Origin: Sunxiuqinia elliptica
GTDB taxonomy: Bacteria > Bacteroidota > Bacteroidia > Bacteroidales > Prolixibacteraceae
Direction of reading: 5' to 3'
Length of the DNA stretch: 64,000 nt
Assembly (NCBI RefSeq): GCF_900113005.1
Contig: NZ_FONW01000014.1
Coordinates: 1 to 64,000 of the forward strand
Shown here one piece after another: positions 1-64,000 of the stretch. Position numbers and translations under genes: made by a program. Under the pieces are notes generated by a model, which saw only the letters and a program-made list of their open reading frames with translations, was not told the DNA's origin and did no database searches. Positions within the stretch are counted from its first letter, which is position 1, and every line of letters starts with the position of its first letter.

Positions 1-578
1 TGGAGTGATACTTCTTCGCCAAGCCATTTCATAAACCGTTTTGACCAGTGGGAGCCTGACTTTTCGAATTGAGGGGGAAATGGAATTCCATAAAAATACA
101 AGAATGATTTTATTCGTTGCTTGAATCTTACCATGTCCTTAACCATTGTGGCCCGTATACGGACAAGTGACCGGTCTTCCAATGTCGATTGGGCAGGAAC
201 ATATATTGCCGTCAATTCGCCGGCCCGTAACGAACGGGCAAGTTTCCGGCTGTCTGTCGGGTCATCTTTTTGCAACTGTTCCTTTTGTGAAGTCGGAACA
301 TCCGCAGGGTTAGTAACCATGTTATTTATTCCCATTGACTTTAATTGATAATGAGTCCAAAAACCACTATAGCCAGCTTCATAAACCGAATGGTAATCCG
401 CTTGGGGGAAATTACGATGCAGATAATTACACAATGTCTCAGCACAAGCTGGCTGCGTAAACGTTTTGTGCATTAGAGAATCCGTTAGTATTGTGACCGT
501 CCAGCTTTTCAGATGAACATCAATTCCGACAAAAATATTTTGTCCCTTAAAATCTAATCCCGTCTTTTGTGTTAGCAT
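1..578 (-). mobile_element. IS110-family transposase, N-terminal part (cut by window edge)
   Basis: The minus strand has an open frame from an ATG at 578 to the window edge, 192 residues with no stop. The RuvC-like DEDD domain of IS110 recombinases is recognisable: GIDVHLKSW with Asp20, YEAGYSGFW with Glu67, and DDPTDSRKLARSL with Asp106 and Asp109, the last pair at the usual three-residue spacing. The C-terminal Transposase_20 domain with its catalytic Ser lies beyond base 1, so intactness cannot be judged. An exact TAnnTTTG element (618 down to 611) sits about 33 bases upstream of the ATG, which supports this start. IS110 enzymes move a circular intermediate guided, in characterised members, by a bridge RNA encoded in the noncoding end. 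The family call is firm; subgroup and element borders are unknown. Confidence 0.9.
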
Positions 579-610
579 AAGTCTCTGAGTTTTATTGGTT
601 ATCACTAAAT

Positions 611-618
611 CAAAAATA
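611..618 (-). promoter_or_regulatory. TAnnTTTG promoter element of the IS110 transposase
   Basis: On the minus strand the sequence reads TATTTTTG, an exact match to the Bacteroidota -7 element, about 33 bases before the transposase ATG. No clear -33 TTG was found at the expected distance. Confidence 0.5.
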
Positions 619-633
619 ATACTCATTGGCTTA

Positions 634-652
634 TGCTTCCTTTTTGGAAGCA
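634..652. repeat. Perfect 7-bp hairpin upstream of the IS110 transposase
   Basis: TGCTTCC and GGAAGCA flank a five-base T/A loop. It lies 56 bases upstream of the transposase ATG. It could be part of the bridge RNA or of the transposase leader. Confidence 0.6.
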
Positions 653-830
653 CGAATTACAAACATAGGGACTTGTTTGAGCGAAGCGGTAACAAGGGGG
701 TAATGAGAAAGCGTTTGCAACGCCAACAGATCGGGATTTACAATCAGGTCATCTTTAGCAATGTCTTGGCAACCCACACAAACCAAATAACCTGTATCCT
801 CAGTTAGTCATGGGAATCCGCAATAAAAAA

Positions 831-1055
831 GGCTTCTACTTTCACTCAAGCACACCGTATAACTTCATCGTACACATTTCGAATTCATTGTTTGGTAGAG
901 CTGCTCATGGCTGAAAATGTTTATTCTACGCTAAATCTAATGGTGTAAAAAGGCAGGCTTTCCTTTGATCCTGATGAAAGAATAATTTTTAATTATCTTG
1001 CACATCTATTCAATAGTTATGAAAATTTTTTTAAAACTTCAGTAAGCGAGGAACT
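831..1055. other. Gene-free spacer before the M28 peptidase gene
   Basis: No supported gene was found. It presumably contains the outer border of the IS110 element and the promoter of the gene at 1056. A TATCTTG at 994-1000 resembles the -7 element with one T missing. AGGA lies about 7 bases before the ATG at 1056, a rare good Shine-Dalgarno match for this phylum. Confidence 0.5.
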
Positions 1056-2681
1056 ATGAAATATTTATTGACTGTAATTTTTGCGTCAACTTTCTATTTG
1101 TCATTGTTGGCACAAAACGAGGGGAAAGCGAAGGGATTGGAGACCATTAATCGGGATGTTATTCAAGCGCAACTCGAATTTTTAGCATCCGACTGGATGG
1201 AGGGCCGCGAAGCAGGAACAGCTGGAAATTACCTGGCGGGTGATTATTTGGCGAGCTTATTTAAGCTCTATACTTTAAAACCCAACGGCGATGAGCAAAC
1301 ATTGACTCCCAATCGCTACCAAAAACTGCTTGGACTGGAAGATGAAAAATTAACTTCATATTTTCAGGAGTTTTCCGCAATTGAGGTTCAACCTTCAGAA
1401 GCACAGGCGATAAGTCTTGTGCGGGAAAATGAAACAGTAGGCTTTCAATATAAAACCGATTTTGATGTGTCCTTTGTCAGTCAGAGCCGAACCGTAAAAG
1501 CACCGCTTGTATTTGTGGGCTACGGCATCGAAAACAAAGAATTGGGATGGAACGATTTTAGCGGTGTTGATGTGAAGGGCAAAATAGTGGTTCGTCTTGC
1601 CGGGCTTCCAGGCGATGGAGCTCCTGACTCAAAAGCAGCCCGCTTGATTGCCGATAAGGAGCTAAAAATAAGTAGTAGGGAGAAGAATACAACAGCATTT
1701 GATAAAGGTGCTGTAGCCATATTGGAATATGATCCGCAGAAAGATGAGCAGCATGATTGGAGAGCTAATCCGGCTTTCCGTTATAATGAGGCTATGCTGG
1801 AAAGCGATACGAAACCCGATAGTTTTTATGACAAAAAATTGAGGCTTCCGAGTGATAAACACACTTTACCTGTAATTTCGATTTCCAAACAAATGTTGGA
1901 AGAAATTTTAGGAGAGAAAGGCCCGACCATAGACGAGACAGTAGGCAAGGCTGCCAAGTTCAAAACAAACTCGCAGGCAGTAGAAGGAGAACTGGAAATC
2001 GATGTGAATGCGCAAACCAAGGTGTTGGGACTTCGTAATATTTTAGCTCGTATCGAAGGTGAAAATCCCAACAAAATCATGGTTGTGGGAGCCCATTACG
2101 ATCATCTGGGAAAACACAACGGTCATATTTGGAACGGTGCCGACGACAATGGTTCGGGAGTTGTTGCGGTGACTACCATCGCCAAAGCTTTTATCGAATC
2201 AAGCGTAAAACCCCAGTGCACCATCATTTTTGCATTGTGGGATGGCGAAGAACGTGGTTTGCTCGGATCGCGTCATTTTATTGAGACTTTTGACGAAATG
2301 GACCAAGTGATGCTTTACCTCAATTTCGACATGGTGGGCAGGAATGGTTCTCCCAATGCTCCGGGAAATAAAGTGGCGATGATTTATACCGAAGCAGCCA
2401 CAAGTTTAAAGGAAACATCAAAAGAACACATTGAGAACTTCGAGCTAGACTTGGATGTGAATTTTAGCGCAGTGGAGAAACCCGTTGGAGGAAGCGATAA
2501 CAGCGGGTTTGCCAAGCGAGATATTCCAATTTTCTGGTTCCATACCGGAGGACACACGGATTATCATCAGGCGTCGGATCATGTGGAGCTGATTAATTGG
2601 CGAAAACTGGAAGACATCATCAAACTCTCTTATCTTGATATGTGGGAGTTTGCCAATAAGCCGGAGCTAATTAAGGAGTAG
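1056..2681 (+). CDS. Secreted M28-family zinc aminopeptidase with PA insert
   Basis: Predicted exported metallopeptidase releasing N-terminal residues from peptides. A Sec signal peptide (residues 1 to about 19) is followed by a helical N-terminal region, a protease-associated (PA) insert around 150-300, and the catalytic M28 domain. Two-zinc ligands and catalytic residues are visible: His347 in GAHYDHLG, Asp363/364 in ADDNGSG, Glu398/Glu399 in DGEERG, Asp425 in FDMVGR, and His496/His504 in the HTGGHTDYHQ segment. At 541 residues it fits M28 proteins with a PA domain. The ATG has a good AGGA upstream and the gene ends before a strong terminator, so it is monocistronic. The exact substrate is not predictable. 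Confidence 0.93.
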   Translation: MKYLLTVIFASTFYLSLLAQNEGKAKGLETINRDVIQAQLEFLASDWMEGREAGTAGNYLAGDYLASLFKLYTLKPNGDEQTLTPNRYQKLLGLEDEKLTSYFQEFSAIEVQPSEAQAISLVRENETVGFQYKTDFDVSFVSQSRTVKAPLVFVGYGIENKELGWNDFSGVDVKGKIVVRLAGLPGDGAPDSKAARLIADKELKISSREKNTTAFDKGAVAILEYDPQKDEQHDWRANPAFRYNEAMLESDTKPDSFYDKKLRLPSDKHTLPVISISKQMLEEILGEKGPTIDETVGKAAKFKTNSQAVEGELEIDVNAQTKVLGLRNILARIEGENPNKIMVVGAHYDHLGKHNGHIWNGADDNGSGVVAVTTIAKAFIESSVKPQCTIIFALWDGEERGLLGSRHFIETFDEMDQVMLYLNFDMVGRNGSPNAPGNKVAMIYTEAATSLKETSKEHIENFELDLDVNFSAVEKPVGGSDNSGFAKRDIPIFWFHTGGHTDYHQASDHVELINWRKLEDIIKLSYLDMWEFANKPELIKE

Positions 2682-2724
2682 TTGGCTTTACTTCCAAATT
2701 CTCACAGACGTATTAAAATATTGA

Positions 2725-2775
2725 AAAACTCAATCTGTTTTTCCCTAAGGATAGAGGGATGCAGATTGAGTTTTG
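2725..2775 (+). terminator. Intrinsic terminator after the M28 gene
   Basis: AAAACTCAATCTG (2725-2737) pairs perfectly over 13 bp with CAGATTGAGTTTT (2762-2774). A smaller CCCT/AGGG stem lies inside the loop. Confidence 0.85.
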
Positions 2776-2828
2776 TTATTTTTACGTGACCACATTCTGC
2801 TGAAACTATACTTAAAACGAAAACCAAT

Positions 2829-3638
2829 TTGCTTGAATTTAAAGTCAATAAGCCGTGTTTATTTGCTGACTTGGTAGATCAAATTTGGGTGATGGAGAAT
2901 CCCGGAGAAGCCATCCAGTTACAGGTCCCTCCGAATCAGTATGTCAGCCTGATAATTCCTTTGGGTCGTTCTTCTTATAGCTATGAAGACCGACTCGTTC
3001 GAACGCCTCAGTTGGAAGGTGTTTCGCTGAAGAATACGACCTTGAGTTATCCTGCAGGAACTAAGTTATTGGGCATTCGCTTTTACGCTTTTGGAAGCTA
3101 TCCTTTTTTTCAAGTACCGGGAAAGCAGTTGGTAAATAATTCAATGGATTGCCCGATGAGTCTTGAGCAATTTGATATTCTTAAAAAGCGCATCGATGAA
3201 GGCGGAGATGCTTTAGCGGTTGAAGCAATCGAAGCTCTGTTGCAAGAACTTATCGAGCCCAAAGCAGCCGAAACAATTCGAGTGGTCCGTGACTTCTACC
3301 AGCATTTTCGGTGGAACGATGAAGCTTCGTCAATTGAAGACTATTGTTTGCAGACAGGAACAAACTATACGAGTTTGAACCGGAAATTTTCCAGGATTGT
3401 AGGAATCTCACCTAAAAAGATTGAGCGATTGATTAAGTTTCGAAAGTCACTTTGCCAATTGATTGATAGTCCCGATAAACTTACGGAGATTAGCGTGAAT
3501 TCCGGGTATTTTGATCAGGCCCATTTTATTCGTGAATTCAAGCTCTTTTTAAATCATACTCCTTCCGAGTACCAATCGTTGATCAAACTGGCTGATCGCG
3601 AAACTCAAATTGTAAATTATAACTTCAGGTTGCTTTAG
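2829..3638 (+). CDS. AraC-family transcriptional regulator
   Basis: DNA-binding regulator of 269 residues. The N-terminal half (about 1-115) resembles the DUF6597-type sensor domain found in Bacteroidota AraC proteins. The C-terminal 100 residues carry the two helix-turn-helix units, with the typical late motif SGYFDQAHFIREFKLFLNHTPSEY near 225-248. The only usable start is TTG at 2829: the frame is closed by TGA at 2787 and has no ATG before residue 22. The effector is unknown. It stands alone between a terminator and the promoter of the VOC-HAD pair, so the neighbouring operon is a possible but unproven target. Confidence 0.85.
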   Translation: MLEFKVNKPCLFADLVDQIWVMENPGEAIQLQVPPNQYVSLIIPLGRSSYSYEDRLVRTPQLEGVSLKNTTLSYPAGTKLLGIRFYAFGSYPFFQVPGKQLVNNSMDCPMSLEQFDILKKRIDEGGDALAVEAIEALLQELIEPKAAETIRVVRDFYQHFRWNDEASSIEDYCLQTGTNYTSLNRKFSRIVGISPKKIERLIKFRKSLCQLIDSPDKLTEISVNSGYFDQAHFIREFKLFLNHTPSEYQSLIKLADRETQIVNYNFRLL

Positions 3639-3657
3639 CTTGTTTAAAATATACAAT

Positions 3658-3685
3658 TTTGTACTTGGGCTGGAAGCTAGCTTTG
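3658..3685 (+). promoter_or_regulatory. Bacteroidota promoter for the VOC-HAD pair
   Basis: TTTG (3658-3661), a 16-base spacer, then TAGCTTTG (3678-3685) matches the -33/-7 consensus. The start codon follows 27 bases later. Confidence 0.75.
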
Positions 3686-3712
3686 TGTTCTAATCTTAAC
3701 ACCAAATAGGTC

Positions 3713-4102
3713 ATGAAAATAGAACATTTAGCAATTTGGACGAGTGACTTGGAGAAAGTCAAGAACTTCTATGTAAGGTATTTTAATATGAAGTGTAGTG
3801 CAAAATATGTTAATCCGAAGAAAGGTTTTTCTTCTTATTTTCTTTATTTTGACGGCGCTTCTACTCGCATTGAGCTGATGCATCAAACCGAGATGGCTTC
3901 TTTTCGGGCGAATCATGCCGTCTCATTGGGCATAACACACTTTGCCATTGCTGTGGGAAACAAGATGGTGGTTGACGAGTTTACCCGCCGCTTACGCTCC
4001 GATGGGTATGAAATTGTTGGCGAGCCTCGGGAAACCGGCGATGGTTATTACGAAAGTGTAGTGAAAGACTGTGAAGGAAATATAATCGAAATAACAGCAT
4101 AA
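3713..4102 (+). CDS. VOC-superfamily (glyoxalase-like) metalloprotein
   Basis: A 129-residue single-domain VOC protein made of two beta-alpha-beta-beta-beta units. The four expected metal ligands are present: His in IEHLAIW, Glu in TRIELMHQ, His in GITHFAIAV, and Glu in the C-terminal NIIEITA. It may be a lactoylglutathione-lyase-type isomerase or a related enzyme; the sequence does not decide between these. It is followed after 3 bases by the HAD phosphatase gene, so the two form an operon driven by the promoter at 3658-3685. Confidence 0.88.
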   Translation: MKIEHLAIWTSDLEKVKNFYVRYFNMKCSAKYVNPKKGFSSYFLYFDGASTRIELMHQTEMASFRANHAVSLGITHFAIAVGNKMVVDEFTRRLRSDGYEIVGEPRETGDGYYESVVKDCEGNIIEITA

Positions 4103-4105
4103 ATT

Positions 4106-4729
4106 ATGGCAATAAAAAATATCATTTTTGACTTTGGAGGTGTTTTAATTGACTGGAATCCGGAGTACCTGTTTCGGAAAGTTTTTGATGACGAAAACGA
4201 GATGCATTTTTTCTTAAAGGAAGTTTGCAGTAGCGAATGGAACCTGAAACAGGATGAAGGACGCACGTTTGAAGAAGCAATCCGGCTGCTGAGTGAAGAG
4301 CATCCACAGTATAAGGACGAAATTGCCCAATACTTTTCTCGTTGGCTCGAAACGGTTGGAGGCGATATCGCCGAAAATAGCTCATTGATTGAAGCGCTAA
4401 AGCCAAACTATCGTTTGTTTGGTTTGACAAATTGGTCAGCCGAAACATTTCCTCTGGCCTATCGCAAATACCCGTTTTTCAAAGCGCTCGATGGGATTGT
4501 TGTCTCAGGAGAAGAAAAGCTGATCAAGCCGGATCACCGCATTTATCAACGGCTGCTTGAGCGTTACGACTTGATTCCCGGAGAGTCGGTATTCATTGAT
4601 GATAGCAAGCCGAATATTGATGCGGCTCTCGAACTAGGCTTTAAAGTCGTTCATTATAGCGAACAGGTTAATTTGAAAGAAGAGCTGGTAAAATTGGGTA
4701 TTCAAATCGATCAAACAATTCTATCCTGA
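4106..4729 (+). CDS. HAD-superfamily (subfamily IA) phosphatase
   Basis: A 207-residue haloacid-dehalogenase-like hydrolase, probably a sugar-phosphate or nucleotide phosphatase. Motif I is IIFDFGGVL with nucleophile Asp10; the second acid is replaced by Gly as in YihX/dehalogenase-like members. Motif II is TNWS, motif III the Lys in EKLIKPD, and motif IV FIDDSKPN. The cap inserted after motif I is the helical type of subfamily IA. It is translationally close to the VOC gene. The substrate is unknown. Confidence 0.9.
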   Translation: MAIKNIIFDFGGVLIDWNPEYLFRKVFDDENEMHFFLKEVCSSEWNLKQDEGRTFEEAIRLLSEEHPQYKDEIAQYFSRWLETVGGDIAENSSLIEALKPNYRLFGLTNWSAETFPLAYRKYPFFKALDGIVVSGEEKLIKPDHRIYQRLLERYDLIPGESVFIDDSKPNIDAALELGFKVVHYSEQVNLKEELVKLGIQIDQTILS

Positions 4730-4835
4730 AAGTTTTCTCAAAGCTAAATCCGACAATATTTTTAAGAATCCTGTAATTTGAAATGTAACTAATCCAATTG
4801 CTCGGGTACTAAGTAGCAAATAAAAACTTCAACCA

Positions 4836-5360
4836 TTGAAAAAGGAAGAACAATTTAATCAGCTGATAGCCGATAACAGCGATCGGATAAAGCGGATTTG
4901 CAGCTACTACAATTCCAATGTTGATGATCAAAAAGACATGTACCAGGAAGTACTGGTCAATATTTGGAAAAGCCTGGACAATTTCAGAGGTGATGCTGCC
5001 ATTAGTACCTGGATCTACCGGGTGGCCGTCAACACGTCGCTAAGTTTTACCGGAAAAGCATACAAACACATGAAGCTTATGGTTAAAGCTGATAACCAGT
5101 ATTTGAGCTCAGTGTTGGATGATGAAGGCCTGGAACATAAGCTTACCGAGGAGAGGCAGTTGGAGCACCTTCAGAATGAGTTAAATCTACTTTCGGTCAT
5201 CGATAAGGCTTTAATTTCCTTGATGCTGGAGGGATTGAGCATGAAGGAAATCGCAGAAGTGATTGGAATCACCGAATCAAATGTGAAAGTAAAAATTCAC
5301 CGCGTCAAGGGACAGTTAAAAACCAAATTAGCAGGAGGTCAGGATGAAAGAAACCAATAA
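4836..5360 (+). CDS. ECF-type RNA polymerase sigma factor
   Basis: A 174-residue sigma-70-family protein. Region 2 contains DQKDMYQEVLVNIWKSLDNF (core binding and -10 recognition) and STWIYRVAVNT. Region 4 ends in a helix-turn-helix: LEGLSMKEIAEVIGITESN. The start is TTG at 4836, since TAA at 4821 closes the frame and no ATG precedes region 2. It overlaps the following membrane-protein gene by 17 bases, suggesting coupled translation and that the partner controls its activity. No classical anti-sigma zinc motif is seen in that partner. Confidence 0.93.
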   Translation: MKKEEQFNQLIADNSDRIKRICSYYNSNVDDQKDMYQEVLVNIWKSLDNFRGDAAISTWIYRVAVNTSLSFTGKAYKHMKLMVKADNQYLSSVLDDEGLEHKLTEERQLEHLQNELNLLSVIDKALISLMLEGLSMKEIAEVIGITESNVKVKIHRVKGQLKTKLAGGQDERNQ

Positions 5361-5886
5361 AAAGGAGCAGCAAGTCAGGCTGCCAGAGCTTACCGAGAAG
5401 CTCATAAAAAAAGATAAGCAATATGCAGGCATGAGTAAGCGCTTGCAAATTATGTATTGGATCTTATTGCCAGTCTATTTCATTCTAATTCTTGTTCATA
5501 TAATTGATGGAAGTCCGGTGAAAGATATTTTGGGAAGTGGCTTCTTTTTGTTGGCGATGCTTAATTTTGCTTTGCTATTTCGATATTACCATAAGACTTA
5601 TAATACCGTGGATTACTCGCAGCCAACACTGTTGATGTTGAAGAAAGCTGTGGCGCGTTATCAGCCTTTCCAAGTAAAAACATTGTGGGCACTTCTGGGA
5701 ATTATTTTTGTCGACCTAGGCCTGGTTTTCAATTCATCCTTGGGTTTTGATGTAATTTGGGTGCAATTGGTATTTGGGGGAACAGTCTTGGTGTCGATTG
5801 GAATTGGCTTGCTAATCTGGAGGGTGAGCTATAAGCCTTTGCGCGATGCTGCCCGTGCCATGATTAGAGAGATTGAAGGAGAATAG
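5344..5886 (+). CDS. Four-helix membrane protein coupled to an ECF sigma factor
   Basis: A 180-residue protein I do not recognise by family. A charged cytoplasmic N-terminus of about 35 residues precedes four predicted membrane segments near residues 37-55, 64-84, 115-134 and 139-161, ending in a short basic/acidic tail. It overlaps the sigma gene by 17 bases. By position it could be the sigma factor's membrane-bound antagonist. It has no zinc-binding anti-sigma motif or periplasmic sensor domain, so this role is inference only. Confidence 0.8.
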   Translation: MKETNKKEQQVRLPELTEKLIKKDKQYAGMSKRLQIMYWILLPVYFILILVHIIDGSPVKDILGSGFFLLAMLNFALLFRYYHKTYNTVDYSQPTLLMLKKAVARYQPFQVKTLWALLGIIFVDLGLVFNSSLGFDVIWVQLVFGGTVLVSIGIGLLIWRVSYKPLRDAARAMIREIEGE

Positions 5887-6014
5887 TCCAGTGAGAGGTA
5901 TTTTCTCATCGGGGAACTGTAAAATCAGCAGCTAGAGGATATGAACAACTAGCCCTAGTTTTTCACATTTTCTTTCTTTTAAAGCAGTGGGGATGAATCT
6001 TCATAAGGAATTTT

Positions 6015-6022
6015 TATCTTTG
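6015..6022 (+). promoter_or_regulatory. TAnnTTTG promoter element of purL
   Basis: TATCTTTG is an exact -7 match. It overlaps the upstream in-frame GTG at 6022, so that GTG cannot be in the transcript and the ATG at 6067 is the start. Confidence 0.7.
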
Positions 6023-6066
6023 TGGCGTGTTTTATAACATATCACTTAATCATTAACCGATTCAAC

Positions 6067-9000
6067 ATGATTTTATTCTTTAAAACCCGCCAGGATAGTG
6101 TGATTGCTGTTCACGCATCTGTTTCTTTAACAGATGAAAACATTCAGAAACTGAACTGGTTGTTCGGTGATGCCAGCCTGGTAGATCAAGATTCTCTAGC
6201 AGGCTTTTTTGTTGGCCCTCGAAAAGAAATGATTACCCCATGGAGTACCAATGCGGTTGAGATTACCCAGAATATGGGAATCGAAGGCATTATCCGGATG
6301 GAAGAATTTGTGCAGGTTCCGGATCGCACTGCAGGGTATGACCCAATGCTGAAAGCAATGTATGAAGGGCTGAAACAGGACTTGTTTACCATTGATAAAA
6401 AGCCTGAGCCAATTTTGGAAATTGATGACATTGCTGCTTATAATGAGCAAGAAGGTCTGGCATTGAGTGAAGATGAAATTGCTTATCTGAATTCGGTTGC
6501 TGAGAAAATGGGGCGTAAATTGACCGATGGTGAAGTGTTTGGCTTCTCGCAAGTAAACTCGGAGCATTGTCGGCATAAGATTTTCAACGGAACGTTTGTG
6601 ATTGATGGCAAAGAGCAGGAAATGTCGCTTTTCCAGTTGATCAAGAAAACATCAAAGGAAAATCCAAATAAAATTGTTTCGGCCTATAAAGATAACTGCT
6701 CATTTGTGCAGGGACCGGTTGTTGAGCAATTCGCTCCTAAAACACAGGATAAACCAGACTTTTTCGAAGTAAAAGATATTGAAACCGTGCTTTCGTTGAA
6801 AGCTGAAACGCACAACTTCCCAACAACAGTAGAGCCTTTCAACGGAGCTGCTACCGGAACTGGTGGTGAAATTCGCGACCGGATCGCCGGAGGAAAAGGA
6901 AGTTTACCGATTGCTGGTACTGCCGTTTACATGACTTCTTATCCACGTACCGAAGGTGCCCGTAATTGGGAGCAAGCGACTGAGGAGCGTCCTTGGTTGT
7001 ACCAAACGCCGGAAGAAATTTTGATTAAAGCATCGAACGGAGCCAGCGATTTTGGAAACAAATTTGGACAACCGCTGATTACCGGTTCGGTTTTGACTTT
7101 TGAGCATTTCGAAAATTACAAGAAGTATGGTTACGATAAAGTGATCATGCTAGCCGGAGGAATTGGCTTTGGCGCGAAGAAAGATAGTTTAAAAGATAAA
7201 CCAGGTATTGGCGATAAGGTCGTGCTGCTAGGAGGAGATAACTACCGCATCGGAATGGGTGGGGGAGCTGTTTCTTCAGTTGCTACCGGTGAGTTTGAAA
7301 ATGCCATTGAGCTAAATGCTGTTCAGCGAGCAAACCCGGAAATGCAAAAGCGGGCTTACAACGCCATTCGTGCCTTGTCAGAATCAGATGATAATCCTAT
7401 TGTCTCGATTCACGACCATGGTGCCGGAGGCCACTTGAACTGCTTGTCTGAGCTAGTGGAAGAAACCGGAGGTAAAATCGATACGAGCAAATTACCCGTG
7501 GGTGACCCAACGCTATCTCAAAAAGAGATTATTGGAAACGAGTCGCAAGAACGGATGGGCTTGGTGATGCGTGAAAAGCATGTTGAGCTGTTGAAGAAAA
7601 TTGCAGACCGCGAGCGTTCTCCGATGTATGTTATTGGAGAGACTACTGGTGATATGCAGTTCACTTTCGAGAATTCAAAAACAGGCGAGAAGTCAATTGA
7701 CTGGCAATTGGCTTACATGTTTGGAAATTCACCAAAGACTGAATTGACAGACACGACAGAGGTGCCTAATTTTGCTGATGTAGCTTATGAGCAAGAGCAA
7801 ATTGAAGGCTATTTGGAAGATGTGCTTCAATTGGAGTCAGTGGCTTGTAAAGACTGGTTAACCAATAAAGTAGACCGCTCAGTAACCGGACGGATTGCGA
7901 AGCAGCAAGGAGCTGGAAAATTGCACTTGCCATTGAATAACCTTGGTGTGATTACATTGGATTATCAAGGAAAAAGTGGTTTGGCAACAAGTATCGGTCA
8001 TGCGCCGGTAGCAGGAATGATTGACGCAGAAAGCGGTTCTGTGTTATCCATTGCCGAATCGTTGACGAACATTATTTGGGCTCCAATGCCTGATGAAATT
8101 AGAAGTGTATCGTTGAGCGCCAACTGGATGTGGCCAGCTAAAAATCCGGGAGAAAACGCCCGAATTTACAAAGCTGTTAAAGCCGCCAGTGATTTTGCCT
8201 GCGCTTTGGGAATCAATATTCCAACTGGAAAGGATTCCATGTCGATGACTCAAAAATACAAGGACGATGTTGTTTACTCACCAGGAACCGTGATCATCTC
8301 AGCCTCAGGAGAGGTAACCGATGTGAAAAAGGTCGTTGAGCCTGTTGCGGTAAATGATGCTTCCAAACCATTATATTACATCGATTTTTCTTCCGTGCCT
8401 TTTGCATTGGGCGGAAGTGCTTTTGGACAAATCATCAATAAAATGGGACATACAGCACCAACAGTTGCTGATCCTGCCTATTTTGTAAAAGCGTTTAACG
8501 CTGTTCAAAACCTGATTGAAGATGAGCTAATTGTTGCTGGTCACGATGTAGCTTCTGGTGGTTTGATCACCAGCTTGCTGGAAATGTGTTTCAGTGATAA
8601 TGAAACAGGCTTGCAGTTGGATTTGACCGGACTGGGAGAGCAAGATACCACCAAAGTATTCTTCAATGAAAATCCGGGAATTGTTATTCAGGCAGCGGAT
8701 GCTGATAGTCTTGAAGCGAAGTTGGCTGCAGAAGGGGTGAAATTTGTGAAGATTGGGCAGCCAGCTGAGAAACGCAGTTTCACGGTGAAGAACTTCGATG
8801 CTCAATTTGATTTGGATATCGATTCATTGCGCGAATTGTGGTTTAAATCATCTTATTTGATGGATCGCAAACAAAGTGGTGAGAAACTGGCTTTGGAGCG
8901 TTTCAAAAACTACAAGAACAATGAGCTAAAATACGATTTCAAAAACTTTACAGGCAAGGCTGCCGATTATGGAATTGACCTGAAGCGTAGAGTTGCCAGT

Positions 9001-9756
9001 GGCGTGAAAGCTGCCATCATTCGCGAAAAAGGAGTGAATGGCGACCGGGAAATGGCTTACATGTTGTACCTGGCCGGAATGGATGTGAAAGACGTGCATA
9101 TGACCGACCTGATTGCAGGACGCGAAACTTTGGAAGATGTTAACCTGATCGTTTTTGTCGGTGGCTTCTCAAATTCTGATGTTCTGGGATCGGCTAAAGG
9201 TTGGGCCGGAGCTTTTAAATACAACGAAAAAGCTCGCATTGCACTGGAAAATTTCTACAAGCGGAAGGACACTTTGAGTTTAGGAGTGTGTAACGGTTGC
9301 CAGTTGATGGTTGAATTGGGATTGCTTTATCCAGAGCATGAGCAAATGCCAAAGATGTTGCACAACGAGTCGCATAAATTCGAGTCAGCTTTTGTTAATG
9401 TTGAAATTGCTGAGAACAATTCAGTGATGTTGCAGTCGATGGCTGGTATGAAACTGGGTGTTTGGATTGCCCACGGCGAAGGAAAGTTCAGCTTACCTTA
9501 TGCAGAGGATCAGTATCATATTCCTTACAAATACAGCTACGATTTTTATCCGGCGAACCCAAATGGTTCGGATTATAATACGGCTTCGCTTTGCTCGAAA
9601 GACGGACGCCACTTGGCGATGATGCCTCATATGGAACGGGCATTTAAACCTTGGCACTGGCCTTATTATCCAGCCGACCGGAAGAAAGATGAGTTGGCTC
9701 CCTGGATCGAAGCATTTGTTAATGCACGAGAATGGATTAAAAAGAATAAACAATAA
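6067..9756 (+). CDS. purL: Phosphoribosylformylglycinamidine synthase (single-chain PurL)
   Basis: Catalyses the fourth step of de novo purine synthesis, converting FGAR, glutamine and ATP to FGAM in the cytosol. The 1,229-residue protein is the large fused form: PurS-like N-terminus, linker, two ATP-binding AIRS-type halves (VNSEHCRHKIF; LKAETHNFPT; GNESQERMGLVM; HDVASGGL) and a C-terminal class I glutaminase with Cys1075 in GVCNGCQLM and the His/Glu pair in AHGEGKF. The start is the ATG at 6067, 45 bases inside the longest frame, because the promoter at 6015-6022 overlaps the earlier GTG. It is flanked by its own promoter and terminator, so monocistronic. Confidence 0.97.
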   Translation: MILFFKTRQDSVIAVHASVSLTDENIQKLNWLFGDASLVDQDSLAGFFVGPRKEMITPWSTNAVEITQNMGIEGIIRMEEFVQVPDRTAGYDPMLKAMYEGLKQDLFTIDKKPEPILEIDDIAAYNEQEGLALSEDEIAYLNSVAEKMGRKLTDGEVFGFSQVNSEHCRHKIFNGTFVIDGKEQEMSLFQLIKKTSKENPNKIVSAYKDNCSFVQGPVVEQFAPKTQDKPDFFEVKDIETVLSLKAETHNFPTTVEPFNGAATGTGGEIRDRIAGGKGSLPIAGTAVYMTSYPRTEGARNWEQATEERPWLYQTPEEILIKASNGASDFGNKFGQPLITGSVLTFEHFENYKKYGYDKVIMLAGGIGFGAKKDSLKDKPGIGDKVVLLGGDNYRIGMGGGAVSSVATGEFENAIELNAVQRANPEMQKRAYNAIRALSESDDNPIVSIHDHGAGGHLNCLSELVEETGGKIDTSKLPVGDPTLSQKEIIGNESQERMGLVMREKHVELLKKIADRERSPMYVIGETTGDMQFTFENSKTGEKSIDWQLAYMFGNSPKTELTDTTEVPNFADVAYEQEQIEGYLEDVLQLESVACKDWLTNKVDRSVTGRIAKQQGAGKLHLPLNNLGVITLDYQGKSGLATSIGHAPVAGMIDAESGSVLSIAESLTNIIWAPMPDEIRSVSLSANWMWPAKNPGENARIYKAVKAASDFACALGINIPTGKDSMSMTQKYKDDVVYSPGTVIISASGEVTDVKKVVEPVAVNDASKPLYYIDFSSVPFALGGSAFGQIINKMGHTAPTVADPAYFVKAFNAVQNLIEDELIVAGHDVASGGLITSLLEMCFSDNETGLQLDLTGLGEQDTTKVFFNENPGIVIQAADADSLEAKLAAEGVKFVKIGQPAEKRSFTVKNFDAQFDLDIDSLRELWFKSSYLMDRKQSGEKLALERFKNYKNNELKYDFKNFTGKAADYGIDLKRRVASGVKAAIIREKGVNGDREMAYMLYLAGMDVKDVHMTDLIAGRETLEDVNLIVFVGGFSNSDVLGSAKGWAGAFKYNEKARIALENFYKRKDTLSLGVCNGCQLMVELGLLYPEHEQMPKMLHNESHKFESAFVNVEIAENNSVMLQSMAGMKLGVWIAHGEGKFSLPYAEDQYHIPYKYSYDFYPANPNGSDYNTASLCSKDGRHLAMMPHMERAFKPWHWPYYPADRKKDELAPWIEAFVNAREWIKKNKQ

Positions 9757-9763
9757 AGCAAAG

Positions 9764-9789
9764 AGGCTCTCCACTGGAGGGCCTTTTTT
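9764..9789 (+). terminator. Intrinsic terminator after purL
   Basis: AGGCTCTCC (9764-9772) and GGAGGGCCT (9776-9784) form a 9-bp stem with one G-U pair, followed by a T run. Confidence 0.85.
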
Positions 9790-9918
9790 ATGGGTTGCAC
9801 GGATCTCTTTTTGCTCTTGAGCAATAGGTTTAAAAAGACCATTTTGTTACATTTGGTAGCGATAACCTAAATAACTAATTTATTCATGGCACAATTCTGT
9901 GCATTTTAAAATTAAATC

Positions 9919-10659
9919 ATGAGAAGAGATCATTTTATGACCATCTTGATGGTGGCGGTATTCACATTGGGGGCTCTTGTGTCTTCAGCTCAAAAAGTCA
10001 ATAAACTGTCCAAAGCGGAAAAGAAGGAAGGTTGGGTGTTGTTGTTCAACGGGAAAAACTTTGATGGTTGGCGTCAATGCAACGGGCAGGCTATGCCAGC
10101 GAATTGGACCTTGGAGGACGATGCGATGAAAGTGCTGATTGGCGAAGGAAAGCAACCTGGGCACGGAGCGGGTGGCGACATCTTGTTCGGTGATAAGAAG
10201 TTTAAGAATTTCGAATTGTCGATTGACTGGAAGGCCAGTGAGCAAGGGAATTCAGGTATTTTCTATTATGTGCGCGAAGTGCCTGGTAAGCCCATTTACT
10301 TTGCAGCTCCTGAAGTACAAATTCTGGATAACGACAATGCTTCGGATAACAAAATTGCCAGTCACTTGGCCGGCTCACTTTACGACATGATTCCAGCTGA
10401 TCCAAAGACGGTAAATCCAGCCGGCAGTTGGAATACAGTGGTCATTAAAGTAAAAGATGGTAAGGTTGCGCATACCATGAATGGAACGGAGGTACTTTCA
10501 TATACCTTGTGGACGCCGGAGTGGGACAAAATGGTTCAGGATAGTAAGTTTAAAAACTTCCCGGGATTTACCGAAGGAATTGCCCGTGAAGGTTACATTG
10601 GGCTGCAGGATCACGGCTATCCAATCTGGTTCCGGAACATTAAAATTCGCGAGCTCTAG
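9919..10659 (+). CDS. Secreted DUF1080 (3-keto-disaccharide hydrolase-like) protein
   Basis: A 246-residue exported protein with a signal peptide (residues 1 to about 24) and one jelly-roll domain of the DUF1080 family. Typical features are WVLLFNGKNFDGW at the start of the domain, the central FELSIDWKASEQGNSGIFYYV strand pair, and a late GYIGLQDHGYPIWFRNIKI segment. Some family members hydrolyse 3-keto-glycosides; others are uncharacterised, so the substrate is open. A strong hairpin terminator follows, making the gene monocistronic. Confidence 0.88.
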   Translation: MRRDHFMTILMVAVFTLGALVSSAQKVNKLSKAEKKEGWVLLFNGKNFDGWRQCNGQAMPANWTLEDDAMKVLIGEGKQPGHGAGGDILFGDKKFKNFELSIDWKASEQGNSGIFYYVREVPGKPIYFAAPEVQILDNDNASDNKIASHLAGSLYDMIPADPKTVNPAGSWNTVVIKVKDGKVAHTMNGTEVLSYTLWTPEWDKMVQDSKFKNFPGFTEGIAREGYIGLQDHGYPIWFRNIKIREL

Positions 10660-10681
10660 CTGAATTTATTTAAATTACAAT

Positions 10682-10728
10682 AAACGACCACTTTCGGGTA
10701 TAAAAACTTTGGGAAGTGGTCGTTTTGT
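10682..10728 (+). terminator. Intrinsic terminator after the DUF1080 gene
   Basis: AAACGACCACTT (10682-10693) pairs with AAGTGGTCGTTT (10714-10725), a perfect 12-bp stem followed by TTTTG. Confidence 0.82.
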
Positions 10729-10842
10729 TGCTGAATTAGCAGGTAGTCAGGTGCTTTGCGAGGAGAGCTCCCGATTTCTCTTGATGATCTGAGTAGAAGT
10801 TCATTAAAAATAAGCATCTTTGTAGGAAGATCAGATTGCTTG

Positions 10843-12870
10843 ATGAAATACTTGCTTTTGAATATCACTTGCTTGCTAATCTACTTTTTTGCTTTGGGAC
10901 AATCCTCAGCAGATAGTCTTCTTGTTGAATTACCACATTTAGAAGAGACGGAAAAAGCAAAAGCTTTGGTGCAGTTAGCCCACAGCTACGCTCAGCAAGA
11001 CAGCAGCAGGAGTATTCAGTTTGCCGATGAAGCAATCAGCTTGTCAAAATCCCTTGAAGATTCTCTATTGCTTGGTTTAGCCTTATTCAATAAAGCCGAG
11101 TGCTATTACTACTTTGATGTTTACGAACCTGCTTTGAATTTATACGGAGAAGCTCAGTCTATTTTTATGGCACTGAATGATTCGGTGAATCTAGGAGAAA
11201 CATTGAATTCAATTGGCTTGGTGCATTATTTCAGAGGGGAGTACAATTTAGCCGGAGAGCGCTTTTATAGGGCCTTATCGTTTTTTAAAGGAACGGATAA
11301 TATTGAAGGAGTTGCACATGTGAATTCGAATCTGGCCATGGTTTTTTCGCGCTTGGGAGAGTATGAAAAAGCGATTAGGAATTACCAAGAGGCTGCTAAT
11401 TTAAATAGCAGTATTCATGATCGTAGTAGCTTGGCAGTTAATTTAAACGGGGTAGGAGTTGCTTATTACAACCTGGAAGAATACGACTCATCCAAAGTGT
11501 ATTACAATAAGGCACTGTTGTTATTTCGAGCGTTGGAAAATCATCAGCGAGAGGCGATTGCCCTCAATAATATTGCAAACATTTATGTGAATACTGGCGA
11601 TAGCTTGGAGCTGGCATTGGGCTATTATCGGGATGCGATTGGAGTATTCGATGAATTACATGATCGAAGAAGCAAGGCCTATGCTTTGGAAGGTTTGGCA
11701 AGTGTTGAACGCGAGCTTGGTAATTACAATCGGGCAATAGAAACTTTTCAGTCCAGTTTGAATTTGCTGGAAGGCGAAGAGAAAGACTTCTACCTGATGC
11801 AATTGAATTATATGGATATGGCCTTGACCTACGAGCGAATGGGCGATGTCCGGAAAGCTTATAATGCTTTTAAGCAGCACAGCTTTTTTAAAGATAGCCT
11901 GTTACAGCAAGAGCAGTTGCAGCAAATTGCCGAACTGGAAAAGAAATATGAAACACAGCAGAAGGAAGCTGAAATAGAGCAATTAAATGCTTCGCGGGAA
12001 ATGGATCGCTTGCAGATGAAGCGAGATAAGGAACTGAGGGCTTTTGGGATTATTGCCATTCTGTTGTTGGTTGTGGCAATCTTTTTGGTTTCGCTGGCCT
12101 ATTTTAATAAACGACGAACCAATGCCTTGTTGAGCTTTAAGAATGGGAAGATTGAGGAGCAACGTAAAGAACTCGTGCGGTTAAATGCGTCCAAAAATAA
12201 GTTCTTCTCGATTATTGCTCATGATTTGAAGAATCCATTTCACACGGTGATGGGCTATTCTTATTTGCTGACGAAGGAGTATGATCGCTTTTCAGACGAT
12301 GAAAAACAAAAGTATGCGACCGATATTTATCGATCAGCTAACTCAATTTTTAGACTACTTCAAAATTTGCTGGATTGGTCGCGTTCTCAAACTGGTCGGT
12401 TGACTTATACGCCACAGGAATTAAACTTCCATTCAATTTATAAGAGTATCGAGAACCTGCTGAAACCTTCTGCTGATCAGAAACAAATTCAGCTTATTGC
12501 TGAAGTTCCTGATGAAGTTGGCGTTTTTGCGGATCCAATGATGCTTGAAACGATTTTACGTAACCTGATGCATAATGCCATCAAATTTACGGATGAAGCC
12601 GGATGGGTAAAAACAACTGTTGATACAACACAGGATAAAATAACTGTATGTGTTCAGGATAGTGGAGTTGGGATTCCAGCTGAGGAATTAAATAATCTAT
12701 TCCGAATTGATTCCAAAGTTCGCAAGCCAGGTACTAAAAAGGAGGATGGCTCGGGTTTAGGTTTAATTATTTGTCACGAGTTTGTTACAAAGAATGGCGG
12801 TAGCATCTGGGCTGATAGTCAAAACGGCCAGGGGAGTCGCTTTTACTTTAGCATTCCCCGGAGTTCCTAA
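10843..12870 (+). CDS. TPR-containing membrane sensor histidine kinase
   Basis: A 675-residue two-component sensor. A signal sequence (about 1-20 from this ATG) precedes a periplasmic array of tetratricopeptide repeats over roughly residues 40-330, a coiled coil, one membrane segment (about 398-418), and a cytoplasmic kinase. The phosphorylated His460 is in IIAHDLKNPFHTVMGYS. The ATPase domain has the N box NLMHNAIKF, the DSGVGIP box and the GSGLGL box. The ATG at 10843 was chosen over an in-frame start 87 bases earlier because it places the signal peptide at the N-terminus. No response regulator is adjacent, so its partner is elsewhere. Confidence 0.92.
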   Translation: MKYLLLNITCLLIYFFALGQSSADSLLVELPHLEETEKAKALVQLAHSYAQQDSSRSIQFADEAISLSKSLEDSLLLGLALFNKAECYYYFDVYEPALNLYGEAQSIFMALNDSVNLGETLNSIGLVHYFRGEYNLAGERFYRALSFFKGTDNIEGVAHVNSNLAMVFSRLGEYEKAIRNYQEAANLNSSIHDRSSLAVNLNGVGVAYYNLEEYDSSKVYYNKALLLFRALENHQREAIALNNIANIYVNTGDSLELALGYYRDAIGVFDELHDRRSKAYALEGLASVERELGNYNRAIETFQSSLNLLEGEEKDFYLMQLNYMDMALTYERMGDVRKAYNAFKQHSFFKDSLLQQEQLQQIAELEKKYETQQKEAEIEQLNASREMDRLQMKRDKELRAFGIIAILLLVVAIFLVSLAYFNKRRTNALLSFKNGKIEEQRKELVRLNASKNKFFSIIAHDLKNPFHTVMGYSYLLTKEYDRFSDDEKQKYATDIYRSANSIFRLLQNLLDWSRSQTGRLTYTPQELNFHSIYKSIENLLKPSADQKQIQLIAEVPDEVGVFADPMMLETILRNLMHNAIKFTDEAGWVKTTVDTTQDKITVCVQDSGVGIPAEELNNLFRIDSKVRKPGTKKEDGSGLGLIICHEFVTKNGGSIWADSQNGQGSRFYFSIPRSS

Positions 12871-12880
12871 TTGTTTGCGA

Positions 12881-13432
12881 TCACATTTCAACAAGCATGG
12901 CCTTCCCCAAGGCTTGCGCTTTCTCTTTGTCAACTAAGAGTTCAACCAACTTTAGCGAAAACAATAGAGCAGTTCCAACGCCTCTGCTGGTGATAATATG
13001 GCCATCCTGAGCAACTGGAGTTGTTTGGATTTTGGCTCCATATAACTCTTGTTCGTGACCTGGGTAACAAACGACTTCTTTGTTTTTTAAAATGTCCAAG
13101 TGTCCAAAAACGAGCGGAGCGGCACAAATCGCCCCCAGTAATTTTTTGTCCCGATCAAATTGGAGGATTTGTTCTTTTAAGCCAGCGTGGGCATCAAGGT
13201 TTTTTGCTCCGGGCATGCCTCCAGGTAAAATCAATGCATCAATAGAGTGATAATCAAGCTCAGAAAAAAGTGTATCAGCAATCACTTGAATTTGATGAGA
13301 ACCAGTAACTTCCCGTTTGTCTTCCATCGAAACGGTAATAACCTTGAGTCCTGCACGCCTGAGCACATCAATGATGCTGATGGCTTCAACTTCTTCAAAT
13401 CCTGTTGCCAGGTGGATTGCTACTTTTTTCAT
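12881..13432 (-). CDS. DJ-1/PfpI-family protein (YajL/ThiJ type)
   Basis: A 183-residue DJ-1 superfamily protein. The nucleophile elbow is AICAAP with the oxidisable Cys, and the conserved acid lies in FEEVEA near residue 13, the arrangement of DJ-1/YajL proteins. Members act as glyoxalase/deglycase-like or redox stress proteins; the exact reaction is unsettled. The ATG at 13432 was chosen because the upstream extension is low-complexity and a TAnnTTTG element lies 24 bases upstream of it. It converges on the histidine kinase gene, with 10 bases between. Confidence 0.88.
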   Translation of the reverse strand: MKKVAIHLATGFEEVEAISIIDVLRRAGLKVITVSMEDKREVTGSHQIQVIADTLFSELDYHSIDALILPGGMPGAKNLDAHAGLKEQILQFDRDKKLLGAICAAPLVFGHLDILKNKEVVCYPGHEQELYGAKIQTTPVAQDGHIITSRGVGTALLFSLKLVELLVDKEKAQALGKAMLVEM

Positions 13433-13455
13433 GACTTTGGTGTTTTCGTGAAATA

Positions 13456-13463
13456 CAAAAATA
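13456..13463 (-). promoter_or_regulatory. TAnnTTTG promoter element of the DJ-1-family gene
   Basis: The minus strand reads TATTTTTG at 13463 down to 13456. A TTTG (13481 down to 13478) lies 14 bases further upstream, a short spacer. Confidence 0.5.
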
Positions 13464-13534
13464 AAAAAAATGATCCGCAAAGGCGAACCATTCTTTTTTG
13501 TACCCGATATGATTACTTTAAGAATGACTAACGA

Positions 13535-14041
13535 TTAGTTAGCATACTCTTTTAAAGCTTTTTCCAATTTTTTTCTTGTAAAGAAAATACGACTTTTTAC
13601 TGTTCCTAAAGGAAGATTCAGTTTGTCTGCAATTTCTTTGTATTTATAGCCATCAAGAAACATTTTGAATGGTACTTTGTATTCATTCTCTAAAGCGTTG
13701 ATGTTTTTGATGATTTCTTTCGAACTGTAGAATGAATCTGGTGAAGGATAAATTCTATCTTTTGAAAATTTCAAATGAAAATCGTTGTTCGCTCCATCAA
13801 AAGTATTCTTCGCTTTCACATTCCGACGATAGTTATTAATGAATGTGTTTTTCATGATGGTGTAAATCCACGCCTTAAAATTCGTGTTTTGCGTGAATTT
13901 GTCACGATACGTAAGCGCTTTAAGAAAAGTCTCTTGTAACAGGTCTTGTGCTTTTTCCTGATCAGCTGTCAGGCTAAGTGCATAGTACAATAATTTGTCT
14001 TGCAGTCCAAGCAATGCGTTGTTAAATTGAACTTGTGTCAT
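13535..14041 (-). CDS. ECF-type RNA polymerase sigma factor
   Basis: A 168-residue sigma factor. Region 2 holds DLLQETFLKALTYRDKF and FKAWIYTIMKNTFINNYRR; region 4 holds LDGYKYKEIADKLNLPLGTVKSRIFF. This small form without a linked anti-sigma gene is common in Bacteroidota. The gene has its own well-matched promoter and no partner on either side, so what controls it is unknown. Confidence 0.93.
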   Translation of the reverse strand: MTQVQFNNALLGLQDKLLYYALSLTADQEKAQDLLQETFLKALTYRDKFTQNTNFKAWIYTIMKNTFINNYRRNVKAKNTFDGANNDFHLKFSKDRIYPSPDSFYSSKEIIKNINALENEYKVPFKMFLDGYKYKEIADKLNLPLGTVKSRIFFTRKKLEKALKEYAN

Positions 14042-14073
14042 GGCAGCGTGTTTTTTATTGTTATTGTTTAGAA

Positions 14074-14101
14074 CAAATATAAATAACTAGGGACTCTCAA
14101 A
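14074..14101 (-). promoter_or_regulatory. Bacteroidota promoter of the ECF sigma gene
   Basis: Read on the minus strand: TTTG (14101 down to 14098), 16 bases, then TATATTTG (14081 down to 14074). The start codon follows 32 bases later. Confidence 0.72.
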
Positions 14102-14611
14102 AAAGGAATTTACGGTCTTTTATTATTCGATTTTATTTATTCACGATAAAGAAAATCGATAGTTGTTGATTATTAGTTATTAATGATATCTTACGGAGTT
14201 TACATAAAAATGTTTGACTTTTTATTTATGTCCTCAAACAAGTAATTTTTATCTGGATTGGCTATGAATTGAACAATCAGTTTTGTACTTTAAAGAGAAT
14301 TTTTATTGCACATCTGTTAGTTTCGTTCAAATTCTTCGTGTCCATTTCCAGCTCACCTTTAGTTGTTTCTCTTTCTTTTTACTGGCTATATTACCCACAA
14401 GTTCTATGCACTTTGAACCTCGTTTGTTTTTATTGTTTCCAGCCTGCAAGTTAGCTTTTTGATTTTTAATGCTTTATAAGCATTTGTGCAACGTTGAGAT
14501 GTTCAGGAGATCCCGTTTTTGATGTATGTAATCGTCTACAGTTGAGGTTAGTTTTCTACATTTCGCATAAAGCTTAACCAGTTTTTATTTCTGTGTCTTA
14601 GAAGATATTTC
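14102..14611. other. Long AT-rich intergenic region between sigma and TonB-receptor genes
   Basis: About 510 bases hold no supported gene. An open frame at 14269-14454 starts with TTG, is hydrophobic and has no family resemblance. An ACATAAA/TTTATGT inverted repeat (14202-14208 and 14225-14231) is AT-only and weak. No cobalamin or other riboswitch core was recognised by eye. Confidence 0.45.
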
Positions 14612-14619
14612 TACTTTTG
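14612..14619 (+). promoter_or_regulatory. TAnnTTTG promoter element of the TonB receptor
   Basis: TACTTTTG is an exact -7 match 33 bases before the ATG at 14653. No clear -33 TTG was seen. Confidence 0.55.
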
Positions 14620-14652
14620 CCGACTCTGATTACTTATTTGTAATAGAAATCA

Positions 14653-16707
14653 ATGAAAAAGTTAAGTTTTAACCCACAGCGGGCTGGAATGTTGACATTC
14701 AAACGATGGGGAGGTCAAAAGTATTCGTTGTTTCAGGCACTTCGAAAGCAAGTTCGAATAGGAGTGTTGGCTGTAACCTACTTTTTGGTTGCAGGAATTA
14801 ACGAAGCTGTTGCCCAAACCGATTCTTTGGAAGTTAATATGGAATATGACCTTGATGAGATTGAGGTTAGCGCCCAGCGAGCGCCTGTGACTTATTCGCA
14901 GGTGGCACGGATTATTTCCGTGATTGAGAAAGATCAGATTGATGCGGCTCCGGTCAATAGTTTACAAGACCTTCTGGAGTATGCATTGAGTGTTGACATC
15001 AGACAAAGAGGCACCCATGGAGTGCAAGCCGATGTTTCAGTTCGGGGAGGTTCATTCGACCAAACACTCATTCTACTAAATGGCATCAATCTTTCCGACC
15101 CCCAAACCGGTCACCACAACTTCAACTTACCGGTTAGTTTCAAAAGTATCAAACGTATCGAAGTATTAGAAGGGCCTGCCGCTCGCGTTTACGGTCCTAA
15201 CGCATTTGCTGGTGCAATTAATATTGTCACAGAGCCCTCGGATAATGATGCACTAGGCATAGACTTAAGCTATGGCGAGCATCAGTTAAGGGACATTAAT
15301 CTCTCGGCAAATAAACAACTGGGCAAGCTGAGTAATTACCTTGCGTTTAATAATAAAGCTTCGGATGGTTATATTGAGAATACTGATTTTGAAACATATA
15401 ACCTTTTTTATCATGGCCGATTGAAAACAGATGCTGGTCGATTAGACATGCAAGCCGGTTTTTCAAACAAGGCTTTTGGTGCGAATAGTTTTTATACGCC
15501 TGCTTATCCAAACCAGTTTGAAGAAACCAGAACAACTTTTGCTTCTGTTAAGTTTGATACTGGCAACAAAGTCCATTTCACTCCAGCACTGTATTGGCGC
15601 AGGCATCAGGATCGCTTTGAGTTGTTTCGGGATGAACCAGCTTCCTGGTATAAAGGTCACAATTATCACATGACTGATGTTTTGGGAACTTCGTTAAACA
15701 GCTGGTTTACCAATGCTCTTGGAAAAACCGCATTTGGAGCCGAGTTTCGTTCGGAGAATATCTGGAGTAATGTATTGGGAGAGCCGATGGAAGAGCCGAT
15801 TGATGTTCCGGGTGAAGACGGACAGCAATTCACCAATTCGCATTCCAGAACGACCGCATCTTTTTTTGGAGAGCATACCTTTTACATCGGGCAATTAACC
15901 GTTTCGGGTGGAGCAATGGCCAATTGGATTTCGGATTTGAATTATGAATGGAATATTTATCCTGGCGTTGACTTGAGTTATCAGGTTTCGGATCCAGTAA
16001 AGCTTTATGCATCGTTCAACAAGTCGTTACGGATGCCAACTTTTACTGACCTTTATTACAATGGTCCAACAAACAAAGGAAATCCTTCGTTGAAACCAGA
16101 GCGCTCAACAACAATTGAAGGAGGAGTGAAATGGAATACCGATTTCTTGCATTTGCAAACCGGATATTATCACCGCGTTGGAAAGGATTTGATTGACTGG
16201 GTTCGGGAGAGTGAAGATTTCTTGTGGGAAACGAGAAACTTAACGGAAATCAGTAGTAATGGGATTGAGTTCATCGCCAGTCTGGATGTACCTGCAATGA
16301 TAGGACAGCCGTTTTTCATTCGGAAGATCAACACCAATTATGCTTACAATTCGTTGAATAAGGCCCAGAGTGATTTTCTCTCGAATTATGTGCTCGACAA
16401 TTTAAAGCACAAATTGGTGCTGTCCGTCGATCATCAAATTTGGAAAAATCTGCAAGCATCGTGGAATTTCCGCTTTCAGGATCGCAATGGCAGCTATGCG
16501 CAATTTGAAGACAAAGCCCATGTTGGTGAAGCCGATTACGAATCGTTTTGGCTGACCGACTTGAAGGTTTATTGGAAAACAGAACGTTTGCAGTTATCGT
16601 GTTCTATGGCTAATTTGTTTGATCAACAGTATGTTGATTTGGGCAATATTGCGCAACCCGGGCGGTGGATTAGTTTCGGGCTAAATTATCAGATTGAATT
16701 AAAATAA
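14653..16707 (+). CDS. TonB-dependent outer membrane receptor
   Basis: A 684-residue outer membrane gated barrel for active uptake of a ligand such as vitamin B12 or an iron chelate. The plug domain runs from about residue 70 to 190 with SVRGGSFDQTLILLNG and a late GPAARVYGPNAFAGAINIVTE. The barrel ends in NLFDQQYVDLGNIAQPGR and a terminal strand. It lacks the carboxypeptidase-like N-terminal domain of SusC-type transporters. The signal segment (VLAVTYFLVAGINEAVAQ) is preceded by an unusually long n-region of about 35 residues, with no better ATG in front of the signal. No SusD partner is next to it. The ligand is not predictable. Confidence 0.92.
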   Translation: MKKLSFNPQRAGMLTFKRWGGQKYSLFQALRKQVRIGVLAVTYFLVAGINEAVAQTDSLEVNMEYDLDEIEVSAQRAPVTYSQVARIISVIEKDQIDAAPVNSLQDLLEYALSVDIRQRGTHGVQADVSVRGGSFDQTLILLNGINLSDPQTGHHNFNLPVSFKSIKRIEVLEGPAARVYGPNAFAGAINIVTEPSDNDALGIDLSYGEHQLRDINLSANKQLGKLSNYLAFNNKASDGYIENTDFETYNLFYHGRLKTDAGRLDMQAGFSNKAFGANSFYTPAYPNQFEETRTTFASVKFDTGNKVHFTPALYWRRHQDRFELFRDEPASWYKGHNYHMTDVLGTSLNSWFTNALGKTAFGAEFRSENIWSNVLGEPMEEPIDVPGEDGQQFTNSHSRTTASFFGEHTFYIGQLTVSGGAMANWISDLNYEWNIYPGVDLSYQVSDPVKLYASFNKSLRMPTFTDLYYNGPTNKGNPSLKPERSTTIEGGVKWNTDFLHLQTGYYHRVGKDLIDWVRESEDFLWETRNLTEISSNGIEFIASLDVPAMIGQPFFIRKINTNYAYNSLNKAQSDFLSNYVLDNLKHKLVLSVDHQIWKNLQASWNFRFQDRNGSYAQFEDKAHVGEADYESFWLTDLKVYWKTERLQLSCSMANLFDQQYVDLGNIAQPGRWISFGLNYQIELK

Positions 16708-16733
16708 TAGGAATAAAATAAGTAATCAGAAGA

Positions 16734-16763
16734 AAAGGGCACTCTGGAAAATGAGTGCCCTTT
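16734..16763. terminator. Bidirectional terminator between TonB receptor and OTC genes
   Basis: AAAGGGCACTC (16734-16744) and GAGTGCCCTTT (16753-16763) form a perfect 11-bp stem, A-rich on the left and T-rich on the right, between convergent genes. Confidence 0.85.
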
Positions 16764-16772
16764 GTTGTTTTC

Positions 16773-17771
16773 TTAAGCCAATGTTGCAACCATAACTGCT
16801 TTTATCGTATGCATACGATTTTCAGCTTGGTCAAAGACAATGGATGCAGGACTTTCAAAAACTTCCTCCTTCACTTCCATAGATTGAATTTTAAATTTAT
16901 CGAAGATCTCTTTTCCTACTTTCGTTTCGCAATTGTGAAATGCCGGCAGACAATGCATGAATTTCACTTTCGGATTACCGGTAAGTTGCATCACTTCATT
17001 GTTGATTTGGTAGGGAAGTAGTAGCTTAATTCGTTCTTCCCAAACTTCTTGAGGTTCACCCATGGAAACCCAAACATCGGTGTATAGAAAATCGCAGTCT
17101 TTTACAGCTTCTGCAACATGTTCGGTAATGGTGATTTTTGCACCTGTTTTTTGAGCAATTGCTTGAGCTGTTGCAACAAGTTCTTCGTCCGGTTGACAGC
17201 TTTTTGGGGCGGCCGCTCTGAAGTCCATCCCCATTTTGGCCGCACCAATCATTAAGGAGTTACCCATGTTGTTACGGGCATCACCGAGATAGCAGAATGA
17301 CACTTTGTGTAACGGTTTGTCGGCATGCTCTTTCATGGTTAGAAAATCAGCAAGGATCTGGGTGGGGTGAAATTCGTTGGTGAGTCCGTTCCAAACCGGA
17401 ACGCCAGCATATTGGCCCAGCTCTTCAACAATGGCCTGTCCAAAGCCGCGGTACTCAATACCATCGTACATTCGTCCTAAAACACGGGCAGTATCTTTCA
17501 TCGATTCTTTATGGCCTATTTGCGATCCACTTGGGCCAAGGTAAGTAACGTGCGCTCCTTGGTCGAAGGCTGCTACCTCGAAAGCACAACGGGTTCGGGT
17601 GCTTGTTTTTTCAAAAATCAATGCAATGTTTTTTCCAATGAGCTGCTGCTCTTCTGTGTGGTTGTATTTATCTGTTTTTAGTTTTGCTGCAAGATCAAGC
17701 AATTGGGCAATTTCTTCTGGCGCGAAATCCAGAAGTTTTAGGAAATTTCGATTTTTCAGATTTAGAATCAT
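16773..17771 (-). CDS. arcB: Ornithine carbamoyltransferase, probably catabolic
   Basis: A 332-residue carbamoyltransferase. The carbamoyl-phosphate loop is [11 protein letters not shown], the ornithine/carbamoyl sites are FHPTQ and MHCLPAFHN, and the C-terminus [15 protein letters not shown] is typical of the family. It overlaps the carbamate kinase gene by 4 bases, the classic arginine-deiminase-pathway arrangement, so the cell probably runs citrulline + Pi to ornithine + carbamoyl phosphate. The anabolic direction (argF) is the alternative. Bacteroidetes often use N-succinylornithine for biosynthesis, which favours the catabolic reading. No arginine deiminase or ArcD antiporter is adjacent. 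Confidence 0.9.
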
Positions 17772-18742
17772 GGTGCTATTTTTTTGTTATCGTATTCAAG
17801 TGTAATTTTTGAACCAAAAGATTTATCGGCAAGTTTGGTGGCTTCGGTAATGACGCTTTTTTGTCCTCCATTTTCAATGAATTTTAGGCAGGCTCTAATT
17901 TTTGGGGCCATGCTGCCTTCACCAAAAGTACCAATATTTAAATAATGTAAGGTGTCGTTATAGTTTAAAAACTCTAACTTCTCTTGGGTTGGTAATCCAA
18001 AATCTTTAAAGATATAAGGCACATCAGTTAGAATATAAAATTCGTCGGCTCCGATGCTTGAGGCAAGAAGAGCTGAGGTCATGTCTTTATCAATAACGGC
18101 ATCTACTGTACGAACATTTTGCTCTCCATCTAAGTAAACCGGGATGCCACCACCTCCTGCTGTAATGACGATATTTCCCTCATTAACCATATTGGCGATA
18201 ATCTCTTGATTCAAGATATCAATGGGAGTGGGTGAGGGGACTACTCTACGAAAGGCTCCGGCATGTTTCGGACTTGGCTTAAACTGCCAACCTTTCAACT
18301 GGCTGAGTTGGTTGGCGTCAGTTTCGTTATAAATCTTTCCAATGCGTTTGGATGGATTTTGAAATGCTTCGTCATCTGGATCTACAGTAACCATGCTCAT
18401 GACAGAAATAATGTTTTTGTCTATTTTGTGTTTGTTGAGCACGTTGCGCATCATCCGTTCAATCATGTAGCCAATGCCTCCTTGCGAATCAGCTACGCAA
18501 ACGTCTAAAGGCATGGGGGCAATGTTATACATTGCTTCTCCCGCGTCGTTGCGCATCAGAATGTTTCCAACTTGAGGGCCATTACCATGGGTGATAACTA
18601 AATTGTAGCCCTCTCGGATAAGATGAACTAAGTTCTCGAGCGTTTCGGTCGTGTTGCGTTCCTGCTCTTCAATAGTTCCTACTTCATTGTCTCGCAATAG
18701 GGCATTGCCTCCCAGTGCGACGACTGCTAATTTACGAGTCAT
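17768..18742 (-). CDS. arcC: Carbamate kinase
   Basis: A 324-residue amino acid kinase family protein that makes ATP from carbamoyl phosphate and ADP. Characteristic segments are [10 protein letters not shown] at the N-terminus, [12 protein letters not shown], the [10 protein letters not shown] loop, [10 protein letters not shown] and the late [18 protein letters not shown]. It is first in a two-gene operon with the carbamoyltransferase, overlapping it by 4 bases, so the products act consecutively. A TAnnTTTG element lies 31 bases upstream. Confidence 0.95.
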
Positions 18743-18772
18743 ACTTTTTACGATTTAAATCAGCGAACCAAA

Positions 18773-18780
18773 CAAACATA
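18773..18780 (-). promoter_or_regulatory. TAnnTTTG promoter element of the arcC-arcB operon
   Basis: The minus strand reads TATGTTTG at 18780 down to 18773, 31 bases before the arcC ATG. Confidence 0.6.
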
Positions 18781-19069
18781 GAAAAATATGGTAAAAAATT
18801 GCATGATGGACGGGAATGTTTGAGGATTCTTAATCTGTTGTAAAACAGAAAGTTGTTGTCGTCTTTTAGATTGATGAAAATGGACTGAATCTGGTGACGA
18901 TTAACCCCGATTAAGCGATGCTTTAATTATGAATTCCTACTTGTGACTGTCGTTTTTTGTTAATATTCAGTGCGAATAAGGCTACGGAAGTCAAAAAGTT
19001 AAACGTAAAAAGCTATTTTTTTACCAATTTAAGCCTTTTGCAGGACACAATAAGCTGTTCAAATTTCGT
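18781..19069. other. Divergent intergenic region between arcC and ftsK
   Basis: About 290 bases with no supported gene; including both promoters the gap is about 360 bases. A small CTGTT-GTAA-AACAG hairpin near 18834-18847 was seen but no clear operator. Confidence 0.4.
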
Positions 19070-19077
19070 TAACTTTG
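19070..19077 (+). promoter_or_regulatory. TAnnTTTG promoter element of ftsK
   Basis: TAACTTTG is an exact -7 match. It overlaps the in-frame TTG at 19075, so translation must start at the later ATG at 19102. Confidence 0.68.
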
Positions 19078-19101
19078 CAGTCGAAATTTCAAAATTACCT
19101 C

Positions 19102-21525
19102 ATGGCTAAAAAGACCAAAAGAAAACAAACAACAAATAAAGCAAGCAAATTGACTGGTTTAAAATCCTTTTTGACAGGGGAAAAGTTTAAGTATACTGTT
19201 GGTTTATTCCTCCTGGTCTTTGGCCTTTACTTGTTGATTGCTTTCATTTCTTTTTTGTTTACCGGACATGCTGATCATAGTAAATTAGACTTGTCATGGC
19301 GAGAATTGCTTGCCAATACAGATATTAAAGTTCACAATAAGGCTGGAAAAACTGGAGCATACCTGGGAGAAGCCATTATTAATCGAGGATTTGGACTTGC
19401 TTCCTTCCTTTTGGTTTTTATGTTGGTGATTTCTGCATTTCAGTTTTTTAACCGTCCGTTGGTGAAATACTGGCGATCGATGGTGTTGGCTTTTGTAAGC
19501 ATGCTTTGGATCTCCTTGTTTTTGGGATTGGTGCTTATGAGTATTAATACCGAGAGCTTTTTATACTTGGGAGGAGAGAACGGATATTTTCTGGCAGTAT
19601 GGTTGAGCTCGTTGGTTGGCTATGTTGGCACGTTCTTCCTTTTAGTTTGCAGTTTATTCCTGATCATACTCTTTAGCTTTGACAATTTTATTCCTTGGTT
19701 GAAACAAGTTTTCAAGAAGAGAGAGACTGTTGTAGAGGAGGCGGTAGCTACAGGTGAAGCTAAAGTGCAAGCGGAAGTGGAGCCAGAGGAAAATATCTCG
19801 AAAGTGATTGACGAGAATGATACGATTGAGACGATTTTCGATCCGGATGAAGAACAACCTGTAGTGTTGGATAATTCACTAGACCGCGAAAAGATTCAGG
19901 AAAATGTTCGGGAACAATTGGCTGCGAAAGAAGTAGAGCCGGAAGAAGATAAAGAAGGCTTGGAGATGACGGTCGAAAAGGTGGAGGAAGAAACAAACGA
20001 AAATTATACCCAAGAGGCTACAGAGGACTATGATCCAACTCTGGATTTATCAAACTATCAATTTCCATCAGTCGATTTGTTGGATGATCACTCGTCAGGT
20101 AATGCTGAGGTTAGCAATGACGAGCTCATAACCAATAAGAACAAGATTGTCGAAACGCTCCGAAACTATAAAATTGAGATTACGAAAATTCGTGCAACCA
20201 TTGGGCCAACCATTACCTTGTATGAGATTGTTCCTGCTCCGGGAGTGCGAATTGCTAAGATTAAAAACCTGGAGGATGACATTGCCTTGAGTTTGGCAGC
20301 ATTAGGAATCCGGATTATTGCACCAATTCCAGGACGTGGAACAATTGGTATTGAAGTGCCAAATCAGCAGCCTGAAATCGTATCGATGCGCTCCATCATT
20401 TCTTCGAAGAAGTTTCAGGAAAGTACAGCTGAGCTTCCGGTTGTCCTAGGAAAGACGATTTCAAACGAAACCTTCCTGATTGACTTGGCTAAAATGCCCC
20501 ACATCTTGGTGGCAGGTGCCACAGGGCAAGGAAAGTCTGTAGGGTTGAATGCTATCATCACCTCGTTGCTGTATAAGAAACACCCATCGCAATTGAAATT
20601 TGTGTTGATTGATCCCAAAAAGGTGGAGATGAGTCTTTACTCGACTATTGAGAAGCACTTTTTGGCAAAGCTTCCGGATGACGAGGAGCCAATCATTACC
20701 GATATTCAGAAAGTGAAGTATACGCTGAATTCAGTCAATATTGAAATGGATACCCGTTATGATTTGCTGAAGAAGGCGCATGCACGTAATATTAAAGAGT
20801 ACAATAAGAAATTTATTAGTCGTCGCTTGAATCCAGAGAAAGGACACCGTTATTTACCCTATATCGTTGTGGTGATTGATGAGTTTGCTGATTTGATTAT
20901 GACCGCCGGCAAGGAAGTTGAGTTGCCAATTGCACGTATTGCACAGTTGGCTCGTGCCGTTGGAATTCATATGATTATTGCAACCCAGCGCCCGTCAACC
21001 AACATCATTACCGGGGTAATTAAAGCAAACTTCCCGAGCCGAATTGCTTTTAAAGTAGCTTCAATGATTGACTCTCGAACTATTTTGGATACGCCAGGGG
21101 CTAACCAATTAATTGGTAAAGGGGATATGTTGATTGCTACCGGAAGTCACATTACGCGTGTGCAGTGTGCTTTTGTTGACACACCTGAAGTTGAGCGGGT
21201 TTGTGAACACATTTCGGGGCAGCAGGGGTATCCTACCGCATTTTTATTGCCTGAGTATGTTGGCGAAGATGAAGGAGGAGCATTGGATACTGATTTGAGT
21301 AACCGCGACGAATTATTTAACGATGCAGCAAGAATAATTGTAGTTAACCAGATGGGGTCTACGTCCATGATTCAACGTAAATTCTCAATTGGATACAATC
21401 GAGCTGGACGAATTATGGACCAACTGGAGGCCGCAGGAATTGTTGGACCGAGCGAAGGAAGCAAGGCTCGGCAGGTTTTGGTACAAGATGAATACAGTTT
21501 GGAACAATTATTGAATGGCCTGTAA
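19102..21525 (+). CDS. ftsK: DNA translocase FtsK/SpoIIIE
   Basis: An 807-residue septal DNA pump that clears and aligns chromosome termini at division. Four to five N-terminal membrane segments (about residues 28-205) are followed by a short acidic linker and the motor. The Walker A motif is GATGQGKS with Lys478; Walker B is VVVIDEFADL. The C-terminal winged-helix gamma domain (STSMIQRKFSIGYNRAGRIM) reads KOPS-like polar sites. The start at 19102 is fixed by the promoter overlapping the earlier TTG. The LolA-like gene follows after 17 bases in the same operon, an order seen in other Bacteroidota. A XerD recombinase, FtsK's usual partner, is encoded 2.8 kb downstream. Confidence 0.97.
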   Translation: MAKKTKRKQTTNKASKLTGLKSFLTGEKFKYTVGLFLLVFGLYLLIAFISFLFTGHADHSKLDLSWRELLANTDIKVHNKAGKTGAYLGEAIINRGFGLASFLLVFMLVISAFQFFNRPLVKYWRSMVLAFVSMLWISLFLGLVLMSINTESFLYLGGENGYFLAVWLSSLVGYVGTFFLLVCSLFLIILFSFDNFIPWLKQVFKKRETVVEEAVATGEAKVQAEVEPEENISKVIDENDTIETIFDPDEEQPVVLDNSLDREKIQENVREQLAAKEVEPEEDKEGLEMTVEKVEEETNENYTQEATEDYDPTLDLSNYQFPSVDLLDDHSSGNAEVSNDELITNKNKIVETLRNYKIEITKIRATIGPTITLYEIVPAPGVRIAKIKNLEDDIALSLAALGIRIIAPIPGRGTIGIEVPNQQPEIVSMRSIISSKKFQESTAELPVVLGKTISNETFLIDLAKMPHILVAGATGQGKSVGLNAIITSLLYKKHPSQLKFVLIDPKKVEMSLYSTIEKHFLAKLPDDEEPIITDIQKVKYTLNSVNIEMDTRYDLLKKAHARNIKEYNKKFISRRLNPEKGHRYLPYIVVVIDEFADLIMTAGKEVELPIARIAQLARAVGIHMIIATQRPSTNIITGVIKANFPSRIAFKVASMIDSRTILDTPGANQLIGKGDMLIATGSHITRVQCAFVDTPEVERVCEHISGQQGYPTAFLLPEYVGEDEGGALDTDLSNRDELFNDAARIIVVNQMGSTSMIQRKFSIGYNRAGRIMDQLEAAGIVGPSEGSKARQVLVQDEYSLEQLLNGL

Positions 21526-21542
21526 AAAATTTAGAGAAAATA

Positions 21543-22193
21543 ATGAAGAGATTAGCAATTTTGATGACCGTAGTTTTTTGCTGGAGTTTATCGTTCGCCC
21601 AGCAAGATGAGAAAGCCAAAGGAATTTTGGAAAAAGTGACCGAAGCCACCAAGGGGTATTCCTCTATTCAAGCTTCGTTCAATTATGTGATGGAAAATAA
21701 GGAAGAAGGAATTTATGAAGAAAATAAAGGTGAGATCTTGTTGAAAGGAGATATGTTTCATTTAAACCTATCACAGCTAGGAATGGAGATCTTCAACAAC
21801 GGACAAACAGTCTGGACGTATATGAAAGACGCAGGCGAGGTGACCGTTGCTGAAGCTGATGATGAGATGAATGAAATGATGGACCCTTCAAAGCTGTTCA
21901 CCATTTATGAACAAGGGTTTTCATACCAATTTGTGGAAGAGAAGACCATCGATGGAGTTCCTGTTTATGTGATTGACTTATTCCCGGACAATGAGGAGAT
22001 TGAGTATTCCAAGATTCGTATTCAGGTTGAAAAGAAACGGATGCTTATTCACCGGGCCGAGATGGTTGGTAGGGAAGGAAACAACTACATTGTAGTGGTT
22101 GAAGAATTAAAAACAGATGTCCCGGCCAATGCCGAAAGTTTTAAGTTCGATTCAACGAAACATCCAGACATTGAGGTGATTGATTTGAGATAA
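21543..22193 (+). CDS. LolA-like outer membrane lipoprotein carrier
   Basis: A 216-residue exported protein with a signal peptide (to about residue 20, SLSFAQ) and a LolA/LolB-fold half-barrel. The N-terminal KAKGILEKVTEATKGYSSIQ segment and the pattern of beta strands around GEILLKGDMFHL and TVWTYMKDAGEVTV are typical. LolA carries lipoproteins through the periplasm to the outer membrane. It follows ftsK by 17 bases, so it is co-transcribed with it. The assignment rests on fold-level similarity and gene order, so true lipoprotein transport is likely but not certain. Confidence 0.85.
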   Translation: MKRLAILMTVVFCWSLSFAQQDEKAKGILEKVTEATKGYSSIQASFNYVMENKEEGIYEENKGEILLKGDMFHLNLSQLGMEIFNNGQTVWTYMKDAGEVTVAEADDEMNEMMDPSKLFTIYEQGFSYQFVEEKTIDGVPVYVIDLFPDNEEIEYSKIRIQVEKKRMLIHRAEMVGREGNNYIVVVEELKTDVPANAESFKFDSTKHPDIEVIDLR

Positions 22194-22224
22194 AAAAAAG
22201 GAGCTGAATTTCAGCTCCTTTTTT
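22192..22224. terminator. Bidirectional terminator between LolA-like and pyk genes
   Basis: GGAGCTGA (22200-22207) pairs with TCAGCTCC (22211-22218). A run of A before and T after extends the stem and serves both convergent genes. Confidence 0.88.
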
Positions 22225-22245
22225 GATTCTATAATAATTGTATGT

Positions 22246-23676
22246 TTATTCCTTTTCTTTGAAGGTTAAGCGCTCGACCGTTGAAATCTCCATGAAGGTT
22301 GAACCTCCGCCAATTCCAAAGCTTCCACCAACATAAGTTACCGTGTCGTTTATGCTCACTTTTCCTTGTCTTTCCAAGGTTTTCAATGAGGAACGAACGA
22401 TCTTGAATTTATTTTTCTTCGGTTCTATTAAGAAAGAACGTACACCGTAAGAAAGTGCTAAGCGACGAGCAACCGACATGTCGTAGCATGCAGCATAAAC
22501 TGGGTTTTTCCCACGGAAGGCTGCCAAATAACGAGCTGTTTTTCCCGTCAATGTGTTGGTTACAATTGCTTTTGTATTCAATTCCTCAGATGCCATGATG
22601 GCTGCTTCTGCCAGGTAAGCCACCACTTCGTTGTTTACTGCAGGAATTGTAATGTCATTTCGTTTGTCTTTGCTGCTTTCAACTTGCTTGGCAATGCGGC
22701 TCATGTATTCTACCGCTTCTACTGGATATTGTCCATAAGCAGTTTCTCCACTAAGCATTACCGCATCGGTTCTCGAAAAGATTGCGTTGGCCACATCACT
22801 CACTTCAGCACGGGTTGGGCGAGGGTTTTCAATCATGCTATGAAGCATTTGAGTTGCAATGATCACCGGCTTTTTACGCTGGACAGCCTTTTTGATTAGC
22901 TGGCGTTGGATTCCAGGAATTTTTTCCGCAGCAATTTCAATTCCAAGATCACCTCGGGCAACCATAATTCCATAAGCATGATCCAAAATCTCATCGATGT
23001 TGTTTACTCCATCCAGGTTCTCAATTTTGGCAATGATTTGAATTTTGCTGTCGTTTTGATCCAATTGTTCCCGCACCTTTAGAACATCCTCTTTGTTGCG
23101 AACAAAGGAGTGGGCAATAAAGTCCAAGTCATTTTTAGCAGCAAACTCAATAAATTCTTTGTCTCGTTCCGAGATTGAGGGAAGGTTAACACTGAACCCA
23201 GGGGTGTTTACACTTTTTCTGTTTTTGACTACTCCTTGGTTTTCAACCAAGCATAGTACGTAATCATCGTGTCTCTCTTGTACAGAAAGTTCTAGTTCGC
23301 CATCATCAATTAAGATGGTTCCGTCTGCAGGTATTTCGCGGTGGAATTCGCTGTAGGAAACCGAAAATGATTTTCTTCCTTTTTCGCTGGTGCGCAATAA
23401 ACCGGATACTTCAACCAATTCTCCTTGCGAAACTTCTAATGAGGCTTCAAGATTTGTGGTTCTGATTTCAGGGCCTTTGGTGTCAACCAAAATGGCAATG
23501 GAGTCAGATACCGAGCGTATATTTTTAACCATCATTAAAGCTGTCTCCTCAGTAATGTGGGCTGTGTTCAGCCTCGCAACATTCATCCCTGCTTGATATA
23601 AGGCTTTTATGAACTCGGGCTCGCACCTTTTATCGGATATCGTAGCGACAATTTTGGTATGTTTCATTTCTTTCAT
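22246..23676 (-). CDS. pyk: Pyruvate kinase
   Basis: A 476-residue glycolytic enzyme converting PEP and ADP to pyruvate and ATP. The N-terminal barrel begins KIVATISDKR; the B domain runs near 70-165; the substrate and Mg/K sites are in IIAKIENLDGVNN and MVARGDLGIE, and ATQMLHSMIENPRPTRAEVSDVAN is the family signature region. The C-terminal allosteric domain follows. An ATG 9 bases inside (23667) is an equally possible start. A TAnnTTTG element lies just upstream. It sits near pckA (3.2 kb away), which works at the same PEP node. Confidence 0.96.
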   Translation of the reverse strand: MKEMKHTKIVATISDKRCEPEFIKALYQAGMNVARLNTAHITEETALMMVKNIRSVSDSIAILVDTKGPEIRTTNLEASLEVSQGELVEVSGLLRTSEKGRKSFSVSYSEFHREIPADGTILIDDGELELSVQERHDDYVLCLVENQGVVKNRKSVNTPGFSVNLPSISERDKEFIEFAAKNDLDFIAHSFVRNKEDVLKVREQLDQNDSKIQIIAKIENLDGVNNIDEILDHAYGIMVARGDLGIEIAAEKIPGIQRQLIKKAVQRKKPVIIATQMLHSMIENPRPTRAEVSDVANAIFSRTDAVMLSGETAYGQYPVEAVEYMSRIAKQVESSKDKRNDITIPAVNNEVVAYLAEAAIMASEELNTKAIVTNTLTGKTARYLAAFRGKNPVYAACYDMSVARRLALSYGVRSFLIEPKKNKFKIVRSSLKTLERQGKVSINDTVTYVGGSFGIGGGSTFMEISTVERLTFKEKE

Positions 23677-23692
23677 TTAAAATTACGGCCGG

Positions 23693-23700
23693 CAAAATTA
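23693..23700 (-). promoter_or_regulatory. TAnnTTTG promoter element of pyk
   Basis: The minus strand reads TAATTTTG at 23700 down to 23693, 17 bases before the first pyk ATG and 26 before the second. The short leader slightly favours the second ATG. Confidence 0.58.
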
Positions 23701-23759
23701 GACTTTTTTATTACAGCTAGGTGAAAAGAACCTTTTGAATCCGTTAAATGATTCTAAAC

Positions 23760-24179
23760 TTAACTTTTGAGAAAGCTTTCAACCCCTAAACGATAGGAAT
23801 CGAGTCCAAATCCCATAATACTTCCTACGCAAACGGGACCAATAAGTGACTCATGTCTGAAATTTTCTCGGGTTAAAATGTTAGAAATATGAACTTCAAC
23901 GACTGGCGTATTGATGCCAGCGATTGCATCGCGCAAAGCAACGGAGGTGTGTGTATAGGCTCCTGCATTGATAATAATACCATCATAGGAAAAGCCGCAA
24001 GCATGAAGTTGGTTAATCAATTCGCCTTCTACATTCGATTGGAAATAGCTTAACTCAAGCTGAGGGTATTTCGCTTGAAGGTCTTTAAAGTAGCTTTCGA
24101 ATGGCTGATCTCCATAAATATTCTTTTCTCTGCGCCCTAAAAGATTCAAATTTGGGCCATTGATTAACAATATTTTCAT
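23760..24179 (-). CDS. aroQ: Type II 3-dehydroquinate dehydratase
   Basis: A 139-residue small dodecameric-type enzyme of the shikimate pathway (dehydroquinate to dehydroshikimate). Signature segments: ILLINGPNLNLLGRREKNIYG with the catalytic Tyr, IIINAGAYTHTSVALRDAI with the substrate-binding Asn and Thr/His residues, and EVHISNILTRENFRHES with the catalytic His. The length is normal for the family. It is divergent from xerD across about 160 bases, and no clear promoter element was found. Confidence 0.96.
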   Translation of the reverse strand: MKILLINGPNLNLLGRREKNIYGDQPFESYFKDLQAKYPQLELSYFQSNVEGELINQLHACGFSYDGIIINAGAYTHTSVALRDAIAGINTPVVEVHISNILTRENFRHESLIGPVCVGSIMGFGLDSYRLGVESFLKS

Positions 24180-24343
24180 TTTTATTGTACTTTTATTTTA
24201 AATTTTAGTAACTTTCGCTCATCGAACGACGTATTGATAATTATGTATTCTTGGGGAAGAAACTAATATCATTATTTTGTAAGAAAGATGCAGAACCAAA
24301 ATTACTAAAAATGATTTGAGAACAAATTTAAATGCTTTTAATT

Positions 24344-25243
24344 ATGAAATGGGAAGATAGCAAAAAAGGTTTTGAAAATTTCTTGAGACTCGAGAAATCC
24401 TTATCTCAAAATTCCATTGCTGCTTATGTGAACGATATCAATAAGTTGATGGTATTTTTGGAAGGGAATTTCAAGCGTCTGGCACCTGAAAAGGTAAAAT
24501 TGAATCACTTAAAAAGTTTTGTAGAGGATTTAAACAGTCGGGGCGTTTCTCCTCGTACACAAGCGCGCACAATTTCTGGTATCAAGTCCTTCTTTAAATA
24601 CTTGTTGATAGAAGGAAAGATTCAGGGTGATCCTACAACTTTGTTGGAATCTCCAAAAATTGGACGAAAACTTCCAGATGTGTTAACGATGGAAGAAATT
24701 GATACCATTATTGATGCTGTTGATTTGGAAAAACCAGAAGGACAGCGCAATAAAGCAATGTTGGAGACATTGTATAGCTGTGGGTTACGTGTTTCTGAGT
24801 TGGTAAATCTGAAGGTGACTAATTTATTCTTTGAGCAAGGCTTTATTAAAGTTGAAGGAAAAGCAGAAAAAGAACGTTTAGTTCCGGTTAGTGAAAAGGC
24901 GGTTGTTGAGATTAACAAGTATTTGAATGGCTACCGAAAAACGCTAAAAATTAGTCCGGAAGCTGAAAATGTTTTGTTCCTAAACCGTAGGGGTAAAAAA
25001 TTAAGCCGGGTGATGATTTTTACGATCATTAAAAACTTGGCTCAAAAAGTGGGAATGGATAAGAAAATCAGTCCTCATACGTTCCGTCACTCTTTTGCCA
25101 CACACCTGATTTCTGGTGGTGCTGACTTAAGAGCTGTTCAGGAAATGTTGGGACATGAGTCGATCTTGACGACTGAAATATACACTCATCTTGATCGTGA
25201 TTATTTGAAGTCGACAATTAGCCAATTTCACCCAAGATCGTAG
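24344..25243 (+). CDS. xerD: Site-specific tyrosine recombinase XerD
   Basis: A 299-residue recombinase resolving chromosome dimers at dif with XerC and FtsK. The N-terminal SAM-like core-binding domain spans 1-90. The catalytic domain shows the full set: Arg in SCGLRVSELVNLK, Lys in KVEGKAEKERLVP, His and Arg in HTFRHSFATHLI, His in LGHESILTTEIYTH, and the nucleophile Tyr in the last of these. The ATG at 24344 gives the usual length; an in-frame ATG at 24332 is the alternative. No inverted repeats or attachment site flank it, so it is the housekeeping enzyme rather than a mobile-element integrase. Confidence 0.93.
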   Translation: MKWEDSKKGFENFLRLEKSLSQNSIAAYVNDINKLMVFLEGNFKRLAPEKVKLNHLKSFVEDLNSRGVSPRTQARTISGIKSFFKYLLIEGKIQGDPTTLLESPKIGRKLPDVLTMEEIDTIIDAVDLEKPEGQRNKAMLETLYSCGLRVSELVNLKVTNLFFEQGFIKVEGKAEKERLVPVSEKAVVEINKYLNGYRKTLKISPEAENVLFLNRRGKKLSRVMIFTIIKNLAQKVGMDKKISPHTFRHSFATHLISGGADLRAVQEMLGHESILTTEIYTHLDRDYLKSTISQFHPRS

Positions 25244-25316
25244 GCGATTTTTATGGTTCTGTTTAATGATTTCTTAACATTTTAAGTTCGACCTTTATTT
25301 TAAACTATAGTATTGC

Positions 25317-25352
25317 AGGACAGCACATTGAAAGATGTGCTGTCCTTTTTTT
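25317..25352 (+). terminator. Intrinsic terminator after xerD
   Basis: AGGACAGCACA (25317-25327) and TGTGCTGTCCT (25336-25346) form a perfect 11-bp stem with an 8-base loop, followed by seven T. Confidence 0.9.
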
Positions 25353-25417
25353 GGTTAAGACATTGCTAAATAACCTTAATTTCAAATTACCTGCCGAAAG
25401 GGAACGGAAAAAAAAAT

Positions 25418-25425
25418 TATTTTTG
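25418..25425 (+). promoter_or_regulatory. TAnnTTTG promoter element of pckA
   Basis: TATTTTTG is an exact -7 match 54 bases before the pckA ATG, giving a leader of about 45-50 bases. Confidence 0.6.
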
Positions 25426-25479
25426 TGTGCCGAGAAAAAAATTGGTTTTGTTGGAATATTAATTTTTTAATTGTTGATT

Positions 25480-27081
25480 ATGAAAAATTTAGATTTATCA
25501 AAGTACGGCATTGTTGATGTAAAAGAAATCGTACATAACCCATCTTACGAACAGTTATTTGAAGAAGAAATGAGTCCAGAATTGGAAGGTTTCGAGAAAG
25601 GTCAATTAACTGAGTTAGATGCAGTCAATGTAATGACAGGTGTTTTTACAGGACGTTCTCCTAAGGACAAATACATTGTTAAAGACGATGTAACTAAAGA
25701 CACTATGTGGTGGACATCTCCAGAGTCACCTAACGATAACAAGCCAATTTCTCAGGAAGTTTGGAATGACTTGAAAGCAACAACTACAAAAGAACTTTCA
25801 GGTAAGCGTCTTTTCGTGATGGATACTTTCTGTGGTGCTAACGAAGATTCTCGTTTGAAAGTTCGTTTCATTATGGAAGTAGCTTGGCAAGCTCACTTTG
25901 TGAAAAACATGTTCCTTCGTCCAACTGAAGAAGAATTGGCAAACTATGGTGAGCCTGATTTCGTTGTAATGAATGGTTCTAAAACTACCAACCCAAAATG
26001 GGAAGAGCATGGATTGAACTCTGAAGTTTACACTGTTTTCAACTTGACTGAAAAAATGCAAGTGATCGGTGGATCATGGTATGGTGGTGAAATGAAAAAA
26101 GGTATGTTCGCAATGATGAACTACTATTTGCCACTAAGAGGAATGGCTTCAATGCACTGTTCTGCTAACGTAGGTAAAGAAGGTGATGTTGCTATTTTCT
26201 TCGGACTTTCAGGAACTGGAAAAACAACGCTTTCAACTGACTCAAGCCGCCAGCTAATTGGTGATGATGAGCACGGTTGGGATGATGAAGGTGTTTTCAA
26301 CTTCGAAGGTGGTTGCTACGCTAAAACAATCAACTTGGACAAAGACGCTGAGCCAGAAATTTTCGGAGCTATCAAGCGTAATGCTCTTTTGGAGAACGTA
26401 ACTGTTGACGAGAATGGTAAAATTGATTTCACTGACGGTTCTGTAACTCAGAACACTCGTGTATCATACCCAATTAACCACATCGAGAACATTGCAGTTC
26501 CTTCAAAAGCTGGTCACGCTAAAAAGGTTATTTTCCTTTCAGCTGATGCTTTTGGTGTATTGCCTCCAGTTTCAAAATTGACTCCAGAGCAAACCGAATA
26601 TCACTTCCTTTCAGGATTTACTGCAAAATTAGCTGGAACTGAGCGTGGCGTAACTGCTCCTCAGCCAACTTTCTCAGCATGTTTCGGAGCTGCTTTCTTG
26701 ACACTTCACCCAACAAAGTACGGTGCTGAGTTAGTGAAGAAAATGGAAGAGCACGGAGCTGAGGCTTACTTGGTAAACACTGGATGGAACGGTTCTGGAA
26801 AACGTATCTCAATTAAAGATACTCGTGGTATCATCAACGCAATTTTGGATGGTTCAATTGAAAAAGCAGAAACTAAAACAGTTCCTGTATTCAACTTGGA
26901 AGTTCCTACTGCATTGCCAGGAGTTGATTCTAACATTCTTGATCCACGTGATACATACGCTGATGTTAAAGAATGGGAAGAAAAAGCTCAGGATTTGGGT
27001 AGCCGCTTCATCAAAAACTTCGAGAAATATACTGATAACGAAGAAGGTAAAGCATTGGTTGCTGCTGGTCCTCAGTTGTAA
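25480..27081 (+). CDS. pckA: Phosphoenolpyruvate carboxykinase (ATP)
   Basis: A 533-residue enzyme linking oxaloacetate and PEP with ATP/ADP. In fermenting Bacteroidota it commonly runs toward oxaloacetate for succinate/propionate formation and ATP gain. Signatures are the kinase-1a loop [12 protein letters not shown], the metal and oxaloacetate sites around [10 protein letters not shown] and NFEGGCYAK, and the Arg-rich [16 protein letters not shown]. The ATG at 25480 replaces a TTG 9 bases earlier. Codon use is strikingly biased (GGT, GCT, AAC, TTC), unlike neighbours, as expected for a very highly expressed gene. It has its own promoter and terminator. Confidence 0.97.
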
Positions 27082-27130
27082 TAAACAATCGAATAAAGAA
27101 AGTAGCGTTTGCTGCTCTTTAATCATATTT

Positions 27131-27161
27131 AAGCCGGAGAATATTTTCTCCGGCTTTTTTA
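27131..27161 (+). terminator. Intrinsic terminator after pckA
   Basis: AAGCCGGAGAA (27131-27141) and TTCTCCGGCTT (27146-27156) form a perfect 11-bp stem with a TATT loop and a T run. Confidence 0.92.
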
Positions 27162-27189
27162 TGCTTGCTAATATCGAATATTGAAAGCA

Positions 27190-27220
27190 TAAAAGAGGTC
27201 GCCCTACTGACGACCTCTGA
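27190..27220 (-). terminator. Terminator of the ECF-sigma/adhesin-like operon
   Basis: Read on the minus strand, AGAGGTCG and CGACCTCT (27218-27211 and 27201-27194) form an 8-bp stem followed by TTTT, just after the stop of the last gene of the operon. Confidence 0.72.
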
Positions 27221-27239
27221 CTGATTTGGGTAAAACAGA

Positions 27240-27872
27240 CTAGAACTTCCCGAATTTAAATACCAATCCTGCGGTTAAGCCCTCCAGAATATCCGGGTCG
27301 GTATATAGCATTTCAATATCAGATGTAAAACGATAACTTGCTGTTGCTGCTAAGCGGAAATGACGAGTAACGTTAAACTCCAGTTCAATTGCTGGTTCAA
27401 AGACGAAATAAACATCGCTTTTATCATCAGTTGACCACCAATAGTCCCAGTTGTTGTGATGTTCAACATAGGAGACTCCTCCAAAACCAAATAAGATGGG
27501 AATGGAGATGTGAACGGGTAGTTTGGGGCCAATAATGGGCTCTACAAATAACCCTCCGTATCCTCCAGCCAGGTTGTAATCCCGATTATCGTTGAAAAGG
27601 TTGTCGTAGTTGATGTCGTTTGCAAATCCGTAGCCTCCCAGTCCAATGGCTAGAGAGTGATTGATGATCCATCCTCCACGGGCACCTACAATGATGGCGT
27701 CTTTGTTATCAATTTCAGAATAGGCAATACTTAACGCTCCATAGCCACCGTTTGATCGCTTGTTGGAAAAGATGGTTTTAAATTCTTCCTGGTTGTTGGC
27801 GTATTGCTCAGATTGGGCTGCAACCGAGCTGACCAGTAACAGCAGGCAAATAAGTAATCCAAATTTGTTCAT
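27240..27872 (-). CDS. Outer membrane beta-barrel protein, last gene of the sigma operon
   Basis: A 210-residue exported protein with a signal peptide (to about residue 19, SSVAAQ) and alternating hydrophobic strands ending in a C-terminal aromatic residue (LTAGLVFKFGKF), as in small outer membrane barrels. I do not assign a family. The glycine-rich strands (GGYGALSIAY, GLGGYGF, GGYGGLFV) fit an OmpA/OmpW-like barrel. It lies 20 bases downstream of another small barrel gene and is the sixth gene after the ECF sigma at 31479. Confidence 0.75.
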   Translation of the reverse strand: MNKFGLLICLLLLVSSVAAQSEQYANNQEEFKTIFSNKRSNGGYGALSIAYSEIDNKDAIIVGARGGWIINHSLAIGLGGYGFANDINYDNLFNDNRDYNLAGGYGGLFVEPIIGPKLPVHISIPILFGFGGVSYVEHHNNWDYWWSTDDKSDVYFVFEPAIELEFNVTRHFRLAATASYRFTSDIEMLYTDPDILEGLTAGLVFKFGKF

Positions 27873-27892
27873 TTTCTCTTGTTTAATTGTTT

Positions 27893-28396
27893 CTAGAAAA
27901 GGTATTTAATTGTAAAGGCAAAGTCGAATGGGTAAAGCTGAAAAAAGTTTTTACCAAAGAGGTTGAAATAGGGTTTGGCCTCTATTCCGAAGTTTAGTGG
28001 CACATCTCTTAAGGTGTACTCTACAGCAGCGAGTCCATCAAGTCCAGCTATTGGTCCCGTACGCGATTCGTAATTGTAAGGTTGGTAGAATTCATCATTT
28101 GGATCGTAGGCATTCCACTTCTCAAATCCAAGATGTGCTCCAAAGCCATAGATGAAAACCAATTGATCGGAGAAGTCAAATAAGCCATGCTGATGAAATT
28201 CTTTCATGCCGGTAAGTTGTAGCCCTCTTTTTCGGGTGCTTAACAGTACTTTGTATGAAAGTGCTTCGTTGGCATAGGCACGATATTCGAAGCCGGAAGA
28301 TCGACCTCCTCGAATACCAATTGCTTGCTCATATTGTTGAGCAAAGCCTAGTTGTGCGGAAAAAATAATTATTAAAATTAATAGTAGTCGTTTCAT
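27893..28396 (-). CDS. Small outer membrane beta-barrel-like protein
   Basis: A 167-residue exported protein with a signal peptide (to about residue 19, LGFAQ) and a barrel-like strand pattern ending in FAFTIKYLF. Families with this start (YEQAIGIRGGRSSGFEYR) occur widely in Bacteroidota without known function. It is the fifth gene of the sigma operon, 45 bases after the DUF2807 lipoprotein gene and 20 bases before the last barrel gene. Confidence 0.75.
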   Translation of the reverse strand: MKRLLLILIIIFSAQLGFAQQYEQAIGIRGGRSSGFEYRAYANEALSYKVLLSTRKRGLQLTGMKEFHQHGLFDFSDQLVFIYGFGAHLGFEKWNAYDPNDEFYQPYNYESRTGPIAGLDGLAAVEYTLRDVPLNFGIEAKPYFNLFGKNFFQLYPFDFAFTIKYLF

Positions 28397-28441
28397 CGCT
28401 ATTTATTCTGTGATTAGGCTTTATATCTATTCTTGGAATAT

Positions 28442-29167
28442 TTAATTGTCGTTAATGACTTTGCCTGAACCGGAAATATTGCTGCTGATTTCGGGCCAGT
28501 TGATAAAAAGCAGGTCTCCGCTGCCAGATATTCTGGCTTCAATCCAGTCGCTTGCATTGACAAGGATGTCCCCACTTCCGGAAATGGTCGCATGGCAGCT
28601 TTCTTGTTCCATACCATACGATTGGATTTTTCCAGAGCCACTAATAAGTAAATCAGAGTGTTTGCAGAAACCAGAAAGCCTTATTTCTCCGGAACCGGAC
28701 AGGTTGGCTTCGAGTTCGTTTGTATCAACATTGGATTCAATTAAACCCGAACCGGATAAGAAGACTTCGAATTTGTTGGTTGTAAAATTTTCGGTTTGAA
28801 TAAGTCCTGGACCACTAAGGCTGACTTGGTTTAGATGCGGAGTGGTAATGTAGATCTCAATTGGAATTGTGTGGTGCAGGTTATTGATACCTCGCGTTCT
28901 GATTTTGAGTTTGTCACCATCTCGGTCTGTGACGATATGCCCTAGTAGATTTGACTCGGCAGTTACTTCTACCGTGTACTCATCTCCAGGAACGATGAAG
29001 ACGTTGTATTCTCCGGTTACTTTTACTTTATTGAACGGAGCAACCCATCGATCTTCGGTTGCAAGCCTTCCATTTCCGTGAATGGAAAGGTCTTCGAGGC
29101 ACGAACTGAGCATAAGAGCTACAGCCAATAATAACAAAGTTACTCTGGAAGTTTTCATTGTTTCCAT
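28442..29167 (-). CDS. DUF2807 putative adhesin-like lipoprotein
   Basis: A 241-residue lipoprotein of the head GIN domain (DUF2807) family. The N-terminal signal ends in a lipobox LSSC with Cys23. The body is a right-handed beta-helix-like array: the motif SGSG or SGPG returns seven times at about 20-residue spacing between residues 115 and 238. Such proteins are found downstream of ECF sigma/anti-sigma genes in Bacteroidota and are thought to sit on the cell envelope; the function is unknown. The first codon may be the ATG here or the one 9 bases inside. Confidence 0.85.
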   Translation of the reverse strand: METMKTSRVTLLLLAVALMLSSCLEDLSIHGNGRLATEDRWVAPFNKVKVTGEYNVFIVPGDEYTVEVTAESNLLGHIVTDRDGDKLKIRTRGINNLHHTIPIEIYITTPHLNQVSLSGPGLIQTENFTTNKFEVFLSGSGLIESNVDTNELEANLSGSGEIRLSGFCKHSDLLISGSGKIQSYGMEQESCHATISGSGDILVNASDWIEARISGSGDLLFINWPEISSNISGSGKVINDN

Positions 29168-29274
29168 AATGTTCTGTTTTCTGAATGTTAAAAGCTTGTT
29201 GTCTGTTTCTGTTATAATGGACAGGCTTTTATAAAAGAGGTTGCAATCAGCCGAAAAAAATATTCAAATTTTTA

Positions 29275-30372
29275 TTAGTTGCTGAAAATCCGTATACTAC
29301 CTGCAGTCGCGTTGATCTGTACTTTGTGTTTTTTATCGGTTTCTTGTTTGAAATAACCTTTAATGCGATTACTACTGTTTTTAGAGTCTATTACTTCCTT
29401 ATCGGTTTGTTTTAACTCTCGGCCGAAGGTAACATCAACTTTGCTTTCGGTTAATTCGAAGTTGAATTTGGCCTCGGGAGAAAAGAAGAGACTGACGTCA
29501 GTTGTTCGCGATTGAATATATAAATCAGAAAAGTCGGGAGCGATTTGTTCTAGTTCCAAGTCTCCGTAGGCAAATCGAAAAGTTCCCCGGTCAATGAGCT
29601 TGTTCAGTCGGAAAGAAGTGAAGCTGGCATCGGCTTCAACCTGCTCAGATTCGCGTAACCTGAACTTATCTCGTCGGGAATCAATGGTGAGCGATTTAGA
29701 CTCGATAATTTCGATTTCAGAGGATTTACTGGATATCCGTATATCGTCAGCCTTTTTGAGGTAGAAATCGCTGTAATTCGTAAAAATACGCCCTTTTTTC
29801 ATCGAATTGATGGAGGCATCGGCGAAGTTTAGCTTGATTGTTGCTTGGTTGGTTAAGTCGTGTGCTTTCAGTTTGCCGTTACTGAGCCCAATGGTAATTG
29901 GTCCGTTATAGTCGTCGATATAAATGTCGCCAAACTTATTCTCGACTTTTAAGGAATTACTGGCTGGTACCCAAACTTTATAGTCAATCTCAATGGTGCC
30001 ATCTGCTTGCAGTAGTGTTTCTTTAAAGCGCTGAAACTCAGCTTCCAGTTGGCTCTTGTTCTTGTCTACAATGGTGCGGGCTATCAGGTAATGCGAACTG
30101 CTGGTGAAATCGAAGTCGATGTTGTTTAGTGTTCTGTCGAGCCGATTCATTTTTCGTTCTTCTACCTTCATGCGTATATCAAACAACACAGAGTCTTTAT
30201 CCCAGGTTACCAGTTCCACCTTTCCGTATTTGTTGGATATTTCAATAGCTGTTTCAGGTTCTACAGCAAAGCGTTTTTGAAATTCTTTTGTTTCTGTGTA
30301 TTGAGCTTGGGCGGCAACAACGACAGTTAGAAATAACAAAAGACTCAATAGTTGGCGACTAAATTTTATCAT
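29275..30372 (-). CDS. Secreted DUF4097-like beta-helix protein
   Basis: A 365-residue exported protein: signal peptide to about residue 23 (VVAAQAQ), then an N-terminal beta-sandwich-like part (FAVEPETAIEISNKYGKVELVTWDKD) and repeated short strands (VENKFGDIYIDDYNGPITIGLSNG, LKAHDLTNQATIKLNFADASI) of the DUF4097/DUF2807-like adhesin type. It is the third gene of the operon, 12 bases downstream of the anti-sigma-like gene. The role is unknown; envelope association is inferred from the signal peptide and neighbours. Confidence 0.8.
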   Translation of the reverse strand: MIKFSRQLLSLLLFLTVVVAAQAQYTETKEFQKRFAVEPETAIEISNKYGKVELVTWDKDSVLFDIRMKVEERKMNRLDRTLNNIDFDFTSSSHYLIARTIVDKNKSQLEAEFQRFKETLLQADGTIEIDYKVWVPASNSLKVENKFGDIYIDDYNGPITIGLSNGKLKAHDLTNQATIKLNFADASINSMKKGRIFTNYSDFYLKKADDIRISSKSSEIEIIESKSLTIDSRRDKFRLRESEQVEADASFTSFRLNKLIDRGTFRFAYGDLELEQIAPDFSDLYIQSRTTDVSLFFSPEAKFNFELTESKVDVTFGRELKQTDKEVIDSKNSSNRIKGYFKQETDKKHKVQINATAGSIRIFSN

Positions 30373-30384
30373 GTCTGGTAACTT

Positions 30385-30903
30385 TTAGCAATTAATCTGT
30401 GCCAAAACATCATCAACCAATTTCATTCGGAAACGGTTGTTTTCAATCATGGCTTCAATCACTTCTTTATTTGAAATATTTTCTTTCAAGTCTGTTTTTA
30501 GCGAATTGTACATACTTTCCAATTCTTGTAAGTCGTTCTCCACTTCCATTTGAAGCTCAGGAATTAGTTGGTAACAACGGCGTATTTCTTTCATTTTACC
30601 ATTGACCTGATGGGCATAATAAGCTTCAGCTTCGATTAACTCTCTAAGTTCAGGATCCATTTCCTGGGCTATTTGTAGTTTATTTTTAGGAAGAACGAGG
30701 TTGGTTACAACAACGCCAGATCCTGCAATGATCAGTGCAATCATTGCAGCTATATTCAGCCAGTGACGGCTCTTTTTAGGCTTTTTGCTACTTTCGACCT
30801 GTAGTTGCTTGTTTAGCTTATCCCAGACTTCTGGTGATGGACTATGCACATCAAAGTCATCGCGGTTGTCTTTTACAAATTTTTCAAAACGATCTTCTTT
30901 CAT
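30385..30903 (-). CDS. Single-pass membrane protein, candidate anti-sigma factor
   Basis: A 172-residue protein with a cytoplasmic N-terminus of about 45 residues (EKFVKDNRDDFDVHSPSPEVWDKL resembles the start of Bacteroidota anti-sigma-like proteins), one membrane segment near 48-69 (WLNIAAMIALIIAGSGVVVTNLVL) and a helical C-terminal part rich in charged residues. It lies 30 bases after the ECF sigma gene, the usual place for the antagonist. It has no zinc-finger motif. The assignment is by position and topology. Confidence 0.75.
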   Translation of the reverse strand: MKEDRFEKFVKDNRDDFDVHSPSPEVWDKLNKQLQVESSKKPKKSRHWLNIAAMIALIIAGSGVVVTNLVLPKNKLQIAQEMDPELRELIEAEAYYAHQVNGKMKEIRRCYQLIPELQMEVENDLQELESMYNSLKTDLKENISNKEVIEAMIENNRFRMKLVDDVLAQINC

Positions 30904-30933
30904 CTGAGAAAAACTTAATTCATTTAGTTGTAA

Positions 30934-31479
30934 TCAGCTTAAATGCTGATTTTTCAATAATTCCTGTACCCTGCGTTTAGCTCGCATATATTGCGATTTC
31001 GAAGTTGACTCGGTGATGCCCAGAATCTGAGCAATTTCACCGTGGTCATAGCCTTCGAGCAGGTAAAGAGAGAAAACGATCCTGCCACCTTCAGGTAACT
31101 CCTCCATGGCTTTGAGGACGTTGTCGGTCGTGAGCGTTGCGGCATCCGGTTCTTCTTCCGGTGGCTTTTGATCGTATACTTCATCACAATACACCAAGTC
31201 GAGCTTTCGCTTGTTTATGGCATTGATACAGCTTCGAACGGCAATTGTTTTTAGCCAGGTTCCAAAACTGGATTCGTAGCGAAAACTATCGAGCTTGGTG
31301 AATGCTTGGAGAAAAATCTCCTGCAGCATATCTTCGGCATCCTCACGACTGTTCAGCATACGGTAGCACACGTTGAACATCGCTTTGGAATACAGCTGAT
31401 AAATCTCAAACCGAGCATGGTCTATACCACGCTTACAGTCTTCGATCAGGTGTTGATGTATGAATGCCGCTTTGCCCAA
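30934..31479 (-). CDS. ECF-type sigma factor heading an envelope operon
   Basis: A 181-residue sigma factor. Region 2: REDAEDMLQEIFLQAFTKLDSF and FGTWLKTIAVRSCINAI; region 4: LEGYDHGEIAQILGITESTSKSQYMRAKRRV. The only start that keeps region 2 is TTG at 31479, with TAG closing the frame four codons or less upstream. Upstream on the minus strand GATCTTTG (one mismatch to TAnnTTTG) near 31540 may be its promoter. It leads a six-gene operon with an anti-sigma candidate, two adhesin-like proteins and two barrels, so it probably regulates its own envelope cassette. Confidence 0.93.
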   Translation of the reverse strand: MGKAAFIHQHLIEDCKRGIDHARFEIYQLYSKAMFNVCYRMLNSREDAEDMLQEIFLQAFTKLDSFRYESSFGTWLKTIAVRSCINAINKRKLDLVYCDEVYDQKPPEEEPDAATLTTDNVLKAMEELPEGGRIVFSLYLLEGYDHGEIAQILGITESTSKSQYMRAKRRVQELLKNQHLS

Positions 31480-31740
31480 TTTCTATTCTGTTTTCGCTAA
31501 TAATGACAAGCAAAAAATTGCAGGGTTGCAAGATTGTATTACAAAGATCAAAAAAATATTGTTTGTCGGAACTTTAATGCAGAGGTGTCGTGTGTTTTTG
31601 CTAGTTTTAATTGACTGGTAGAGTGTTAGTTGGTCAGATTGAAGGCGTGGCAGGTTAATTTGATATTTTTGTTTTGTGATGAAATATCAGATTCGATTGT
31701 TTATTTGCGAAAGATAAATCAAAATTACCCTAATAAAAAG

Positions 31741-33969
31741 CTAAAGCTCAAAAGGGAGTCGGAAGTTGCAGCCCGATTTGAAGTTAGAGCATCCCCAAGC
31801 TGTTTTGCCTTTAAGTATTTTTCCCTCATTGCATTTTGGGCAAACTGGATCTTCTTTTAGCTGAGGGTGTAGTTTGATGTCTTGATCTTCTTGAAGGAGC
31901 AATCTTCCATCAATTTTTAAGCCTTCGTAGGTAAAGCCTTTGATTAAAGGGGTTTTCCCTTTGCTTGCCAAAGCTTCTATTTGTTTGTCGGTAAGTTTTT
32001 TGTCAAACCATTTAAAGGGAATCTTAAAGTGGCAACCATTGTTCCACTCAGAGCATCCCCAAGCTGATTTTCCTTTTATTAGTTTCCCTTTTTGGCAACG
32101 CGGACAAAGCAAATCTTTGGCTGGCTTGCTTGATGCTTTCTTTTCGCCTTTTGCCTTTGTTTTTTCTTTGGCCTTGCTTGCTTCATCTTCAAGAATGGTA
32201 ATTTCCTTTTTACGGGAATTTTTTACCTGCCAAATCACTTCTGTTACCATGTTTTTTAGGTCGGCCATAAATTGCGCAATCTCCAACTCTCCAGATTCTA
32301 TTTGGCGAAGCTTTCGTTCCCATTGTCCGGTTAATTCAGCCGACTTAAGTAGGTCGTTTTCGATGGTATTGATTAAATCAACACCGGTTGGCGTAGCAAC
32401 AAGGCGCTTACGCTCTTTGCGAATATAGCGCCGGCGAAAGAGTGTTTCAATAATGTTGGCTCGGGTTGAAGGACGTCCGATTCCATTTTCCTTCATCAGT
32501 TCCCGAAGCTCGTCATCATCCATGTTCTTTCCGGCTGTTTCCATTGCTCGCAGTAAAGTTGCTTCGGTATAATAATTAGGAGGTTGCGTTTGCTTTTCCT
32601 GCAAATCAGGTTGATGAGGTCCGTGTTCTCCTTGGGTGAATGGAGGTAGAATATTATCTTCCGACTGAGCTCCTTTTTTGTCATTCTGAAAAACGACTCG
32701 CCAACCTGGTTTCAGGATTTGCTTGCCAGTAGCTTTAAATTGATGTTGTTCTACATGCGCTTCAACGGTGGTGTTGGCAATTTCACAATCCGGATAAAAT
32801 GCAGCGATGAAGCGTTTTGTAACCAGATCATACACCTTGCGTTCGGCATCAGAAAGGTCAATGCGACTAACTCCTGTAGGAATAATGGCATGGTGATCGG
32901 TAATCTTCTTATTATCGAATACTTTTTTTGACTTTCTAATTTTTCCTGCGGCAAGTATTGGTTGGGTTAATTCTTCGTAGCCTTTTAAGTTCTTGAGTGT
33001 TGTCGGCACTTTCTTGTAAATATCATCAGATAGGAAAGTGGTGTCCACACGTGGGTAGGTGGTTACTTTCTTCTCATAAAGCGATTGAATGGTGCGTAGT
33101 GTTTCATCAGCACTCAGGTTGAATTTTCGGTTGCATTCAACCTGCAAGGAAGTTAGGTCGAAAAGGCGAGGCGGATGCTCCTTGCTGTTTCTTTTGCCAA
33201 TTTTATCGATGAATAGCTCCTTGTCCGAAATTTCAAGGAGCACTTTTGCAGCCTTTTCTTTTTCCATAAATCGCCCGGAAGTGCTTGAAAAAGTAGCTTC
33301 GCGATAAATCGTTTTTATTTCCCAAAATGGCTCTGGTTTAAAGTTTTCAATCTCGAGCTGCCGATTAACAATTAGGGCAAGGGTAGGAGTTTGCACTCGT
33401 CCAATGGAAAGTACCTGTTTGTTCTGCCCAAATTTCAGGGTGTACAAGCGGGTGGCATTCATGCCCAAAAGCCAATCGCCAATTGCCCGGGCGCTTCCTG
33501 CTTCGTACAGCTTGTCAAATTCGGAGCTTTCCATCAACTTGTCAAAGCCTTCTCGTATGGCCTCTTCGGTTAGCGAGGAGATCCACAAGCGCTTTACCGG
33601 AGCTTGATTGCGTGCTTTGGTTAACACCCATCGCTGAATTAGCTCTCCTTCCTGACCAGCATCACCGCAGTTGATGATGGCATCTGCTTTTTGAATCAGG
33701 CTTTCCAAAGTAGAGAATTGCTTTTGGACACCTTCGTCATCGATCACTTTGATGCCAAAACGGGTTGGGATCATTGGAAGCTCGTTAATGTTCCAGTATT
33801 TCCAGCGAGCGGTATAGTCATGAGGTTCTTTTAAAGTGCACAAGTGCCCGAAAGTCCAACTCACCTGATAGCCATTTCCTTCAAAATAACCATCACGCCG
33901 ACTTTTGGCTCCAATAATTTGTGCAATTTCTTTGGCAACACTTGGTTTCTCGGCAATACAAAGTTTCAT
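31741..33969 (-). CDS. topB: DNA topoisomerase III (type IA)
   Basis: A 742-residue enzyme that passes single strands to resolve replication and recombination intermediates. The Toprim domain starts MKLCIAEKPSVAKEIAQIIG with the acidic DAGQEGE triad near 103-109; the type IA signature is IGRVQTPTLALIV; the catalytic Tyr305 is in TTYPRVDTTFL. The C-terminus has two zinc-ribbon-like units, CPRCQKGKLIKGKSAWGC... and CPKCNEGKILKGKTAWGC..., separated by a topoisomerase C-terminal repeat. A TAnnTTTG at 34131-34124 gives a leader of about 150 bases. Confidence 0.95.
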   Translation of the reverse strand: MKLCIAEKPSVAKEIAQIIGAKSRRDGYFEGNGYQVSWTFGHLCTLKEPHDYTARWKYWNINELPMIPTRFGIKVIDDEGVQKQFSTLESLIQKADAIINCGDAGQEGELIQRWVLTKARNQAPVKRLWISSLTEEAIREGFDKLMESSEFDKLYEAGSARAIGDWLLGMNATRLYTLKFGQNKQVLSIGRVQTPTLALIVNRQLEIENFKPEPFWEIKTIYREATFSSTSGRFMEKEKAAKVLLEISDKELFIDKIGKRNSKEHPPRLFDLTSLQVECNRKFNLSADETLRTIQSLYEKKVTTYPRVDTTFLSDDIYKKVPTTLKNLKGYEELTQPILAAGKIRKSKKVFDNKKITDHHAIIPTGVSRIDLSDAERKVYDLVTKRFIAAFYPDCEIANTTVEAHVEQHQFKATGKQILKPGWRVVFQNDKKGAQSEDNILPPFTQGEHGPHQPDLQEKQTQPPNYYTEATLLRAMETAGKNMDDDELRELMKENGIGRPSTRANIIETLFRRRYIRKERKRLVATPTGVDLINTIENDLLKSAELTGQWERKLRQIESGELEIAQFMADLKNMVTEVIWQVKNSRKKEITILEDEASKAKEKTKAKGEKKASSKPAKDLLCPRCQKGKLIKGKSAWGCSEWNNGCHFKIPFKWFDKKLTDKQIEALASKGKTPLIKGFTYEGLKIDGRLLLQEDQDIKLHPQLKEDPVCPKCNEGKILKGKTAWGCSNFKSGCNFRLPFEL

Positions 33970-34123
33970 TCGTCTAAATTTTTTAATGGAGACTCCTGTA
34001 ACTCCTTGGGGTTATTCAATTGGGAAATAGCTTTTTCTATGTAACTTTTTCTTTGGAACATTTTTGATGAACAAACGGCTGTAAGATTCAGTCTTGACTG
34101 AAGCAGTATTTTTCGCTGGCAGA

Positions 34124-34131
34124 CAAAATTA
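34124..34131 (-). promoter_or_regulatory. TAnnTTTG promoter element upstream of topB
   Basis: The minus strand reads TAATTTTG. It lies 155 bases before the topB start, between the end of the cvfB-like gene and topB. Confidence 0.42.
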
Positions 34132-34187
34132 ATGAATAATTGGAAAATCTCCCTTTCCAGGGAGAAGTGAATTTTCCTGTTTTTGGG

Positions 34188-35018
34188 TTAAAGCATTCTT
34201 ATGCCATTCTCCTCTAGTTTGATCAGCCGGTGTTTGTATAATGATCCAATCGCTTTCTTGAAATTCTTTTTGCTAATCTTGAATGTTTCCTGAATTAATT
34301 CAGGTGAACTTTTATCTGTTAGAGGTAGAAAACCATCGTGAGCAGCCAGCTTGTTTAAAATGTCCTGAGAAATAGTGTCGATTTTTTCGTAGCCTTCTTT
34401 TTGCAAAGCCAGATCGACTTTTTCGTCTTCGCGGATATTTTTAATGAAACCCTTGAGTTTTTGCCCAACTTTCAGTGGTTGGAAAACTTCGTTTTTGTAT
34501 AGCATTCCCCAGTGGCTGTTGTCAATGATCGCTTTAAAACCTAAGTCGGTTTGTCCGGCTATGAGTAAGTCTACTTCTTCGCCAATTTCATAATCAACCG
34601 GGACGTTGTCAACACATTTATCTAACTTTGAGGTGGCGACAATGCGTTGGCTTTCATCATCAAGATACACATAAACCAGGTAAGAACGTCCTGCCTCCAT
34701 GCGTTGATGTTGCTCACGAAAAGGGACTAACAAGTCTTTAGGCAAACCCCAATCGAGGAAAGCTCCCACTGGCGTAACTGAAACAACTTTTAAGAGCGCA
34801 AAATCGCCAACCATTGCTTTGGGTGTTTCAGAGGTGGCTATCAGGCGATCTTCTGAATCAAGGTAGATAAAAACAGAAAGTTGATCTCCGGGCTTGGTGC
34901 CTTCGGGAACATACCGTTTAGGCATTAAAATCTCGCCATGAGGACCTCCGTCAAGGTAAATCCCAAAGTCTACTTCTTTAACTACTTCAAGCTCGTTAAT
35001 CAAACCAATTGCTGCCAT
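34188..35018 (-). CDS. CvfB-like S1-domain RNA-binding protein
   Basis: A 276-residue cytosolic protein of the CvfB/YitL family. Three S1-like OB folds are visible (VDFGIYLDGGPHGEILMP; VGAFLDWGLPKDLLVPF; GFKAIIDNSHWGMLYKNE), followed by a winged-helix end (LIQETFKISKKNFKKAIGSLYKHRLI). Members bind RNA and influence translation or virulence regulators in Firmicutes; the role in Bacteroidota is not known. The ATG at 35018 is supported by an exact TAnnTTTG element 23 bases upstream. Confidence 0.9.
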   Translation of the reverse strand: MAAIGLINELEVVKEVDFGIYLDGGPHGEILMPKRYVPEGTKPGDQLSVFIYLDSEDRLIATSETPKAMVGDFALLKVVSVTPVGAFLDWGLPKDLLVPFREQHQRMEAGRSYLVYVYLDDESQRIVATSKLDKCVDNVPVDYEIGEEVDLLIAGQTDLGFKAIIDNSHWGMLYKNEVFQPLKVGQKLKGFIKNIREDEKVDLALQKEGYEKIDTISQDILNKLAAHDGFLPLTDKSSPELIQETFKISKKNFKKAIGSLYKHRLIKLEENGIRML

Positions 35019-35040
35019 TGTTTCATTTTTATAATATCGG

Positions 35041-35048
35041 CAAAGGTA
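35041..35048 (-). promoter_or_regulatory. TAnnTTTG promoter element of the cvfB-like gene
   Basis: The minus strand reads TACCTTTG at 35048 down to 35041, 23 bases before the ATG. Confidence 0.6.
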
Positions 35049-35234
35049 CGTTTTCGCTTGAAATTTTGGTAATGAGTTTTGTTTTTTCAGGCAAAGAATA
35101 AATAGTCGAGTGCAAAGGGTGAAGTGCAGGGAAGAGATTGGCAGGAGAACAGTCGCTTTAGTTTATCAAATTTGAAGGTGCAAACTTCGTTCACGATTTA
35201 ATACAGAAAGTCAATAGGATCAGAAGAAAAGCTT

Positions 35235-35242
35235 TATTTTTG
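35235..35242 (+). promoter_or_regulatory. TAnnTTTG promoter element of the oxidoreductase-malQ operon
   Basis: TATTTTTG is an exact -7 match, 27 bases before the ATG at 35269. Confidence 0.62.
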
Positions 35243-35268
35243 AGATTTCGAATCAAAAAAGAAGAATT

Positions 35269-36366
35269 ATGTCTACAGTCAAAATAGGTTTTTTAGGTGC
35301 TGGAGGAATTGCCAAGGCTCATGCTTATGCCTTGAACTCATTGCGTTATTTTTATGCTGATACGCCTGAGATTATTTTCGAATCAGTATGCTCTCAACGG
35401 GAATCAAGTCGGAACGAGTTTGCCAAAAGTTATGGGTTTCGGCAGTCCCAAAATTTTGAAGCGTTTATTGCCAACGAGGCATTGGATACCGTTTTTATTT
35501 TGGGTCCGAACAAAGTACATGCCGATCACTTTAAGGCAGTTGCTGCGATGCCGAATGTAAAACGAATTTACCTGGAGAAGCCGGTTTGCTCCAGTTTACA
35601 GGAAGAAAAGGATCTGGCTGCCATTTCGTTGGAAGGAAAGGAAGTGCAGGTTGGTTTTCAGTATTTACAAACGTCATCAGTGCGCGAGGCCATTGATTTT
35701 TGGAAATCAGGCAAACTGGGAAAACCGATTCATTTTGACTTGAAGTATTATCATGGCGATTATTTACAGCAAAGCTACCGCGATAAACGTCAGACACGTT
35801 TAACACCAGCTCCTGATGGCGGAGCCATGGCTGATTTAGGTTCGCATGGGATTAGTTTATTGGTGAGTTTTTTGGGCGATGAGCTCAAAATAACCAACGC
35901 GTTGCAGGGAGGAGACTTCAATGATGTTCCTGCTGATTCTGATCTTTTCTCACTGATTTCGCTGTTGGATACTGACAGCAAAGCTGTAGGAACACTTTCT
36001 GCCAGCCGGATTAGTTCTGGAACAGGAGATTTGGTGCATCTTGAGATTTATGCTGAAAAAGGAACCTTGCGCTACAGTTCACACCGGGCTGAATCGTTTG
36101 AATATTTTCTTGAAGAAACGGGGCAGTGGACTACTCAACCTGTTGGTAGCAATTATACGCCGATAAGTAGCTTCCCTTCCGGACATGTACCTCCGGGCTG
36201 GTTGCGTTCGATGGTTCATGCGCATTACTTGTTTTTAGATGGCAAGGACGAAAAAGCTTATGTCCCTGACTTAAACCATGGTTTAGAGGTGCAACGTTTG
36301 GTTCGGGAAACAGCTTTGCATTTGGATACCTTCCGAGCTCATTTTTTGACTGATGACAAGAAATAG
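35269..36366 (+). CDS. Gfo/Idh/MocA-family oxidoreductase
   Basis: A 365-residue NAD(P)-dependent sugar or cyclitol dehydrogenase-like protein. The N-terminal Rossmann fold has GFLGAGGIAKAHAYAL, the conserved YLEKPVCSS segment with the catalytic Lys, and the C-terminal alpha/beta domain has GGAMADLGSHGISLL with the substrate-region Asp and His. The stop overlaps the malQ start by 14 bases, so translation is coupled. That link suggests the substrate is a sugar connected to alpha-glucan metabolism, but the reaction is unknown. Confidence 0.9.
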   Translation: MSTVKIGFLGAGGIAKAHAYALNSLRYFYADTPEIIFESVCSQRESSRNEFAKSYGFRQSQNFEAFIANEALDTVFILGPNKVHADHFKAVAAMPNVKRIYLEKPVCSSLQEEKDLAAISLEGKEVQVGFQYLQTSSVREAIDFWKSGKLGKPIHFDLKYYHGDYLQQSYRDKRQTRLTPAPDGGAMADLGSHGISLLVSFLGDELKITNALQGGDFNDVPADSDLFSLISLLDTDSKAVGTLSASRISSGTGDLVHLEIYAEKGTLRYSSHRAESFEYFLEETGQWTTQPVGSNYTPISSFPSGHVPPGWLRSMVHAHYLFLDGKDEKAYVPDLNHGLEVQRLVRETALHLDTFRAHFLTDDKK

Positions 36367-37864
36367 CGGATTATTATTGCATGTAAGTTCTTTGCCGGGC
36401 CAATATGGCATTGGAACCTTAGGTAAAGATGCTTATGCTTTTGTCGATTTTTTGATTGAAAGTGGACAGAAGGTATGGCAAATATTGCCCTTGGGGCCGG
36501 TTGGTTTTGGGAATTCTCCCTACCAGAGTTACTCCGCTTTTGCAGGAAGCGAGCTATTGATTGATTTGGAACTTTTGGTTAGCGACAAGCTTTTGGAGCG
36601 TGCGGAGTTGGAGGTATTGCTTGATTTTCCGGCAAAGAAGGTTGCTTTTGAGCGCTTGATCCCTGAAAAAAGAAACTTGTTGGAAAAGGCCTATCAGCGT
36701 TTCAAAAAATCTTTCGATCTGTTTAAAGATGATTATTACACTTTCTTGGGGGAGCACGCTTGGTGGTTGAATGATTATGCTTTGTTTCAGGCCCTGAAAG
36801 ATGAGCAACCGGAAGCCGCTTGGAATGAATGGGAGGACGGTTATAAAAAGCGAGATTCCCATGTGTTGGATGTAGCTCATCACGAATACTCGGAGGTGAT
36901 TAATTATCATCGTTTTGTGCAGTTCATCTTTTTTAAGCAATGGTTTGAATTGAAGAGTTATGCGAATGCCGGGGGAGTTCAGCTTTTTGGAGATTTGCCT
37001 TTGTATGTCGCTTTAGATAGTGCTGATGTTTGGGCTAATCAGGATTTGTTTGTATTGAATGAAGAGGGAGAGCCTACTCACGTGGGAGGTGTGCCGCCTG
37101 ACTATTTCAGCGAAACTGGTCAGCTGTGGGGCTGTCCGGTTTTTGATTGGGAGCAATTGGCAGAGCGGAAGTACGATTGGTGGATTGCTCGTTTGCATTT
37201 TTGCCTGAATATGTTTGACTTGATTCGGATTGATCATTTCCGGGGGTTGGAATCATTCTGGGCCGTTGATGCAGCTGAGGAAACAGCTGAGAACGGGGAG
37301 TGGTGGCCGGCCAAAGGGATGGAGCTGCTGAAACTCCTGAGGTCTCAAATTGGGGAACTGCCGGTGGTTGCTGAAGATTTAGGAATCATTACTCCGGAGG
37401 TGGAGCAGCTACGAAAAGCTTTTGATTTACCGGGGATGAAAGTGATGCAGTTTGCATTTGCATCGGATGCTGAGAATGAGCATTTGCCACACAACTATGA
37501 ATCCAATTTTGTGGTTTACACAGGAACCCATGATAATGACACAACGCTTGGGTGGCTAAAATCAGCAACAAAAGTTGAGCAGCGGAATTTGAAAAAATAT
37601 TTTGGGCACAATCACTCCAGAGCTTTTGTTCCGGTTGTCGAAAGTGCTTGGGCTTCGGTTGCCCGAACGGCCATTATGCCTATGCAGGATGTGCTCCGGT
37701 TAGATAGTAAGGGCAGAATGAATGTTCCGGGAGTAGCTCACGGAAACTGGGAATGGCGTTTTCAATGGAAACAAATCCGGCCTGCACAGCGCATCTTCTT
37801 AAAACGAATGACAGAAAAGTATAATCGCTGTTGGTTTGCAACTTCTTCTTCAGATGAAGGTTGA
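36353..37864 (+). CDS. malQ: 4-alpha-glucanotransferase (amylomaltase, GH77)
   Basis: A 503-residue glucanotransferase moving maltosyl or longer alpha-1,4-glucan units between chains. GH77 signatures: SGLLLHVSSLPGQYGIGTLG at the N-terminus, the nucleophile region LIRIDHFRGLESFW, the acid/base Glu in VVAEDLGIITPEV, and the third acid in YTGTHDNDTTLGW. It is about the length of Thermus/bacterial single-domain MalQ, without the N-terminal starch-binding domains of larger Bacteroidetes relatives. It overlaps the oxidoreductase gene by 14 bases. No other glycogen or maltose genes are adjacent. Confidence 0.95.
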   Translation: MTRNSGLLLHVSSLPGQYGIGTLGKDAYAFVDFLIESGQKVWQILPLGPVGFGNSPYQSYSAFAGSELLIDLELLVSDKLLERAELEVLLDFPAKKVAFERLIPEKRNLLEKAYQRFKKSFDLFKDDYYTFLGEHAWWLNDYALFQALKDEQPEAAWNEWEDGYKKRDSHVLDVAHHEYSEVINYHRFVQFIFFKQWFELKSYANAGGVQLFGDLPLYVALDSADVWANQDLFVLNEEGEPTHVGGVPPDYFSETGQLWGCPVFDWEQLAERKYDWWIARLHFCLNMFDLIRIDHFRGLESFWAVDAAEETAENGEWWPAKGMELLKLLRSQIGELPVVAEDLGIITPEVEQLRKAFDLPGMKVMQFAFASDAENEHLPHNYESNFVVYTGTHDNDTTLGWLKSATKVEQRNLKKYFGHNHSRAFVPVVESAWASVARTAIMPMQDVLRLDSKGRMNVPGVAHGNWEWRFQWKQIRPAQRIFLKRMTEKYNRCWFATSSSDEG

Positions 37865-37888
37865 CAGCTGACGTGGAAAATGTAGCAA

Positions 37889-37918
37889 GGAAATGAAGTA
37901 GGATTTTACTTCATTTCC
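37889..37918. terminator. Strong hairpin between convergent malQ and VOC genes
   Basis: GGAAATGAAGTA (37889-37900) and TACTTCATTTCC (37907-37918) form a perfect 12-bp stem with a 6-base loop. There is no T run on either side, so termination is probable but not certain. Confidence 0.55.
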
Positions 37919-37933
37919 ATAGAGAAATCAATT

Positions 37934-38374
37934 CTATTTCTCGGAGCAATTCAGCATCCATTGAATACCAAATTTGTCCTTACAACTTCCGTAGTAGTCG
38001 CCCCAAAACATTTCTTGTAGTTCTTGTTCAACAGTGCCGCCTTCAGACAAGGCTTTGAACAAGCGTCTCGTTTCCTGTCGTGTGTCTGGTTGCAGGTTGA
38101 TGTACACAGTATTTCCCGGACTGATTTTGAAGTCCATGCATTCCGGTGCATCCGTTCCCATAAGAATGTGTCCTCCTAAAATTGGAAGTGCGACATGCAT
38201 AACGAGGTTTTGATCTTCCTCAGGAATAGGAGGCATGCCTTCCTGAGGAGGAATATCTTTGAAACGAGCGATGATACCATCTTGTGAAAATTCCGTTCCA
38301 AAAACAGATTTGTAATAGTTGAAAGCTTCTTCTGTGTTGCGATCAAAATTCAGATAAGTGCTTACTGTTGCCAT
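37934..38374 (-). CDS. PhnB-like VOC-superfamily protein
   Basis: A 146-residue protein of the PhnB/YdfR-like VOC group (DUF1428/3-demethylubiquinone-methyltransferase-like fold). It opens with TVSTYLNFDRNTEEAFNYYKSVFG and ends with WGDYYGSCKDKFGIQWMLN, typical of this group. The function is unknown for most members. It starts 21 bases after the SRPBCC gene ends, so the two form an operon; VOC and SRPBCC genes are a common pair in Bacteroidota, often under an ArsR-type repressor. Confidence 0.88.
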   Translation of the reverse strand: MATVSTYLNFDRNTEEAFNYYKSVFGTEFSQDGIIARFKDIPPQEGMPPIPEEDQNLVMHVALPILGGHILMGTDAPECMDFKISPGNTVYINLQPDTRQETRRLFKALSEGGTVEQELQEMFWGDYYGSCKDKFGIQWMLNCSEK

Positions 38375-38395
38375 TGTTTTTAATTTTAAGGTTCA

Positions 38396-39277
38396 TTATT
38401 TCTGTTCACATATTGCTTTTAGCTTTTTCAAAGCTTGAGGCCAGGTTGTTTGGAAAAAATCATTGAATTCTTTGGTGGAGTCGGTATCCACCAGAAGCAG
38501 TGTCTTGTCCTTTTGTGATTTGAAGGTGTAGGTTTCCGTTCTTCCAATCCACTTCTCAGCTTCGGGGCCAGTGCTTATTGCTTGCCCTTTTTGGATGAGA
38601 GCCTGGTATTGGATATTGACCAGCTGATTGGGAATGTTTTCTTGAATGGTGCAGATAATACCGCCCTCGTTGCCATTGTGGTCGGTTCCAATAAATCTGA
38701 TTTCTTCTCCTTTAGCCCACGAGCCTTGAAAGTGAGAGGTGGGGTCGAAAGCTGAAGTCCATTCAGTATAGTGTTTGGATGAAAGCATGGTTTGATAAAC
38801 CTTGTCTACTTTTGCGTCAATTAAGATTTCAAAATGAAGCCGGCTATCTTGTTGTAATTGTTCGGAGTAGGATTTAAATCGATCTAAAATAGCTTGCCAG
38901 CCAGCTTGCTGCATTCCTATGGGATGGAGATCTTCCGCATCAAAAGTTTCGGTTAGTTGCGTGTAACCATCTTGCTTTTGAAAACTGATTTTGACTTGCC
39001 GTCCATCCGTTAATTGGTAATCAATTCGGCTTAATGGTTCAACCTTAGTATAAGTTCCTTCAAAATCAAAACCGGTACTTCCGTCTTTGGCTTCCATGCG
39101 CGTGTTGAACTTTCCGTTAACGCGTAGGTCGTTTTCAGCTCGTGGCGAGTGCCAATCATCCGAAGCGCTGTTCCAAAAAACCAGGTGAGCTGGATTGGTC
39201 CAGCGTTCCCATACTTTTTCTATCGGTGCTTGAATAGTGGTCTTTACCGTAATTTGTATTTTCTCTGAGTTTTTCAT
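38396..39277 (-). CDS. Tandem SRPBCC (AHSA1-type) domain protein
   Basis: A 293-residue cytosolic protein made of two START-like AHSA1 domains. The first starts ITVKTTIQAPIEKVWERWTNP and the second RLHFEILIDAKVDKVYQTML, near residue 143. Most bacterial AHSA1 proteins have one such domain, so this looks like a duplication and fusion. They bind hydrophobic ligands, but the function is unknown. It is the first gene of the SRPBCC-VOC operon, with an inverted repeat 24-46 bases upstream of the ATG. Confidence 0.87.
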   Translation of the reverse strand: MKNSEKIQITVKTTIQAPIEKVWERWTNPAHLVFWNSASDDWHSPRAENDLRVNGKFNTRMEAKDGSTGFDFEGTYTKVEPLSRIDYQLTDGRQVKISFQKQDGYTQLTETFDAEDLHPIGMQQAGWQAILDRFKSYSEQLQQDSRLHFEILIDAKVDKVYQTMLSSKHYTEWTSAFDPTSHFQGSWAKGEEIRFIGTDHNGNEGGIICTIQENIPNQLVNIQYQALIQKGQAISTGPEAEKWIGRTETYTFKSQKDKTLLLVDTDSTKEFNDFFQTTWPQALKKLKAICEQK

Positions 39278-39300
39278 GATGCTGGATATTAATATGTTAT

Positions 39301-39323
39301 TATCCTATTTGTTTGCTAGGATA
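39301..39323. promoter_or_regulatory. Inverted repeat, candidate operator of the SRPBCC-VOC operon
   Basis: TATCCTA, nine bases, then TAGGATA is a perfect 7-bp dyad. It lies 24-46 bases upstream of the SRPBCC start. A near-consensus -7 (TAACTTTA, minus, 39329-39322) overlaps its far arm, so the dyad would cover the transcription start, as expected for a repressor site. Confidence 0.5.
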
Positions 39324-39482
39324 AAGTTAAGGCGATTGTCAGAGAAATAGACAGTGTTATTACGACGAAAGAAAAGGGAATTTGCGACAGCTCAGCCATG
39401 ATTTGGATGACGGTTGAAAAGATGTAAGTCGCTAAAGATCTTGTTTCTGTAATTCTTAATGAAATAGGGAAGGAGTAGAGTG

Positions 39483-39521
39483 CTGGCATAAAGCCAGAGC
39501 GGTATCTAGATAAACCGCTCT
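39483..39521 (-). terminator. Hairpin pair at the end of the alpha/beta hydrolase gene
   Basis: AGAGCGGT (39496-39503) pairs with ACCGCTCT (39514-39521) around the stop codon of the hydrolase, followed on the minus strand by a second small hairpin (TGGC/GCCA). The T run is weak. Confidence 0.45.
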
Positions 39522-40315
39522 AAAGCTTCCATAAAAAGTTGTGGCTGTTCGGCATGTAGCCAATGGCCAGCATTTGGAATATTTTCGAATTGAACCTCTG
39601 GGTAAATTTCCCGGATTCGCTGTTCATCTTCATCTGAGATATACGGTGACTTTTCGCCTTTGATAAACAAAACCGGGTAGTTCAGAATTGGCATCCGATC
39701 TTCAAACCAGCGATAATTCACGCCACTGATTACTTCGTCAAGGTAGTCGTACAAAACATCGACATTGATGCGGCAGTCAAACTTGTGTGTCTCTTTGTTG
39801 CGGTACACATTCTTTAACAGAAACAACACCAGGCTTTCGTTGTCTAGTTTAAGACGTAGAAAATCGGCAATCTCCTCTCGGCTTTCGTATTGTTGTTGTC
39901 TGACTTCTTTTAATGATTCCAGGATGTGCTGATGCAAATAGTACTGGCTTTTCTCTTGAAGGTCCAGGTAGTTTTTTGGGGCAATATCGGCGACGATCAA
40001 TTTTTCAACTTTCTCCGGATATTCTGCCGCAAAGAACATCGCCGTTTTACCTCCCATGCTGTGGCCAATAACGGTTGCCTTTTCAATTTGGTGCTCTTCA
40101 AAAAAAGCAGCCAAATCTTCGGTCATATTCTCGTAAGTATGGCTGTCTGCATTGGGCGAACGTCCATGATTTCGTTGATCGATCAGGTAAACATGGTAGT
40201 TTAAGCCAAGCTTTTTTCCCACGGTTAGCCAATTGTCCGACGACCCATACAAACCATGCACAATGACAATGGTTTGAGAATTGGACTTTCCTTCTTCCCG
40301 AAAAAATAATTGCAT
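39506..40315 (-). CDS. Alpha/beta-fold hydrolase (YbfF-like esterase)
   Basis: A 269-residue hydrolase of the YbfF/epoxide-hydrolase-like group. The oxyanion region is IVIVHGLYGSSDNW, the nucleophile elbow is GHSMGG, and the catalytic His is in NAGHWLHAEQP; the acid is probably in the FIKGEKSPYISDED region. These proteins cleave short acyl esters or thioesters; the natural substrate is not clear. It is monocistronic, between the SRPBCC operon and pdxJ. Confidence 0.9.
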   Translation of the reverse strand: MQLFFREEGKSNSQTIVIVHGLYGSSDNWLTVGKKLGLNYHVYLIDQRNHGRSPNADSHTYENMTEDLAAFFEEHQIEKATVIGHSMGGKTAMFFAAEYPEKVEKLIVADIAPKNYLDLQEKSQYYLHQHILESLKEVRQQQYESREEIADFLRLKLDNESLVLFLLKNVYRNKETHKFDCRINVDVLYDYLDEVISGVNYRWFEDRMPILNYPVLFIKGEKSPYISDEDEQRIREIYPEVQFENIPNAGHWLHAEQPQLFMEALERFI

Positions 40316-40400
40316 AACTAATCTTTTTTAGTTGTCAGTTTAGGGATTAGCTACGAGCTTTGATTGGTCTATACAAATAACTCAAGTGCCGCCGTTTTGT

Positions 40401-41117
40401 TTAGGGCCTGATGCAATCAAGGTATTCGTGAATGGTGTTTCGTAAGCCTAAATACAAGGCATCGGCAATGAGTGCGTGACCAATAGAGACTTCATCGATA
40501 TAAGGAATTTTGTCAATCAAAAACTTCAGATTTTTCAAGCTCAAATCATGGCCTGCATTAATCCCAAGATTAAACTCATGAGCTAGCTCGGCTGCCTTAA
40601 CGAAAGGTTCAACCGCCTTGTCTGCATCAATAGGGTAAAGGGTAGCATAAGGTTCGGTGTATAGTTCAATGCGGTCGGTTCCAACTCGGGATGCGCCTTC
40701 AATCTGTTTGAGATCAGGATCGACAAAAATGGAAGTGCGTATTCCCGCTGCTTTAAACCGACCGATGACGTCAACTAAAAAGTCATGATTGGTAATGGTG
40801 TCCCAGCCATGGTCTGAGGTTAATTGCCCCGGTTGGTCTGGTACTAAAGTGACTTGGTCAGCTTTGACATCCAAGACCAATTGGATAAATGCCTCACTAG
40901 GGTAACCTTCGATGTTAAACTCGGTGGAAATGTGAGGCTTGATGTCGTAAACATCTTGTCGGGTGATGTGTCGTTCATCGGGGCGTGGATGTACGGTAAT
41001 TCCTTCAGCACCAAATTTTTGGCAGTTGATTGCAGCATCGAGAACACTAGGCATATGACCGCCTCTTGAATTTCTTAATGTTGCTATTTTGTTTATATTT
41101 ACACTAAGTCTTGTCAT
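40401..41117 (-). CDS. pdxJ: Pyridoxine 5'-phosphate synthase
   Basis: A 238-residue TIM-barrel enzyme making pyridoxine 5'-phosphate from 1-deoxyxylulose 5-phosphate and aminoacetone 3-phosphate. Signatures are [17 protein letters not shown] at the N-terminus, [13 protein letters not shown] with catalytic His and Arg, EFNIEGYP, and the late [13 protein letters not shown]. The ATG at 41117 gives the family's normal length; the longer frame adds 24 unrelated residues that would reach into the divergent CBS gene. It is divergent from the CBS-nadK operon. Confidence 0.95.
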
Positions 41118-41174
41118 AATATTTTTAATAGAGGGCTGCAAGTTACAACATAGAATCGAAACAAATAAAAAAAA

Positions 41175-41840
41175 TTGATTGCAAAACAACTCATATCAGA
41201 GGTGATTCCTCCTTTAAGACTTAGCGATGATGGACAAAAAGCGCTGAATTGGATGGAGATTTTCCGGATTACCCATCTTCCGATTGTGGATGGTCATCAA
41301 TACTTAGGACTGATTTCGGATAAGGCGATTTATGACCTGAACCTGATTGAAAAGAAGATGGATGACTGTCGTGAGAATCTGGTGCGCCCACATGTACATA
41401 CCAATCAGCACATTTACGAAGTCGCTTCTTTAATGTCTGAATTGAAGTTGAGTTTGGTTCCGGTACTTGACCTGAAGCACAATTATCAGGGCGTTATTTC
41501 TGTGATGGACTTATCGCGAACCTTTGCCGATTTGGTGGCGGTTCATGAACCCGGCGGTATTATTGTATTGGAGTTAACCCCCTTGGACTATTCCTTGTCT
41601 CAAATTGCTCAAATTGTTGAAGGTAATGATGCTAAAATTCTAAGCATGTATACCTATCGGGAAGATGACTCAAAAGAATTACTGATAACTTTAAAGATTA
41701 ATCAGGTTGATCTTTCACCAATTATTCAAACCTTTGTACGATATGATTACTCAATTCGGTCAGTCTTTATGGACGAGGCTATCCTTAATAACATGTATGA
41801 CGACCGGTTTAATCAGTTATTAAAGTATATGAATATTTAG
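41175..41840 (+). CDS. CBS-domain protein with ACT-like C-terminus
   Basis: A 221-residue protein with a CBS pair over residues 1-125 ([36 protein letters not shown]) and a C-terminal ACT-like ligand domain ([20 protein letters not shown] and after). CBS pairs sense adenylates. The start is TTG at 41175, because TAA at 41166 closes the frame. It precedes nadK by 13 bases, a pairing conserved in Bacteroidota that suggests a link to nucleotide or NADP status; the partner is unproven. Confidence 0.88.
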
Positions 41841-41853
41841 CGCAAGCAAAGCT

Positions 41854-42735
41854 ATGATAGTTGCAATTTTTGGAATCAATACAGACACTGCATTTACGCC
41901 TGACCTGGCCAAATTATTTAGCTTACTGAAAGAACGAAAGATAGAGGTTTATATGTATGAGCCTTTTTTCGATTTTGTAAAAAATCAATGTCATGTGCAA
42001 CCGCACATTGCAGGTTTATTCAAATCGGGGCAAGACCTGCCTGACGATGTTGCTTTTTTAGTGAGTATTGGGGGCGATGGAACATTTTTACAGTCTGTTT
42101 TGACCATCAAGAATAAATCGATTCCGGCTATTGGCTTAAACTTGGGACGTCTTGGTTTTTTATCCGACATATCTCGTGATGATATGCACGAAGCAATCGA
42201 TCATATTTGGGATGGAAATTATGAGATTGAAGAGCGCTCAGTCCTTCGTTTGCAGGAGGCTGGTCATTTATTTGGTGATTTTAATTACGCCGTGAACGAA
42301 ATTGCCGTGACCAAATTGGACACCTCTTCGATGATTAGTATTCACACTTATTTGAATGAGGAATACTTAAGTACTTATTGGGCTGATGGTTTGATTATTG
42401 CAACACCAACAGGCTCAACAGCCTATTCGTTGAGTGTTGGCGGCCCAATTCTTACACCAGATTCCAATAGTTTAGTCATTACTCCAATCGCACCACATAA
42501 CCTTACTGTTCGTCCAATTGTTGTGCCTGATAATGTCTCTTTACGGTTACAGGTTGAAGGACGCGGACACCAGTTTCTGACTTCGTTGGATTCGCGCTCC
42601 GAAGCAATTGATTTTCCGGGTGAACTTCGTATCGGTAAAGCCGACTTTCATGTTAAAACATTAAAACTTCCGGGACATGGATTCTTTAGTACTCTTCGTA
42701 ACAAACTGATGTGGGGAGCAGACAAGAGAAATTAA
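41854..42735 (+). CDS. nadK: NAD kinase
   Basis: A 293-residue enzyme making NADP from NAD and ATP. The nucleotide site SIGGDGTFLQSV carries the GGDGT motif, followed by GLNLGRLGFLSD; the second conserved block is GSTAYSLSVGGPI with the NE-containing segment FNYAVNEIAVTKLD before it. It is co-transcribed with the CBS gene, 13 bases apart, and precedes porG across a 185-base gap with its own promoter. Confidence 0.96.
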   Translation: MIVAIFGINTDTAFTPDLAKLFSLLKERKIEVYMYEPFFDFVKNQCHVQPHIAGLFKSGQDLPDDVAFLVSIGGDGTFLQSVLTIKNKSIPAIGLNLGRLGFLSDISRDDMHEAIDHIWDGNYEIEERSVLRLQEAGHLFGDFNYAVNEIAVTKLDTSSMISIHTYLNEEYLSTYWADGLIIATPTGSTAYSLSVGGPILTPDSNSLVITPIAPHNLTVRPIVVPDNVSLRLQVEGRGHQFLTSLDSRSEAIDFPGELRIGKADFHVKTLKLPGHGFFSTLRNKLMWGADKRN

Positions 42736-42811
42736 CGATTTAGCTTAACAATTTTTAACCTCTATTTCGGTTTTATAATAGGCAGTCGGTAAGATGTTTT
42801 GAGAATTATAT

Positions 42812-42819
42812 TACTTTTG
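42812..42819 (+). promoter_or_regulatory. TAnnTTTG promoter element of the porG-uppS-bamA operon
   Basis: TACTTTTG is an exact -7 match. It lies 101 bases before the porG ATG, leaving a leader of about 95 bases. Confidence 0.55.
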
Positions 42820-42920
42820 TAGCTCTTGAAAGGAATTATGTTTTAATGTTGTTATTGAATGCCAGAATGTTTTACCATACTGTCTTTTTATTATCAACCT
42901 TTCAATGAAAAAGATAGTCG

Positions 42921-43727
42921 ATGAAAAGATTTTTTGTAATCATTTTTAGCATCCTCATTTTTAGTTCAGTATCTGCTCAGCGAACAGCAGATTTGGGTAT
43001 TTGGGGTGGCGTTGGTAGCTATACTGGCGATATGACAGACGTTGACATGGCAAGTTCTTTGAATCCGAATGTAGGACTGTTTCTAAGGTACAACTTTAAC
43101 TCGCGGGTAAGCTTGCGTACCAGTGCGATGCTGGGAACCATTGGAGCTACCGGTATGTATGAAGAAAATCCATGGGACTTTAACAAGTTTATGACCGACC
43201 TGTCATTGATGGGAGAGTTTAACTTTTTTAGGTACTTGATTGGAAGTAAGCGCTACGGAGCAACGACCTATCTGCTGGGGGGAATTGGAACAAGTTTGTT
43301 CACATATACCTATGATCCTGCAAGAATGAGACAGAGCCAAATGCTGTTTTATTTGCAAGACTCTGAGTTACTGAAATTACCTGCAGATGTTTATGGAGAG
43401 GTAATGACGCCAGCCGATAAGTCAACGGTTGGATTAAACGTACCTATCGGGTTTGGATTCAAATTTAATGTTGGAAGCCGTTTAGGAATTGGGGTGGAAG
43501 CTATTCTGCGTAAGTATTTCAACGATAAAGTGGATGACTTGGATGATCCGCGGAAATATTATGTGCAGGGAACAACTGCAGCAGATGGAACACCTACTTC
43601 GGGAAGCTGGAAAACTTACAATAGTTTTCTCCACAACAATGATTTTACACTTCATGTTGGAGTACATTTGACTTATCGTTTTTTCAACGGTAACAGTGAG
43701 TGTCCAGTATATGAAAATATTAATTAG
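42921..43727 (+). CDS. porG: PorG-like (DUF6089) outer membrane protein
   Basis: A 268-residue outer membrane beta-barrel of the DUF6089 family, with a signal peptide to about residue 19 (SSVSAQ) and the family-typical opening RTADLGIWGGVGSYTGDM. In Porphyromonas gingivalis PorG is a type IX secretion component encoded beside uppS, bamA and two ompH genes, and the same order is present here. The symbol rests on that synteny plus family; homologues also exist in species whose T9SS role is untested. It lies 5 bases before uppS in one operon. Confidence 0.82.
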   Translation: MKRFFVIIFSILIFSSVSAQRTADLGIWGGVGSYTGDMTDVDMASSLNPNVGLFLRYNFNSRVSLRTSAMLGTIGATGMYEENPWDFNKFMTDLSLMGEFNFFRYLIGSKRYGATTYLLGGIGTSLFTYTYDPARMRQSQMLFYLQDSELLKLPADVYGEVMTPADKSTVGLNVPIGFGFKFNVGSRLGIGVEAILRKYFNDKVDDLDDPRKYYVQGTTAADGTPTSGSWKTYNSFLHNNDFTLHVGVHLTYRFFNGNSECPVYENIN

Positions 43728-43732
43728 AGCAA

Positions 43733-44476
43733 ATGACTGCAAAAGAAAAAATACAAAAGAGCAACCTTCCCAAGCACATAGCCATCATTATGGATGGTAA
43801 CGGACGGTGGGCGGCCAAGCAAGGAAACGAACGGGCTTTTGGCCATGAGCATGGAGTTGATGCGGTTCGTTCTGCGGTTGAAGGTGCTGTTGAGGTTGGA
43901 CTACAATACCTAACCTTATATGCTTTTTCGACTGAAAATTGGTCACGTCCACAAGACGAAGTGACTGCCTTAATGGGCCTTTTGGTGCAGGCAATTACTG
44001 ATGAGACGGAGAAATTAAAAGAGCAGAATGTTCGGTTGGCCATGATTGGAGACTTGGCCAGTCTTCCTGAAGAGGTTCAGGAGAAACTGAATTGGTCGAT
44101 AAATAAGTTGAAAGACAGTACTGGGCTGACCTTGGTACTTGCTCTCAGCTACAGCTCAAAATGGGAAATAACCCAAGCGATTCGTCAAATTGCTACCGAT
44201 GTAAAGGAAGGAATACTTACTGTCGAAGAAATAAATAATAATCTACTTGATAAATACCTGGCTACAAAAGGAATACCAGATCCAGAGTTGTTAATCAGAA
44301 CAAGTGGCGAAACCCGGATCAGCAACTTCTTGCTTTGGCAGATTGCTTATGCAGAGCTTTATTTTACTCCGGTGCTTTGGCCCGATTTTCGTAAGGAAAA
44401 TCTTTTTGAAGCGATTTGTGATTTTCAGAACAGAGAAAGAAGGTTTGGTAAAACCAGTCAACAACTAGTTAGCTAA
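43733..44476 (+). CDS. uppS: Undecaprenyl diphosphate synthase (isoprenyl transferase)
   Basis: A 247-residue cis-prenyltransferase making the C55 lipid carrier for peptidoglycan and polysaccharides. Signatures: HIAIIMDGNGRWA with the catalytic Asp, LTLYAFSTENWSRP, and the C-terminal LLIRTSGETRISNFLLWQ followed by Asp/Glu residues. It lies between porG (5 bases) and bamA (13 bases), so envelope assembly genes are expressed together. Confidence 0.96.
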   Translation: MTAKEKIQKSNLPKHIAIIMDGNGRWAAKQGNERAFGHEHGVDAVRSAVEGAVEVGLQYLTLYAFSTENWSRPQDEVTALMGLLVQAITDETEKLKEQNVRLAMIGDLASLPEEVQEKLNWSINKLKDSTGLTLVLALSYSSKWEITQAIRQIATDVKEGILTVEEINNNLLDKYLATKGIPDPELLIRTSGETRISNFLLWQIAYAELYFTPVLWPDFRKENLFEAICDFQNRERRFGKTSQQLVS

Positions 44477-44489
44477 TCAATTCCAGAAA

Positions 44490-47171
44490 ATGCGTAAACT
44501 GAAATTTTTCTTAATCCTGTTACTCTTTAGTGTTGGTGTTCAGGCACAGGTAACCGAAAGCACTAATTTTTCCATCTATTACTCCAGTCCAAAGAATTAT
44601 ACCATTGCAGGAATCAATGTGTTGGGTATTCGTTATCTCGATACCGATGTGTTGATTCAGATCTCGGGACTTGCCGTTGGTGATGAAATTATTGTACCTG
44701 GTGACCAGATTACAACTGCAATTAAGAAATTGTGGGGGCATCAGATGTTTTCAGATGTGAAGATTGAAGCTAGCAAAATCGAAGGGGACAAAATTTGGCT
44801 GGACATTTATCTTCAGGAACGCCCTAAATTGGCCGATGTGAATTTTTACGGTGTATCAAAGGGGGAAAAAGACGATATTACAGAAAAGGTATTGTTGTTG
44901 AAAGGAAGTCAGGTGACTGATAACCAGTTGAACAATGCCGAACGAATTATCAAGAATATTTTCCTTGAAAAAGGCTTTCTCAATACGGATGTAAACATTG
45001 TACAACGTGATGATACAGCGTCTGTAAATAGTGTTATCCTGGATATTTATGTCGATAAGAAGGAAAAGGTAAAGATTGATCAGATTGTCTTTCATGGTGT
45101 AACCGAAGTTAAAGAGAAGATGCTGAGAAGAGCCATGAAGAAGACCAATGAAAAGAGGCTGAAAAACTTCTTCCTGACCAAGAAATTCAATGAAGAGAAA
45201 TACGAAGAAGATAAGCAAAACGTGGTCAACAAGTACAATGAAAAAGGGTACCGTGATGCGACCATTGTAAAAGATAGTATTTCAACGGTTGACGAAGATC
45301 TGATTCGCTTGGATATTTGGCTTGACGAAGGGGACAAATATTACTTTGGAGATATTCAATGGGTTGGAAATACCATTTACCCAGGAGAATACTTGGATGC
45401 TTACCTTGGTGTTAAGCAAGGCGATGTGTTTGACCAGAAACTATTGAATAAGCGTTTGACAGAAGATGAAGATGCGGTGAGTAACCTGTATCTGGACAAT
45501 GGTTATCTTTTCTTCGACTTGAACCCAGTAGAAGCTCGTGTTGAAAACGATACGATTGACTTTGAGATGCGAATTCGCGAGGGAAACCAAGCCACAATCA
45601 ATAAAGTATTAATCGAAGGGAATACGAAAACTCACGAGCATGTGGCTCGAAGAGAACTTCGTACCTTGCCTGGCGATTTGTTTAGTAAATCCCGTATTAT
45701 CCGTTCTGTTCGTGAATTGTCGCAATTGGGACACTTTGATCCGGAAGCGATTAATCCAAACGTAATTCCACATCCTGAAAATGGAACGGTTGATATTAAA
45801 TATGAATTGCAAGAGAAGGCTAACGACCAAATTGAGTTATCTGGAGGTTGGGGAGCCAATATGTTTGTAGGTACTGTTGGTTTGCGTTTTTCAAACTTTT
45901 CCGTGCGGAACATTCCAAACAAAGAGGCTTGGCGTCCACTGCCTACTGGTGATGGACAAACCTTGAGTTTGCGTGCTCAAACGAGTGGTAAGTTTTATCA
46001 GTCTTATAGCTTGTCATTCGTCGAGCCTTGGTTTGGTGGTAAAAAACCAAATTCATTCTCATTCTCGTTCTCTCACTCTCGAGTTAACTATTCTGAGAAT
46101 AACTATTATGGAAGTAATTACAGCCCTTATGGATCGGCCTATGGCGGTTATCCGGGGTATGGTGGCTACGGTGGCTATGGTGGTGGTTACTACGGTGGAT
46201 CAAGTTATTATGGCGGCGGTTACCCTGGCTATTACGGCGGTTATCCTACGTATGATCCAGGTGATTATTATCAGTATAATGATGATAATACTTCGGAAGA
46301 TGATCAAGTGCAGGTGACAACTCGTTTGGCATTAGGATATGGATATCGTTTGAGATGGCCGGATGACTTCTTCACGGTTTACCATGAATTATCATTAGAG
46401 CACTATAAACTACAGAACATGTCTGGTTATTATTACTTCTTGAGTGATGATGACGGATCTGGCGGTGGAGGTTTTAATAACCTGAGCTTTAAAACAGCTT
46501 TTGGACGTAACTCGGTTGACAACCCCTTGTACTCAAGAAGTGGTTCTGAGTTTTCAGTGAGCTTACAATTTACTCCTCCGTTTAGTTTGTTTAATGATGT
46601 TGACTATGGTGATCCAGACTTGTCAAGCGAAGAAAAGTACAAATGGATTGAGTACCATAAATGGAATATGAAAGGGGCTTGGTTTACGCCACTTACTCAG
46701 GACAGAAACTTAGTATTGCACACAAAATTCGAGTATGGATTTTTGGGCTATTACGATAAAGACCGTCGCTCACCTTTTGAACGTTTCCGTGTAGGTGGAT
46801 CTGGAATGTCTGGATATAACTTGTATGGATCGGATATTATTTCGTTGAGGGGTTATAAAGACTATAGCTTGAGTCGTCAAACTGGGTCAAACATGTACAA
46901 TAAGTTGACCATGGAGTTGCGCTATCCAGTAACGTTGAAACCTTCTGCAACAATTTATGTCTTGGGCTTCCTGGAAGCTGGTAACGCATGGGATGATTTT
47001 GAAAGATACAATCCATTTGAGTTGAAACGGTCAGCAGGAGCTGGTGTTCGCATCTTCTTACCGATGTTTGGTTTGATGGGAATCGACTGGGGATATGGAT
47101 TTGATGCCGTTAATGGTGACACCAGTGTTGGAAAAAGCCAATTCCACTTTGTTATTGGCCAGCAATTCTAG
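44490..47171 (+). CDS. bamA: Outer membrane assembly factor BamA (Omp85)
   Basis: An 893-residue protein inserting beta-barrels into the outer membrane. Signal peptide to about residue 19, five POTRA domains over roughly 35-440, and an Omp85 barrel with the lid-lock motif region VGGSGMSGYNLYG and the terminal strand SQFHFVIGQQF. The unusual part is a Gly/Tyr/Ser-rich stretch over residues about 537-605 (46098-46304), full of YGG and GGY units and ending in acidic residues, which should be a long extracellular loop. It is in an operon with uppS upstream and ompH downstream. Confidence 0.95.
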   Translation: MRKLKFFLILLLFSVGVQAQVTESTNFSIYYSSPKNYTIAGINVLGIRYLDTDVLIQISGLAVGDEIIVPGDQITTAIKKLWGHQMFSDVKIEASKIEGDKIWLDIYLQERPKLADVNFYGVSKGEKDDITEKVLLLKGSQVTDNQLNNAERIIKNIFLEKGFLNTDVNIVQRDDTASVNSVILDIYVDKKEKVKIDQIVFHGVTEVKEKMLRRAMKKTNEKRLKNFFLTKKFNEEKYEEDKQNVVNKYNEKGYRDATIVKDSISTVDEDLIRLDIWLDEGDKYYFGDIQWVGNTIYPGEYLDAYLGVKQGDVFDQKLLNKRLTEDEDAVSNLYLDNGYLFFDLNPVEARVENDTIDFEMRIREGNQATINKVLIEGNTKTHEHVARRELRTLPGDLFSKSRIIRSVRELSQLGHFDPEAINPNVIPHPENGTVDIKYELQEKANDQIELSGGWGANMFVGTVGLRFSNFSVRNIPNKEAWRPLPTGDGQTLSLRAQTSGKFYQSYSLSFVEPWFGGKKPNSFSFSFSHSRVNYSENNYYGSNYSPYGSAYGGYPGYGGYGGYGGGYYGGSSYYGGGYPGYYGGYPTYDPGDYYQYNDDNTSEDDQVQVTTRLALGYGYRLRWPDDFFTVYHELSLEHYKLQNMSGYYYFLSDDDGSGGGGFNNLSFKTAFGRNSVDNPLYSRSGSEFSVSLQFTPPFSLFNDVDYGDPDLSSEEKYKWIEYHKWNMKGAWFTPLTQDRNLVLHTKFEYGFLGYYDKDRRSPFERFRVGGSGMSGYNLYGSDIISLRGYKDYSLSRQTGSNMYNKLTMELRYPVTLKPSATIYVLGFLEAGNAWDDFERYNPFELKRSAGAGVRIFLPMFGLMGIDWGYGFDAVNGDTSVGKSQFHFVIGQQF
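46098..46304 (+). repeat. Gly/Tyr-rich low-complexity segment inside bamA
   Basis: About 69 codons rich in GGT, GGC, TAT and TAC encode repeated YGG/GGY/YPGY units. The reading frame is intact on both sides. The repetition would permit length variation by slippage. Confidence 0.75.
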
Positions 47172-47234
47172 TCGTTAGCAAATTGGCTCGGTATTTGTTT
47201 ACAATGAGAAAGTATGAACTTAAATAAAATTGCC

Positions 47235-47750
47235 ATGAAGAAGAAAGTATTATTATTTGTTTTTCTGATTGCTTTTGGAACGGCAGCGATGGCTCAGAAG
47301 TATGCTTACATCGATACAGAATATGTTTTAGAAAATATTCCGGCATATAATGCTGCACAAGAGCAGTTGGATCAAATATCCAAACAGTACCAAAAGGAAT
47401 TGGAATCCATGCATGCTGATATTGAACAGATGTATCAGGATTTTCAGGCCGAGGCAGTGCTGTTGTCGGAAGATATGAAACGCAAACGCGAGGATGTAAT
47501 TATTGGAAAAGAAAAGGAGTATAAAGAATTACAGCGTAAGTACTTTGGACGCGATGGAGACTTGTTTAAAAAGCGTCAGGGGTTGATTAAACCGATTCAG
47601 GATGATGTGTTCAATGCAGTCCAGGATCTAGCTACCGAAGGGAATTACGCGGTGATTTTTGACAAGGCCGGAAGCCTTACAATGCTTTATACAAACCCTA
47701 AATATGACCTTAGTGACCAAGTGCTTGAAAAGCTTGGTTATAAGAATTAA
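47235..47750 (+). CDS. OmpH/Skp-family periplasmic chaperone (first copy)
   Basis: A 171-residue exported chaperone that holds unfolded outer membrane proteins for BamA. The signal peptide ends near residue 20 (TAAMAQ) and is followed by KYAYIDTEYVLENIPAY, a long charged helical hairpin (about 45-115) and a short C-terminal beta part. The ATG at 47235 places the signal peptide at the N-terminus; an ATG 21 bases earlier is the alternative. It is 63 bases after bamA in the same operon. Confidence 0.92.
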   Translation: MKKKVLLFVFLIAFGTAAMAQKYAYIDTEYVLENIPAYNAAQEQLDQISKQYQKELESMHADIEQMYQDFQAEAVLLSEDMKRKREDVIIGKEKEYKELQRKYFGRDGDLFKKRQGLIKPIQDDVFNAVQDLATEGNYAVIFDKAGSLTMLYTNPKYDLSDQVLEKLGYKN

Positions 47751-47763
47751 TATTCTATATTTG
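47734..47763 (+). promoter_or_regulatory. Promoter of the second ompH gene
   Basis: TTG (47734-47736), 19 bases, then TATATTTG (47756-47763) is a full -33/-7 match, starting inside the end of the first ompH gene. It gives a leader of about 140 bases. Confidence 0.7.
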
Positions 47764-47909
47764 TCAACGAAAAATTCAAATCCACTGGACACGATTGTAA
47801 GTAGTTTTTCAATTTCTACTAAATGATAGTTGACGGGAATCTTTGCAATGTTTGGAGGAGTTTGATAATGAGATTGAAAAATAACTAATAACACTGAAAA
47901 AATAACCAA

Positions 47910-48419
47910 ATGAAAAGTATTTTCAAGATCTGTTTAGTAGCCATTTTGTTTCTGTCTGCAGGAATGGTAAATGCTCAAACATTAAAATTTGCGCACATTG
48001 ATTCAAATGCATTAATTCAAGCTATGCCTGAATCTAAAGCAGCTCAAGCTTCTATTGAAAAAGAGGCAAAAGGTTTAGAAGAGCAAATGGGCGCATTGCA
48101 ACAGGAATATCAATCAAAGTTGGCTGAACTTTCAGAAAAGCAAGATTCATTGACTGAGATTGTTTACCAATCAAAAGTTGAAGATTTGCAGAGCTTGCAA
48201 CAACGGATTCAAAACTTTAACACAACAGCTCAGCAGCGTTTGCAACAAAAGCAAGGAGAATTGATGCAACCAATCTTCACGAAAGCAAATGAAACAATTG
48301 AAGCAGTAGCCAAAGAGCAAGGCGTAATTTATGTTTTTGATGCAGGAGCAGTGTTGTACAAATCAAATCAAAGTATTGATTTGTTACCACTGGTAAAAGC
48401 TAAGTTGGGAATCCAATAA
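47910..48419 (+). CDS. OmpH/Skp-family periplasmic chaperone (second copy)
   Basis: A 169-residue exported protein with a signal peptide (to about residue 22, GMVNAQ), the TLKFAHIDSNALIQAMPE start and a Gln/Glu-rich coiled coil (about 40-120), then a C-terminal hydrophobic strand. It is only moderately like the first copy, the pair being a standing feature of Bacteroidota. It has its own promoter and ends before a terminator, so it can be expressed apart from bamA. Confidence 0.92.
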   Translation: MKSIFKICLVAILFLSAGMVNAQTLKFAHIDSNALIQAMPESKAAQASIEKEAKGLEEQMGALQQEYQSKLAELSEKQDSLTEIVYQSKVEDLQSLQQRIQNFNTTAQQRLQQKQGELMQPIFTKANETIEAVAKEQGVIYVFDAGAVLYKSNQSIDLLPLVKAKLGIQ

Positions 48420-48441
48420 GAGATTACAAATAGTTAAGCAA

Positions 48442-48471
48442 AAGCCGCCTGATTTCAGGTGGCTTTTTTTA
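48442..48471 (+). terminator. Terminator after the second ompH gene
   Basis: AAGCCGCCTG (48442-48451) pairs with CAGGTGGCTT (48456-48465) with one G-U pair, followed by eight or more T. The T run is shared with the murI promoter element. Confidence 0.87.
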
Positions 48472-48477
48472 TTTTTG
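48470..48477 (+). promoter_or_regulatory. TAnnTTTG promoter element of murI, overlapping a terminator
   Basis: TATTTTTG is an exact -7 match 18 bases before the ATG at 48495. Its first bases are the end of the terminator T run. The in-frame ATG at 48459 lies inside the terminator hairpin. Confidence 0.66.
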
Positions 48478-48494
48478 TTCGTAAAGTTTTATCG

Positions 48495-49328
48495 ATGTCT
48501 GTAAATAATCAACCTATCGGAGTTTTTGACTCGGGCTATGGTGGTCTGACTGTTCTTAAGGAACTGATGAAGACCTTGCCCGAGTATGATTTTTTGTATC
48601 TGGGCGATAATGCCCGTACACCGTATGGAACTAGATCCTTCGATGTGGTTTATGAATACACTTTGGAGGCGGTGAAACGGCTTTTTGATGAAGGCTGCCA
48701 TTTGGTAATTTTGGCGTGTAATACGGCTTCTGCAAAAGCTCTTCGTTCGATTCAGCAACGCGATCTCCCTCATATTGCTCCAAATCGACGTGTACTTGGA
48801 GTTATTCGTCCTAGTGTAGAAATGGTGGCTGAAAGCACCCAGAATGGGCATGTTGGTGTTGTCGCAACCTCCGGGACTGTTGCTTCAGAATCTTATCCGA
48901 TTGAGTTGGAAAAATGGTCGACTGGGCGGGTAAAGCAAACCACTCAGGAAGCTTGCCCGATGTGGGTTCCAATTGTTGAAAACAATGTGATTGATACTCC
49001 CGGAGCTGATTATTTTATTCAAACCAATTTGGACGCATTGTTTCAAAAGGATCCGGAAATTGATAGTTTGATATTAGGCTGCACCCATTATCCGTTATTA
49101 CGGGACTCCATCAAAAAATACGTTCCGAAACAAGTGCACATTATTGAGCAAGGAGAGCTTGTTGCAGCTAAAACGCTGGATTACTTAGAACGTCACCCTG
49201 AGATTGATCAAAACTGTTCAAAAAATGCAACTCATCGGTTTCTAACAACGGAAGATGCAACGTTTTTCGACAAACGAGCCAAACAATTCTTAGGCTATCC
49301 GATTGAGTCTGTTAAAATAGAATTGTAG
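48495..49328 (+). CDS. murI: Glutamate racemase
   Basis: A 277-residue cofactor-independent racemase supplying D-glutamate for peptidoglycan. Signatures: PIGVFDSGYGGLTVL, the first catalytic Cys in ILACNTASAKAL, and the second in LGCTHYPLL. The ATG at 48495 was chosen because the longer start at 48459 would begin inside the terminator of the preceding gene. It converges with the permease gene, one base between stops. Confidence 0.95.
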   Translation: MSVNNQPIGVFDSGYGGLTVLKELMKTLPEYDFLYLGDNARTPYGTRSFDVVYEYTLEAVKRLFDEGCHLVILACNTASAKALRSIQQRDLPHIAPNRRVLGVIRPSVEMVAESTQNGHVGVVATSGTVASESYPIELEKWSTGRVKQTTQEACPMWVPIVENNVIDTPGADYFIQTNLDALFQKDPEIDSLILGCTHYPLLRDSIKKYVPKQVHIIEQGELVAAKTLDYLERHPEIDQNCSKNATHRFLTTEDATFFDKRAKQFLGYPIESVKIEL

Positions 49329-49329
49329 T

Positions 49330-50400
49330 TTACTTTTTCTTTTTCCAAAGCAGATTGATGCTTTGTTCTTCTCCGGCAATCAAGTCGGCAATAAGCCTGG
49401 TTTTCGGAAACTGCTCCAGAATAATTCGGATAAAAACGGTTAGCGGAATGGACATGATTAGTCCGGGAACGCCCCAGATATAGCCCCATAACATTAGCAT
49501 TACGAGGATGGTGATCACATTGATTGAAAATGTTTTTCCCATAAAAACAGGTTCCAATATCCCACCCATAAGGACTTGAATTGCAGTGATGGTTAAAATA
49601 AAAAGCAGGAGGGTCCCTGTTGGATCTAACTCGACAAAAGCAAAAAGAGCAAGTAAAACAACCGAGATTACCGAGCCAATCATTTGTACAAAGTTGATGA
49701 TAAAGGCAAATAATCCCCAGAAAATAGGGAAGCTAACTCCAAAGGCAAAACACGCCAAGCCAAATCCAATTCCTGTCATCAAGCTGATAACAAATTTGAC
49801 GAGGACAAACTTGATGATATCCTTTTCAATCTTCATAAAGATTTTTACCGAGGAATAATGCTGTTTGAAGATGGTATTATTTAGTATTTTCTGAAAGTTG
49901 ATTGATCCGGCTAACAAGAGGATGACAAAGAAGATTGTCGTTAGCGTCATGGATAAGGTATTGCTGATGAAGTCGAAGGTTGATCCAAAGTTCTCCAGCA
50001 GGTTATTTTGCTTGAAATAGTGGTTGATGGCATTACTTCCTTGTACACGCTCAATTCCAAAAAATTGCTCTACGGAAACAAGTAAGTGCGTTAGTTTCGT
50101 TTCTGCTTTTGTAAAGAACTCCGTATCGGTGTTCATGATTTCGTTGCTGGTTAGTTGTAGGAGTTCTCCTCCTGCTTTTAGGCCAGCAACGATGATAAGA
50201 ATGACGATTAAAATACTTATCGGATTAGGAACTCCTCGCTTGCTCAACCAACGCATCAGTGGTAAAAACAGAAGCGCAATGAACATAGAGGCAATAAGTG
50301 GAATGAAAATGAACGAGAGCAGCTTTAGAATGTAAAATATAAGTGGAATGACGATCACTAATAAGAGTAAGTTGGTCGTACGAAGATCTTTTAATGTCAT
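49330..50400 (-). CDS. AI-2E-family (YdiK/TqsA-like) membrane transporter
   Basis: A 356-residue inner membrane protein with about eight predicted membrane segments, including FILKLLSFIFIPLIASMFIALLF-type N-terminal helices and a GxxP-rich C-terminal half (MGGILEPVFMGK, WGVPGLIMSIPLTVFIRIIL) typical of the AI-2E family (PF01594). Members export autoinducer-2, other small molecules or ions; the substrate here is unknown. It lies downstream of the hydrogenase operon but is separated from it by two terminators. Confidence 0.9.
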   Translation of the reverse strand: MTLKDLRTTNLLLLVIVIPLIFYILKLLSFIFIPLIASMFIALLFLPLMRWLSKRGVPNPISILIVILIIVAGLKAGGELLQLTSNEIMNTDTEFFTKAETKLTHLLVSVEQFFGIERVQGSNAINHYFKQNNLLENFGSTFDFISNTLSMTLTTIFFVILLLAGSINFQKILNNTIFKQHYSSVKIFMKIEKDIIKFVLVKFVISLMTGIGFGLACFAFGVSFPIFWGLFAFIINFVQMIGSVISVVLLALFAFVELDPTGTLLLFILTITAIQVLMGGILEPVFMGKTFSINVITILVMLMLWGYIWGVPGLIMSIPLTVFIRIILEQFPKTRLIADLIAGEEQSINLLWKKKK

Positions 50401-50472
50401 GGCTAAAACAAGGGATTAATTTACTAATGCTATTACAACACGTATCTGTTTATTCGGTTTGCAAATAGGCAT

Positions 50473-50512
50473 TAAAAAAACAGGCTTTTTGATTCTGTTT
50501 TCTACAAGCCTG
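50473..50512 (-). terminator. Second terminator downstream of the hydrogenase operon
   Basis: On the minus strand CAGGCTT (50512-50506) pairs with AAGCCTG (50487-50481) around an 18-base loop and is followed by seven T. Confidence 0.72.
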
Positions 50513-50592
50513 ATTTTGGCTTGCAAAAATAATCACTTTTCTGATTGAGCATCATTTAAAATGCAGAAACAGATGAAGATTTCGAATAAATC

Positions 50593-50617
50593 AAAAAGCC
50601 TGGTTTTAACAGGGCTT
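50593..50617 (-). terminator. First terminator of the hydrogenase operon
   Basis: On the minus strand AAGCC (50617-50613) and GGCTT (50600-50596) enclose a short inner loop and are followed by five T, just after the hydC stop. Confidence 0.68.
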
Positions 50618-50623
50618 GTTTTT

Positions 50624-51130
50624 TTATGCCGATTTCGACTCAGCAGGGCATCCTTCCTGATATTCAGCAATAATTTTGCTGACTTGTTGTGGGGATACCC
50701 GTCCATATACTTTCTCTCCAACGGTAACCACAGGAGCTAATCCGCAGGCTCCAACACAACGCAGGCTGCTTAACGAAAATTTCCCATCAGCTGAGGTTTC
50801 GCCAACTTCAATTTTGAGTTGGCGCTTAAACTCTGAAAGTACCTGTTCAGCTCCCCGGACATAGCATGCGGTTCCCATACAAATTGAAATTGGGAACTCG
50901 CCTTGAGGCAGCATGGTGAAAAATGAGTAAAAGGTGACGACACCATATACCTTTGCTACCGACATGTTGAGCTCGCGTGCGATGACTTCCTGAACTTCTG
51001 CAGGCAAATAGCCTAGCCGACCTTGAACTTGATGAAGGACATTGATTAATTCTCCCTCTTCATGATTGAATTTGGCACAGACCTCTTTGATCTGTGTAAT
51101 CGTTTTTTCTGCAAGTTTTATTTTAGGCAT
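50624..51130 (-). CDS. hydC: Bifurcating [FeFe] hydrogenase subunit HydC (NuoE-like)
   Basis: A 168-residue thioredoxin-fold [2Fe-2S] subunit related to NuoE. The N-terminal helices (LAEKTITQIKEVCAKF) precede the cluster site with Cys pairs in ICMGTACYVRGA and LRCVGACGLAP. In HydABC it passes electrons between the NADH site of HydB and HydA. The ATG at 51130 was chosen; a TTG start overlapping the hydA stop would add 30 unrelated residues. It is the last gene of the operon and is followed by two terminators. Confidence 0.93.
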   Translation of the reverse strand: MPKIKLAEKTITQIKEVCAKFNHEEGELINVLHQVQGRLGYLPAEVQEVIARELNMSVAKVYGVVTFYSFFTMLPQGEFPISICMGTACYVRGAEQVLSEFKRQLKIEVGETSADGKFSLSSLRCVGACGLAPVVTVGEKVYGRVSPQQVSKIIAEYQEGCPAESKSA

Positions 51131-51216
51131 TGTTCTTATTTTACGGTGAATGTCAAAATTGCTGTCAATAGTTGTTATTGATTTGCCTTGTTCTGTACTT
51201 TCTTGATTAATGACAA

Positions 51217-52968
51217 TCAACTCCGATCAAAATATTCGGTGTGCAATAGATGATGTGCTTTGTCGCTTAGTGGTTCTCCCAAAAATTCTTCATATAATTT
51301 TTTGATGTAAGGGTTCTCATGCGACTTCCGGATCGTTTTACTTTGATCTTCTGCATAAAGCGCTTTTTGACGTTTTTTCAGGATCTCAACATTGCCATGA
51401 TGGTAAGGTTGTCCTCCTCCTCCAATACATCCGCCGGGGCAAGACATGATTTCAATAGCATGAAACTCGCTCTTTCCATTTTTGATCTCTTCCAAGAGTT
51501 TCCGGGCATTACCGAGGCCGTGAGCTATTCCAATGTTTATTGGGAGGCCATCGAAATCGATGGTGGCTTTGCGCAAACCTTCCATCCCTCGCAGCTCTTC
51601 AAAGTCAAGCCGATCGAGCGATTTCCCGGTTTGTACCTCGTATGCGGTACGCACAGCAGCTTCAATTACACCGCCTGTGGTGCCGAAGATAACTCCAGCT
51701 CCTGTTGATTCGCCCAAAGGCTGATCGAATTCCTCATCTGGTAAGGATTTGAAATCAATGTTGGCCAGGTTGATAAGCTGAGCCAACTCCCGAGTCGTTA
51801 ACGCATAATCAACATCAGGATTACCATCTACGGAGAATTCTTCGCGACTGCTTTCATATTTTTTTGCTACACAAGGCATGATTGAGACAACCACCAAATT
51901 TTCCCGTTTTACTTGCATCTTATCAGCGAAGTAGGTTTTGGCGATAGAGCCAAACATTTGCTGTGGTGAGCGGGCTGTTGATGGTATATCTTTCAGTTCC
52001 GGAAAGTGATGTTCAAAGAACTTGACCCAAGCAGGACAGCAGGATGTTAAAATTGGAAGCTTTACGTTTTGATCGCCTGCCAGGTATTTATTTAGCCGTT
52101 CGAGTAATTCTGTTCCTTCTTCCATGATGGTCAAATCGGCTGCGAAATCGGTATCAAAAACATAGTTGAAGCCTAGGCGACGTAGGGCTGCTGCCATTTT
52201 TCCGGTAACCAGTGTGCCAGCGGGGAGCCCAAACTCTTCACCCAAAGCAGCACGAACAGCAGGAGCTGTTTGAACAACAACTGTTTTTTCTGGATCTGAA
52301 AGAGCCCGGATGACCGCTCCGGTTTGGTCCACTTCGGTAAGTGCCCCCGTTGGACAGACAGCAACGCATTGTCCACAGTAGGTACACGAAGAGTGGTCCA
52401 GGTTCATTTCAAAAGCGGGAGAAACAACAGCTTCAAAACCACGGTTAATGGTGGATAGCACGCCTACTGTTTGTACCTCGTTACACATGGTTTCGCAGCG
52501 GCGGCACAGGATGCATTTATCCATCTCCCGAATAATTGCAGGGCTGGTATCTTCTCGGTAGTGCGATTGCTCACCTTGGTAATGAATCTCCCGGATTCCT
52601 AAATGATGAGCCAAATCCTGTAATTCACAATTGCCGGATTTCGCACAAACGAGGCAGTCGGAAGGGTGGTCGGAGAGGATTAGCTCCACAATGGTGCGTC
52701 GTGCATTAATTGCCCGGATTGAATGTGAACTGATTTCCATTCCTTCGGTAGCTTCGGTGCAGCAGGCTGGGGCCAGGTTGCGACGTCCTTTGACTTCAAC
52801 AACACAAACTCGGCAGCCTCCGGGTTTGTTTTCAATGTTCATATCATGTAAATGCATATGACACAAGGTTGGGATGTCGACTCCAATACTTGCTGCAGCT
52901 TCGAGAATTGTTGTTCCTTTTTTGACAACAATTGACTTATTATCGATAGTTAGATTGATCATTTCCAT
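51217..52968 (-). CDS. hydA: Bifurcating [FeFe] hydrogenase catalytic subunit HydA
   Basis: A 583-residue catalytic subunit forming or oxidising H2. Domains in order: N-terminal [2Fe-2S] (Cys36, Cys52, Cys55, Cys69/70), HxxxCxxCxxxxxC cluster (His101, Cys105, Cys108, Cys114), two [4Fe-4S] sites (Cys152-162 and Cys195-205), then the H-cluster domain. All three H-cluster motifs are complete: TSCCPAW with Cys310/Cys311, IMPCVAKK with Cys366, and EIMSCPGGCIGGGG with Cys510 and Cys514. A C-terminal small-subunit-like tail follows. The architecture is that of HydA in the trimeric enzyme coupling NADH and reduced ferredoxin to H2. HydE/F/G maturases are not in the window. Confidence 0.96.
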   Translation of the reverse strand: MEMINLTIDNKSIVVKKGTTILEAAASIGVDIPTLCHMHLHDMNIENKPGGCRVCVVEVKGRRNLAPACCTEATEGMEISSHSIRAINARRTIVELILSDHPSDCLVCAKSGNCELQDLAHHLGIREIHYQGEQSHYREDTSPAIIREMDKCILCRRCETMCNEVQTVGVLSTINRGFEAVVSPAFEMNLDHSSCTYCGQCVAVCPTGALTEVDQTGAVIRALSDPEKTVVVQTAPAVRAALGEEFGLPAGTLVTGKMAAALRRLGFNYVFDTDFAADLTIMEEGTELLERLNKYLAGDQNVKLPILTSCCPAWVKFFEHHFPELKDIPSTARSPQQMFGSIAKTYFADKMQVKRENLVVVSIMPCVAKKYESSREEFSVDGNPDVDYALTTRELAQLINLANIDFKSLPDEEFDQPLGESTGAGVIFGTTGGVIEAAVRTAYEVQTGKSLDRLDFEELRGMEGLRKATIDFDGLPINIGIAHGLGNARKLLEEIKNGKSEFHAIEIMSCPGGCIGGGGQPYHHGNVEILKKRQKALYAEDQSKTIRKSHENPYIKKLYEEFLGEPLSDKAHHLLHTEYFDRS

Positions 52969-52982
52969 AACACGTTCCGTTT

Positions 52983-54776
52983 TTAAGCGATTTTAATAGC
53001 ATCAAACTTGCACTTTTCATAGCAGGCTCCACACTTGATACATAGTGTTTGATCAATGTAGTGTGGGCTGCGTTTTTCTCCGGAAATGGCTCCAACAGGA
53101 CAGTTTCGGAAGCATAGGGTACAACCAGTGCATTTTTCATCATCGATGATGTATTGCAACAAGGCTTTGCATTGCCCCGCAGGACAAGTGCTGTCGTTGA
53201 TATGTGCCTCGTATTCGTGCATGAAATTATCCAAGGTTGAAAGGACCGGGTTGGGAGAGGTTTGCCCCAATCCACAGAGTGATGAATCTTTAATAACATG
53301 ACTCAGCATTCGGAGCTTAGTCAGATCTTCGGGAGTTCCTTTCCCCTCAGTAATTTTTTCCAGAATCTCGTGCAGACGTTTGTTGCCGATCCGGCAAGGT
53401 GTGCATTTCCCGCAGGATTCATCAAGAGTAAATTCGAGGTAAAACTTAGCAATGGAAACCATGCAGTCGTCCTCATCCATCACAATCATTCCTCCTGAGC
53501 CCATCATTGATCCGGCAGCAAGCAGGTTGTCGTAATCAATAGGGGTGTCTAAGAAAGCCTTGGTTAAGCAACCTCCGGAAGGGCCTCCGGTTTGCACAGA
53601 CTTAAATTCTTTCCCATTTTTGATTCCACCACCGATATCGTAAATCACTTCTCGTAAAGTGGTTCCCATAGGAACTTCAATTAAACCTACATTATTGATC
53701 TTACCAGCTAAGGCAAATACTTTTGTGCCTTTGGATTTCTCGGTCCCAATACTGCTAAACCATTCTGCTCCTTTGGTGATAATTGGAGGCACATTGGCAA
53801 ACGTCTCTACATTATTGACATTGGTTGGTTTGCCGAGGTATCCCTCTTGCGATGGAAATGGGGGCTTGAAGGTTGGCTCACCACGTTTGCCTTCCATGGA
53901 ATGAATGAGGGCTGTTTCTTCTCCGCAAACAAAAGCTCCTGCGCCATACCTGATTTCAATATCAAAATCGAAATCTGTCCCCAGTATATTTTGTCCAAGC
54001 AGACCATACTGACGTGCTTGCCTGAGGGCTGTTTTTAAACGTTGAATAGCCAGTGGGTACTCTGCACGGATGTAGACCAACCCTTTGTTGGCACCGATGC
54101 AATAGCCGCAGATAGCCATGGCTTCAATTACGGTATGTGGATCTCCTTCCAGGATTGAGCGATCCATAAATGCGCCGGGGTCGCCTTCATCAGCATTGCA
54201 GACCACATACTTTTGTTCATGCTCAACTTTTCGGGTAATGTCCCATTTCAAGCCTGTCGGGAAGCCACCGCCTCCGCGGCCTCGTAGGCCCGAGTCGATA
54301 ATGGTTTGGATGGCTTGTTCCGGACTAAGTTCTTCCAAACATTTGCCAAGGGCGGCATAGCCATTGTTTCCAATGTACTCTTCAATATTTTCAGGATTGA
54401 TAAAACCACAATTTCGTAAAGCAACGCGCACTTGCTTTTTGTAAAAATCCATGTTTTTACTTTCGGTGATCTGTCCCAGGGTGGTTGGGTCGGTATAAAG
54501 CAAACGTTCTACCTTACGTCCTTTGATGAGGTGTTCTTCCACTATTTCACGGCTGTCTTCCGGGGTGACACCAACATAAAAGGTGTTGTCGGGTTGGATT
54601 TTTACAATGGGTCCTTGCTCACAGAACCCGAAACAACCGGTGTGAATTACCTGAACGTCTTGATCCAGCCCTCGTTCTTCGAGCTGGTTTTGAAAGTTCT
54701 TTTTGATTAGTTCGCTTTGAGATGCTTTGCAGCCCGTACCGCCACAAACCAATACGTGCATTTTATAGTCAGCCAT
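52983..54776 (-). CDS. hydB: Bifurcating [FeFe] hydrogenase subunit HydB (NuoF-like)
   Basis: A 597-residue flavin subunit where NADH binds and electrons bifurcate. An N-terminal thioredoxin-like [2Fe-2S] domain has Cys11, Cys16, Cys48 and Cys52. The NuoF core has the FMN/NADH loop SGLRGRGGGGFPTGLKW, NADEGDPGAFMDRS, and the [4Fe-4S] ligands in ESCGKCTPCR and SSLCGLGQ. A C-terminal ferredoxin-like part adds two [4Fe-4S] sites (CTGCTLCFRNCPVGAI and CIKCGACYEKCKFDAI). This matches Thermotoga-type HydB. It lies 14 bases before hydA. Confidence 0.96.
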   Translation of the reverse strand: MADYKMHVLVCGGTGCKASQSELIKKNFQNQLEERGLDQDVQVIHTGCFGFCEQGPIVKIQPDNTFYVGVTPEDSREIVEEHLIKGRKVERLLYTDPTTLGQITESKNMDFYKKQVRVALRNCGFINPENIEEYIGNNGYAALGKCLEELSPEQAIQTIIDSGLRGRGGGGFPTGLKWDITRKVEHEQKYVVCNADEGDPGAFMDRSILEGDPHTVIEAMAICGYCIGANKGLVYIRAEYPLAIQRLKTALRQARQYGLLGQNILGTDFDFDIEIRYGAGAFVCGEETALIHSMEGKRGEPTFKPPFPSQEGYLGKPTNVNNVETFANVPPIITKGAEWFSSIGTEKSKGTKVFALAGKINNVGLIEVPMGTTLREVIYDIGGGIKNGKEFKSVQTGGPSGGCLTKAFLDTPIDYDNLLAAGSMMGSGGMIVMDEDDCMVSIAKFYLEFTLDESCGKCTPCRIGNKRLHEILEKITEGKGTPEDLTKLRMLSHVIKDSSLCGLGQTSPNPVLSTLDNFMHEYEAHINDSTCPAGQCKALLQYIIDDEKCTGCTLCFRNCPVGAISGEKRSPHYIDQTLCIKCGACYEKCKFDAIKIA

Positions 54777-54788
54777 TCTCTTGAGGTT

Positions 54789-55184
54789 TTAGTCGTCAAT
54801 GGTTTTATAATTAACTGGGATGATCCCATCCACCAGTTCATTCATCTTAATGTGTCTGTCGATAATTTCCTGGGCTTTTTGTTTGTCAACATAGCCATAG
54901 ATAACCGGTTGTTTGCCAGGCATGGTCAACTCAATGGTGGGCTCGGCATAGCAAAAACCCATACATCCGGTTTGTGTGACCAGAGCATCGATTCCTTGAT
55001 GATCTAACTCTTCGATCATGAAATTCATCGTTTCTTTAGCGCCGGAGGCAATGCCGCAGGTGGCCATGGAAACTTTGATTTGAATTAGATTTTCAGGATG
55101 GTCTCCCTTTTCACGTAATTTAATTTTGGATTGTACCTCCTCTTTTAGTTTTTTGAGGTCGGCCAGAGATCTGACTTTAGTCAT
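54789..55184 (-). CDS. Small [2Fe-2S] thioredoxin-like ferredoxin
   Basis: A 131-residue protein of the thioredoxin-like [2Fe-2S] ferredoxin family seen next to bifurcating hydrogenases. Cysteines lie in VSMATCGIASGA and TQTGCMGFCYAEP; the second pair matches the HydB N-terminal domain (HTGCFGFC). Only three cysteines are obvious, so the fourth cluster ligand is unclear. It lies 12 bases before hydB and may be an accessory electron carrier or subunit. A 93-base gap separates it from the upstream regulatory part of the operon and may hold an internal promoter. Confidence 0.86.
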   Translation of the reverse strand: MTKVRSLADLKKLKEEVQSKIKLREKGDHPENLIQIKVSMATCGIASGAKETMNFMIEELDHQGIDALVTQTGCMGFCYAEPTIELTMPGKQPVIYGYVDKQKAQEIIDRHIKMNELVDGIIPVNYKTIDD

Positions 55185-55277
55185 CTTTTTTGATTCTTTT
55201 AGGTTTCTAATCAGGATGTTATAAGCTTCTTCTTCAAATGTCAGATGAATAAGACAATTAAAATCTAATTTTTATCA

Positions 55278-55826
55278 TTATTCGCTTATTTGAATTTGTT
55301 CTAAATTCCCTTGAATCATTTCCATCAGAAATTTTCGAACTTCGGGGGTAGTCAAGGGGATTCCATCCAGCTCTTGCTTTATTTCCCGGGTATCGAACAG
55401 GAATTCTCCTTTTGGACTTTGGTGAGTGTAGATTAGCTCCGATTGCTTTTCGTTGGAAGCCAAAATGAGCAAGGTTCCTGCGATGTCGCCTAAAAATGGA
55501 CGATCGATGTGATGAAAGCCGAAGGTCGCTTGCAGGTGAGTGCCTTTGTTGGTTTCTGAATGTAGCATAAAGCTTCCACCAGTTAGCTCTGCATTGTATT
55601 TTAGCAATGGAAGTCCCAGACCAACTTTACGAGTTGTTTGTGTGGTGTAGAAAGGATTGGTCGCTTTTTCCAGTTGCTCAGAAGTCATGCCATGGCCATC
55701 GTCATCAACCTTGAAAATGAGTTGATCTTCGTTTGGAGCTTCCTTGATTAGAATAGAAATGAGCTGGGCGTTGGCCCGAATCGAATTTTGAGCGATATCG
55801 AGTAGGTGAAGTGCTAGTTCGTTCAT
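55278..55826 (-). CDS. GHKL ATPase-domain protein (HATPase2)
   Basis: A 182-residue stand-alone histidine-kinase-type ATPase domain. N box: LHLLDIAQNSIRANA; G1 box: DDDGHGMTSEQL; G2 box: KVGLGLPLLKYNAELTGG. There is no dimerisation/phosphoacceptor domain, so it cannot be a full histidine kinase. The C-terminal 60 residues (HIDRPFLGDIAGTLLIL...) are a conserved-looking extension I cannot assign. The start overlaps the PHP stop by 4 bases. This pair is known in operons with hydrogenase and DRTGG genes, and its biochemical role is unknown. Confidence 0.85.
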   Translation of the reverse strand: MNELALHLLDIAQNSIRANAQLISILIKEAPNEDQLIFKVDDDGHGMTSEQLEKATNPFYTTQTTRKVGLGLPLLKYNAELTGGSFMLHSETNKGTHLQATFGFHHIDRPFLGDIAGTLLILASNEKQSELIYTHQSPKGEFLFDTREIKQELDGIPLTTPEVRKFLMEMIQGNLEQIQISE

Positions 55827-56566
55827 GGTTCAATTTTTACAAAACGTCCGTTTTTTTGGTTCAGAGCCCACCGAATTTCATTAAATGTCGGCTCAAATAG
55901 GTAAAAAGAGGTTGCTGAAGAACCAACATCCTCTAGGTAATGTGCGTCTGAGGCGGTAATCAGACTAATGTCTGAGTGAATATCATATTGGTTTCGAATG
56001 CTTGTTTCATCGGCATATTTTGATAGTTGCATGCCGTCAACTTTAAGGTCGGTTGCCAGGTAGCCAAACTGGCTGTATAAACTATTGATGGGCCGGTCGA
56101 TATGAGCGGGTATAAATAGTCCGTTGATTTGATGTGTGAACTTTTCGATGGTCTCCAAGTCAATCATTAATGGATTTCCGAGGTAGTTGGGGTAGTACTC
56201 CGTAATTTGATTGTTTCTATCGACCACCACTTGGTGTCCGTGGTATTCCGGACGATTGGGAATTGTGGGCAGGTAGTGGTCCAGAAAGTGTTGAAACTTA
56301 TTTCGTGTATAGTCGTCCTCAAACAGGCAAATGGCGTGTACTTCTTCTTGACTGTTAATCTCGCAGCCATTGACCACTAAAAGTCCGGTTCCTTCTGCAT
56401 GTTTTTTGACAATTTCGCATTGCTTCGTTGAGTTGTGGTCGGTGATGGCAAGAATGTCGATTCCCCGTTTCAGTGCTTGCTTCACAATCTTATCAGGGCT
56501 CATCTCCAAGTCAGCACATGGCGATAAGACAGTATGAACGTGAAGATCAGCCCTGAATTTTTTCAT
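55823..56566 (-). CDS. PHP-domain phosphoesterase-like protein
   Basis: A 247-residue protein of the PHP family (polymerase and histidinol phosphatase fold). Metal-site residues: RADLHVHTVLSPCA at the N-terminus, AITDHNS, the Glu in NGCEINSQEE, His in IPAHIDRP, and the late ITASDAHYL. PHP enzymes are usually trinuclear phosphoesterases. In this operon it could act on a phosphorylated or nucleotide signal, but no substrate is known. Its stop overlaps the HATPase2 start by 4 bases; 101 bases separate it from DRTGG2. Confidence 0.88.
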   Translation of the reverse strand: MKKFRADLHVHTVLSPCADLEMSPDKIVKQALKRGIDILAITDHNSTKQCEIVKKHAEGTGLLVVNGCEINSQEEVHAICLFEDDYTRNKFQHFLDHYLPTIPNRPEYHGHQVVVDRNNQITEYYPNYLGNPLMIDLETIEKFTHQINGLFIPAHIDRPINSLYSQFGYLATDLKVDGMQLSKYADETSIRNQYDIHSDISLITASDAHYLEDVGSSATSFYLFEPTFNEIRWALNQKNGRFVKIEP

Positions 56567-56667
56567 ACCCTAAAGTTACTTGTGGTTAAGTCTTCCTGAA
56601 TAGGTAGTTTCTGCAAGCTTTTGGGGCGTTTTTTTCGTAAGCCTGTCATCGTTTTAGTTTTCGAGGG

Positions 56668-57018
56668 TTAAGCCAAACAGCCTTCTTTTTTTAGAAGTTC
56701 GAATAACTTTCCACTGATCTCAAAGGTTGAATCAGTTGTTGAGAGAATGGGGATTTGCTCATCGTTGCTGTGCCGGATTGTACTTTCGTGAGGACGTAAG
56801 CCTTTCACGAGAATAACGGCAGCTAAATCTTTTAACGAGGCAATGGCCATCACATTTTGATGTACTTGCAGGGTGATCCACATTTGGCTTTCCCGGGCAT
56901 TTCCCATAACATCACTCAGCAGATCGGAGACATAGGCTCCTGTAACTTCGCGATCGAGACCTTTCTCGCCGGAAATGACTTCCAAATTTAGTTGTTCAAT
57001 TAAATCAGAAACCTTCAT
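56668..57018 (-). CDS. DRTGG-domain protein (second copy)
   Basis: A 116-residue stand-alone DRTGG domain, the fold that precedes the kinase in HPr kinase and the CBS pair in some pyrophosphatases. Its motif region reads EVTGAYVSDLLSDVMGNA, and the C-terminal half PILSTTDSTFEISGKLFELL is typical. Such domains may bind nucleotides or act as dimerisation units; no catalytic residues are present. The ATG at 57018 overlaps the H-cluster gene by 14 bases, so the two are translationally coupled. Confidence 0.82.
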   Translation of the reverse strand: MKVSDLIEQLNLEVISGEKGLDREVTGAYVSDLLSDVMGNARESQMWITLQVHQNVMAIASLKDLAAVILVKGLRPHESTIRHSNDEQIPILSTTDSTFEISGKLFELLKKEGCLA

Positions 57019-58381
57019 TTCTTTTTCCTCTTTTATTACAGTCAGCCTGAAAACGTTTCTCACCCCATTTCTTTTCGACATTCCGGAATGCTTTGTCGGT
57101 GCTTATTCGGCCTTCATCTTCCCACATTTGTTGCAAGAAGATGCAGTCGGACATTTTAGCTCTGCCATTGACCATGTCTTCGGCTAAAGCCTGGCAGTTT
57201 GGAGCACCACAAGCACCGCAGTCTATTCCTGGTAAAAAGCAGATGATGCGTTGAGCCTTATTCATTTTTTCCAAGGCTCGCACCCGGTCTTTATCCAAGC
57301 TGAATGCAGGGCGAGGAACAATTTTATCAGCGACTAATTTTTGTTTAATTTCTTTTGAGTTTTTTACGGGATCAGATTGCTGCAGTTTCCAGGCTGGCGG
57401 GTAGCGTTTGGCACGCGACTCCAACCGTTCAACAGTCAGAAACCGGTTTCCAGTCATCATAATTCCACCGGCACAACTCTGATCACAAGCACGTAGCTCT
57501 AAAAAATCAATGTCCGGAACCTCTTCATTTTCCAGTCGTTCCAAAAAACGAATGACATTGTGAATCCCATCAATGGCCATGCTTCGCTCTCCAAAGTGGA
57601 CGGATTCACCACGAGTCAAACTCCACAAGATCCCATCTCGGGTTAGGTTTTGACGTTGGCTGCTGGTATCTGGCACTTCTTTGTCATCAATCGCTTGCAT
57701 GACCCTATTGTATAAGGTATTCATGTTGATGATACCGTCAACAATTGATTCTTTTTCACCAACAGGACTTTTCACCGATGTTATTTTTGCATTGCATGGA
57801 GTGACGTAAAATAAGCCAATTTCATCTTCGTTGGCTCCCTGTTTCTTTAGTTCATTGATTGCAAAATGAGCTCCCAGATCATGGGGTGCTTTTCGCTGAA
57901 TCATGTTGTCGATCAACGACGGATATTTAATTTGAATGAGCCGGACAATGGCCGGGCAAAAAGTTGAAATATGTGGTTTTATATTTTCTGTTGTCCGGCA
58001 ATATTGTCGAATCGAACTTTTTAACACGCCGATGGGCTGTTCAACTTCAAAAACATGAGTGAAACCTATTTTTAAAAGAGCCGCGTAAATCTGGTCTTCG
58101 GTATATTTCTCCGGAAACTGGCCAATCATTACAGCGGGAAACAGGACCACCCGGTATTTAAAGGCTTTGGCATTCTGTAAATCATCTTGTTCTACATAAA
58201 TGGCTTTTTCGGGGCAAGCCCGCATGCAATGTCCGCAGTCGACACACCGCGCACTCCAGATCTCAGCCAGTCCGTTAATGACACGGATCGCTTCGGTAGG
58301 ACAAGCTTTCATGCAGTGGGTGCAGCCAATGCATTTATCCTCGTCGATGGTGAGTGCATGATATGTTCTTGCTGGTGCCAT
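57005..58381 (-). CDS. Sensor-type [FeFe] hydrogenase-like H-cluster protein
   Basis: A 458-residue protein: two N-terminal [4Fe-4S] sites (Cys17, 20, 23, 27 and Cys46, 49, 52, 56), an H-cluster domain (about 75-330) and a C-terminal PF04060-like [4Fe-4S] domain (Cys388, 391, 396, 413). H-cluster ligands are kept: Cys142 in STFCPAI, Cys196 in TPCNAK, Cys299 and Cys303 in ELRACDQSCAGG. Phe141 replaces the proton-relay Cys of catalytic TSCCP, Met of L2 is Thr194 and Met of L3 is Arg297. This is the pattern of slow or sensory [FeFe] hydrogenases, so it probably senses H2 or redox state. It overlaps HATPase1 by 1 base and DRTGG2 by 14. Confidence 0.87.
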   Translation of the reverse strand: MAPARTYHALTIDEDKCIGCTHCMKACPTEAIRVINGLAEIWSARCVDCGHCMRACPEKAIYVEQDDLQNAKAFKYRVVLFPAVMIGQFPEKYTEDQIYAALLKIGFTHVFEVEQPIGVLKSSIRQYCRTTENIKPHISTFCPAIVRLIQIKYPSLIDNMIQRKAPHDLGAHFAINELKKQGANEDEIGLFYVTPCNAKITSVKSPVGEKESIVDGIINMNTLYNRVMQAIDDKEVPDTSSQRQNLTRDGILWSLTRGESVHFGERSMAIDGIHNVIRFLERLENEEVPDIDFLELRACDQSCAGGIMMTGNRFLTVERLESRAKRYPPAWKLQQSDPVKNSKEIKQKLVADKIVPRPAFSLDKDRVRALEKMNKAQRIICFLPGIDCGACGAPNCQALAEDMVNGRAKMSDCIFLQQMWEDEGRISTDKAFRNVEKKWGEKRFQADCNKRGKRNEGF

Positions 58382-58791
58382 TAAAAATAGTTAACCATTT
58401 CTACTGTTGTTCCTTCATCTACCTTTGATTGGATCTGAAGTTTATCGGTATTTTTTTTGATATTGGGTAAGCCCATTCCAGCTCCAAAACCCATTTCGCG
58501 TACTTTTTTGCTGGCTGTTGAATACCCCTCTTGCATCGCCTGTTCAATATCGGGGATTCCCGGTCCTTTATCAATGATTTTGGTCGTGATTTTATCTGAC
58601 TCAATATGAACCAATATCTGTCCTTCATAAGCGTGGGCTACCACGTTTACTTCAGCTTCATAGAGGGCAATAACAATGTTTTTGATGCAATGAGCTTCAA
58701 CTCCCAGCTGCTTGAGCATCTTTTTAACCTGACTCGAAGCGTAGCCGGCTTTGGTGAAATCACCTCCTGCTATTTCAAATTCCAGATTCAT
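58381..58791 (-). CDS. SpoIIAB/RsbW-like ATPase (HATPase1)
   Basis: A 136-residue serine-kinase-type GHKL domain similar to the anti-sigma kinases SpoIIAB and RsbW. The N box is ALYEAEVNVVAHAYEG with the catalytic Glu and the Mg-binding Asn; G1 is IIDKGPGIPD; G2 is GFGAGMGLPNIKKN. It is followed with a 1-base stop-start overlap by the H-cluster gene, so the two are made together and probably interact. A partner-switching role is inferred from its fold and from the divergently encoded PP2C phosphatase; no STAS antagonist is encoded nearby. Confidence 0.88.
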   Translation of the reverse strand: MNLEFEIAGGDFTKAGYASSQVKKMLKQLGVEAHCIKNIVIALYEAEVNVVAHAYEGQILVHIESDKITTKIIDKGPGIPDIEQAMQEGYSTASKKVREMGFGAGMGLPNIKKNTDKLQIQSKVDEGTTVEMVNYF

Positions 58792-58794
58792 AAC

Positions 58795-59139
58795 TTAGTA
58801 CACGGGGTTTAATCCGGCTTGGTACAGTAGTCCACTGGCCTTAAACAAGGTGTAAGGCGATTCGAGCAGACACATGTTATTTTCGTTGGCTAAGGCCAGC
58901 ATCTCCGCTGTGACTTTTTTGTTGCGAACAAACACGATGTACCGAATGTCTGCCATTTCAGAAGTCCGAATGGTTTGCAGGTTACAAAGACCTGTTATTA
59001 AAAGTAGGTTATCGGTGTCAAGCGTTAACACATCGCTCATTAAATCGGAGCTGAATCCCCGTTCAATTTTTGCCGATGCATGTTCTTCTCCGCAGATAAT
59101 GGTAGCGGCTAGAAGCTCACAAATTTTACTGACCTGCAT
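58795..59139 (-). CDS. DRTGG-domain protein (first copy)
   Basis: A 114-residue stand-alone DRTGG domain and first gene of the hydrogenase operon. The conserved part reads ERGFSSDLMSDVLTLDTD, followed by ADIRYIVFVRNKKVTAEMLALA. It is similar in build but not a close copy of the second DRTGG protein. The ATG at 59139 was chosen because the longer frame adds 16 residues without family resemblance and would run into the promoter region. It lies 3 bases before HATPase1. Confidence 0.82.
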   Translation of the reverse strand: MQVSKICELLAATIICGEEHASAKIERGFSSDLMSDVLTLDTDNLLLITGLCNLQTIRTSEMADIRYIVFVRNKKVTAEMLALANENNMCLLESPYTLFKASGLLYQAGLNPVY

Positions 59140-59158
59140 GTTTTTATAACGATTTTTA

Positions 59159-59211
59159 CAAAGATTATTTAAAACTGGGAAATGCAAGCATACTTTTGTT
59201 AGATTATGCTT
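59159..59211 (-). promoter_or_regulatory. Candidate promoter and dyad of the hydrogenase operon
   Basis: On the minus strand AATCTTTG (59166 down to 59159) is one mismatch from TAnnTTTG and lies 20 bases before the first ATG. AAGCATA (59186-59192) and TATGCTT (59205-59211) form a perfect 7-bp dyad with 12 bases between, centred upstream of it, where an activator could bind. Confidence 0.4.
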
Positions 59212-59380
59212 TGAAAATCAAAATTTAGACTGAGTTGAAATAAGCCTATTCGCGGCATAATGTTTAAATTAGTTGGTGGAATCGAGGGATATTTATGATA
59301 ATTTAGAGAACTTGAAGCTGGGTGTACCCTTTTGGATGGTTGCCCGGGAAGGCAAGCAAAATATTCTTTCTGACTGGAAG

Positions 59381-59388
59381 TAACTTTG
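59381..59388 (+). promoter_or_regulatory. TAnnTTTG promoter element of the PAS-PP2C pair
   Basis: TAACTTTG is an exact -7 match 26 bases before the ATG at 59415. Confidence 0.66.
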
Positions 59389-59414
59389 AAAATTAAGCTT
59401 AAAAAAGAAAAACG

Positions 59415-60344
59415 ATGATTTACGATGACAAATCTCTTCACTCAGACATGATTGAAAATCCTAAGTTGCATCAGAAAATTATTGATGCTTTGCCAATTCC
59501 TATTTTTTATCGCGATGTAAAAGGAATATATAAAGCCACCAATAAGGCTCATGAAAATTTTATTGGTCTGAAAAAGGAAGAGATCATCGGGAAAACGGTG
59601 TTTGATGTACAACCCTTGGAAATTGCTGAAATTTATGCCCGGCGCGATCAGGAGTTATTCGATAGTCCGGGAGACCAGAGTTATGAAACTAAGTTTCGCC
59701 TGTCTGATGGTTCCTTGCATGATGTGATTTTCAACAAGGCAGTTATTCGCGATGATGAAGGAACAATCATTGGAATTGTAGGTTCAATCTTTGATATTAC
59801 CGATCGGAAAAAGGCAGAGCGGAAGCTGGAAAAAGCCAAAGAAGCTTCGGTTATTGCTTCGGCTATGGTGCACAAAATTCGAGCTGGAATTGTCATTGTG
59901 GATAGTGATTTTAAAGTCATTGATTCGAATGAGGGGTTTGCCAAGCTCTTTGGACAGGAGATGGAAGAGTTGTATGAAACAATTCCCGGATTGCAAGGTG
60001 CTGACTTAAAGGAGCTGATTCCTGAGGTTGTTTTTAAAATGTTTGCTTCGTTGATGGCTTCCGGTGAAAATATGTTGGAACGTGATCTGAAGATTCAAAA
60101 CAGACTGTTGCATATTTCTGTGATTACCATATACAAAAATCGGGTGGTTGGCGCTTTAATTCGAGATATGTCTGCTCCTTTACTTGTTCGGGAAGAGATT
60201 ATTAGCCGGGCCCAACGGGTGAATAAGCAAAACCTGGAGACCGTACAGCAGATTGCATTCTTGCTGGGTGAAAATGCAGCACAAACAGAGGAATTATTGT
60301 ATTCAATTATTCAATCCTATAAATACGAGGAGGACAATAACTGA
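59415..60344 (+). CDS. Tandem PAS-domain protein of the hydrogenase cluster
   Basis: A 309-residue soluble protein with two PAS domains, at about residues 15-130 (ALPIPIFYRDVKGIYKATNKA, DITDRKKAERKLE) and 145-260 (IRAGIVIVDSDFKVIDSNEGF). It has no kinase, cyclase or DNA-binding domain. The last 45 residues (VNKQNLETVQQIAFLLGENA...) look like a short helical tail seen in similar hydrogenase-linked PAS proteins. Its stop overlaps the PP2C start by 1 base (TGATG). The ligand or cofactor is unknown; a redox or H2-linked signal is inferred from the neighbours. Confidence 0.88.
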   Translation: MIYDDKSLHSDMIENPKLHQKIIDALPIPIFYRDVKGIYKATNKAHENFIGLKKEEIIGKTVFDVQPLEIAEIYARRDQELFDSPGDQSYETKFRLSDGSLHDVIFNKAVIRDDEGTIIGIVGSIFDITDRKKAERKLEKAKEASVIASAMVHKIRAGIVIVDSDFKVIDSNEGFAKLFGQEMEELYETIPGLQGADLKELIPEVVFKMFASLMASGENMLERDLKIQNRLLHISVITIYKNRVVGALIRDMSAPLLVREEIISRAQRVNKQNLETVQQIAFLLGENAAQTEELLYSIIQSYKYEEDNN

Positions 60345-61525
60345 TGGCTGATTACCATTTTGATGTCGATATTCAACAGAAAATGCCCTTGGGGCAGATT
60401 GTTTGTGGCGATGTATTTTATACCCGTCGAATTAAGGAAGAAGGTCGTGTAATTCTGGTTTTATCAGATGGAATTGGGCATGGCGTGAAAGCGAACGTGT
60501 TGGCAACGCTCACAGCCTCCATGGCTTTGAATTACTCATCGTTGCATACCAAACCTGATATTGCGGCTCACATTTTTATGCGTGCCTTGCCCCGCAGCCG
60601 CGATGGAAAGGAGAGTTATGCCACTTTTACCATTATTGAAATTGAAGTTGATGGGATGGTTCGTATTGTGAATTACGATAATCCACCCACACTGATTTTT
60701 CGGAATGGAGACTTTTTCGCACCACGCGAAATTGAAGTCAATATCCGGGGAGCTGAAAATGTTGGGAAGATATTGCGGATTCGGGAATTTAAGCCAATCA
60801 AAGGCGATCGGATTATTTTTATGACCGATGGTGTTGTCCAGAGCGGGTTGGGAGGGAAGCGTTATCCGATGGGCTGGGGGCTGGATCAGGTGCGTGAGTT
60901 TGTGCAGAATCAAATTGCCCGGGAAAATGAGATTTCAGCCACACGCTTGTCGAAGAAAATTTTGAACCAGGCAGCTATGAATGATTTGTTTGAATTGAAA
61001 GACGACACCAGCTGTGGAATTATTCATTTCAGGCAGCCCCGGGAGTTTATGCTCATTACCGGACCTCCTTTCTATAAAATCAAGGATTTTGAGTTTGTAA
61101 AACGCATTACTGAGTTTCCGGGGAAGAAGATTATCTGTGGAGGAACAACGGCTGAAATTGTTGCGAGGGAGTTGGATTTGGAAGTACAGATTCAGCATCG
61201 TTATTACGAGGCAGCCATTCCGCCGGTTGCTGATATGGAGGGATTTGAAATGGTAACCGAAGGGATTCTGACTATGGGGAAGGTAGAGGAAATCCTGGAA
61301 AGCTACACCAGCGATACCCGTTTGGGCAATAGTCCGCCAGAAGAGGTGGTTAAATTGCTAATGGAACATGATATCATTCATATCATCGTGGGAACCCGAA
61401 TAAACTGGGCTCATCAGGATCCGGATCAATCGATGGACTTGGAGATCCGAAAGGTGGTGGTAAAACGCATTGTGCGTTTGCTGGAAGAACGTTTCTTGAA
61501 AAATGTTGTGGTTGAACTTGTGTAG
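60344..61525 (+). CDS. SpoIIE-type PP2C phosphatase with extra C-terminal domain
   Basis: A 393-residue protein phosphatase. The PP2C domain spans about 1-220 with metal-binding Asp residues in IVCGDVFYT, VLSDGIGHG, FMTDGVVQSG and DDTSCGII. Residues about 225-393 form a second domain that I do not recognise from other SpoIIE proteins: it starts MLITGPPFYKIKD and carries IICGGTTAEIVAREL. It is translationally coupled to the PAS protein, a typical sensor-phosphatase pair. Its substrate is likely a phosphoprotein of the opposite operon or a STAS protein encoded elsewhere. Confidence 0.9.
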   Translation: MADYHFDVDIQQKMPLGQIVCGDVFYTRRIKEEGRVILVLSDGIGHGVKANVLATLTASMALNYSSLHTKPDIAAHIFMRALPRSRDGKESYATFTIIEIEVDGMVRIVNYDNPPTLIFRNGDFFAPREIEVNIRGAENVGKILRIREFKPIKGDRIIFMTDGVVQSGLGGKRYPMGWGLDQVREFVQNQIARENEISATRLSKKILNQAAMNDLFELKDDTSCGIIHFRQPREFMLITGPPFYKIKDFEFVKRITEFPGKKIICGGTTAEIVARELDLEVQIQHRYYEAAIPPVADMEGFEMVTEGILTMGKVEEILESYTSDTRLGNSPPEEVVKLLMEHDIIHIIVGTRINWAHQDPDQSMDLEIRKVVVKRIVRLLEERFLKNVVVELV

Positions 61526-61560
61526 GGGGTTATTGGCATAGCCTTCTGAAAGAGTGTACA

Positions 61561-61594
61561 AAAAAAGGCTCTAAGCAGATGCCTAAAGCCTTTT
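61561..61594. terminator. Bidirectional terminator between PP2C and DHOD-like genes
   Basis: AAAAGGCT (61562-61569) pairs with AGCCTTTT (61586-61593), with A and T runs outside, between convergent genes. Confidence 0.8.
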
Positions 61595-61625
61595 CGGCGT
61601 TATTTTAGTTACAAAATTATACGCA

Positions 61626-62639
61626 CTAAATCATTGGGTATTTTTTGAAAACTTCTTCTGATTTCATTAAGATATCAACGTATTGAGCTCGTTGATAAGC
61701 AAAGGGATCTTTGAGATTTTTGCGAGACAATTTGCCCCTGAAGTCTGCGAGTGACTTATAACCTTTTTGATCCATCCAACCATTCAATTCGTTCAATATT
61801 TTGTCTACAAACGTTGGTTGGTAACGATATATTGCCGAAACAACCTGAACAACATCAGCTCCGGCTAAAAGCATCTTGATCACATCCTCAGAACTTGATA
61901 TTCCACGGCTGGCACAGATGCTGGCATCAATATTACCGTAAAGCAAGCCGGCATAACGCAGCGCTAATTTATAGTCTTTTTCCTGAGTTAAATCCCAAGG
62001 ATAGTAAAACAACTCTTCCTGAATGTCAATGTCTGGTTGAAAGAAGCGGTTGAAAAGGACATAGCCGTCGGCTCCAGCTTCATCGAGCTTTTTGATGAAG
62101 TTGAGCGTATTGGTATAGAAAGGGCTAAGCTTTACGCTTACGGGTATTTTTACCGCTTTTTTAACACTTTTGACAACCTGAACCTGTTTGTCTTCAATGC
62201 CGGCTCCCTGTATTTCAAAATAACCTGGGGTGGCATAAAGATTAATTTCCAACGCATCAACCCCAGCTTTCTCGAGTTCTTTGGCATATTCAACCCAAGA
62301 GATTTCATAAATCGCATTCAGGCTGGCAATGATCGGTACCGATGTGTTTTCTTTCAGGGTTTTTACATTGAATAGGTGTTCTTTGGGACCCGCATGTTCC
62401 AAATCAGGGAAAATACTGGTCATCTCTGCATGGCGTTCTTCATACTCGTGAAGTTCGTCGTCAAACTGAAGGGACTCCAGCTGAATTTGTTCTTCAAACA
62501 ACGATTTATAGACAATTGCAGCAATACCTGCCTCTTCCAGTTGTTTGATGACTTCGGGTTTAGTTACCAGGTTGCTAGCTCCCAGTACTAAGGGGTTCTT
62601 GAGTTTGAGCCCCATGTAGTTCGTTGTTAGATCTGCCAT
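61626..62639 (-). CDS. Dihydroorotate dehydrogenase-like FMN enzyme
   Basis: A 337-residue TIM-barrel flavoprotein of the DHOD-like group. Signatures: TTNYMGLKLKNPLVLGASNLV, ALEINLYATPG, IPVSVKLSPFYTN, and the late phosphate-binding CASRGISSSEDVIKMLLAGADVVQVVSAIYR. It differs from PyrD in lacking a clear catalytic Ser/Cys loop (NLYATPGYF where PyrD has N-S-C), so it may not act on dihydroorotate. Such genes are often found near hydrogenase or ferredoxin genes in anaerobes. It is convergent with the PP2C gene, separated by a terminator. Confidence 0.87.
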   Translation of the reverse strand: MADLTTNYMGLKLKNPLVLGASNLVTKPEVIKQLEEAGIAAIVYKSLFEEQIQLESLQFDDELHEYEERHAEMTSIFPDLEHAGPKEHLFNVKTLKENTSVPIIASLNAIYEISWVEYAKELEKAGVDALEINLYATPGYFEIQGAGIEDKQVQVVKSVKKAVKIPVSVKLSPFYTNTLNFIKKLDEAGADGYVLFNRFFQPDIDIQEELFYYPWDLTQEKDYKLALRYAGLLYGNIDASICASRGISSSEDVIKMLLAGADVVQVVSAIYRYQPTFVDKILNELNGWMDQKGYKSLADFRGKLSRKNLKDPFAYQRAQYVDILMKSEEVFKKYPMI

Positions 62640-62821
62640 AATATTGATTTTACAGGTTATTTTCTGTTACTAAAACTAAACAAGTTCTCGTTTTGTTCAG
62701 TTTTCCAAGAAAAATCCTATACAAGTTCTTGAAAATGTTTTGGATAGCAAATAGCTCTGGCAGAAATCTTATCAAAAAAAAGCGCAGTATTCCAATAACG
62801 AAGATGCTACTGGTTATAGAA

Positions 62822-64000
62822 TCAGGCGATTACGCCAGATCCGAAGAGTTCATTTTCATCGTACCACGCAGCAAATTGTCCGGCTGTAATTCCACGTTGT
62901 TCATCTTCAAAAAGAATATAGAGCCCTTCTTCTCGTTGGTAAAGGGTTGCTTTTTCAAGAGGTTGACGGTAACGGATGCGAACGAGGTAGTCGCGGCTTT
63001 CGCCAATTTCCATTTTCATGTCTTTCCTAATCCAGTGTATCTCCTCGGTGCCAATGAAAAGTCCCGGACGATAAAGTCCTGGATGATCTGTACCTTCTCC
63101 AACATAAATGATATTCCGGTTTACATCGGTTCCCAACACAAATAAAGGGGCTTCGTGTCCACCAATATTTAGTCCTTTGCGCTGCCCAACGGTATAGAAA
63201 TGAGCCCCGCGGTGTTCGCCGATTACTTTGCCGTTCCAAGGTTTATAAGGATAGGCAAAGCAGAGCTTTTTAAAATTATCTGGCGTTTTTTCAACGGCTT
63301 TCTTTTTAGCCATAAATTCCGCTGGAACTTCAATTACATTGCCTGTTTTAGGTTCCAATTGTTGTTGTAAAAAGGTTGGTAGATCCACTTTCCCCACAAA
63401 GCAAATTCCTTGCGAATCCTTGCGGGTAGCTGTTGGAAGTTCTTGCTCGGCAGCAATTCGCCTTACTTCAGGTTTATCCAAATGTCCGATGGGGAACAGC
63501 GCTTTGCTTAGTTGATCCTGATTGAGCTGGCACAAAAAGTAACTTTGATCTTTGTTGTTGTCTTCTCCTGCCCGCAGCTGGTAAATGGTTTCCCCGTCTT
63601 TGTCAAATTCTGTTTTTTGACAGTAATGGCCAGTTGCGACGTAATCAGCGCCAAACTTCATACACTCATCCATGAAGATGTCAAACTTGATCTCCCGGTT
63701 ACAAAGAACATCTGGGTTCGGCGTGCGTCCTTTGCTGTATTCGTCAAACATATAATCGACTACGCGTTTTTTGTAGTCCTTGCTCAAGTCAACAATATGA
63801 AAAGGCATGTCTAACTTTTGGGCTACCATTTTGGCAATCAAGGCATCATCTTCCCAACTACAACTACTGGTTAAGGTGCCTGTCCGATCATGCCAATTGA
63901 CCATGAACAAGGCAATTACCTCATACCCTTGTTGTTTTAATAAGTATGCTGCTACACTTGAATCTACCCCACCTGAAAGCCCTATTACTACCTTTTTCAT
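62822..64000 (-). CDS. mnmA: tRNA-specific 2-thiouridylase MnmA
   Basis: A 392-residue enzyme making 2-thiouridine at the wobble position of tRNA Lys, Glu and Gln. The PP-loop is IGLSGGVDSSVA, the first catalytic Cys100 is in VLCNREIKF, the second Cys201 in GICFVGK, and the C-terminal beta-barrel domain follows. The ATG at 64000 matches the usual family start (MKKVVIGLSGG), so the gene is probably complete although it touches the window edge; its promoter lies outside. Confidence 0.96.
   Translation of the reverse strand: MKKVVIGLSGGVDSSVAAYLLKQQGYEVIALFMVNWHDRTGTLTSSCSWEDDALIAKMVAQKLDMPFHIVDLSKDYKKRVVDYMFDEYSKGRTPNPDVLCNREIKFDIFMDECMKFGADYVATGHYCQKTEFDKDGETIYQLRAGEDNNKDQSYFLCQLNQDQLSKALFPIGHLDKPEVRRIAAEQELPTATRKDSQGICFVGKVDLPTFLQQQLEPKTGNVIEVPAEFMAKKKAVEKTPDNFKKLCFAYPYKPWNGKVIGEHRGAHFYTVGQRKGLNIGGHEAPLFVLGTDVNRNIIYVGEGTDHPGLYRPGLFIGTEEIHWIRKDMKMEIGESRDYLVRIRYRQPLEKATLYQREEGLYILFEDEQRGITAGQFAAWYDENELFGSGVIA

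Follow-up and report, generated by a model that had tools for sequence, protein, structure and literature searches.

Does a protein that carries the cysteines of an H-cluster and lacks the proton-relay cysteine of catalytic [FeFe]-hydrogenases report on hydrogen and, if so, to which partner? The question arises at a locus of Sunxiuqinia elliptica (contig NZ_FONW01000014.1, positions 1 to 64,000; this whole stretch of 64,000 nucleotides is called the window below), where a sequence-only reading had likened such a protein, here termed HydS, to sensory hydrogenases and had proposed that it signals through a partner. PMC8163306 and PMC13104023, in their available portions, leave open how group D hydrogenases would relay a signal. 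The gene and the features of its product are located as follows.

57005..58381, minus strand: hydS, assigned to the group D (M2e) [FeFe]-hydrogenases, 458 aa (ORF translation, Pfam, alignment and tree)
58214..58333, minus strand: pair of four-Cys motifs at the N-terminus, Cys17-27 and Cys46-56 (Pfam and motif reading)
57464..58123, minus strand: H-domain, Fe_hyd_lg_C, residues 87-306 (Pfam)
57959..57961, minus strand: Phe141 codon, where group A has its relay cysteine (numbering starts at the ATG at 58381)
57143..57220, minus strand: C-terminal Cx2Cx4Cx16C cluster motif, residues 388-413, PF04060 (Pfam and motif reading)

Positions 57005-58381 translate on the minus strand as a single open frame of 458 aa. 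Pfam detects N-terminal Fer4 motifs, an Fe_hyd_lg_C domain at residues 87-306 (E 9.5e-24) and an FeS domain (PF04060) at residues 383-415 (E 3.2e-13), and finds neither a PAS nor a kinase domain in HydS, in line with the earlier description. The H-cluster cysteines named there, Cys142, 196, 299 and 303, can be read in the translation and are, together with the four C-terminal cysteines, conserved without exception in a 16-row alignment in which the remaining rows share 46-76% identity with HydS; the residue pattern is therefore not due to chance. The relay cysteine is indeed replaced by Phe141, located directly before Cys142 in the context ISTFCPA, and the exchange of the motif L2 and L3 methionines is confirmed by Thr194 (VTPC) and Arg297 (LRAC) at the positions of Met353 and Met497 of CpI. 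The corresponding sites in the window's own HydA read TSCCP, IMPC and IMSC.

This make-up agrees with the published traits of group D (M2e), which are given in the available part of PMC8163306 as two N-terminal clusters, a C-terminal Cx2Cx4Cx16C motif, absence of a PAS domain and of C299, Ser or Thr at M353 and poor conservation at M497. HydS displays the same layout, with two N-terminal 4Fe-4S motifs, the H-domain, the C-terminal Cx2Cx4Cx16C motif and no PAS domain, lacks the relay cysteine (CpI C299) and has Thr194 at the M353 position. The relay cysteine and both methionines of group A are missing, as is the C-terminally fused PAS domain of group C. NCBIfam scores for HydS reach 87 bits with the [FeFe] subfamily B1 model (cut-off 450) and 80 with the group A model (cut-off 405.95). 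In a maximum-likelihood tree of 54 rows covering residues 8-320, drawn from sequences other than TamHydS and the HydDB references, the D (24 rows) and A (9) clades each received support of 100/100, B (5) 99/96 and C (16) 77/74, the groups being labelled by us according to motifs, domain make-up, NCBIfam (window HydA) and the R. albus group C protein published in PMC6776011, as far as available. HydS is found deep inside D and outside the A and C clades. Two of the rows, from genus g12 (L129, L130) and described below, lie on a branch of length 4.0 and have a deviant composition. We are nearly certain that HydS belongs to group D, and the view of an H-domain protein outside catalytic group A stands. 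The C-terminal four-Cys domain, previously called unusual, is already on record for both group C and group D (PMC8163306, available part), and this point was dropped as a family norm. The finding is real and its outline correct, with HydS being a further member of a published group; what goes beyond the finding are its partner genes, a gene pair resembling a group C output end that lacks the hydrogenase head, and the g12 proteins.

Loss of the relay cysteine had been read as a sensory sign. This holds in as much as HydS lies in group D, termed 'putatively' sensory in the available parts of the literature, in which no member of the group is demonstrated to signal H2. Loss of the residue alone, however, would not imply a non-catalytic protein, because the proton path proposed for group D, E252-E289-S249(S/T)-D265 (PMC10407848, in the part available), is kept completely in HydS as E259-E295-T256-D271. 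Moreover, TamHydS, whose relay residue is Ala, shows slow H2 turnover, for which another proton path has been proposed (PMC10407848, same part).

No row of the 16-row alignment departs from E259, E295 and D271, and a wider residue census was compiled from the best 80 of 508 relatives, 31 further loci, two plasmid-collection records and two g12 loci. These 115 rows comprise 112 distinct sequences, or 102 after collapsing at 95% identity, and are biased to Bacteroidales. All 110 distinct sequences outside g12 keep E259, E295 and D271 together, and the diiron-pocket Lys along with the proton-path residues is likewise kept in 110/110. Residue 141 is Phe in 97 of the 112 distinct sequences, Tyr in 12, and Ala, Arg and Thr in one each, yielding Phe or Tyr in 109/112; residue 297 is Arg in 102, Lys in 7, Gln in 2 and Asp in one. 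Phe at the relay position, initially considered exceptional, was accordingly set aside as a family norm. Since the single Ala belongs to a Bacillota record (L117, Subdoligranulum) and TamHydS also has Ala here (PMC11803613, available part), Phe is, judged from the aligned residues, a mark of a Bacteroidota-centred subclade and not of the window protein alone. Charged residues described around the C-terminal cluster in group D (PMC13104023, available part) map by cysteine offset to D387, E401, D402 and D412 of HydS; of the 115 census rows, 114 keep D387 and D402, 86 keep E401 and 57 keep D412. At the position of Glu259, L129 and L130 show E or D in one alignment and a gap or K in another, and these two readings are not relied upon.

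Relatives are nearly all from Bacteroidota among the best 80 of 508, with one exception in Desulfoluna (L062); within the same 80, Draconibacterium, Maribellus and Prolixibacter, genera probably of the window's own family, contain relatives at 56-61% identity. A class-wide sample searched at E 1e-30 revealed relatives in 3 of 295 genomes, all in the window's order and one being the window's own genome, and a sample of the order searched at E 1e-20 gave matches in 130 of 295, the weaker ones including group C-sized proteins. Viral contigs gave 14 matches by pattern, none of which encodes a relative. Of 20 plasmid-collection records with a match, five were examined, and those from Subdoligranulum (L117) and Parabacteroides (L118) proved to be group D-like. 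Two distant relatives (L147 and L148, in genomes G469 and G396; 31% identity) have Phe at the relay position and no equivalent of Glu252 of the group D path, and they adjoin a longer relative, 282-283 aa, of the ATPase introduced next.

In the window, hydS, together with a DRTGG-like gene and a SpoIIAB-like ATPase gene, leads a cluster of bifurcating-type hydrogenase genes.

58795..59139, minus strand: small DRTGG-like protein, encoded upstream of the ATPase gene (ORF given as reaching 59187, start presumed at the inner ATG)
58381..58791, minus strand: SpoIIAB-like HATPase_c_2 protein, 136 aa, overlapping the hydS start by one base (Pfam, NCBIfam)
56668..57018, minus strand: DRTGG-domain protein downstream of hydS (PF07085, E 5.3e-7; ORF listed to 57081, inner start inferred)
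55823..56566, minus strand: PHP-domain protein (Pfam)
55278..55826, minus strand: second HATPase_c protein, no match to a kinase dimerisation domain (Pfam)
50624..55184, minus strand: bifurcating-type hydrogenase genes (HydA by NCBIfam, others by sequence features and position), comprising the next four
54789-55184, minus strand: 2Fe-2S protein (sequence features and position)
52983-54776, minus strand: HydB-like protein (sequence features and position)
51217-52968, minus strand: HydA, group A6 (NCBIfam A6 model, above cut-off)
50624-51220, minus strand: HydC-like protein (sequence features and position)

Relatives of both the DRTGG-like protein and the ATPase are encoded beside hydS in 82 of 82 loci at E 1e-4, this set consisting of the best 80 of 508 relatives plus L117 and L118. 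When L129 and L130 are included (84 loci), both genes lie upstream of hydS and co-oriented with it in 83, L062 being the exception. The gap between the ATPase gene and hydS measures at most 60 nt in 68 of these 83 loci, the largest being 758 nt (L117), and in 79 of 83 the ATPase is more similar to that of the window than HydS is, with median identities of 62% and 46%, respectively. PHP, second ATPase and HydABC genes are frequent, not constant companions. No HydABC gene was found within the flanks examined at the Parabacteroides loci L059, L064 and L118, all of which have the trio of DRTGG-like protein, ATPase and HydS; genome G037 also has the trio, without a match to the downstream DRTGG, PHP or second ATPase proteins within 6 kb. 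Signalling via a partner, as initially suggested, is likely because an ATPase gene lies beside hydS in every neighbourhood examined (82/82). The trio, common to Bacteroidota loci and one Bacillota record, names a concrete candidate partner.

By sequence, the solved structures nearest to this ATPase are SpoIIAB and RsbW (E about 1e-6), and it scores 71.3 bits (E 7.3e-20) against the SpoIIAB model TIGR01925, below the cut-off of 135; a SpoIIAB-type role is meant solely in the sense that the protein may work like SpoIIAB. Among the 13 window genes with which neighbourhoods were probed, none beside hydS was recognised as encoding a sigma factor. Three STAS matches occur in the window's genome; the only small one, of 130 aa, is encoded on a different contig. 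The upstream DRTGG-like protein has no Pfam match at 1e-3; its name comes from a weak NCBIfam match, to a pyrophosphatase model, and from its relatives, which resemble the DRTGG protein encoded downstream. In the literature searched, a single paper mentions both DRTGG and hydrogenase, once each, and none combines them with a PHP domain.

A second gene pair diverges from this operon.

59220..59244, no strand: conserved block in the divergent PAS/DRTGG intergenic region, kept among six same-genus sequences
59415..60344, plus strand: divergent PAS protein, 309 aa, residues ~132-309 resembling the C-terminal end of several group C sensory hydrogenases (Pfam and sequence comparison)
60344..61525, plus strand: phosphatase of SpoIIE type, 393 aa, with relatives among the phosphatases linked to group C (Pfam and sequence comparison)

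The block at 59220-59244 is possibly a promoter or operator. Pfam locates a PAS_9 domain at residues 29-130 of the PAS protein; residues ~132-309 match the C-terminal ends of seven of 14 group C proteins at 39-50% identity, and the SpoIIE neighbour matches the phosphatases beside six of those group C proteins at 42-50% over 366-390 aa. One further group C protein matches the PAS protein weakly (E 0.007), and the remaining six, R. albus and Monoglobus included, do not match. The SpoIIE neighbour is 27-28% identical to the R. albus and Monoglobus phosphatases, and the one other SpoIIE protein of the window's genome gave no match at E 0.01 in the same comparison. In the window's pair, the group C hydrogenase head appears to be replaced by a PAS domain. 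Intact group C genes accompanied by SpoIIE lie upstream of the DRTGG-like gene in L047 and L049, and in L108 such a pair follows the operon on the opposite strand. A PAS match adjoins hydS in 22 of 28 same-family loci, window included, within flanks of 1.5 kb (weak in L014, 27%), and SpoIIE is a neighbour at some of the loci only. The pocket Lys is missing from five group C sensory hydrogenases of Bacteroidota (L047, 5646-7496; L049, 5745-7595; L108, 11115-13019; L125; L131), and three of their genes adjoin one of group D. In HydDB, group C3 carries the label 'phosphatase-linked (putative)' according to the available part of PMC5037454.

We infer that the window's HydS binds an H-cluster and reacts slowly with H2. 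The window's genome encodes HydE, HydF and HydG. G037 likewise has all three maturases, and HydS, with an intact pocket, is the single Fe_hyd_lg_C match of that genome. Searches of G007, G009, G030 and G039, which encode HydS beside other Fe_hyd_lg_C proteins, gave no HydE or HydG match and a HydF match restricted to the GTPase domain, with HydS pockets intact where read. G167, G527 and G609, searched for HydE and HydG, gave no match. HydE is present in G026, with HydF and HydG unmatched, and HydG in G024, with HydF unmatched. Assembly or search gaps are therefore conceivable, and for the first seven genomes loss or alternative maturation is possible as well. Maturases alone are no proof of a client, since G040 contains HydF and HydG without any Fe_hyd_lg_C match.

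Genus g12 presents a different pocket. HydS occurs there in four genomes (G017, G036, G681, G682; loci L129, L130, L137-L140) among 140 family genomes searched and retains all cluster cysteines, as far as the chosen starts left them in view. All four have Asn at position 143 (Pro in the window), His at 195 (Pro), Glu at 199 (Lys) and Ser at 271 (Asp), and Glu295 is replaced by His or Asn. Lys199 presumably anchors the diiron site. One internal stop was flagged in three of the four matches, with open frames reaching residue 453-455 of the 461-aa query, and these stops are taken as the ends of slightly shorter proteins. The operon is kept in the two g12 genomes examined of the four. Judging by these residues, the g12 proteins probably hold only 4Fe-4S clusters and constitute a natural experiment on the need for H2 binding.

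We propose that HydS, with its H-cluster bound and reacting slowly with H2, would control the SpoIIAB-like ATPase through its redox or conformational state, either directly or via the DRTGG-like protein. The ATPase would act as a switch of the protein-kinase or anti-sigma type, and hydrogenase or fermentation genes would thereby follow H2 or redox state; in the window's family, the adjoining PAS-SpoIIE phosphatase may oppose the kinase arm. For this chain as a whole, from H2 or redox input through HydS to a SpoIIAB-like switch controlling hydrogenase or fermentation genes, we see the balance as even. In its favour we count the group D pocket and cluster residues, the position in the D clade, the constant DRTGG-like and ATPase partners, the SpoIIAB/RsbW relatives, the maturases of G037 and of the window's genome, and the ATPase neighbour of TamHydS; against it stand the four genomes without HydE and HydG matches, G040, the g12 pocket, the lack of a recognised sigma gene, the ATPase score below cut-off and the partial spread of SpoIIE. 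More tentatively, and as something possible rather than probable, the locus may form a two-armed partner switch for H2 or redox, in which HydS gates the SpoIIAB-like kinase, SpoIIE is the group C output end with its head replaced by PAS, and g12 has lost the diiron site and kept the circuit. One H-cluster protein would then serve a circuit that elsewhere has two.

The g12 proteins, with their cluster cysteines and, in two genomes, the whole operon retained despite four pocket changes in 4/4, would also suit a general redox sensor of ferredoxin or cell potential, whose H-domain is mainly an iron-sulfur platform and for which H2 is not the physiological signal. We regard this as rather unlikely, as a pure 4Fe-4S platform would have no need for the pocket Lys and proton path kept in 110/110 distinct sequences outside g12. 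That HydS is a slow catalytic hydrogenase, passing electrons between H2 and ferredoxin-like partners with no role in signalling, is compatible with the presence of all group D proton-path residues and with the catalytic activity reported for TamHydS (PMC8163306, PMC10407848, parts available). We nevertheless consider it unlikely: TamHydS rates are low, 200-fold below those of Cr-HydA1 in vitro (PMC6984386, available part), and the constant companions of HydS are genes for a switch-type ATPase and a DRTGG-like protein. The frequent location of hydS within the HydABC gene cluster might point to a helper in assembly or maturation of the adjoining hydrogenase, yet this seems very improbable given the Parabacteroides trios without a HydABC gene detected in the flanks examined, and G037 without another Fe_hyd_lg_C protein found.

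Returning to the proposed H2 or redox switch, its parts can be compared with three known systems. The SpoIIAB/RsbW serine kinases and anti-sigma factors have the HATPase_c_2 domain in common with the window's ATPase, which differs by scoring below the model cut-off and by having no sigma-factor or STAS gene recognised beside it. Group C hydrogenases (M2f; HydDB C3), such as Ruminococcus albus HydS, resemble the window's system in their C-terminal four-Cys cluster and nearby SpoIIE gene (PMC5037454, PMC6776011, available parts) and, in most group C tree rows, in the absent relay cysteine; however, they carry their own PAS domain and fall outside the D clade, whereas in the window PAS and SpoIIE are separate genes and HydS is without PAS. 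The closest counterpart is TamHydS of Thermoanaerobacter mathranii (group D, M2e), compared here through the residues given in the available parts of the papers rather than its full sequence, which has in common with HydS the domain order, the Cx2Cx4Cx16C motif and the lack of PAS domain and relay cysteine (PMC8163306, PMC10407848, PMC11803613, PMC13104023), as well as a hydroxyl residue at M353, the E-E-(S/T)-D path, an adjoining ATPase gene, described as histidine kinase-like (PMC8163306), and a location upstream of a bifurcating hydrogenase. In TamHydS, H2 induces a change of secondary structure and the C-terminal cluster is not reduced by H2 (PMC13104023, available part). The window's HydS departs from TamHydS at the relay position (Phe against Ala), at M353 (Thr against Ser) and at M497 (Arg against Leu), and its host belongs to the Bacteroidota.
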